This document shows, one piece after another, positions 1-64,000 of a DNA stretch of 64,000 nt. The stretch is from the NCBI GenBank assembly GCA_034509925.1, contig CM067532.1:6952142-7016141 (forward strand), written 5' to 3'. The translations under genes and the position numbers were made by a program. The stretch is from Hirudinaria manillensis. Its lineage: Eukaryota > Annelida > Clitellata > Hirudinida > Hirudinidae. Numbering within the stretch: position 1 is the first letter of the stretch; the number at the start of each line of letters is the position of its first letter. Below the pieces are notes generated by a model that searched no databases, was not told where the DNA came from, and worked only from the letters and a program-made list of their open reading frames with translations.

Positions 1-46
1 TTTTATGATTTACCAGAATTAAGTAATATTTTTCTCCTTTTGCCAG

Positions 47-979
47 AGCTACGATGAGACCCCCGTCGATGACTCAGCGCGATCTACCAAAGCCGATCCT
101 AAACCGGTCGCCATCGTGCCCAAGATCAACCGCAAAGAAAAAATCTTGAAGCGTGAAAAACTTCATCCTCAGACGAACCAGGCTCCCTCTTGCCAGTGCC
201 GTACGAAAGCACTCGCCAACAAGGAGCTGAACCTTTCAAAGTCCAAATTAATGCAGATCCGCACCAATGGATCGGTCGGTCCCCCAAACGTCTCCGCGAA
301 ACGAACCTCTAGCGACAAACCAAAGCTTTGCGAAGCAGTAAGGCTGGTTCAGAGAGAAGATTCAGAGACCAACCAAACGTTTTTCTGCGAAGTGCCCGTC
401 AAGAGAAGCGGTTCATCCATACCTATTAAAGCAAAGAACAGTCCTAGGTCCAACAGGTCGAAAACTGCTCACATAGGACAATCATTCTCGCCCGAGAAAT
501 TCATCCTCAGACAAGATCGAACGCCGGACCAACGCACGCCAGTGAGAAAACTCCCATCGCATCCGAACGCCCCTCGAGAATCGCCCCACCGTGGATATGA
601 CGAATTACCCCGTCCCACAAATAGATTCATTAATCAAGAAAGAGACGGAAGAACATCACCTCTCGCCTCGAAGCCCTCTGCAATGCGTCAGAACAAATCA
701 TCTGAACTGAAAAGACTGAACGACCAAGTCGTACGAGACAAGCATTGGCCTCAATGTGCTAAAACGAACTCTAACGGAAATGCCGGCACTCGAAACGGCG
801 AAGGGCCGCACGATGCCGAGCGAGAGCAGAGGACGCGTCGTGACAAAGCCGGTCGGCACAAGTCCAAGTCGTCCGTCCACCCGGCCAAGCAACTGAGCAA
901 AATAACGGAAGCCAATCGCATCGAAGAAGATGATGAATTGGAGTCCATTTTGCACCAATTGGACGAACTGTCGACTTGA
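47..979 (+). CDS. Terminal exon of an unrecognised basic, disordered protein (5' part lies outside the window)
   Basis: A polypyrimidine tract ending in AG at 45-46 precedes an open frame that begins with Ser-Tyr-Asp-Glu at 47 and runs 310 codons to TGA at 977-979, so this reads as the last exon of a gene entering from the left. An AATAAA at 1039-1044 supports the 3' end. The protein is rich in Lys, Arg, Ser and Pro with no predicted globular domain. It has a Cys-x-Cys pair near the start of the exon and an acidic-leucine C-terminus (EEDDELESILHQLDEL) that could form a short amphipathic helix. I recognise no family. Composition suggests a scaffold, cytoskeletal or nuclear disordered tail, but that is inference. 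The neighbour LETMD1-like gene converges on it, with stop codons about 220 bp apart. Confidence 0.65.
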   Translation, partial: SYDETPVDDSARSTKADPKPVAIVPKINRKEKILKREKLHPQTNQAPSCQCRTKALANKELNLSKSKLMQIRTNGSVGPPNVSAKRTSSDKPKLCEAVRLVQREDSETNQTFFCEVPVKRSGSSIPIKAKNSPRSNRSKTAHIGQSFSPEKFILRQDRTPDQRTPVRKLPSHPNAPRESPHRGYDELPRPTNRFINQERDGRTSPLASKPSAMRQNKSSELKRLNDQVVRDKHWPQCAKTNSNGNAGTRNGEGPHDAEREQRTRRDKAGRHKSKSSVHPAKQLSKITEANRIEEDDELESILHQLDELST

Positions 980-1038
980 GGACGTTACAATAGTTGTGCT
1001 CTGGTGACAGCAGGCTCATGGCAAGCTACCTTGATCTC

Positions 1039-1044
1039 AATAAA
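1039..1044 (+). terminator. Polyadenylation signal AATAAA of the leftmost gene
   Basis: A canonical AATAAA lies 60 bp after the stop codon at 979, at the spacing expected for a short 3' UTR. Confidence 0.6.
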
Positions 1045-1199
1045 TGCTAATTTCTCATCTATTGTTGTTTGTACAGTTATTTACTCATGCTTGATCAATG
1101 AAAATACAAGATATAACAAGTTATCTTGTAAATAATATGAAAAGCAAAAGATGTATACAGTTTAACATTATTTAGGCAGTCACATAAGTTGGGATCCAA

Positions 1200-3493
1200 T
1201 CAGATTTGAGTTTGAGGTATCTTCACCTGTTTGAACCAGAATGGGCTCAAAAGGACTGGACAATGCAGAAGTAGGGAATAGCTGGCCTCTGAAATTGGAA
1301 TATTTATCATATCAACATTAATAATTCATTGAAACTGCTGCCTGATTAACAATCAGTGATTATGATACTCAGGCACTTAAATTCTTGCATAACTAAAGAT
1401 AACTTTGAATTACTTAGGATCAATTAGTAAATAAATAAAGTAATTTATTTAATGAGATCAATTGAAGGAATTGCTAAGGAAATTGTAATATTGAGTAACT
1501 ACTAACCATCAATGTTGGTGGACACTTTGATCCAATTCTCAAGATACCTTTTGAGGTCCTTCTTTGACACTTCATAGGGATTGATCCCTCTCCTGAGTCC
1601 AATCTTTTGCCAATTTCAAAGTCAATGTTAGTGATAGGTGAACTCAAATTATGGGAAATTATTTTTTACATTGCAACCTGAAACAACTCCTTAATAATAG
1701 TAATAATAATAATAATAATAGCAATAATAATAATATTAAATACCATACTATCCCAAGTGGCTGAAAATTGTCATTGCTATGCACATCACATTTGCAGCCA
1801 TCAATATGCATGTAAATTGATAAATGTATTAAATAACCATTTTTAAATAAAATTTCCCATCCTATTCTCACACTAATGGCTTCATTAGATTCAAATGGGT
1901 TTGGATGTTTTGCCCAAAAATAAACAACATACTAGAAGTACGACACATGATACTATACACAACATACTAAAATTGAAGGAATACAAACGAAGCAACGGCT
2001 GCCAGAGAAAGTCACCTCGTAAAGGGTTTTCATCTCAACATTGTCAATGCCCTCCCTGCGGAGTGCAGCATCGATGCTGCTGAAGAGACGAAGATCCTGA
2101 ATTATCTTTGACCGCCTCGTCGAGATTTCCAAACCTCTGCTCAGGTGCCACTGCGATTGAAGTTCAAAGTTCAAAGTCAAAAGAAAACTCAAGATTTCAA
2201 TCGATTTGGTTCTCTAATCACCAGATGTATCTTGTGCCTTTCCACGAGATGCTCCATTCCGAACGGAAGAGTCGCGAAGAGGTCCTTGAACTTCAGAACG
2301 TCCTCGGCTCGGATTTCTTCGTTGGCCTGCTTGATCTGGAAGTCATCAAAATCAATGAATTTATTTACTCTGCGTGGTGGACGTTTAATAATTATTTTGT
2401 CAAACTAGGCAAAATCATAGTTGAATTATATGAAAATCAAGAGCTTGCAAATAAGTAAAATACTTTGTTCAGTAGACACTCAAATTTGCTCCTAGTATAG
2501 GAATCATTGATGTGCTGAAGATGTTTTTCAAGATATTGAAATATCTTCAAATAGTGAATGACACGGGACTCAAAATCTTCGACTCCAAAAATCTTTTTCT
2601 GCTCCTCAGTCCAGAAATGTCGACACAGTAAATACTGAGGATACATGTAATACCTTAAGAAAAATTCATTAAATTATGTGAAATCAATGACATCAAAGAT
2701 ATATTTCGATTACTAACGCGACAGGAAAGATAACATATGTAACAAGAGGAATGGGAATTGAGATTATCAATGGTGCAGATTTGATGAGATCTCCTGGCAT
2801 CTATAAAAATCATTTTATGCAACAAAACCAGTCTTAAGAAGGACTCTGTTCTAAACAAGTTTTAATTGCACCATAACAGAAATACAGAAAATTCCTTAAT
2901 AAAAATGAAAAGTTAATGACTATACCTGTTGATAAAGTTGTAACTGATTACATTTGATGTTTGAAAGTGGTTTGCCTGACCAAATGCTCCTTGAAACACT
3001 GTAGTATTCTTTTGCATCTCGAAAAAAGTCTGCAACACCTGCACCAAATTTCCATCAAGAATTAGTGCCAATGTTTCATAGAACACTTGTCACTCTATCA
3101 AGCTAACCATCTTTAAACAGGCGAAATAACTTATGTGCTGTTGGCAAAGACTTTTTGAATTTATTTTCAAATTTGTCAAGATAATTTATGTAAGCTGATG
3201 TGAGTTTTGATGTTATTTTTCCAGGACCTTTGATGTCAGAATAATGCCTGCTGCAACGAAGCAAATCGAAGAATTTAGGCATCACATGTAACTTTGCAAT
3301 AGTGCTGCAATTTCCATAACTTTACCGCGTGAACCAACCTAGGAATTTGTTGAAACCTAAAATTACTGCATGCAAAACTGAATTGAGAATTGCATTGATA
3401 ATAAAATCGCAGCGCACGACCCATCACACCACAACCACCACAGCCCCGAATCGAAACTCTGCTTAAAAGACGATTTCTGATTAAACGACCCAT
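1200..3493 (-). CDS. LETMD1: LETM1-domain-containing protein 1 (LETMD1-like), mitochondrial membrane protein
   Basis: Nine exons on the minus strand join in phase: 3357-3493, 3108-3250, 2926-3038, 2718-2800, 2464-2653, 2222-2335, 2016-2150, 1507-1603, 1200-1288. This gives 366 residues, close to the roughly 360 of vertebrate LETMD1. The N-terminus is basic and Cys/Arg-rich like a mitochondrial presequence. A hydrophobic segment (LIISIPIPLVTYVIF) is followed by YPQYLLCRHFWT, the hallmark LETM block after the membrane segment. Near the C-terminus the LRREGIDNVEM and IGLRRGINPYE blocks and the SLLLH motif match the LETM1 ribosome-binding-like domain. The family sits in mitochondrial membranes and has been linked to ion homeostasis, mitochondrial structure and respiratory function. 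The start ATG (MGRLIRN) at 3493 is the first in frame. The exon 1/2 junction (3357 to 3250) is the least certain because its donor is weak. Confidence 0.9.
1690..1738. repeat. (TAA)n microsatellite inside a LETMD1-like intron
   Basis: A mostly perfect TAA/AAT trinucleotide run interrupted by a few G or C substitutions. It lies in the intron between the eighth (1507-1603) and seventh (2016-2150) exons of the minus-strand LETMD1-like gene. Confidence 0.85.
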
Positions 3494-4337
3494 GCTCAAT
3501 ATGTTGATCGAGCTAGTTGGCAAATTTAATTAAATATAAACTAAATTATAAAATTATGTTAATGAAATTAATGTGTCTAATTTTTGACAATAATGTCCCC
3601 TACTCAAAATTCATCCTTCTGTCAGCTCAGCATGGCACGGATATTAAAGAATTTAAATCGCCGGGGGTAAATAGTTTTAAATATTTATAAACGAGCAAAA
3701 TAAATTGCATGCAAAGGTCCCACTTTCAGACACATATTTCCAAACCACGCAACTTCGATTGCCGCTAATCGCTAGAATTAAATTTAATGTAGCCCTCGTT
3801 GCAAACCCTAGTCAATGCTCAACCAATCAGTAAATCCGCCCCAGAAAAAGTGTTAGGCGATGGATAATATTTTATCGATATTATTAGCTCGTAATGCTAG
3901 CAGTGACACTGACTTCTATATATACTTCTGCCCACTTAGCAGGGTTAGGGTTAGGGTTAGCAGAAACTACTCCCTTCTGGCAACTTTAGGGCGTCATCCC
4001 TTCAAATTCATTTTCTGATAAAATCAATGCGGTGGCAAAAATTTTATTTTGATGTCCAGAGAATCATTAAAAAATCCTGAATTGAATTATAAGATATGAT
4101 ATTGTGGTCAGAGACAATCTTGTTGTTATCAATTCGCTGAATCATAAAGAAAAATCATGGACAAACAAAACCATATGCTAAATAAGAAAATAAAATTTTT
4201 GGCAAAACATTACTGCAGATCCCCAAACAAAATTTTCTGAAAAAAAAAAACAAAACAAACAGAATTTAGAACTTTAAACACAAACAACCCCACTAACAAC
4301 AAACCAGGCACAAGATTTGAAACCAACTTCCTCTCAG
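3494..4337. other. Intergenic region between LETMD1-like and CNPPD1, holding the LETMD1-like promoter
   Basis: This 844 bp gap separates two minus-strand genes in head-to-tail order. It must hold the CNPPD1 3' UTR and the LETMD1-like 5' region. A TTTATT at 4043-4048 (AATAAA on the minus strand) is a candidate CNPPD1 polyadenylation signal. No coding sequence is visible. It contains a short (TTAGGG)-type array at 3941-3960. Confidence 0.5.
3941..3960. repeat. Short interstitial telomere-type repeat (three GGGTTA units)
   Basis: Three consecutive copies of the metazoan telomeric hexamer lie about 450 bp upstream of the LETMD1-like start codon. There is no longer degenerate array around it, so it is not a telomere junction. 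Confidence 0.8.
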
Positions 4338-6649
4338 TCATGATGATGATTGTGGCTCAGGAAAGGTAAAGTGGGAAAAGCTTGAAGGATAAGGCACTGA
4401 GAATAAACTCATCATTCGTTGTCCAGGATCATCAGGATCTTTGACACTTGAATGATTTTTAACAGTAAAACTGTTATTGAAAGATCTTTCCAGATTAGTC
4501 TGATCACCACGTGCGCAAAGACCCTCGGAATAATTCTTCATTAAATTAGCTCGATCGTTCAATCCACCATCATCCAGGGAATCACCCGTTCCAAAAGTGT
4601 GGCCTTCAAAATCCATCGGAGGAGATTCGTATCTCGGATTCAGGATCTGACGAAAGACGTCGGATTTTCCAAGATCGGCCACCAAAGCCGTCCTTTTAAG
4701 GTATGGAAAACTGGCCATCGTGAGAATGACTGCTACATAAGTGACAGTGCAAACAGTCATGACCTGAAGAAAAAAGTCATTAAAAGTGAAATCGGTTTGA
4801 TTTGAAAAAAAAAAGAATTTAAATTGAAGAAAACCTTGAAGATGTCGAGGCACATTTTGACAAAAGAAATCCAGATGGTCCCATCACTCGATTGGCTGAG
4901 AACTTGAAGATCCGTGTAAGTAAAGAACTTTTCGTTTCTACTCTGATACTGTCGCCAGGCTATCCTGAAAATTAGAGAAGAATTATAATGAAGAGCTTAA
5001 TCAAAAAAAAAATACTTAAAACCTTCAATCTCCAACACCTTTACCTTTGTTCAAGTTGAAAGAGGAAGAACCAAAAGTCACCTTTGCTCACAAAAAGATT
5101 CCAGTCCTGGAAACACACCCATATTATAATATTAATAATATTTAAATTTTACAGTTGGTAAAAGTCAAGTGGTTCGAAAGCATAAATACTCATAAATATC
5201 ATGTATATCATACTAATATCCTAATAATAATATCCTGTATTAATTGTATTACCATCTGTATTGTATTACTAATTGTAATACTACTGCATAAATTAAAATT
5301 TGAAATAAACATTTCCTATTTTATTGAAGAGTTATTATTCAGTTATTTGAAGTCTTACGATAGCCTTGAGAAAGTCCATTTCCAGTTCATAAAGTTCATC
5401 TGAGTCCATGTTCGATGCCTTCATCCACTCTTCCAATGTTGTGTCATCCACTTCCACCAAAAACTTTGAGGCAACCATCTATTAGAAATATTAATAGAAC
5501 AATAATCGGAATATATTGTTAAAATGTGCATTTTAAAACAATTTTAAAAAAATTATTTTTTACAAATTCTAGCAAAAAATAACTAAAATTTATCAAGCCA
5601 GATCTCAATCAGAAAACTAAAAATTGAAGGCAAACCATTGAAACGATCAGCAAATTGGATGAGGGTACTGTTTCCAGGTATTGAGAGTTGTTGAGTTTAA
5701 GTCTTCTAGCGTACATGAGGGCAACCATCAGAGTGCACGGAGAAACATAGGACTCCCTGGGATTAATTTATTTCAGTTAATTAAATTTAAAATAACAAAT
5801 TTAAATTACATCTTTATGTAATCACACAATGTGCTCAAAAGTATTAATCATCATATAAAATAGGATGTAATTAGTTATTTCAGAAGATCAAATAATATAA
5901 AATATGTTGCAGTGTAGAGCCACTACTTCAATCACTGTAATATACAGGATCCATTAACACAACTCATAAATTAAATTGAAAATTAAGAGCTAAAAATCTT
6001 GACAGCAGTAAGTTTAGCACTAACTGGCACATGGAAGAAGCCCAGTACATGTCAATCCTACCTAATTCCCTTGGTGCAATGTCCCTCAAATAATCAACCG
6101 CAAATTCTGCAAATCAAATGATTTTCATTGAAGAAACCCCAATTTCACAGAGTTCAGCAAACATGCCTGTCATGGCTAGGGAAGGTCTATCAAACTTTAA
6201 ATTTTTGCTCTGATAAGTTGTTTTCCGGACCCTCTTTCTAAAGGTTGAATATTCAGTTTCCTGCATTGATTTAGCACATTTATTTTAAAACATGAATTCC
6301 TCACACAACACATTAATATTCTATTTTGCAATGTAAGCAATCAATCTCAGACAAAAAAGAAGTCATTCTTCAGTTGTGATTTATTTTCTATAAAACTACA
6401 ATAATGTGAGAAAAGGTTTGGCATTTGTAACATATGTTACAAATAGCTGTGAATCTGGTTACCAATGGCAACGAATTATCCATTTACTATTTTCCAACAA
6501 TTTTTAAACTGACTTCGTAATAAAGAAACAATGGTGTAATTTTTTTAATTTGAATTTTAAATCACGGATAAGTGTGACACTCAAACACATGAATATACTA
6601 CAAAAAATTCATTTAAATTCCTTACTCTATGTTTCACATATAAATCCAT
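4338..6649 (-). CDS. CNPPD1: CNPPD1: cyclin-box (Pas1/PHO80-type) protein with a C-terminal membrane segment
   Basis: Eight exons join in phase: 6626-6649, 6167-6260, 6025-6106, 5636-5756, 5359-5478, 5045-5106, 4835-4964, 4338-4763, giving 352 residues (vertebrate CNPPD1 about 410). Exons 4 to 6 carry the PHO80-like cyclin core: ESYVSPCTLMVALMYARRL, then MVASKFLVEVDD, then AIDWNLFV. These are diagnostic blocks in family order. A later FFTYTDLQVL block and a hydrophobic helix at about residues 212-231 match the unusual membrane anchor of animal CNPPD1. The tail is polar and Ser-rich, differing from the vertebrate Pro-rich tail. The intron after exon 2 begins with GC rather than GT (donor CAG|GCATG). 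The first coding exon encodes only eight residues and is less certain. Family function is poorly known and binding to a cyclin-dependent kinase is only inferred from the fold. Confidence 0.93.
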
Positions 6650-9600
6650 GATGTTTTTGAAAGTTGTTAGGTAATCACCGCCAAAGAAATACCAAATTAC
6701 GCTAACGAACAGAGACGATAACTTTACCACAAACCCATAAGGAACTCTGATCAAAACATTGATACTCTAGACTACTAAATTCGCATTTTTAGTAGTAGTA
6801 AAGTCTAAAACTTAAGTAACAAAATTAGACTTTACAAAAGTAATTTATCCGGTTATTTAATAAGTATCATTAGGTAATCTCAACGTAATCTCAATCATTA
6901 AGGTCTTAACAGGCGGTGATGCAACACTTGCATGACCTCCTCTTCAACGGACTATTGTGGTTTCAGGTTTTGAGGTAAAGAATTTTTGCTATAAACATAT
7001 TTGGAATCAAAATACAAAGCTTAAACATGCGCCACAATGATTTTATCTTACTCCGTAAATAAATGAGAAAAGTGTTGCTCTTAATCCCGCTTTCCCCTAC
7101 TCTTGGAGACTTAAAAGATGATCATCATAGCTATAATAATTACAGCAATGGTTTCCGAACTTATTTCGTTCGACCATTTTGGGAAAAAAATGTTCACAAG
7201 GACATCTGAAAATAAATTTTCATTAACACCGACTTTACTTTTATTAGTAACTTATTAATTTACTTTAATTTTGAAGTTTTATTTTATTAAATAAAGCAAA
7301 AACTGCGTATTGATGGATATTAACACTCATTATCATCACGAGTGAAAACTGTTACCTCGCTTTCATCGGATAAAGGTAGGCCTGACACCTTACGATCAAT
7401 AAATAACTCTGAGAAATGAAACTCAAATATCGATTTAAGTAACATTTAAGTATTTAAATAACAATTAACGAATGTTGTAGACCAATAGGTTGGACAACAA
7501 TTTTTATTTATTTGATTGATCATAAATTAACCGACCTTACAAATTATTATTTAAAAACGATTCGATATCTTAATAAACTTGATCGGCTATTTAATTTGGC
7601 TTTTTAAATAAAGCTAACTCTCCAATCCTATCAGATAGAAAATGCCTTAGGAGAACAAATAGAGAAATCCACTTTCGCGTCACAAGGCTTAACATAAGTT
7701 GAGGTCGTGACCGAAGTGTGTATAGGTAACGTCACATTAATTAATCCTAATCACAATCAATAATTCTCAATTAACCTAACTGAAAATGAACTGGTTAAAA
7801 GTGAACCGGATTTATAAACAACTTGCTGTCGATCATTCATCGATCGGTTCTTGTTTCGCAATTGTTCCTTTGCCTCGTGTAAATTAAGACGAGTAATGTT
7901 TAAGTCGTAAAACAGAGCGGAACGGTGTCAGAAAGGATGGAAATTGGGTCAGTTGAGAGTGAGACCAGAGAAAGAGAAAGCTGAGGTCATAAGGAAATTG
8001 TTTGGTCTCGATTTGCATTTTCTGTCCAATGAGGTAGATCTCGCTACGACTTAAATCGATCTTCCAAATTTCCGACAAGTTAAAGAAATCTACCAATCTC
8101 TAATATGTAATCATTCTACTAACATTCAATTAATAAAAGAAAGCCTTAGTTTTTAGACAAAAAACAGTTGATAGTCAAATCTTTTCATCCTCCTTTAAAA
8201 GCAATCGAAACGGTAGCCCTAGTAAAACTACCAGCACATTGGAAGCATATTTGCAGTCACGTACGTGATTAGAATTAATGCCATCACGCATCACGTCTGA
8301 CATTGCAACCCAAACCACTAATAGCCTTCTTCGCCAACGGTTCTTTTCCCATCTTCTAAGAGATGCTCGCTTCCTCTTTCAAAGTATTCAGAGAGGACTG
8401 CATTAACCATTAAAGTAATAAATACACTAATAAATCAGACTGAACCTTGCGCCAGTTGGAAATTGCAGTGGGGCACGTGAGAAGCAGACGACTTGATGTA
8501 AACAGGTGTAATGGAGGTGCCAATGGAGGGAATGATTTTAATTAACGGCTCGAGTAAGGATTGTTTATAAGGGCATCCTGCAGAGACGATAAGCAGACTT
8601 TGATAAGGAGGCACCGGCCGTGGAAGTGATAAGTTGCAATTTGTGATACATTTGTGATACTCTTTCGGTGCATTTTCTGAATGTCCTGGTTGTGAACGAC
8701 TAATTTTTTTTTTCAAAATTGTATTTTTCTTCGAAGGATTTTGATTCCAGATTATTCCCGGTGCAGAGGAAATTAAATCCTTGTTTTCCATTTCTCGAGT
8801 GTGGTTTTCCTCGAGAGATCGCTTCAATTTTCATTTATTATCCTGTTGGTGTGCATGTGTTTATGATGGCCAGTTATCCGTTCAACACATAAAGGCCGCT
8901 CATTCGAGAAGCGAATCTGCTCGTGTACGATCATCATCACCATCATCATCAGGCCAGCATCATCAGGAAACAACAGTTTTATTTCTTATGATTCGTCATA
9001 ACCTCAATAACCTTATAACCTCAATATTCACTGTTTCGATGAAACTTCTCTCAAAAAGATGGAAAAAACAAAGAAAGAAACATATAAACAAACAAACATT
9101 GTATTCTTTTAGTTGATGCTTTCGATCTCAAGTGATTCACTAGAATATCGCTCATTCTCGTGCCAAAACATTGTCGTAAATCTTTCAGACATTTTAATCT
9201 TTGTCTTGAGCTGCCATCAACCCAGTTACCTCATAATCTTGCAAACTGCTTCGCTCGAGTTTTTCCTCTTGGGATGTGCACATTCGCTGTTGGGTATTAC
9301 TCAACGGCTTTAATGATCTTTAGGTAATCAGCTTTAAACTTCAAATTGTTATTCTAATTGTCCGATTTTTGTTTTATTTATTTATCTCGTCTGTTCATAT
9401 CATTAAGATTCTGATTTCAAAATGAGTTTCTCATGCCACCATTGGGGTCATTTGCAGTCGGAAATTTGGATGATAAATTGCTAAATAATAATAAATTGAT
9501 AAGTTATACTGGATCGTCCAAAGAGAGAAACAGTTAGGCATTATAATAACAACGAGAAATAGAAGATCCTTATTTTTCGTAGAATTGAATTACACGCATA

Positions 9601-11741
9601 TTTTCATTATCATTTGTTTTATCAATATTTGAAACAATTTGCATTCGATTTATTTGTAGAACGAAATTCTAAGCAAACAAAGCAAACATTTGCTTCACAT
9701 GACTCTCTGCCAAATCATAAGCACCGTTGGCACTCCAACTGAAACGTTTAGATATGGGTAATGTCACTAATGTCAATAGGAAAGAATCCCGCGCTAGTTA
9801 CATTTAAAATTATATATATTATATAGTAATTACATTATATTCTTTATCAACCGAACATTTGAAACGACATGCCAGGAAATAAGAAGAAAAGTGAAACTAC
9901 ATCTTTATATGAATGACGCAAATAAGCATTAAAATAATTATTTCTGGCCAATTAGATATTCTTAAAATTGGCATCCTAGTACTATTCTAAGTATAAGTTA
10001 ATTAATTTATTTTAATTGGTTTAGTTTTAAGAAAGCTACGACAACAATTTACTCGAAAACCTTTTGCATAAACAATGGAAGTAATGGGTTCCTCCCCTCC
10101 AAAACTTTTTCAGACTAATTTGCATAATTAATGTCTTGCCCCCAGCCTTAATCAGTTGGATTGGCAGACTGATGCGACCTCTTAAATGCATACACAAAGA
10201 CCTAGGCCAGCTCATCAGACCAATTTATGGTACATCCTATTAAATTAATCATTTCAAAGCCTATCCTTTGAAGCCATTTTAATTTATTAACCATTATTAA
10301 TTCAAGAAATTAAGACAGGCTGGAAATCATGCAGTCATATATCGCAACCGGCCGGAGAATTTTTGAGTTGCAATTGGGTTTGGTATTTTGCCACGAAGCA
10401 GGAACAATAAAAATTCCAGACGATTAGCAAGGATTTGCAGCAAACAAGCTGATAAAAAGAAAAGACGAGTTTCAACATTTGGAAGCTTTTATGGCTTTTT
10501 TTGTTTTTGCACAGTTTGGACAGAAATACTTTAAAATCTTTAGAGAAAGCTTCGATTTATGTGCTTTTGCTATTTTCCCCTGTTTTCTGTGTAGTGGTTT
10601 ACCTTTGAAACTTCTGAAACGAGTTTTTCATTCTCCAACCACCACTCAGCAACTTTCAAGGGCCGACACGTTGGCCCACAAGGAACTTGAAACTTCTATT
10701 TGCTGAACCGGAACTCTTAAAACCTTGAATTATGCTTCATTGTCTCAAGGTATTCGCTCTTTATGGACTTTTGGTTTTAATGGTTGAAACTCAAGCTAAT
10801 GTACATTTTTCAGCTAATGAAAACTTATTTGTGCAATGCGGAAACAAGTTTTGCTTTAATAAAATCCTGAAATCATTACCAACACCTGCTATTAATTTGG
10901 TCTAATTACTAATAATTAAAAATAATCACGCGTTCAGTTTGAAAAACTTCCTAGCCACTGCAGCCCCCGCGTATTTTCCTTCCTTTTCTAATGAAAACGA
11001 TCATAAAATCCACTAATAAAGCATGCAATTATAAAAATTCATCCAGACATGGCTTGAAACAATTACTTCTGAGGACTTTTATTCTTCTTTCTCTCGTATT
11101 TCTTCGTGATTCCTCGTCCAATTAAAAATGATTTTTGACAAGAGATTCTCAGTTGAATCTCACAAAAGAATCTCATCAGACCCAAAATGGTTCTTATGAA
11201 TCGATGGATTAGCGAGCCACATCTGCTATTTGTTAATATCGCATACTACACCGGCAGGAAGCTTTCTAAATCAAGAAATGGCGAGTGATGAAGATAAGTG
11301 CGTGGAAGAAGATAATTACGTTGCACAATTTATAACATCTCTTCATGCTCTTTATCAGAAGTTTTTATCGTTAGGAGAGCTGTGCGCATCAGTTGGCCGT
11401 CCTTGTCCCAGCTTTTTTAATTCCATGTCACCAAATCGTCGCAAATTCGGGAGGATGACACTAACCGTTTAGCGGTCGATTAAAATTCACCGAATCATCT
11501 TTAAAATTAAACAATTCAATCCCCGCCATCTTGATTCCTTGGGAAAGATTTGCCTAAAACTGCTGGCGACGATCTCGATCACAGTTCGAGCGATGATGGA
11601 AAAGTTGGAAGTCTATAATTTAGGAATATTATGCGTGGTTAAACATTGGCAGCGTTTAAAAGTGATTCAAAAAGTGAATGATGATTAATCGTCATGCACA
11701 TCCCTGCTCCACAAGCTACTGGACGCATGCCCGCCGGTGCC
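6650..11741. other. 5 kb AT-rich intergenic region between divergent CNPPD1 and SDR genes
   Basis: The left end must contain the CNPPD1 promoter and the right end the upstream region of the TATA promoter at 11742. Open frames here (for instance a 130-codon one on the minus strand around 8435-8827 and a 111-codon one on the plus strand at 8781-9116) show no family motifs, no matching splice sites and no codon bias. I see no supported gene. A short (CAT)n tract occurs around 8930-8950. Confidence 0.6.
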
Positions 11742-11749
11742 TATAAAAG
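11742..11749 (+). promoter_or_regulatory. TATA box (TATAAAAG) for the SDR dehydrogenase gene
   Basis: TATAAAAG stands in a locally GC-richer stretch, about 30 bp upstream of a plausible start site near 11772. A strong splice donor (AA|GTAAGTA) follows at 11836/11837. This layout is that of a focused promoter with a short noncoding first exon. The assignment to the downstream SDR gene rests on strand and on the perfect acceptor four bases before its ATG. Confidence 0.6.
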
Positions 11750-11771
11750 CCTTAACACCACTGCAACTGCA

Positions 11772-11836
11772 CCCGATCTTAGCAGCTCTTGCAGTGAGAG
11801 GCTTCGTTGACGCGATATCTTCGAGGATTCAGTTAA
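11772..11836 (+). other. Probable noncoding first exon (5' UTR) of the SDR gene
   Basis: About 65 bp between the expected TATA-directed start and the donor at 11837. The acceptor at 13798-13799 (TTTTTAG) leaves GAAA before the start ATG. The start position is inferred, not seen. Confidence 0.5.
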
Positions 11837-13799
11837 GTAAGTATTCTGGCTTGATCTTGTCTGAATTTAGATAAAATAAGGTTCTTCTATTCAGTTTGCA
11901 TAATATTTATTTCAATTCGACATTTTTTTTTGCATGATATTTATTTTCGGCGAGTTTGGTAAAACCAAACTGGCTGGATGCCGGTTAAATGTTTAATGTC
12001 GTCACTTGTGAGGAAGATTTCGATGAGTTTTAAGTCAGCTTCGAGTGGATTAACTCGAGTCTAATAGAAACTTCAATGAGGTCACTTCCGGTCACTACGG
12101 AAGAGAAGTGAATTGATATCTAATTGCGTAATGCGAGAGGTTATTAGAGACCGGAAAGACCAGTATTTCAAAAGCTTGCGTTTGGTAGGTTAGGTTTGGG
12201 GTTCCCAGACTTGTTTTGAGAAGTTGAGACGTCTGCTTCCTGGATGAGTCACTATGACAAGACTTGAGACTCAAATAGCTTTGATGTATTCAGTTCGGGC
12301 ACATCGCTTCTGTAACGTGAACAATATGCAGCATTGCATATAATATTTATGCGTATACAATAATAATGTCTATTAAAAATGAACATCCTCATAAGCGAGA
12401 CAGATGCAGGAAAGCTCTTGTGTCTGTCTCGCAAGTGAAGCTGTCTGACAGGCGAGGTAATATAGCGCGCTATATCGTCCGTCCGTCCGTCCGACATGTG
12501 CTGCGAGCGACTATCAGTTTAAAGTTTTCTCACGCCGACCTGACCGGCGGTTAGTGGTTGTTAACAGTCGAGTAGTTCGTACGTACGGCGGTGTACGGCT
12601 GTGTCTTGTGGTACGCTATTGATCAATCTGCTGCCTGCACGCCTCTCGCCAGGGCTCCATGCAACGCCGAGCCACGCACCGTGCTTTCCGCGTCTCTTTG
12701 TGTCTTCTGTCCAATCGTCTTTCACTTTGAAGCTCCACGTGAAACTCGATAGGTTAGGATGTTATGCGGGTCTTAGGGCTTTCAGTGGCTTCCAGATGAA
12801 TAAGCTTTCGTCTGGGTCACGGTGGAGATGATGACGACGACGTTGAAGATGAAGCCGGCGGCGATGATGATGATGGTGATGAGCGAGATGCAAGCGTGCC
12901 AACATCCATCGCTGGATGATGACTCAGCCTGCTACGACCCACTTTCTGCACAACATCACAAGGTCGCAAGCCTTTTCTTATCGGAGCGTTGGAAACTCTT
13001 CCAGTGTGATAAGGGAGTTTGGATATATGCTCTCTGATAATAAATCGCTCTTCGCAAGTATTAAGTTGCAACTCTCAGACGGTTTAAAGTGGCCGGTGTC
13101 AGGTTGGCCGAGTTATCTCCCCGATTGTGGTGCAACTTGTTCCTAGTTCATCCAATTCCAAGTCGAATGAATCTTTTGATTACTTCCAGCTGGTAGTCGT
13201 TAAAAACTGGAACAAATTGTTTTTTTTGGTGGGAAAATGCTTTGCCGTTGATGGCAGTAATTGTTTAAAATTATCATTTCCCGCTCATCCGAGAGCAACA
13301 CGATTATAAGCGATCCCCGTGACCTTATTATTATCATCATCCTATTGCGATCTTTGGAACTCGGTGACTTTTTTCTTTCCAAATTAGGAACGACAACTTT
13401 TCGCTGACTTGGAATGAAATATTTTACTGCTGACATGAGTTCATAACGTTGTAATTAGTTCGGGCATTATAACTGGCAAATTAGCGAAGATGGCGGAACG
13501 GCTAGGTCGGCGCTAGATGAATGACTCGGTGACTCTCCACGCTCTTTAGAACTTTAGCCTGGCTAGTAGGCCACTTGAGAGTTGCAACAAGTTTCGCCTG
13601 AATTATCATCTATTACATCTGCTGGGCTAAGTGCTTCGAGGGTTGAACGAACTGAGGCTTCCCAGCTTGGTTCCCAGAGGTGTATTGATAATCGTTGATC
13701 CTTTGTTTGAAGAGTGAATTTTTAATTGAACGGAGTGTTATTAATTTAATAGCAATGATAATAATTACGTTTGAAATAATGAGTACTTTCGGTTTTTAG
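11837..13799 (+). other. First intron of the SDR gene (noncoding)
   Basis: A 1,963 bp intron inferred from the donor and acceptor above. It contains a CGTC-repeat stretch near 12477-12493 and a GAT/GAC-rich tract near 12820-12870. Short open frames inside lack any recognisable domain. Confidence 0.5.
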
Positions 13800-13803
13800 G
13801 AAA

Positions 13804-16092
13804 ATGTCAGGAAAAGTTTTCATCGTCACTGGTGCCAATGCAGGCATTGGATTTGAAATAACCAAGACCCTCTGTGAGGCCGGTCATGACGTCGTCATGG
13901 CTTGTAGGAGCGAAGAAAAGACAACCAAGGCAATTGAAAAGATCAAGAAGAAGCTGCCAAATGCCCTGGCGACCTTTATGAATGTGAGCCTCAAGGACGT
14001 TTATAATTGTATCGAAAATTAGCATGTCATTTGACTTGAACTGCGCAATTTGGAAGTCAATTCGATCGTGAGATTCCCCATTATCGTGCTAATACCGTGC
14101 ACGTGATACTTCCACGCACGTGATGTTTCTCACGCTACTGCCGTCGAGATTTCTCCCATGTTGGCAAATCATGCATCCTAATGCGAATATCACTTCTTTG
14201 ACAACATCTTAAGGGTAAAATAATTGTTAACATTATTTAATAATCGCAATAATTAGTAAAAATTATTCTTTAAAGGGATTTCTTGAAAGTAAATGTTGAC
14301 AATTACTGACTGGCACTTTGAACTACCATTGATATCTGACAAAATTTAATTACCATTTCCCTTTAGCTGGACTTGTCTAGCATCGAGTCCGTCAGGAAGT
14401 TTGTGGAGGATTTCCGCGCTTCTGGGAAAAAGTTGAACGTGCTCGTCAACAATGCCGGCCTTAGCCTGAACTTCAAGGACACCAAGAGGCAGTACACGAA
14501 GGACAACTTCGAACTGACCATGGGAGTAAACCACTTAGGTAACGTGCCATGTCGGGTCGTTTCGAACCTTTCGGTTCTTCTGGGCATCTGCGGGAAAATC
14601 GCACAAGCTGGCAACCATCTAGGGCTCGTTAGAAACTCATCGGCAATTAAAACTTAATCATAAAAATTAGGCAGTCACATGATGGGCACTATTTTTGGGG
14701 TGCAATCAATCAATTAAAAGTTGACTCATAAAGGGCACCACTTGCTGCAGTTTCATTTAATGAATTTTATGCCCAATACTGCGCATTTAGCAATGAAACA
14801 TTCAATTTGTAGGCCACTTTCTCCTGACCAACCTCCTCCTGGAAGACTTAAAGAAGACGGCCAGCGAGGAAGGAGAGGCACGCGTGGTGGTAGTTACTTC
14901 GTCCATCCACGATCCTGAGGCCAACAAGAAGTGGATGGGAAGTGAGTGGCGATCATTGACTCAACTTTAATGATTTGAACTCGTAACGACCTTTGCTCGT
15001 CACTTGCAGCTGTCCAAGACTTGGATTTGGAAGACCTTTTCATGTATAAAGAGAATGCATTCACTGGCTTCCAGGCTTACAAAAATTCCAAGGCTGCCAA
15101 TCTCATGTTCACCTATGAACTCAGTCGCCAGTTGGATGGCACGAATGTCAAAGTCAATGCCGTTTGCCCAGGTAGAGATGCCAGAACCGATTTGTTTAAT
15201 TTCCTTCACGTCTTCTACTGATCACATTCATATGTCTATCTTATAAGGCATTCTTTTAAGTAAAGCCATATTTTAATCCTTGTTGAATCGAATTTCTTGA
15301 AATATTCCTAACTTTGTTCTTTAGGCTTTGTTCCAACCACGGAACTGATGAGAAATGCAGGCAAGGCCATCAAATTCTTCTGCCGCTACGTTCTCCGCTT
15401 CACAAAAATGACCAGAACGTCCCAGCAAGCTGCTTCTGCCATTGTTTCCCTGGCCACAGATGAGAAGTACAAAGGTAGAAAAAATACATTGCAGAAATAT
15501 TATATTTCTTGCCATGGATAAAGATGTCATTAACTACCTAATGCTTTTAAAATCTTCAGATGTCACAGGAAAGTACTTCAAGGATGGACAAGAAGCAAAA
15601 TCATCTGAGGAGACTTTGGATGAAGAAAAGCAGAAGAAACTCTGGCAACTGAGCGGGGGTTACACCAAACTCGAGGGATTCGAACCTCTCGAAGCCCCCG
15701 TTCCCCCGGTCGAGACTAAGCCGACGGAGGCCGAGAAGAAGGCGGAAGACGCCGCCGTGTCCGGAGACGCGACTGCCGAAGTCCCGCTCGTCAACGGAGT
15801 CAAGCAGGCCGTCGACGAGGTCAAGACGGAAGTCAAAGACATTTCCACCGATGTCATCGAGCAGGTGCAGAAGGAAGTGGCGAACGAAGTCAGCGACGTC
15901 AAAAAACAGGTCGAGGACATCCAGAAGGAGGTGACTGAAAAAATCGAAACTGGAATCACTGATCTGAAGGCTAAAACTGAAGAAATCATTGAGAAGGTGG
16001 AGACGAGCGTAAAGGACACAGTAAAAGAAACAATCGAAAACCTGGTCCCTGATAATTCTGCCCAAGAGAAACCAGTTAAAGTGGAAGAATAA
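13804..16092 (+). CDS. Short-chain dehydrogenase/reductase (retinol-dehydrogenase-like) with a long helical C-terminal extension
   Basis: Coding exons 13804-13983, 14367-14538, 14813-14941, 15010-15171, 15325-15474 and 15560-16092 join in phase to 441 residues. The N-terminal Rossmann fold has TGANAGIG (residues 9-16) for dinucleotide binding, an NNAG motif, the catalytic Ser in VVTSS and the active-site YKNSK, all typical of a classical SDR of the RDH11-14/WWOX/DHRS type. Substrate cannot be told; family members use retinoids, steroids or lipid aldehydes with NADP(H). A Lys-Leu-Trp block near residue 291 ends the usual fold. After it comes about 135 extra residues: a Pro/Ala/Glu linker, then repeated Val/Ile-Lys-Glu segments (for example VKTEVKDISTDVIEQVQKE) that should form an amphipathic, coiled-coil or lipid-surface helix. 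That tail is not part of standard family members. Confidence 0.93.
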
Positions 16093-16104
16093 ACTTAGAA
16101 AATG

Positions 16105-16110
16105 AATAAA
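16105..16110 (+). terminator. Polyadenylation signal AATAAA of the SDR gene
   Basis: AATAAA 13 bp after the stop codon. A very short 3' UTR would result if it is used. Confidence 0.5.
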
Positions 16111-19031
16111 TACTATCATCCTAAAACTATGTGTATGATAAACTCGTCATTGTCTGCTTGGTCCTGTCCAAAATATTTTAGTTTTTGTAAATACGCTGAA
16201 TTTCCCTTGCTATTCAATCTGCTTGATGACACTTTTGCATATTTCTCATATTCTACGTGACCAAAGCCACTTAATTCGTCTAATATTTAGATCATGACAA
16301 CATGCCTTACTATGATTACGACAACAAAGTTGATTTCATCTCAGCCGCCATCTTAACTATTGTTTTTAATGCGTCAAGTTATACGGTTTTGCTCACGTTC
16401 ATCGCTTATTTTTGGCTGACTTTAAATTAAGAAATTTATTTTATATCGTAATTTTCTAATGTTTTGTTTTGATATTAGCATTATTTTTGTGCATGTATAC
16501 ATCTAGAGTCGAGTGTCAGTTCTTAAATGTCATATTTTTCGAAATTTTATTTTCATACCTGACTCTCATTTCCAATGCCATTCTCCTGTCATCACAGTTT
16601 CCACAATTTATACATGCTATCCAGGTCACTTGTATCCTCTTAACAGGGATGTGTACTTTTATGCTTGTTTATTTTGTGCAAAGTCGTCTTCATCGAAATA
16701 TGCTACAGTTAGGACGTGGAGCTGGGATGTGTCAACTTTCGATTTGTATAAGCATAAATATTGTAGCAAATAAATATTTCTATAATTCTGAGGGAATGCA
16801 CGTATTATATGACGGACGAAGTTGTTATCAAGCAGTGATAGTTGGTGTTCAGTTTTCTTCTGTTTTCATTAAACGAATTTTCAAAAACTGATAACATTCG
16901 TAAGGGCTTTGTTCCCTTTGGGGGAATTAGATCGAAAGGCTCAATGCGAGACCTCTTTGCTGTGCTTCTACGACGTTATTAATTGTTATCTTTTCGAGAC
17001 TTTGGGTTCGGTCGACGCCCTTCGTATTTATTTCTCAGTGTGTGTAAAGCTACATGCAGCTTTGGAATGGGAAGGGAATCGCTGGCGCCAATCGGTAATC
17101 CAAACCGTGAAATTGGAGTAATAAAGCATCGTTTTCGAAGTGACTTTTTTTTAGTTCTTAGAGATGATTTAGTGATAAAAGCTGTACATTTTTTAGGACA
17201 ACAATCAAATCTAACTTACGGATAATCTTTGTGAAGAAAGATTATAAACGTTTTCGATCCGATTACCAAATTAAGCAAGTCATTTACTCAAGGTTCTGAA
17301 CACAATGCCAGTTTACAATGTTAATACCGGATATACGTAGTCCATATACATGACAATGAGAGTAGCTTGAGGGGCGGATGCCCGAAGGGAATGTTTCAAG
17401 TGGGTGAGGAATTTATCGAAGTGGAGTAGCCAGAATTTTAAATTGTCTGGAGGTAAAAGTGAAAATTCTATGTATTTATTCGACCTTTCTTTTTTTCAAA
17501 ATTCAGTCGCTTGAGCGGACATATTGAAAAATATGGTGGAAGGTTTTAAAGTCGAATTTCTCCAGGGGCATAAAACTTAGAACACGTTGAGTTTTTGTGC
17601 TTGTCATTAATAATGGGGGGGGGGGGGTAATAATTCGGGGAAAGGCATTATCTTACGAAATTGGAACCTGGATAAAAACACTTTCCTCCTTTTCTCCTTC
17701 GCTCAGGGAATGAACCTCATATTAGCGGATAGGTGGGCGGGCAATCACGTACTATTGGTAAGCTAGATTGAGTACCTGGCGTTCTAGGGAAATTATAAAT
17801 TACTAGTAATTTAATCAACGATTAAATCATAATTATAAAGACATTAATTGAATAATTTTAATCTCACTTGCACGCTGCTTACTCATTAATTAGGGCATTG
17901 GTTTATTTTTGTAAAACTGAAATAAGGTCAAACAAAATGAAGGAAACATACGATAATCATTAGTTTCAAATCATTCTTATTCCTTTGTTCAACCTTGTGA
18001 CTATGTTTAGATTTGCCTAGAATAACCAACAATAAAACATTTCATCTGCTTCGTACCGCGATATAAGATACTAACCGGTTCAACTTACAACTTTATTCTC
18101 GAATGCATGGGCACGATCTTCTGAAATGATAATTTTAAAAAGTGATATGTTTCATTCGACATGCTCTTTTTGAAAATTCGTTATCATCATCAGTAGGTAT
18201 TCAAAGGCAATTTACAATAACGAATTATGTAAGCTTCTTATGTTTACCGCGAGTGAGAGAGGTTAATGTAAATAATGACGTAATGCTAAGTTCCGTTGTG
18301 AAACCGTGCAACCGGCACCAATACTTCAATTCTTCTTTTGGGATTCCATTCCTGAGCGAGACACATCAATTTTAACTAATTTTTGACACATATTAATATA
18401 TATTTATTAATATTGCTACCATCCATGCAATGCGCTATATCGAACGATAGTACGACCTAGTAATTAGTGGGAAAGTTGACACATCTCACTTAGCCAGTTA
18501 ACGACTTTTTTTAAAGCTTATAATTACTGAGAGTGAAATTATGACTATAATTAAAATTTTAAGCGTTTCTGGGAGCTTTACAATATTGTTCATTCCGTTT
18601 CATTCCTTCACTTTCACGAACCACAATCACCAGCATCTTTGCAATCTCACTTAGGGTCAGTATCAGCCTCTCAGTCTCAGAGCAATTTGGCAACGTTTGT
18701 TCTGCTATGCGACTAAATAGGATGTTGTTAAAAGTAATTACTATCCACTTGCGACTCTATTTCGCTCGCATCTTTCAAAAAGGTTTAACAGACGGCAATG
18801 TTTTAGTTTAAAAGTGCATTTCTTTGTCGTTAAAAAAAGGAGCATGTTGGAATGTTATAAATAGATGCACTTTTTATGTTGAACCCGCTCACCTGAGCTA
18901 AAATTTGTTGATTTGAGGCTTTGAACTTAAATCGATTTGAAACCATGTTTTTATCTTAAAATCTTACATGAAACTTTTTAAGAAACTGAATAGTTAGAAC
19001 GAGATTTAATTCTTGTGGATATATATTAAAA
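16111..19031. other. Intergenic region between the SDR and FGD genes
   Basis: About 2.9 kb of AT-rich sequence. It must contain the FGD promoter and 5' UTR at its right end. A 13-base G run lies at 17615-17627. The longest open frame (140 codons at 16469-16891, starting with TTG) is hydrophobic and Phe/Ile-rich as expected from AT-rich DNA, and shows no family features. No gene is called. Confidence 0.55.
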
Positions 19032-22000
19032 ATGAGTTTCAAAACGAACAACTTACTTGGAAATTTGGGAAGGCAGAGTTCGTTCACAACAGACGACAAA
19101 GATATTTTCACAGGTGAGCTTTTGACAAGACAGGTGTATCAGATTGCTGAATATCATTTACTCCCTGTAATCTACATATCTAAACGCTCATGGACTCTAC
19201 AGATAAACGATATTCGGTGGTTGACTGTGGAAGTGAAGACGGCCTGAAATCGAGAAGGCGTTCCATATCCACTGGTTCTTCCATTACCAAGTGGAAAACA
19301 GTTGAATCACTTGATACGACTCAACAGTTGGACGGTATTTGTTAAGTTATAGCGATTTCAATTTTTACATTTGTCTACAAATTCATTAAATTTCCATTGA
19401 ATGATTGAAGCAAGTTTATTTGATGGAGAATCATTTTTCTTTAAAATGATTTTTCACCAAAAGGATCAAATCTGGTTAATGAGAGCAAGTTAGGGTCTTC
19501 AACACTTAAATTCTGCCCAATAGATGAAGATTTGGAAGATTTTTCTCACAACAATGAGTTAAATACTGTCCACCCTCCAAAGAAAACAGATGAAAATATG
19601 AACCTTTTGTTCAGAAACAATGGGTAATTGATCAGCTTTGACATTTAAATGAAATTAAGGCAATTATAATTAACTGATGATATTGATTGAATTAGTAAAT
19701 AACCCTTGATTATTATACTCATTATAATTCAAGCAATTAATTGATTTTATAAGAAAAAGATATCCTTGCGTAAGCAAAGAGAGCAGCAACGTTCAGAGAA
19801 AGAAGTCCTACAAACTGTCGAGGAAGCTGACTAGGAGGATGACCACCAGGCAGAAGCAGAAGTTGATGATGGAGTCGGAGTTTGACGAGTTTGACGAAGA
19901 CGTTGAACGTGACAAGGAAGGCGCGAGGGGGGAAGGGGGAGAAGGGGGTGAGGGGGGAGACTTGAGTGACGTCAGCGACAATGAGGATGTTGACGACAAG
20001 CTGGTCGTTCATCTGAACTTGAAGAGGCTGCAGGTGATTTCCAATTAATATTGGTGATGATGATTGCAAGTGATAGACATGATTAATGTTTATTAGACAT
20101 TTCATGATAACAACAATATCAATGATAATAAAATGAATGTGATGATACAATATCAATGATACAACATGATACAATATCAATACAACAACAATATCAATGA
20201 TAATAAAATGAATGTAATGATGATAACTAACACTTTTACTTTTGTACCTTAAATTATTCCTGCAACACTTTATCCTGTATTTTTTTTTTGCATAATAATA
20301 TAGTCCTGTAAAGACTGCATCAAAACTTTTGTGCTCATGATGTCTAAACCACTCACATGATCCTTAGCAATGATTACTCCACCTGTAGGCACGTTTAAAT
20401 CACACATTATGCAACACGACGTAACATAAAGTAACAACATAACATAACATAACACAACATAACATAACAGCACAACACTAAACTACACAACATAACATAT
20501 TACAATAAATTGTGGAATCTCAAATCTTTCAATATTGTTGTTGAAGTTGAATCAATTTTTCAATTTCATAACATTTAAAGTTATTTGCTAACGAAATATT
20601 TTGTTGATGTCGAGGAGGAAGATGGGTCGGGTGGAGTCTGTGAGGACATGGATGTGGAAAGGTCAAAAGTTCAACGAATTGCGGACGAACTCCTGGCAAC
20701 GGAAAAGAGTTACGTGAAGAAGTTGCACCTGCTTGACCAGGTTTTTGTTGATCTGAATTGGAATTAAACTTGGAAATGAATAAAAAATGTTTATAAAATA
20801 ATTTCGTCTTTACATTTTATTGCATTTCCATTGCATAATTTTCTTTCTGCTATCATCATTTGTCATGTAAGTGGTTAAGTAATTTTTGACCTTGTTAGAA
20901 ATGAATAAATAATCAAACAAATATGTAAATTGTTTTGTATAAATGTATTTCATAATGTATTCATCGATTCAGGTCTTCCAAATGAACATCGTTCTGGTCA
21001 ACAGAGATCAGGCTCTGTTCCCGAAGGATATAATTCCACAGATGTTTTCAAACATCAAAAGTATTTATCAATTCCATCACGACTTTCTTCTTCCAAAACT
21101 TCACCAAGTTATCAGTCAACAGTAAGTCAAAGATGCTCTTGATAATGATTATATGATATGAACAATGTATTTATCAGCAACGTTTCAAAGGATAGAAACA
21201 GTAATAAAATTTAATAAATTAGGTATTTGTTCAGAAACGAATTTAACAAGTGACTTGAAACAGCATTTTAAATGATTTGTTTGACAACAATGATGGTGAT
21301 GATGATGATGATCTAGATCATTATGCTTATAGGCTCAACCAACCTGAGTATCAGGGATAATTTTGTTGTTCACAGATCCACTTAGTTTTAATTTATGGTT
21401 TTAAGTTCTGCAGATTTAAAAGTTGGTGAAGTGATGGCTTGGTTTGCACCGTTCCTCAAGTTGTACATCGAATACGTCAAGAACTTTGACAGGGCCTCTG
21501 ACCTCATCAACTACTGGCTTGGAAAGTCTCCCAAGTTTGCACAACTCGTTGAAGAGCTACAAGTGAGAACCAAAGCTTTCTCCTGTGCAGTACATTTCAA
21601 AGTGTTTTCCTTTTTTTGAAATATTTCTGGCATAATATACTTAATGCTAAAAAGTGTATAATGTAATTTTTTAAATTTAAAAAAATTTTTATTTGTGTAA
21701 AAAAGAAACGACCAGAGTGTGGCAATCTGACCCTTCAACATCACATGTTGGAACCCGTGCAGAGGGTCCCCAGATATGAACTCCTTTTAAAAGGTATTAG
21801 ATTTACTTTTATTTAATTTTAGATTTTCATTCAATTCCATAATTTTTCCAAATAATTTCATTTTATATTTTCCTCATTTTCTTCTTAAAATCATTGGTAT
21901 TATCAATATGTTGTTCTTTAAATTCAACCTGAGATATGTTTAAAAGTTTGAAAACATTTAATAGATTATTTGAAGCATCTTCCAGAAATGTCTGCTGAAG

Positions 22001-24990
22001 TGCAACACACTGAAAGTTTGTGATGAATTAATTTCTTTGATTAAGTAATAATTAATAATTGATATAATTAAAAATAAAAAAATATCTGATAATTTTTCAG
22101 AAGCTTTGAAAATTGTGAAAGAGGCAGCCCATCATTCAAACGAGGCGATGAGAAAAATCGTGAGCAAATTGCTTTTAAGATTGTTTTTGCTTCTCTTTTC
22201 TTCTTTTCTTCAAAAATAAAAACAAAAAAATGTTGGCACAAACATTCTTTTAATTTGCAGGAAAAGTTTCGAAAACTCCTGGATCTGAACGAAAGCCTGG
22301 GAGAAATTGACCTGATAAGTCCGACGAGAGAACTTGTCAAAGAAGGGAGAATCATGAGAGTATCTGCAAAGGATGGTTCATTGATGGAGAGATACATTTT
22401 CTTGGTTGGATCTTTGGATTGATATCATTTGATTGAAATATTTCTTACAAGATCATCCTTATTGATAGTTCAATGATCTGCTGCTGGTATGCCAAGCTGG
22501 AGCAATAAAGCATCATAAAATCAAATCCAAGATGAACATTGATGACATGGAGGTGGACATATTTTTCTTCTGATGATCACAATTTCCAATTATTCATTAT
22601 AAATTTAATTTGTAATTTGATTTTCATTAAGTATTTAATTAAAATTATCATTATTTTCATTAAAATTGGAGCCTGAAAATAAATAATACTTATAATAATT
22701 AACAACAATAATAATATTAACAACAACTTTAAAATATCTTAAGTTATTGTTAAGTTATATATATCTCATAATTACTTTATTATTTCTTTTGCACTCTGCA
22801 TAGATCACTGAGAGTCATAACTTGGAGACTCCAAATTGTTTTTATGTCAGGTGCAGAGAAAAATCAATTGAATTACATACAAGGTTTCAGCTTTTTTATA
22901 ATAACTATTTAAAAGGCCATAAAAACTTGTATCTAAATCTTAGCAGTGGTACTAGGGGCCTATTGAATAATTTTTATTATTAATAAATTACATGCCGTAA
23001 TAATTATATTGTATGATGGTTATTATATGTTTAAATTTATTTATTTATTTAAAGTTCCTATGAAGAGAAGCTGGAATGGGAAATGGTTTGTTTGGATTCA
23101 GTAATTCAAAGCTCTTGTTAAGAGGAAGTACATTGTTATGCGATATTATTTACATTCATAGTATTTTAGTCATTCCAATTATAGTTTTATTTACAACTGA
23201 GATATTATTATTATTATTTTATTATTAATGTTAATAATCAGAGTTAAAATTGTGCTATAAGAATGGCATGTTCTTTCAAAGGCTTTCAAAGGGGTCATTG
23301 AAGAGTATGAGGCAAAAATGAAGTCAAATAGAGTCAGGATGACCATATTATTTCCAGTTGGTTTTGAAGAGTTGCTTAATATTCATATGCATATTTCATA
23401 AATTACTTAATTAATTATATTTAATTCTCAAACTATAAATAAATATATATATTTATATACATATATATATATAAATATGAATATAAACTATAAACAGACG
23501 ATTGGTTTCTTGCATAGATTGTGTAATATTTTTTACATCATGTTGAGTTTTTTTTGCTTGTCATATTATTTATTTATTTAATTATTTAAATCCATAAATA
23601 TTTTGAAATTATGGCCTTCATTTCTTAATTCTTCATTGCATGCTTAATGTAGATAAATCATAATCATAATCATAACTCACTCATGCAAATTAAACATTGA
23701 ATTAGATTTTGATTGGTTAATCGATGCTAATTGGTTAATGACTTTGGCAGGTCGTGACCGACCAATTAGGAAAGAGAGCCCCAACCTGGGTGAAGGACCA
23801 TGAAACGAGTATGTGCATGAGGTGTGCAGTGACCTTCTCGACCTTTCGAAGAAGGCATCACTGCAGAGCCTGTGGACTGGTGAGTAATGATGATGATGAT
23901 GACGATGACGACGACAATGGTGATGATGATGATGAGGCTCAACCAACCTGAGTACCAGGGATAATTACTCTTCACAATAGTATGAATGTTATTCATAATA
24001 ATAAATCCTTAATTAAATTAATTTCATTATTAATTATTTATATTAATTATTGTTGGATGGAAATCCAACTAATCCTCTATTAATTCTCAGGTGATCTGCG
24101 GAGCTTGTTCCCGTCACAGAGCAAAGTTGGACTTCAGCCACAACTGCGAGGACAGAGTTTGTTGCTACTGTTACGAGGTTCTGGTCAAAGGTCAGGCCTC
24201 AGAGGGCAGTCAGTTGGGTTCAAATGTCACCATCAACGAAGCCTCGAATCGGGGCACTGCAAGGTTAAAGAGTGCAAAGACGAAGCTCCAGGTTTTGTAA
24301 CTTAAGCCAAATTTCACTCCAAATGCCTGAGATGGCTATGCTTTTCTTTCCAGGTAAAAGCAGCGGCGCCATCTGTTTTCAGCGGATACATGAGTATCAG
24401 CTGCGATCGGAAGAATTGGAGCAGGAGATGGTTTGCTGCCCACTCCAACTTCATCCTCTTTTCCTTCAAAGCTCATCAGGTTATACTTGCTATGTATTAA
24501 TAATATAGAAGTTATACCTTAATGATTAATAATAATCTCAATAATGTTTAATAATAAACTGGTGACACTTTACTGAAGTGATTGAGGAGCTTAGGATTAT
24601 TTAATTTGTAATTGTGTCAGTTATTTATGTTGTATTTGGAGCTTTGCCTGAACAGGATGTGGTTGCACTGACGTCATTACCTCTTCCTGGGTACCAAGTT
24701 AAAATCGCAGATCCCTGCGAGGTCCTACAAAAAGAAAACATGTTCAAAGTTTACCATGAAGGTGAAAAGAAAGTATACTATTTCCAAGTGGAAGACATAA
24801 ACAACTTTTTCAAGTTAGTATTTGGAAGCAGTTGGAATGCATAGTGCATTGTATTATGTGTGCATAACATCAGCTAATACCTAATTCTGATTGCAACACC
24901 AGATGGATAGAAGTCCTGCAAAGTCTTTCTAAACTCATAGTTCCACCTCTTGAAGGAAGCAACAGGATAACACCTGTACAGCCAGTTTAA
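19032..24990 (+). CDS. FGD: FGD-family Rho guanine nucleotide exchange factor (DH-PH-FYVE-PH)
   Basis: Twenty exons join in phase to 798 residues: 19032-19113, 19203-19334, 19464-19623, 19754-20033, 20615-20740, 20973-21121, 21406-21562, 21706-21793, 21965-22015, 22101-22159, 22261-22404, 22469-22552, 22804-22883, 23055-23116, 23292-23332, 23751-23879, 24091-24291, 24354-24479, 24656-24813, 24903-24990. Residues 1-230 are a disordered, Ser- and acid-rich leader with a Gly/Glu repeat. About 235-425 is the DH domain ([38 protein letters not shown]). PH1 is about 455-555. FYVE is about 570-655 with [14 protein letters not shown] and DRVC, the complete PI3P-binding signature with paired Cys. PH2 is about 676-785. 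The family activates Cdc42 at membranes to remodel actin. Orthology within FGD1-6 is not resolved. Least certain are exons 14-15 (23055-23332) and the exon 7 acceptor. Confidence 0.95.
20111..20222. repeat. Imperfect direct repeat in an FGD intron (two copies of about 36 bp)
   Basis: The stretches 20111-20146 and 20186-20222 are nearly identical (one substitution), with shorter ATATCAATGATAC-like fragments between them. They lie in the intron between FGD exons 4 and 5. Confidence 0.7.
20410..20505. repeat. (AACAT)n pentanucleotide microsatellite in an FGD intron
   Basis: AACAT/AACAC units recur imperfectly through this stretch, between FGD exons 4 and 5, about 100 bp before the exon 5 acceptor. 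Confidence 0.75.
21281..21375. repeat. Dispersed repeat copy 1: (GAT)n plus a conserved 3' unit
   Basis: A GAT microsatellite is followed by GGCTCAACCAACCTGAGTA, then a CAGGGATAATT block and TTCACA. The same arrangement occurs at 23886-23977. Both are in FGD introns. Confidence 0.65.
23886..23977. repeat. Dispersed repeat copy 2: (GAT)n plus a conserved 3' unit
   Basis: Begins right after the FYVE exon donor (23880) with a GAT/GAC run and continues with the same GGCTCAACCAACCTGAGTA and CAGGGATAATT blocks seen at 21331-21375. Confidence 0.65.
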
Positions 24991-26613
24991 TTATACCCAT
25001 TTAAGAACTGTAATTGTATTCTTTCTTATGGAATTGTATCTTTATTTTTTTTTATTTATTTTAAATATTTAACCAATCTTTTAGGTGCCTTGTGTGTTCA
25101 AATCAGTTGTGATGGTTGCCTAGACTTGTAAATGTCGATGATAACCCATATGGTCAGCCTGCATGCCAAATTATCTTCTGATTTTTTCAGAATATGATTC
25201 AAAAATAATATGCATGCGTTTTTTGCGGATCCCCGGGCTATAACAATAGTGAGATTTAGAGAGTTACCAGTTACCAGGAGTTAATAAAAAGCAGCTAAGA
25301 AAAGGGCTGCTATTGGACATATTAGTCGATTTAGATCAGTAGAACAGCCACTTTTAAAGCGACCCTACCTCGATCAGTACGCTCCTCGAAACACCCTGTT
25401 CATAAGCTGCGAAAAGCAAGCATCATTATCGTCCATGCAAAATTCCCCGCTCCCATCTAAATTTACTATCCCAACCTCTACTGATTTTAAATCCTAGCCC
25501 TCATCCATTGGTTTGGAAGCAAAATTTTGGACGACTAATGAAGGATGTTTCCCACGTAACTTATTCTTGAACGATTACCACTGCAGTTTCCCAAGGAATG
25601 TTTAGTAATTGCTAGGGGTGCTGTTTCACATTTTTGCTTCTTCAACCCAGCAACAACAATACGAGAGAAGATGGATTCAAGAGACGTTTCCTATAAAACT
25701 GGAAGAACCAAATTCTGTGTGGTTGGCGGGTGGGGAAGCAGATCTAATTTTTGAACAAAACTGAATATTTACTGTCGGTTTCACCGAGTCTGTCCATCCA
25801 GTGTACTTTTTTGTCCTGCTCCAAAATTCCACCTCCAACACCGAAGAGAACTTTACATTAGCGTGAGGCTCCGCTACTTGGTTCAAATAACTACTTTTTT
25901 TTATCTACATTCATTTGAAAATACCTTTAGACTTGAAACAGTATTGCTCGTAGGAGACACTGCAAGAATTGTGAAAATAATTTTGCAATAGAATCTTGGT
26001 TTTAAATAATCTATTCAGATCGGACGCAAAGATGTAGTAAAAGAGTGCGAGAATCTAGTGCCTTTTCTTTTCTGACACATTCATAAGGTGGTCCATAAAA
26101 GTTACGAATCCATCTCATGCTAATGATATGATATAGGACGACATTTAGAGGCAACTAACCTCATCCCGCCCCAATAAAGTGATTTTCAGTGATAAAGCGC
26201 GAGATCTTAGTTTTTCGACTTAGATTAATACATAAAAAAGTTATAAAATAATTAATTCTGGAGGAATTTTATGAATTTTAATTGAGTTGTTCAGCTCTTG
26301 AAAGTTGAAAATGCTGAAAATTGTAATTTCATATAATTCAAAATAATTCAAATATTTGATGAATTACTAGCCTTTTAACGTTAATAAATACTAAATAAAT
26401 CTCTCAGACAAATATCTGAAAACATTCTTGGGTCATCAAACGTATGGTACTTTATCGTTTCATGTTTGTATTGGTAGTATAAAGTGGATTGGTCGGGGCT
26501 TCGAAGCTCGACTTTCATGTTGGGCCGGAGCATGCTCTTGTTCCAATTTATTGAATATATGTAAATTAGCAATTACTCTGACTTGCTTGATAGTTAAGTC
26601 AACATTTAAGGAC
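24991..26613. other. Intergenic region downstream of the FGD gene
   Basis: About 1.6 kb between the FGD stop and the next plus-strand start. It should hold the FGD 3' UTR and the promoter of the (D/E)HxY protein. An AATAAA occurs near 25283-25288 but is not clearly placed. No coding sequence is supported. Confidence 0.5.
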
Positions 26614-27498
26614 ATGGATCATTCGTATTCTTCACGTCGCAACAAAAAACTCGACCACTCTTATTTTTCTGTTGCCAAAAAAACTCCGACAGTTGTTTTG
26701 AGGAAAGCTCAAGCTATAAAGGAGCAGATGGGACGAGAAATGTTGCCAGTTAACAAGGATCATTCTTATCACAGGCCAGTACAAACTGCTTCAATCTTAT
26801 CATCAAACAGTAGAAATGACACTGCTACATCAAGGAAATTAGAGGATCGGGAAAATAATGTTAAAAGTAAGAATGTTAAAGTAACGATAAAGTTATTTTC
26901 ATACTGTCAATATTTTTATATTTAAAATAAATTAAGTTTCAGCAAGGAAAAGAATAAAATTAAAGTGCTCACGTCTGAGAATAAAGAAATTAATTTTCCC
27001 CAAGAAAGTAACCCGCCATTGTTCTCAGAATCTGAAGAAAAATAATCACAAAGCCGGCGAAAAGAATCAAGTTACAACCGATAATTCCTTTGGTGATATG
27101 AACGTTTCTATACAATTTGAACACTCCTATCACACAAGGTTGTCCTCGAATTGTTATTCTAATTTACGACTGCTACTTTATTAAATTTATTATTTAATTT
27201 ACTAATTCACTTGCATAATTCTTAGACTGGCAAAGTGCCTTAAAGTAAAATCTGATGGCATCTGATGACTTTTAACTGATTGTTTTTAATTTCCAGGTGC
27301 CAGAGCACAAAGTCTGATGACTCTTGTGATAACATGCCCATTCTAATAGATTTAAACAAAGACTGTGATATCGGTGGGGACGTCCACTCGGCAGACCCTT
27401 CGTACTTTTATAATTTCGTGCATGACCATGATTACGTTTCTCTAGAGCTATTTCCTTATTCGAATGTTCGCCTTTCTTCAGATAAAGTTTTCTCTTGA
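26614..27498 (+). CDS. Small basic protein with five HCF-1-binding-type (D/E)HxY motifs; no known family
   Basis: Three exons join in phase (26614-26866, 26943-27138, 27297-27498) to 216 residues. The start ATG directly precedes the first motif. DHSY occurs at residues 2-5, 14-17 and 49-52, EHSY at 144-147 and DHDY at 193-196. (D/E)HxY is the established HCF-1-binding motif, recognised by the Kelch domain of host cell factor in transcription factors such as E2F, THAP and CREB3-type proteins. Between motifs lie Lys/Arg-rich runs (TRKRIKLK; RLRIKK) that could act as nuclear localisation or nucleic-acid-binding segments. The C-terminal third is acidic and aromatic, resembling an activation domain. 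No DNA-binding domain is visible. A nuclear HCF partner or adaptor is inferred. An AATAAA at 27711-27716 follows. Splice sites are strong (AAAA|GTAAGA; TTTCAG; TTTCCAG). Confidence 0.75.
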
Positions 27499-27655
27499 AA
27501 AGGCCAATTTATTTATTTATTATTTGTTTATTTTGTGTTAAGTTATTTTGTGTGTTTGTTGTTCCGATTCATTATTTCCAGTGACTTGATTTTCACTGGC
27601 AACCAAACTTAACTGAGTCACAAAACTAGGCTGAAGCATTTCTTGTGAAACTGTT

Positions 27656-27661
27656 TTTATT
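27656..27661 (-). terminator. Candidate IFT22 polyadenylation signal (minus-strand AATAAA)
   Basis: TTTATT on the plus strand reads AATAAA on the minus strand, about 118 bp beyond the IFT22 stop. A second one lies in the TTTATT run at about 27508-27528. Either makes the two 3' UTRs overlap. Confidence 0.4.
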
Positions 27662-27710
27662 TGTTGTGTTGTTTGTCTTGGTGACACTTTTAAAGCCATA
27701 AAATAGAATT

Positions 27711-27716
27711 AATAAA
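27711..27716 (+). terminator. Polyadenylation signal AATAAA of the five-motif protein gene
   Basis: Canonical AATAAA 213 bp after the stop codon and 63 bp before the IFT22 stop codon on the opposite strand. Confidence 0.5.
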
Positions 27717-27778
27717 TATTGTACACAGTATTGTTCAATCAGTACAATTGTCATCATAATGTGGAATGACCATGAAAA

Positions 27779-28589
27779 TTACATGTTGAGGAGATCCAAT
27801 TCTTCTTGGTCTCTTCTCTGGGATACTTCCTTAAAAATCGTGGCAAAGTAATTGTTGAAGTCCCTCCTCACGAGATCCAAGTCGTCGTCTGGACGCATTT
27901 TAATCACTGCGAGAGACGACATTACTCCAGCTGGAGCAACGTTTTTGTAAGATTTACCAGCTTAGGATTGTATAAATGTCTTCTACTTACCGGCTTGACC
28001 GTGTCGCTTCCTGGAACCTTTGAAATTTTCAAAAATTACGCATTGCCTATCACGTAGACCTTGCTGTTGCACAAAGTAGTCAAACCTGTTAAATTATGAA
28101 TAAAGTCCAATTAATTGGGCAATCAAAAAAATTAAAATGGTGTCAGGTGGCAGACCAGGGACACAATTCTTTGCTTTCTGTTTCTGAAGGATCGTAGACA
28201 AAAATGGCTCCTTGAGCATCTTTGGCCATAGCTGGCCAACATGTTGAAAAACTACCAATGGTTTGAACTTTGTTAGGCCTCTCTAAAATTCAATTGCAAT
28301 TTTTTTAAATTTAGGATATTGATTACCTTTTATCTCCACTGCAGTCCCATAACTCAATGTCCATTTTTATGGATTTGTTTCCATCTTGATTTTGAGTTTC
28401 AAATTCAATAATTCTGCACCCTACAGTTGGTTTGTAAGTTGTGTCAAGCCCTTCTGACAACTCGGATAGAAAATTCGAAAGACTAGTTTTTCCTGCCTTC
28501 AGAAAATCTCTGATAAAATAACAAAAAAAATCACATTTTAAACAAATGCAAACCTTTTGTGGACCGATAACTAATACTTTTGCCTTCAT
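27779..28589 (-). CDS. IFT22: IFT22 (RABL5), small-GTPase-like intraflagellar transport subunit
   Basis: Five exons join in phase: 28554-28589, 28327-28496, 28165-28251, 27991-28085, 27779-27930, giving 179 residues against about 185 in vertebrates. The start reads MKAKVLVIGPQKAGKT, a complete P-loop (residues 9-16) interrupted by the first intron after PQK. The next exon carries the IFT22-typical PTVGCRIIEFE and ELWDCSGD (switch II WDxxGD). Then CWPAMAKDAQGAIFVYDP and FDYFVQQQGLRDRQC follow, diagnostic of IFT22 rather than Rab. As in the family there is no canonical NKxD guanine-specificity motif and no prenylation cysteine. IFT22 is a subunit of IFT-B and acts in cilium assembly, so the organism makes cilia. 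It is divergent with LIS1 and convergent with the five-motif gene. Confidence 0.94.
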
Positions 28590-29287
28590 GTCGCTAGACT
28601 GTCTCGTAAACGAGTCGGTATTGCTAATGGCAACTGCTGCGGAATTCGTTTTTTAGTAACTAATTTTAATATAGAGATATTTTGACTGTTATTTAACAAA
28701 TATTAATTCAAAAATTCGCTTTAGAAGCATGGTAATTTCATATTCATAATGAAAAAAATTAAGCGCTGTACATATTTTGACGTGTAGGAAGTTGTCCTTT
28801 TTTATTACAATATTTGTTCAACAAAGTTGTTGATCCCGGTCTAGGTTTGTTGTGAATTTTAGAGCAAATAATTCCTTGTGAAATATTATTTATCTTCTAT
28901 GTTAATTGTGTCTTCCGACTAAGTTCTGCGCCTTGTTGCAATTGATTCGCGCTTGAGGCTACTAATTTATGCCCAACATTAATGCTTATGATTCACGGTA
29001 GATGTTAAAACATAACAGTTAACTTTCTCTCCTGTGATTGAGGATTTCCATCTATTTATCCATTTTTATTTGTGTTTCACGTACTGGTTTAAGGCTTGGG
29101 TAACTCCCGACGTCTGATTGATATTAAGCGATGTCTTGATAAAACAGTTTCGTTTGTGTTGTATAAGGCCTTATGACGCTTATTGATTACAGGTATATCA
29201 AATGTTTCTTTGTCTGTCAGAGTGATTATCCTGTAAGCCACCTCTTGAATTTTAATACAACCGAGTCCGGGTCAACACGCAATCACG
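28590..29287. promoter_or_regulatory. Shared divergent upstream region of IFT22 and LIS1
   Basis: Only 698 bp separate the IFT22 start ATG (minus) and the LIS1 start ATG (plus), so both promoters lie here. The sequence is AT-rich without a clear TATA pair. Any 5' UTR introns of LIS1 cannot be excluded. Confidence 0.6.
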
Positions 29288-32200
29288 ATGGTGCTCTCTC
29301 AAAGACAACGTGAAGAATTGTGCGTTTTTCTGATTTAATTCCAATTATGCAAATACTTTCTGTGTTTATTTTTCTTATATTCAGAAACAAGGCTGTGGCC
29401 GATTACCTTTGTTCTAATGGATATGAAAGCACATATGCAGAATTCAAAAGAGAAGCTAGTTTGGTATTTATTGCTTATGCTCTTAGTTTTTTTCTGAAGC
29501 TTTTAGTTGGGTATTTTAAAATTCGGCCTTAAATTGAGGCTTCTCAATTTGCTGTTTTACTTTTTCCAGCCATCTGAACTAGAAAACAAGTTCTCAGGTT
29601 TACTAGAAAAAAAGTGGACGTCTGTGATAAGATTACAAAAAAAAGTAATGGTTTGTTTGTGTCATCGACTGGAATTTTAAAAAGAGGCATTATTGTAATC
29701 CGTGCCGAACAGGTAGTCGATATGGAAGCAATGTTGTCTGCGAGAACCAACGATACTCAAGCACCTCTCCCCGGTAAAGATCGTCAAAATCCATCCGATT
29801 GGATCCCCCGTCCCCCGGAAAAGTACCGCCTCACGGGACACAGAGGAGCCGTGACAAAAGTTCTTTTCCATCCTGTTTTCAATGCCATCGTTACTGCAAG
29901 TGAGGATGCAACCATCAAAGTAAGCAAGAGAAGTTGTTGAAAGTTTGTTGTTAATTAATTGTTTTATTTCAACAAAACATATATATATATGTATATATAT
30001 GTTTTTTATTATGTTGATTTATTTTGTGCAAATTCAAATGTAAGTCTGCTTCAACAAAATATATTTTTTGTTATTTTTTTGTTATATTTTGTTGATACAT
30101 TTTGTGACAAATTAAAATGCAAGTCTGCTTACATAATTACTTATTTCACTTAGGCTTGTTTTTTTGTGGTAAAATTAACCTTTTGTTCATTTGGATGAAA
30201 TCAAAGTAAATCTGATTTTTGCTTGTTGTGATAGCTTTGGGATTATGAGACTGGAGACTATGAAAGAACTATGAGAGGTCACACAGACTCTGTTCAGGAC
30301 TTAGCTTTTGACCAGAGTGGCAAATGGCTAGGTAACATTTAACATGTTTTTTTCTTATTCAAGTTATTGTTGGATTTTGAATGGTTGTCACCCATTAATA
30401 TATCTAAAGTTTTAAACTTAAAATCTCTAACTTGCATTGAAGTGTTGCAATTCAAATTGATTTTGGTTAATTTCCAGTTTCGTCTTCTGCTGACACGACC
30501 GTCAAACTTTGGGATTTCAATGCTTACGAATGCGTGAAAACAATGAGAGGTACTTTCGAAATTTCAATTATAATTGGACTAATAACATATGCAGAATTCA
30601 TAAGTTTAAGTTTCCTCTGATGTAAGACTTTCTAAATTATTTTTTATCAACTCTAATATGATCTCATTACATTATATTAATGTATCATTACATTGTCTCT
30701 TTGTTTCTATTACTGCAATGCATCTTGCTTTCTTTGATGCCACAAATTTCTCCAAGTAATTCAATCAACAAACTGTCAACAACCATCATCAGTTTAAGTC
30801 AAATGGAGGTCTTACTTTGAATTTCATTTAAGGCCACGATCACAACGTCTCGAGCGTCACCTTCATGCCCAGCGGTGATTTTGTGGTCACTGCTTCAAGG
30901 GACAAGACCATTAAAATCTGGGAGGTTTCAACTGGGTGAGTTTCAATCGCTTTAAATTTAACTCGGATGATCGAAGGATTAGATTCGTGCTGCTCTAGTT
31001 CAAGGAAGAATAGAAAATATTACTATGGGTGTAGAATTTTAACTGCCTGCGATTGTCGTGCAATTAGTAAAGCTGGAAAAATTACATTTAAGTGTTTTTT
31101 TTATAAAGATATTGCGTTAAGACGCTCACCGGACACAGAGAATGGGTGAGGATGGTGAGGATAAACTCTGACGGCAGTCTATTGGCCAGCTGCTCCAACG
31201 ATCAGACAGTGAGAGTTTGGGCCATCAACACTTGGGAATGCAAGGCGGAACTGAGAGGTCACGACCACGTGGTGGAGTGCATCACCTGGGCCACCGATCC
31301 TGCCGTGCCCGTCATTTGCGAGGCTGCGAACATCGACGTTAGTTTTTTTTGAGTTTCGTTCAGAGTCATCTTGTGGTCTGACTTTGCCGTTTGGCTTTGT
31401 GGTGTCGTGTCGCGACATTACTACTAATAGTAATAGTAATAATAATAATATTGATAATAATAATAATAATAATAGTAATAGTAATAATAATGTAATAATA
31501 ATGGTAGCAATGTAGGCTAAACATTGAACTGGATTCAGCCTGTCAACAATGAGAGCATCATGTAGTATGTACTGTTGTGCATGCTATTATTATGAATGTA
31601 TCAATTTGAAAATGCCATTGTATTGCTCATGACACAATGACTATTGTTGTGTGCAACAGAGCAATTTATTCACAGGTTCTTCTGTGCAAACATGGAGATG
31701 ACAGGCATTGTTGTGTGTGAATGAATGAATGAATGAATGAATGAATGAATGAATGAATGAATGAATGAATGTTAAGCAAAGGACAATTGATTTCAGTTGT
31801 TGCTGTACATTTATCATTTGCAGATGAAGAAAGTCCAGAAACCGGGTCCGTTTCTGGTTTCCGGATCAAGGGACAAGACGATCAGAGTCTGGGACGTGAC
31901 GTCGGAAATGTGTCTCTTCACTCTGGTCGGTCTTCGAAGTCGGGCTTTTCGGTCGATCGACCTTCGACCTACTTAGAGCCGTTTATCAAAAGTTATTAGT
32001 TTACACGTAAACGAGTCCTCTTTTCCGACGAGCAGATTGGACACGACAACTGGGTCAGGGCGATCTCGTTCCATCCGAGCGGAAAGTACATCCTGAGCGG
32101 AGGCGATGACAGGACTTTGAGAGTTTGGGATGTTGCGAACAAACGAAACTGCAAGACCCTGGATGCTCACGAGCACTTTGTCTGCACGTTAGGTCGGTCT

Positions 32201-32746
32201 CCGGATTTGATTTGCCGAACGTGATGCCAGGGATTGTTGTTAAGTGTAGTAATCGTTAGAATACAATGCTATGTAACTGTATAGTGCAAGGTACCAATGT
32301 TAGGCATTACTGATATTAAAATTGAATAGTATTCATTGTGGTTCTAGAATAGAGGTCAAATACTATTGTGTATTTGTTAATTAGATGTTGTAGAATAAAG
32401 TTTAATTAGTGGAATGTATTATTACGATAAAGTAATGTATTATTACGATAAAGTAATGTATTATTACGATAAAGTAATGTATTATTACTATAAAGTATTC
32501 AGAGGTTTTTTGTTACTTCTGCCATTATAATAAATTATGATGACCATTGGATGATGAAAATGACATGTCAACAACACTTCTTTCATTGGATGGATGGACA
32601 GGTGGTGAATGTGTATTAACTTGTTAAACATTTAATGATAAAATGTTGTAATTCACGAGTCGTCGCTTTCAGATTTTCACAAGACAACACCGTACGTCAT
32701 AACGGGAAGTCTCGACAGCACCATCAAAGTCTGGCAGTGCCGTTAG
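29288..32746 (+). CDS. PAFAH1B1: LIS1 / PAFAH1B1: dynein regulator with LisH and seven WD40 repeats
   Basis: Eleven exons join in phase to 408 residues (human 410): 29288-29319, 29385-29463, 29570-29644, 29713-29919, 30235-30331, 30478-30549, 30833-30935, 31109-31337, 31824-31925, 32036-32192, 32673-32746. It opens [19 protein letters not shown], the near-invariant LIS1 N-terminus with its LisH dimerisation domain, followed by a coiled coil ([14 protein letters not shown]) and IPRPPEKY. Seven WD40 blades then follow in order (for example [60 protein letters not shown]) ending in VWQCR. LIS1 binds the dynein motor, relieves its autoinhibition with NDE1/NDEL1 and also forms the regulatory subunit of the platelet-activating-factor acetylhydrolase 1B complex. 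The E8/E9 boundary falls in the blade-6 loop. Confidence 0.98.
31423..31503. repeat. (TAA/TAG)n microsatellite in a LIS1 intron
   Basis: Imperfect AAT/AGT trinucleotide run in the intron between LIS1 exons 8 and 9. Confidence 0.85.
31716..31770. repeat. (GAAT)n tetranucleotide microsatellite in a LIS1 intron
   Basis: About thirteen perfect TGAA/GAAT units, 54 bp upstream of the LIS1 exon 9 acceptor. Confidence 0.95.
32411..32495. repeat. 21-bp minisatellite (about four units) in the last LIS1 intron
   Basis: A unit that begins GTAATGTATTATTACGATAA and repeats every 21 bp, about four times, the last unit with a CGA to CTA change. It lies between LIS1 exons 10 and 11. Confidence 0.9.
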
Positions 32747-34995
32747 TCGGTGCTCCGCCTCCCTCGCCCCCCACTTAGACGGCTAAGTACTTCGAAAAAC
32801 CCGGTCCTGCAGGTTTTTCCGGAATCCGCTCGACGTTTACGTTTTATGGCGACGACAATAATACCTTCTTTCCTTCTAGTTGGTTTCGTCTTCCTCGTCG
32901 TTGTTTTTGGTGTCGTCTCGAATCATAATAATCCTAGCTTATTACTCTCGATCGCATATATCTCCTCCTCTTCTTCTTCGCTATAAACTTCGGCTTGCGT
33001 GTCGTGAGAGGTCCGAGTCCGCTTTTTGGAAATCACGAAAAAGTATTTGCAACTCGACGGCAATTATAATTATAACTATAATTACGTCGCACGGATCGAT
33101 GCACCGATCGAATAATTTTTAAAAATATTTTCTGCACCGACGCCTGTCACTTTAGGATTATGCATTTACCTCCAAAGGGGATGTTTCAGCTCTGGAATAG
33201 TGCAGGAGTTGCTGCAAGGGGTCGAACTAAGAACGGTTGTCGTGGCGATTGCAATGCTATAGGCTTTGATCTTTGATTATGACTAGCAGCTGGAGCGGTC
33301 GCGTGCCGTGGAGCACGAAGCGCTCCGTGTTCGGTTTTGCGATCTGCAGTTCGTGCCCGGGTGTCGTGCGACTGCAATCTCTTAATTTTCTTTTTTTTTA
33401 TATCCGTTACAGTTTAAAGCCACCTGCTTCTGCATAAGTCGGTCAGAGTTACTTTCGTCGATTCTCTTGGGAGCCCGTGCCACTTTTCGGTCGACTTTTT
33501 CCGGAAGCCGTTTCCGCCGGCGAGTTCCAGAGACGAAACTTCTCCGGCTACACTTCCCGCTCGCTCGAAAACGAAACGAGTTGCATCCTCCAAACGTTTA
33601 CTTTGTGTTCGTGTGCTTCAGTAGCCGAGTCGCTTTCGTACGTTCGTGTAAAATATTTATGAGTGTAATCGATTCTAATCTTCTTATGATTTTAAAGTTT
33701 ACATTTTAAGTAGATATTTAACGATCTATAGGTTTCCAAATAGAAACGATCGGCCGCCCCGCCTCCTCTCCGGGCGTCGGGGAGGTCGGGGTCCGCGGAC
33801 CGGGTCGGAAAACCCGACGGAGGTCTGCGCGTTCGGGGAAAGACGTTCTATCGATGTTCGACAGCTTCCTATTGCATGCATGTGCTTCATTGTGAACCTT
33901 CTGAATTGCATTCATTAAATGAAAAAGTAGCTAAAATGACTTAATTGTTTCATGAAGTGGAATCAAGCAGAAAAAGTGAACTCAGTGAAGTGTGACCCAG
34001 TTAGTCTTTGTCAGGATAATTCGTTTGCTTTTACCTACGTCAGATGTTGCCAAAGGTCATACTTGCATCTTTTGGCCGTTCCATTTTGATTTTCAGAGGT
34101 GCTTAAATTGCTTCATCGATTGGATCGTTGGCCACACGACGGGAGCCATTTCGATTGTTCGGATTAGATGTTACAAAGTGGAGACTAATCTAGTGTTAGA
34201 GTTTCAAATGTTGATCCGAGGTCTTTACCGATCCCGTTCGGATTCGTGCCATCCTTCTCTTGATGTTTCGATTTGGAACGATTTTAGATCAGAACACCGA
34301 TTCAGATTTTCATGCACTGCTATTTCGATGAGAATGTAATGGCTAATCTTTCCATCAAGAGAAGGTGGTTATTTACCTTTTGTCTGTCACAAATGATATA
34401 TCTGATAGAGCATCTATTGGTCACCTTTTCGTTTCTATGCTGTCTCACAAAACTCGTTTGATGTAAATAAATTAGCATGGTAAGAGTGTCGATGATGCTT
34501 GTAATTGAACGTCCAAGTGAGTCTCGAAATGTTTAAAAAGAAATGTCCTTTAACCGCACAGAAATTAGATCGTTGAATTCATCAAAACCTCGAAAAAAAA
34601 AATAATATGTAAACTTGATCAGTGGTAAACATTTCAACTCACGGAAAAATATAAAGAAAGAAACCTGAGGTAAGAACATTAAAAGTTATATGTTGCCATT
34701 TTTGGGCTTTCGCTTGTTATTGTCATTACTTAAGAGGATAATTGAGGTCAATTAGATGTTACCACCTCCTCTATTCATGGTTGGACTGTACGGCGTCGAA
34801 ACACATAGAAACATATTTTGATTATCAGCTATAAGAATATCACAGACGGTGAAGACATGCGTCCAAAAATATTGGAAAATATTGTCTACTTCCATTATTC
34901 GCGCATCGCCTACGTTTCGGGACATGTAATAATAACCGAATGAAATTTTATCATTAGATTAGCATCATCAACAAAGATCCGTTGCCGAAACGATA
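32747..34995. other. Convergent 3' region between LIS1 and sacsin, with a GC-rich hairpin block
   Basis: About 2.2 kb holding the LIS1 3' UTR and the sacsin 3' UTR. The first part is pyrimidine-rich. A GC-rich block at 33748-33836 contains the perfect palindrome GGTCCGCGGACC (33790-33801) and a GTCGG/CCGAC stem (33804-33818). Open frames up to 115 codons show no family features. No separate gene is supported. Confidence 0.5.
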
Positions 34996-56504
<21,509 letters not shown>

Positions 56505-57428
56505 GGCATGGCACGTTCCACTGGAGTCCTGGAAGTTCACAAAAGACTCGTCAACATCGTTTTGCACTTCAATCTTTCGAACGTCTTTTTCACTCCTTCG
56601 CTGAGTTTCTAGAGTCGTGTGAAGTCGCTATTGCTCTCCGAGGAAAGCAAATATCAGAACAGCAATGAATGGTTTCGGTCTGGTCACGATGATGATGACG
56701 ATGACGATGATGAAGATGATGATGACGACGATGACTTTTATTATTTGAAATAATTATCCCTGTATTTTTTTTTTGTTTTAAATTAATATTCAAATAGATA
56801 TTACCAGGTTTAAATATTAGGGGCATAATATCTTCAATTATAAGAACAATCCAATGCTATGGTCTCTTAATTGGATGCTTTAAAAATATATTTGGAGGAC
56901 ATTATTACCATTTATTAATAATATTATTATTATTATTACATTATTTGGAAATTAACTTTTAAACAGCGATGAAGAACTTGAAAATCAAATCAATTTTTAC
57001 TTGATTGATGGAAAAACATGAAACAATGGATTCACATAATGACATACGATCACCTCCTTAGCAACGTGTCAATACGGCAAAACCTTATTAATGTTTAATA
57101 ATTATTATTTATTACTTTGTTTAAATTGTTAAAATATTTTTATATAATTTTATTCCACGTTTGGAATTATCCAAATGAATCTCGTTAGACATCATAATCA
57201 TTCATCTATGACATGTCCATTGTGATGACCGTGATAATTATGATGATGATGATGGTTGTGATTAATGTAATCATCATCCTCGTCGTCGTCTTCATCAGTC
57301 CAGATGTAATCAAAGATTATTAATTTGTTTATTCGATAATTAACTTTATTAAAATGTACATTAATTTTGAGGTCATGGTCAGCACTACATCCTTTTGACA
57401 TGAGACGTCATCAGAAGCATCCACTTTA

Positions 57429-57503
57429 TTAATTATTATTATTATTATTAAGATATTATTATTATATTATTATTATTAAGATATCATTATTATTATAATA
57501 AGA

Positions 57504-57539
<36 letters not shown>

Positions 57540-57545
57540 GATATT
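57429..57545. repeat. (ATT)n microsatellite with AAGAT interruptions
   Basis: Trinucleotide ATT blocks separated four times by AAGATAT, suggesting higher-order duplication of block plus spacer. Confidence 0.9.
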
Positions 57546-58035
57546 ATTAAATAATAATTTAAAAATTAACTAAATACCAAAGTTTACAAATCGAAACACC
57601 TAAAATCGAGAATAAAGTTTCCAACCTTTTGAAATTATTCCTCGAGAAAATAAAAAACAATTTCTAAACAAAACAAAATACGACTTTAAAGATCAACTTT
57701 GAAAATCAAATTCAAGAATCTTTTCCAGTGAAGAATATGTCAGCAGTTTTTGTGAGCATTTGTTCAAATTATGAACATTCAAACTGAATGCCTCACTTAG
57801 TAACTCAGCCAAGCAGAACAATGGCATAACAATGGCAGAAGATTGGCAGAACAATGATGGCCAGACCTCATCCAGTATTGAATAAAGTCTGCCAAATCAT
57901 CGTCCTATTAAAAGATATTCATGATGACCAATCAAAACGGAAGCTGCAGAACGCCCACAAAAGCAGACGAATTAAGTTTTTTGGCGGCAAAACGTGGTTA
58001 TGACTAAAGAATTTCCAAATATTTCTCAATTAAAC

Positions 58036-58036
<1 letters not shown>

Positions 58037-58117
<81 letters not shown>

Positions 58118-58122
58118 TATAA
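58037..58122. repeat. (TAA)n microsatellite
   Basis: About 28 uninterrupted TAA/AAT units. Confidence 0.95.
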
Positions 58123-59154
58123 AAAATAATTTTTAAAGTCCCTCTGATTATAATTATAACAATACCAGCATTAACATTATTAACAGACATTTTAAAATCT
58201 AATCATCCTTAATGGCACCACAATCTATAGACTACTTTTCAAACGAAAAACAAAATAAATAATTTAATAAAAATAGAAATTATCTGTGATTTAATTTATA
58301 ATATTTTAGATAACATTTTTGATGATAACGTTTGTGTTGATAATTTATCACAATCATCATAACTTCGAAAGCACGCTCCCACAAACTATCCTTCGGATGC
58401 ACATCAAGAACATCGACAAGAAAAACATAAACTCATTGTGCCTAGCAGATCACATCTAGAAAAGAAAGCGCTTTTTAACCCCAATAACAAGGTCTTCATC
58501 ATTTCAATTGTTCTATAAGAATTGGCAGAAAGTATATCCTGTACGTAACGCACTTTAACGTTTTCTACACCCATGACTTAACAGGGCACGACATCCTTTT
58601 CTCATTGGCAGAGGATTCAACAATATTTCTTATTTGTTTTCTTCTTTAAAATTCAATATCCAGAATAAAAGTCACTGAATAAACATTTCTAGGAATCAAT
58701 CGGAGATTATACTACTTTTGCGGGACTTATTTCTTATAATTCCTGCCAATTGATTCAACAAATTGAGCCAGGCTGTCCGTTGTCCGTTGATTCTTTAAGA
58801 GAATATCTCGATGTAATTTTGTAGAATTAACTGTTCCGAATTAATTTCCATACCATTATCACTAAATTCATTCTAGTCTTGTTCTGACTTGAAACTTTCG
58901 ATGCTTCTATACTTTCTATAGAAACTGTGTTCGTCTGAATTTTCAATTCTCATCATCGTCGGCCCGCAATTTAAACACATCTGCCGCATCATCGGGATTA
59001 TTGTACTGGAAATATCTCATCGAATTATCTATATTTATTATCAAAAAAAAACTAAAAGAAAAGAAAAAAATTATGTCAATGACTCTTTGAAACCACTCTG
59101 AAAAAATGATTGATGTTTTAAGTCACAAGAGAACTTAAAGACATTAAACTACTA

Positions 59155-59240
59155 CAGTGGCCGAGTGATAAGGACTCTCGGTTGTGATATTAAACATCGA
59201 AGTTCCCCTGGTAGATCAGGGTTGCGCCTGACGGGGGGAG
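59155..59240 (+). repeat. Possible degenerate tRNA-derived SINE head
   Basis: AGTGGCCGAGTGATAAGGACTC resembles a box A region (TGGCnnAGTGG) and is followed 45 bp later by GGGTTGCGCC, a poor box B match. No tRNA cloverleaf can be folded, so this is at best a decayed SINE head. Confidence 0.25.
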
Positions 59241-59511
59241 GGGTTAATAGTGTTGATAGTAATTGTGATGATAACATTCGTGATGATGATACTTGTCTTG
59301 ATAGTACTTGTGATGATAATGTATGACGATCATCATAATTTTGGAAGTGCACTCCTATTAGTCGTCGTAAGCATAAATTCAACAGCAACAAAAACAACAA
59401 CGTCGATCATCATCATCATCAACAACAACGACATCATCATCATCATCATCATCATCACTGCCATAACAGACACAAGTGCATACAATAACACCGTTAGGAA
59501 CAGAAACAAAA

Positions 59512-59955
59512 TTACTCAACCTTGTAGGCTTTTGGGATGTCATCGCTTTCGCATGAATCAGAATGAGTTAATAACGGAGATGATGATGATGATGATGATG
59601 ACAACGATGTAGTTGGCGATGGTGATGATGATCGCGATGACGTCGGTGACGGTGACGTTGATGAAGTTGATAACGACGATAATGGTGATAACAACGGTGA
59701 TGACGATGGAGCTGATATTGGAGATGATGGAGGTGACGCTGACGATGAAGTAGCTGCCGGTGATGATGACGTCGATAATGGAGACGACGATGATGGTAGT
59801 GATGATGCCGGGCTGGGCTCGGGTCCCTTTTGAAGATAAACAGATGTGCTGACGAGCGAAATGTAAAAGTCGTTTAAAACGCCGGCGACGATGACGACGA
59901 CGACGAGGAAGATGAGGAAGAGGCCGATGATGGCCCTTATCCAGGAATCATCCAT
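59512..59955 (-). CDS. Weak candidate: small membrane-anchored Ser/Pro-rich protein from GAT/GAC-rich DNA
   Basis: A 147-codon single-exon frame with a true ATG at 59953-59955. It begins MDDSWIRAIIGLFLIFLVVV, a convincing transmembrane or signal-anchor helix, then a short polar stretch and about 90 residues of Ser/Pro/Thr repeats coded by imperfect GAT/GAC DNA (reverse complement). I recognise no homologue. The helix and the lack of stops over 440 bp are suggestive, but a low-complexity repeat can generate such a frame by chance. It could also be an exon of another minus-strand gene. Confidence 0.3.
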   Translation of the reverse strand: MDDSWIRAIIGLFLIFLVVVVIVAGVLNDFYISLVSTSVYLQKGPEPSPASSLPSSSSPLSTSSSPAATSSSASPPSSPISAPSSSPLLSPLSSLSTSSTSPSPTSSRSSSPSPTTSLSSSSSSSSPLLTHSDSCESDDIPKAYKVE

Positions 59956-60253
59956 TGCTGCTCCTTATCCCCAGCAACTGGAAAGCAGTCTAACAGCTCG
60001 AGAAACGCACGAAACTCAAATCCATTTGCCGACTTCGAAACTTTTCTCCGCTTTTATTCGGTAGACGAAACAATGGCGGTGAATTCGGTGGTGAATTCAT
60101 TTCAGCGCTCAGTTAAATGCCCCCACCCTCTCATTCATCATCGCCGTGAATTGTTTAGTTGATGTTATCGCAGGACTTTATCGGATCCTCTTTGATTGAT
60201 GATAACCGTGATGATGATGATGATAATGATGATGACTGTTCTTGGTGATAAAT

Positions 60254-60300
60254 ATGGCGGCGGCGACGACGACGACGGAAGTGCTGGAGATTAGACCATT
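60254..60300 (+). CDS. Weak candidate: orphan first coding exon
   Basis: ATGGCGGCGGCGACGACG opens a 47-nt frame (MAAATTTTEVLEIRPL) ending at a good splice donor (ATT|GTAAGC) at 60301. The TATGGCGGC context is typical of animal start sites. No downstream exon in the right phase was found: joining it to the kinase exon at 62134 produces a stop. Confidence 0.2.
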
Positions 60301-62142
60301 GTAAGCAGCGCAGGTTTCAGTTTTAAATGCCTTTCAAGTCGAATGTCAATTAACATAATGAATTCAGCGATTTTGATAATGATAGGAGAAGCAATATACC
60401 ACTATACCACTTGATATTGATAATGATAGGAGTAATGATAACCACTTAACTGGTAGCCATTAATTATGGAGGCGTCCTAACTGTGATAAAGAGCACTTAT
60501 GTGTCAAATGGCGCATCCAGACATCCTCGAGGAAACTTTGTTTCAACTTCAACTCAGTCTCGCCAACAACAATAGCAACAAAATAATCAGCATAATCAAC
60601 AAACGGCTAGCACAAAACAACTAGAATCTTGGAAAGATAAATGCACCGAACGAACCTTCCTCGTATCCAATGAAAACACATCGGTTTCTAAGGAGATCTT
60701 CCTTTTCTGCTTCCCTTTCTTTGGAACTGTCAGCCTTTATCCGGACAAATACATAAGCAATCTTCCACAACCATCATCATCATCATCGTCGTCGTCTTCA
60801 TCGAGAGCTTCTCCTACGAACAAAGTCTGCTTGAAGGCCAAAGTTCTCGAAAATACAAAGCAACTTCTAGCTTTGTTTACGTTTCAATGCAAATTTTGTT
60901 TTGTAAACTTTCGCCGATACCTTCGGGATACAAAAACTAGGTGATGTTGTAGACGAAATAACGTTAGAATTGAACGTAAGTCCGATGATTTGAGAAGAGA
61001 AAATAAAAATAAACGATAAATAATTACGTAATGTTTATCAATTCCTCCCTTTTCATGCGTTCCTACTCCTAACTAAGAATAATTTCAGCCACTTATCAGC
61101 TTTTTAAGAGCACACACCGCGTGCTCTAGTCTTAACAGCATAAACATCGGAGGTACGCGTTGAGCCAAAATTTGTAAACCGATTAATTTGAACTAAACCT
61201 TGTTAATCGATGTTTCCGTAAACCCTTAAAGTTCACTTTTACTCCCGTTTTCTCATCTCAGTCCTTCTAACAGGAACCAAATTAAATTGTGCGCATAATC
61301 ATTGCAAATCACTGTGGTGTTTCTAAACACGCTTACAGTTAATACTTAAATTTTATATTAATCGCTTTCACTGAATATCTTGTTGTTCCTACCAAAGATT
61401 CTTAGTATTTGAAAGAATAAAAAAATCAATTAAGCTCAATGATACAAATTCAAACTCTCCCAAATTAAACCGTGTCAATGAATCCTGGTCCGTAGTTAAT
61501 TGGCTGGCTACTAGCTACTCAGTCCGGGCAAATTGTATACCTGATTTATGAGGTTCTTTTGTTACCTTTCATTACATAACTTTTGGTACTCAATCTGTAG
61601 TAACTCAGACAAATATTGGGTTTGTTTTTTCCAGCTTGTTTGTTCCGTCTTTCATAAAACATTATTACAGCATTTGTTTTTTTATTACTGCAATATAATT
61701 TGATATTTTAAAATAATATTTGATTTGTAAGAAATTATCGATAATAATCTTTGATTTATTTATGATGGAACTCACATTTTATAAAAATAAATTTCCTCCA
61801 AGTTTTGGCTCCCCCGCCAAGGTGTAGTAAATCCGCCACTTGGCATTCCTTGTTTCTAATGGCAGCTTCAAATAAAGAGGTTTAACCTAGTAGAACTAAA
61901 TAATGATAAGTTTTTTAGTTAAGAAAATTTAAATCTTGTTAATTAATTTTTGTGACGTCTGAAAATGGACTTGTAGACCTACAATAATTTTAAATAACTC
62001 AAACAAGCAATTGCAAATCTTCAAAACTATACATAATCCATTTATTTTATATAAAAGTGCATAATAATTATATTTATAATTTACAATAGGAACATGTCTC
62101 TTATTCAAATGGCGATTCGATGTTTGTTTTTAGGGCTATGTT

Positions 62143-63942
62143 ATGGCGGTTGTCATGAAGGTGTTTGATGTACTGACTCGAAAATTGCAAAAATTACAAT
62201 TTAGCCCTGATGGAATGCCAGAGGTTGACGAAAGTTCATCGTTTTCATCTAGCGAATATTTTATTGATGACACCGATAATAAAAATATGCGTTAGTATAT
62301 TTTGAAATTTTCTTGTTGGCAAGACTCTGTTATTTAACGTCGTTGTTGACGATATAATATTCTGCAGTCCAAACATTACCGCGAATGCATTGAAAACTTG
62401 TATTTTATCGTTTAAAGTAACAATAGAGTAACAGTCCAGTAAACAAACGGAATTATTGTCATGGGTACTTGTGTGTTTTGTGATTTTATTAAGCCTTTGC
62501 CTGGATGGCGAAATTAACTGTTTAAAACGCCATACTTTCTAAGCAATTGTTTAAGTTAAATCCTACAGAATAAGCTCATTACAGTGAAATTGCTGAAATG
62601 TTTACAGATTCTCTATTGAGTAGAGCTTTTGGAACTTTTTAATATTCTGCATTGGCAAAGCAAATAGTGTTATGCACTTGTTTCATGTATTAAAAGAAGA
62701 ACCAATCAATGCAGCATTAATTATTATCAAATGATTATCAATTATTTAATTATTTAGCCTCGTTATTAACTTCGATAACCTTAAACGACAGAAAAAATAG
62801 ACGTCCCTCCGGCACAGACGGCCGACATGGACGTTCTCGAGAAGAAGATCAAAAGACTGTTAGCGAAATTAAAGAAGGTGAGATGTCGCGTGACCGGCCT
62901 TTCAACGTATGGCATTTGGATTCAACAAGGTCTCCATCTTATTTGCAGCACAATTTGTATCTTCACGTGTTCGAACATGCCGACATACATTACGGCCCCA
63001 CCCTGGGCAAGGGGGGCGAAGGCATAGTACAGAAGTGCACCGTCACGTACAACGATCTCCCGGTGGACGCGGCCGTCAAAACCGTTCTCAACAACTCGGA
63101 CGACGCGCTGGATCTGACCTTCCACGAAATCGAACTTTTATGGCAAGTTTTTTTTTTTTAGAGAAAATATCCTTCTTTAGGTTAAAGTGCCGAAAGCACA
63201 CGATTTGTTTTGCCTTTTCTGGTGACATAGCCCCGTGACTCTTTGGTGATGGACGAATCTAATCATGAATTCGATTTAATTTCAGTCTTGCCAAGGATCC
63301 CATCATGAGGACGACGCTCCAGGTCTTCGGAGTGGCGGCGGTGCCCGACCGAGACGATCCGGGCAAGGGCCACCTGGTGATCGTGACGGAGGCAGGAATA
63401 AAGAACCTCCTCCAGCTGTACCAGGACGAAAGCATTCCACTGCACGTGACCTTTGACCTCTGGAACAGCATCTCCATTGCCATGCACTGCCTGCACAAAA
63501 AGAACATCATACACCAGGATCTCAAGCCAGAGAATATCCTCGTGACCGGGGTCAGTGGTTTTGCTTTTTTCCTTAGTCGACTCCTTCTGTCCTTCTGTCC
63601 TTCCTTCGATTCGCTCGTGCGTGACTCGAGGCTCGGTCGCTGAGACTCGAAGTGGAATTGATCATCTTCGAGGAGTTTATTTATTTTATTACAATTGAGT
63701 TATTTACATAAGATTTCTGACTTGAAATCGTCTTAAAGATGTTCAGAGACAGTTATGGAACGCTGGAGAAGGTGGAGGTGAAGATAATCGACCTCGGAAT
63801 GGCGCGACTGGTCGACGGGGAGAAGATCGTCAGCGACGACATCGTGGGAACGACGGGCTACCACTCCCCCGAGGTCCTCTTCGACGAATCCTACAACCTC
63901 CAGGCGGACGTCTTCGTTCTCGGAATCACGTTTTGCGTCACG
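62143..63942 (+). CDS. Protein kinase, 5' part (gene continues beyond the window)
   Basis: Five exons join in phase: 62143-62290, 62801-62877, 62949-63142, 63286-63550, 63739-63942, encoding the first 296 residues. Residues 1-75 are an acidic/Ser leader. The kinase domain starts at the Gly-rich loop GKGGEG (95-100) with Ala-Val-Lys at 117-119 as the ATP lysine, a Glu in HEIELL for the alphaC helix, and the catalytic loop HQDLKPEN (216-223). The metal-binding motif is DLG (246-248). The activation segment ends GTTGYHSPEV. The catalytic Asp, Lys and Asn are present, so activity is expected, but the usual HRD Arg is Gln and DFG is DLG. About twelve residues are inserted between the catalytic loop and DLG. 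I cannot place the subfamily. The third intron has a GC donor (ATG|GCAAGT). An acceptor just before the start (TTTTTAG, 62133) suggests a spliced 5' UTR. Confidence 0.85.
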
Positions 63943-64000
63943 GTGCGTGCGTCGCGACTCGTTTTTGCTCGGTTCCTTTCGCTCGCCGAGTAAAATTTAA

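Follow-up and report, generated by a model that had tools for sequence, protein, structure and literature searches.

A three-exon gene of the leech Hirudinaria manillensis (positions 26614-27498 on the forward strand of the window, i.e., of the whole 64,000-nucleotide stretch of DNA that was analyzed) reads as a single open frame (216 codons and a stop) and carries five tetrapeptides of the pattern bound by the transcriptional coregulator HCF. The encoded protein is probably an HCF partner of the type that uses the HCF-1 binding motif (HBM), in an unusual multi-site form, as predicted from the motif and from the receptor found in the same genome. In our preferred reading, to which we give a probability of roughly 0.57, a real gene that is fast-evolving or lineage-specific codes for a protein of 25 kDa that is probably nuclear and for the most part disordered, and that would mainly serve to bind the Kelch domain of HCF through several interchangeable (D/E)HxY motifs. 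The array of motifs, a gene model that fits the local splice sites and an HCF with a conserved pocket are directly established (Table 1 and below).

Table 1 Features of the five-motif gene in window coordinates.
Feature	Position	Strand	Description
Exon 1	26614..26866	+	ATG start at 26614; DHSY at residues 2, 14 and 49
Intron 1	26867..26942	+	Donor GTAAGA (score 5.3), acceptor TTTCAG
Exon 2	26943..27138	+	EHSY at residue 144; most of the basic stretch 85-108
Intron 2	27139..27296	+	Donor GTTGTC (score 7.2), acceptor TTTCCAG
Exon 3 and stop	27297..27498	+	Acidic aromatic tail; DHDY at residue 193
Possible polyadenylation signal AATAAA	27711..27716	+	
Motif 1, DHSY	26617..26628	+	Residue 2, exon 1
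Motif 2, DHSY	26653..26664	+	Residue 14, exon 1
Motif 3, DHSY	26758..26769	+	Residue 49, exon 1
Motif 4, EHSY	27119..27130	+	Residue 144, exon 2
Motif 5, DHDY	27424..27435	+	Residue 193, exon 3

The original prediction, made from the letters of this DNA, had counted DHSY three times and EHSY and DHDY once each in 216 residues, had placed them across all three exons and had judged five copies to be far above chance. All of this is borne out, with every copy in frame, three of them in exon 1 and one in each of the other two exons. From the composition of the protein 0.047 motifs are expected (Poisson probability of at least five copies, about 1.7e-9). Among 300,000 composition-preserving shuffles, 286,261 contained no motif, 13,476 contained one, 261 two and 2 three, and none contained more than three. 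Of four control patterns made by scrambling or reversing the motif, none occurs in the protein. When the window was read in all six frames (about 128,000 codons), 5 of the 8 occurrences of (D/E)HxY fell within this gene, and the sacsin frames farther downstream (4,422 residues) hold one. A set of 120,116 bases, read on both strands, contains 13 occurrences, five within the gene and eight elsewhere; this set comprises the window and 15 loci from other searches (two of them overlapping) and is not a random sample. At the background rate, about 6e-5 such stretches would be expected in 148 Mb (the genome measures 148.4 Mb in 23 contigs), a figure to be read as an order of magnitude only. A motif-blind repeat test, in which 4-mers were taken as alike if at least three of four letters agreed, returned DHSY as the top 4-mer with 6 copies including itself; this test is weaker, as 3 of 300 shuffles also reached six with some 4-mer. 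At the DNA level, DHSY followed by Ser showed no enrichment genome-wide (20 matches vs. 16 for the reversed pattern).

Likeness among the five sites ends at the tetrapeptide. When the sites were compared over 21 columns (-8 to +12), the four motif columns agreed (p ≤ 0.0016 each) but the flanking columns did not, except for a weak preference two residues past the Tyr (p = 0.02). The codons of the five copies differ as well. Because likeness is confined to the tetrapeptide and the codons differ, the data argue against exon duplication, and the earlier view that duplication of a single exon does not explain the array holds. A recent duplication of an exon or of DNA was likewise rejected as the source of the motifs, given the differing codons and unalignable flanks. 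The array has the look of a short linear motif retained or acquired at the level of the protein, unlike a duplicated segment. The variable position x is Ser in 4 of 5 copies (column p = 0.0016), and the resulting pattern, [DE]H[SD]Y, agrees with the HBM, (D/E)HxY.

HCF links transcription factors to chromatin enzymes via this motif of four residues, and its single Kelch domain serves many partners. The leech genome yielded one HCF locus, on contig C10, which accounts for 7 of 8 matches; the remaining match, on C8, is weak. The Kelch domain is identical to that of human HCF-1 at 246 of 343 positions (72%), and the pocket residues P134, L138, S225 and L257 are kept. According to the cited passages, the consensus of the HBM is (D/E)HxY (PMC7793627, PMC2082077, PMC6944463), and a validated model places the Tyr of the motif in a deep pocket of the HCF-1 propeller (PMC10883280). 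As these passages describe it, HBM binding is blocked or weakened by P134S (PMC6944463), and in human HCF-1 the binding of an HBM partner is strongly reduced by L138F or by L257F, S225N leaving it unabolished (PMC10883280); fly and worm HCF retain VP16-complex activity (PMC2082077, in the part cited). Due to the kept Kelch pocket and the conserved activity of the fly and worm proteins, the leech very likely has an HCF that can read the motif. With P134, L138 and L257 kept, the Kelch domain is predicted from its sequence to accommodate the motif.

Outside the motifs, the protein offers few recognizable features. A search of Pfam and NCBIfam with E values up to 10 returned no domain for the 216 residues; Pfam gave no match to the THAP zinc-binding domain (E up to 10) and none to the E2F DNA-binding domain. 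That no DNA-binding domain would be recognized had been anticipated, and Pfam indeed gave no match of any kind. The basic patches and the acidic aromatic tail described beforehand are also real, with a net charge of +11 over residues 85-108 and a pI of 5.1 for residues 115-216; the front and middle of the chain have pI values of 10.2 and 11.4, followed by 5.1 at the end. The Lys/Arg-rich stretch 85-108 could serve nuclear entry. FoldIndex, a sequence-based score, is negative in 11 of 12 segments of the protein, and most of the chain is predicted to be unfolded.

Known HBM partners of HCF-1 in the cited passages are VP16, CREBZF, E2F, THAP7, THAP11 and MYC (PMC7793627, PMC6944463, PMC2082077, PMC10883280). 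The leech protein resembles them in the same (D/E)HxY motif, here in five copies, and in the HCF Kelch pocket encoded by its genome. It differs in that these passages describe one motif in each of the partners, in having no Pfam domain, and in that its binding is predicted. The claim that most known partners carry one motif fits the partners of those passages. For the ASXL trans-frame products, competition for HCF-1 via an HBM has been proposed, and EH[N/S]Y is conserved throughout vertebrates, according to the passage cited (PMC5644247). In contrast to that single vertebrate-conserved motif, the leech protein has five motifs and no relatives were found. A literature search for proteins with several HBMs, in which few subscription papers were covered, yielded no such regulator among the matches listed. 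Another point of comparison is HCFC1R1/HPIP, a small, adaptor-like human binder of the HCF-1 propeller that has one HBM (DHPY) and is not known to have a DNA-binding domain. The leech protein is like HPIP in small size, predicted adaptor-like character, possession of an HBM and lack of a recognized DNA-binding domain; however, it has five motifs instead of one DHPY and shows no sequence similarity (BLASTP E = 13).

One explanation for the array that does not involve HCF is that [DE]H[SD]Y is real and selected but serves another partner, the match to the HBM being coincidental. Candidates would be a metal site, a propeller other than that of HCF, or an enzyme that modifies the Ser or Tyr (a kinase or a phosphatase); taken together, we consider them unlikely. 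The Ser in four of the five copies stands at a position that HCF leaves free, and HCF binding needs no Ser, which would favor such a partner, although the Ser could also be ancestral or favored by HCF. Furthermore, no HBM was confirmed at the E2F, THAP and SET loci of this genome. Against a foreign partner speak the presence of both D and E, the alternatives allowed by the HBM, and the presence of an HCF with its pocket.

The E2F, THAP and SET loci used as controls span only about 1.5 kb to either side of the matches. Matches to E2F are on C1 and C8, and none of the six E2F loci carries the motif on the match strand. The same holds for 6 of 7 THAP loci; the seventh (L035) has a DHQY outside the THAP frame. 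This DHQY (position 949 of the locus, contig C5, plus strand) lies within a short open stretch some 500 bases ahead of the THAP-like frame and could belong to an upstream exon or be a chance occurrence. Five of the 25 SET loci carry a motif, in three distinct places, namely EHHY inside a SET domain (L049), EHVY (L053, L058) and EHCY (L055, L056), of which none is convincing as an HBM. The tail of the E2F gene on C1, encoded in its last exon (L027 1531-1611), reads SDKDYNFNLDDNEGVCDLFD, with DKDY; the C-terminal HBM is absent and the pocket-protein motif is kept. Human E2F4 reads DHDY, with His where the leech tail has Lys. The lack of a convincing HBM in these other candidate partners is not fatal to our reading, because E2F of C. 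elegans is also without the motif, as stated in the cited passage (PMC2082077). According to the passages cited, a protein may carry an HBM and still fail to bind (PMC6944463), and SET-24 of C. elegans has no HBM yet binds the Kelch domain (PMC12886896).

If the protein binds HCF through several motifs, as we prefer, each motif would insert its Tyr and His into the Kelch pocket used by known HBM partners. Several sites per chain would lead to higher apparent affinity through rebinding, and one chain could hold more than one HCF; as for expression, disorder, nuclear site and effect, we infer this binding and its stoichiometry from the sequences. The linkers between successive motifs measure 8, 31, 91 and 45 residues. 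Sites 1 and 2, only 8 residues or at most about 30 angstroms apart, would therefore more probably act as alternatives than as side-by-side docking sites, whereas sites 3, 4 and 5 could be occupied together owing to the longer later gaps. About four propellers per chain would be the likely upper limit. As no DNA-binding domain was recognized, the protein may either compete for HCF complexes or bridge them. A more ambitious version, in which the protein is a dedicated HCF hub, a disordered chain that holds several HCFs by their Kelch domains and thereby clusters or titrates complexes of different partners, we regard as doubtful.

The protein could also be an ordinary single-site ligand of HCF, in which one or two motifs bind, the rest are near-neutral and no clustering occurs. 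Known partners act through one motif in the passages of the cited work, and sites 1 and 2 are probably too close for two side-by-side propellers. However, the tetrapeptide is kept although codons differ among the copies, and the motifs are distributed over all three exons, so that we consider a single functional site improbable.

The array would contain fewer true motifs if the gene model were wrong, with exon 3, alone or together with exon 2, extraneous or the stretch untranslated. Reading through from exon 2 leads to a stop at 27181 and to the loss of DHDY, and the donor of intron 2, GTTGTC, is unusual and poor by general splice rules. To judge donors by the standards of this genome, a matrix was built from 21 of its introns, ten from LIS1 (window 29288-32744), four from IFT22 (about 27782-28590) and seven from HCF (L021), obtained by intron-aware alignment of human LIS1, IFT22 and HCF-1 Kelch-region sequences to the genome. 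On this scale GTTGTC is the top-scoring GT between 26850 and 27290. The scores of both donors of the five-motif gene, 5.3 and 7.2, compare with 3.1-9.5 for the known donors and 0.0-8.3 for the same donors when left out, and the LIS1, IFT22 and HCF introns themselves include donors that are loose after the GT (GTTCCA, GTTCGC, GTCGGT, GTCTGC). Codon usage is no better than that of non-coding DNA and counts mildly against a real gene: exons 1, 2 and 3 score -0.091, -0.088 and -0.029 bits per codon, relative to a median of -0.091 for 6,465 stop-free stretches presumed to be non-coding and a range of -0.025 to 0.27 for six LIS1 exons. Motifs in the predicted frame of every exon would nevertheless be unlikely to arise by chance, and with the local fit of the intron 2 donor this renders a wrong model very improbable. 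A chance open frame was set down as unlikely because of the motif statistics and the splice fit, codon usage being of no help here. An HCF mimic of viral origin was another candidate, given the motif in VP16; it was set aside, with no relative among the viral contigs searched and with animal genes as neighbors.

Searches of the PDB, of prokaryote genomes and of viral contigs returned no relative of the 216-residue protein, and the search of its own genome found, besides the gene, a single weak match. This putative paralogue, at C7:7805126-7805335 (E = 0.108), was rejected, its open frame having no motif on the match strand. A second match encoding HSYHTR, on C12, was discarded too; it lies in simple-repeat surroundings without (D/E)HxY, and about four matches of the HSYHTR type are expected by chance by simple arithmetic. 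Since the collections searched were the own genome, prokaryotes and viruses, they say little on the age of the gene, and, with no orthologue or paralogue found, selection on the motifs is indicated by nothing beyond the copies themselves. Pending relatives or a transcript, the case is one gene in one animal. If true, a natural five-site ligand would make competition among partners and clustering of HCF directly testable.

Upstream of the five-motif gene lies an FGD-like gene encoding RhoGEF and FYVE domains; downstream follow IFT22 on the opposite strand, LIS1 and sacsin. The five-motif gene and IFT22 are arranged tail to tail with about 283 bases between them (window 27499-27781), and AATAAA at 27711 on the plus strand together with four on the minus strand (27508-27661) suggests overlapping 3' ends. 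Elsewhere in the window, an open frame at 52123-52893 (+) has no Pfam match; it resembles the end of an R2-type retroelement. At 15412-16089 (+), a frame of 226 residues shows a weak apolipoprotein-like match under the curated cut-off. The mitochondrial COX1 region also has a chromosomal copy (L036, C9:3024946-3029286), which differs at 8 of 2,871 bases from the mitochondrial contig (L037, C23:1-2871) and is either a nuclear copy of recent origin or a join made in assembly. GH6 had no match; as this search was silent everywhere, it excludes nothing about the taxon. COX1 points to a bilaterian, perhaps a lophotrochozoan, since it is best read with ATA as Met and AGR as Ser, judged by eye against known sequences.
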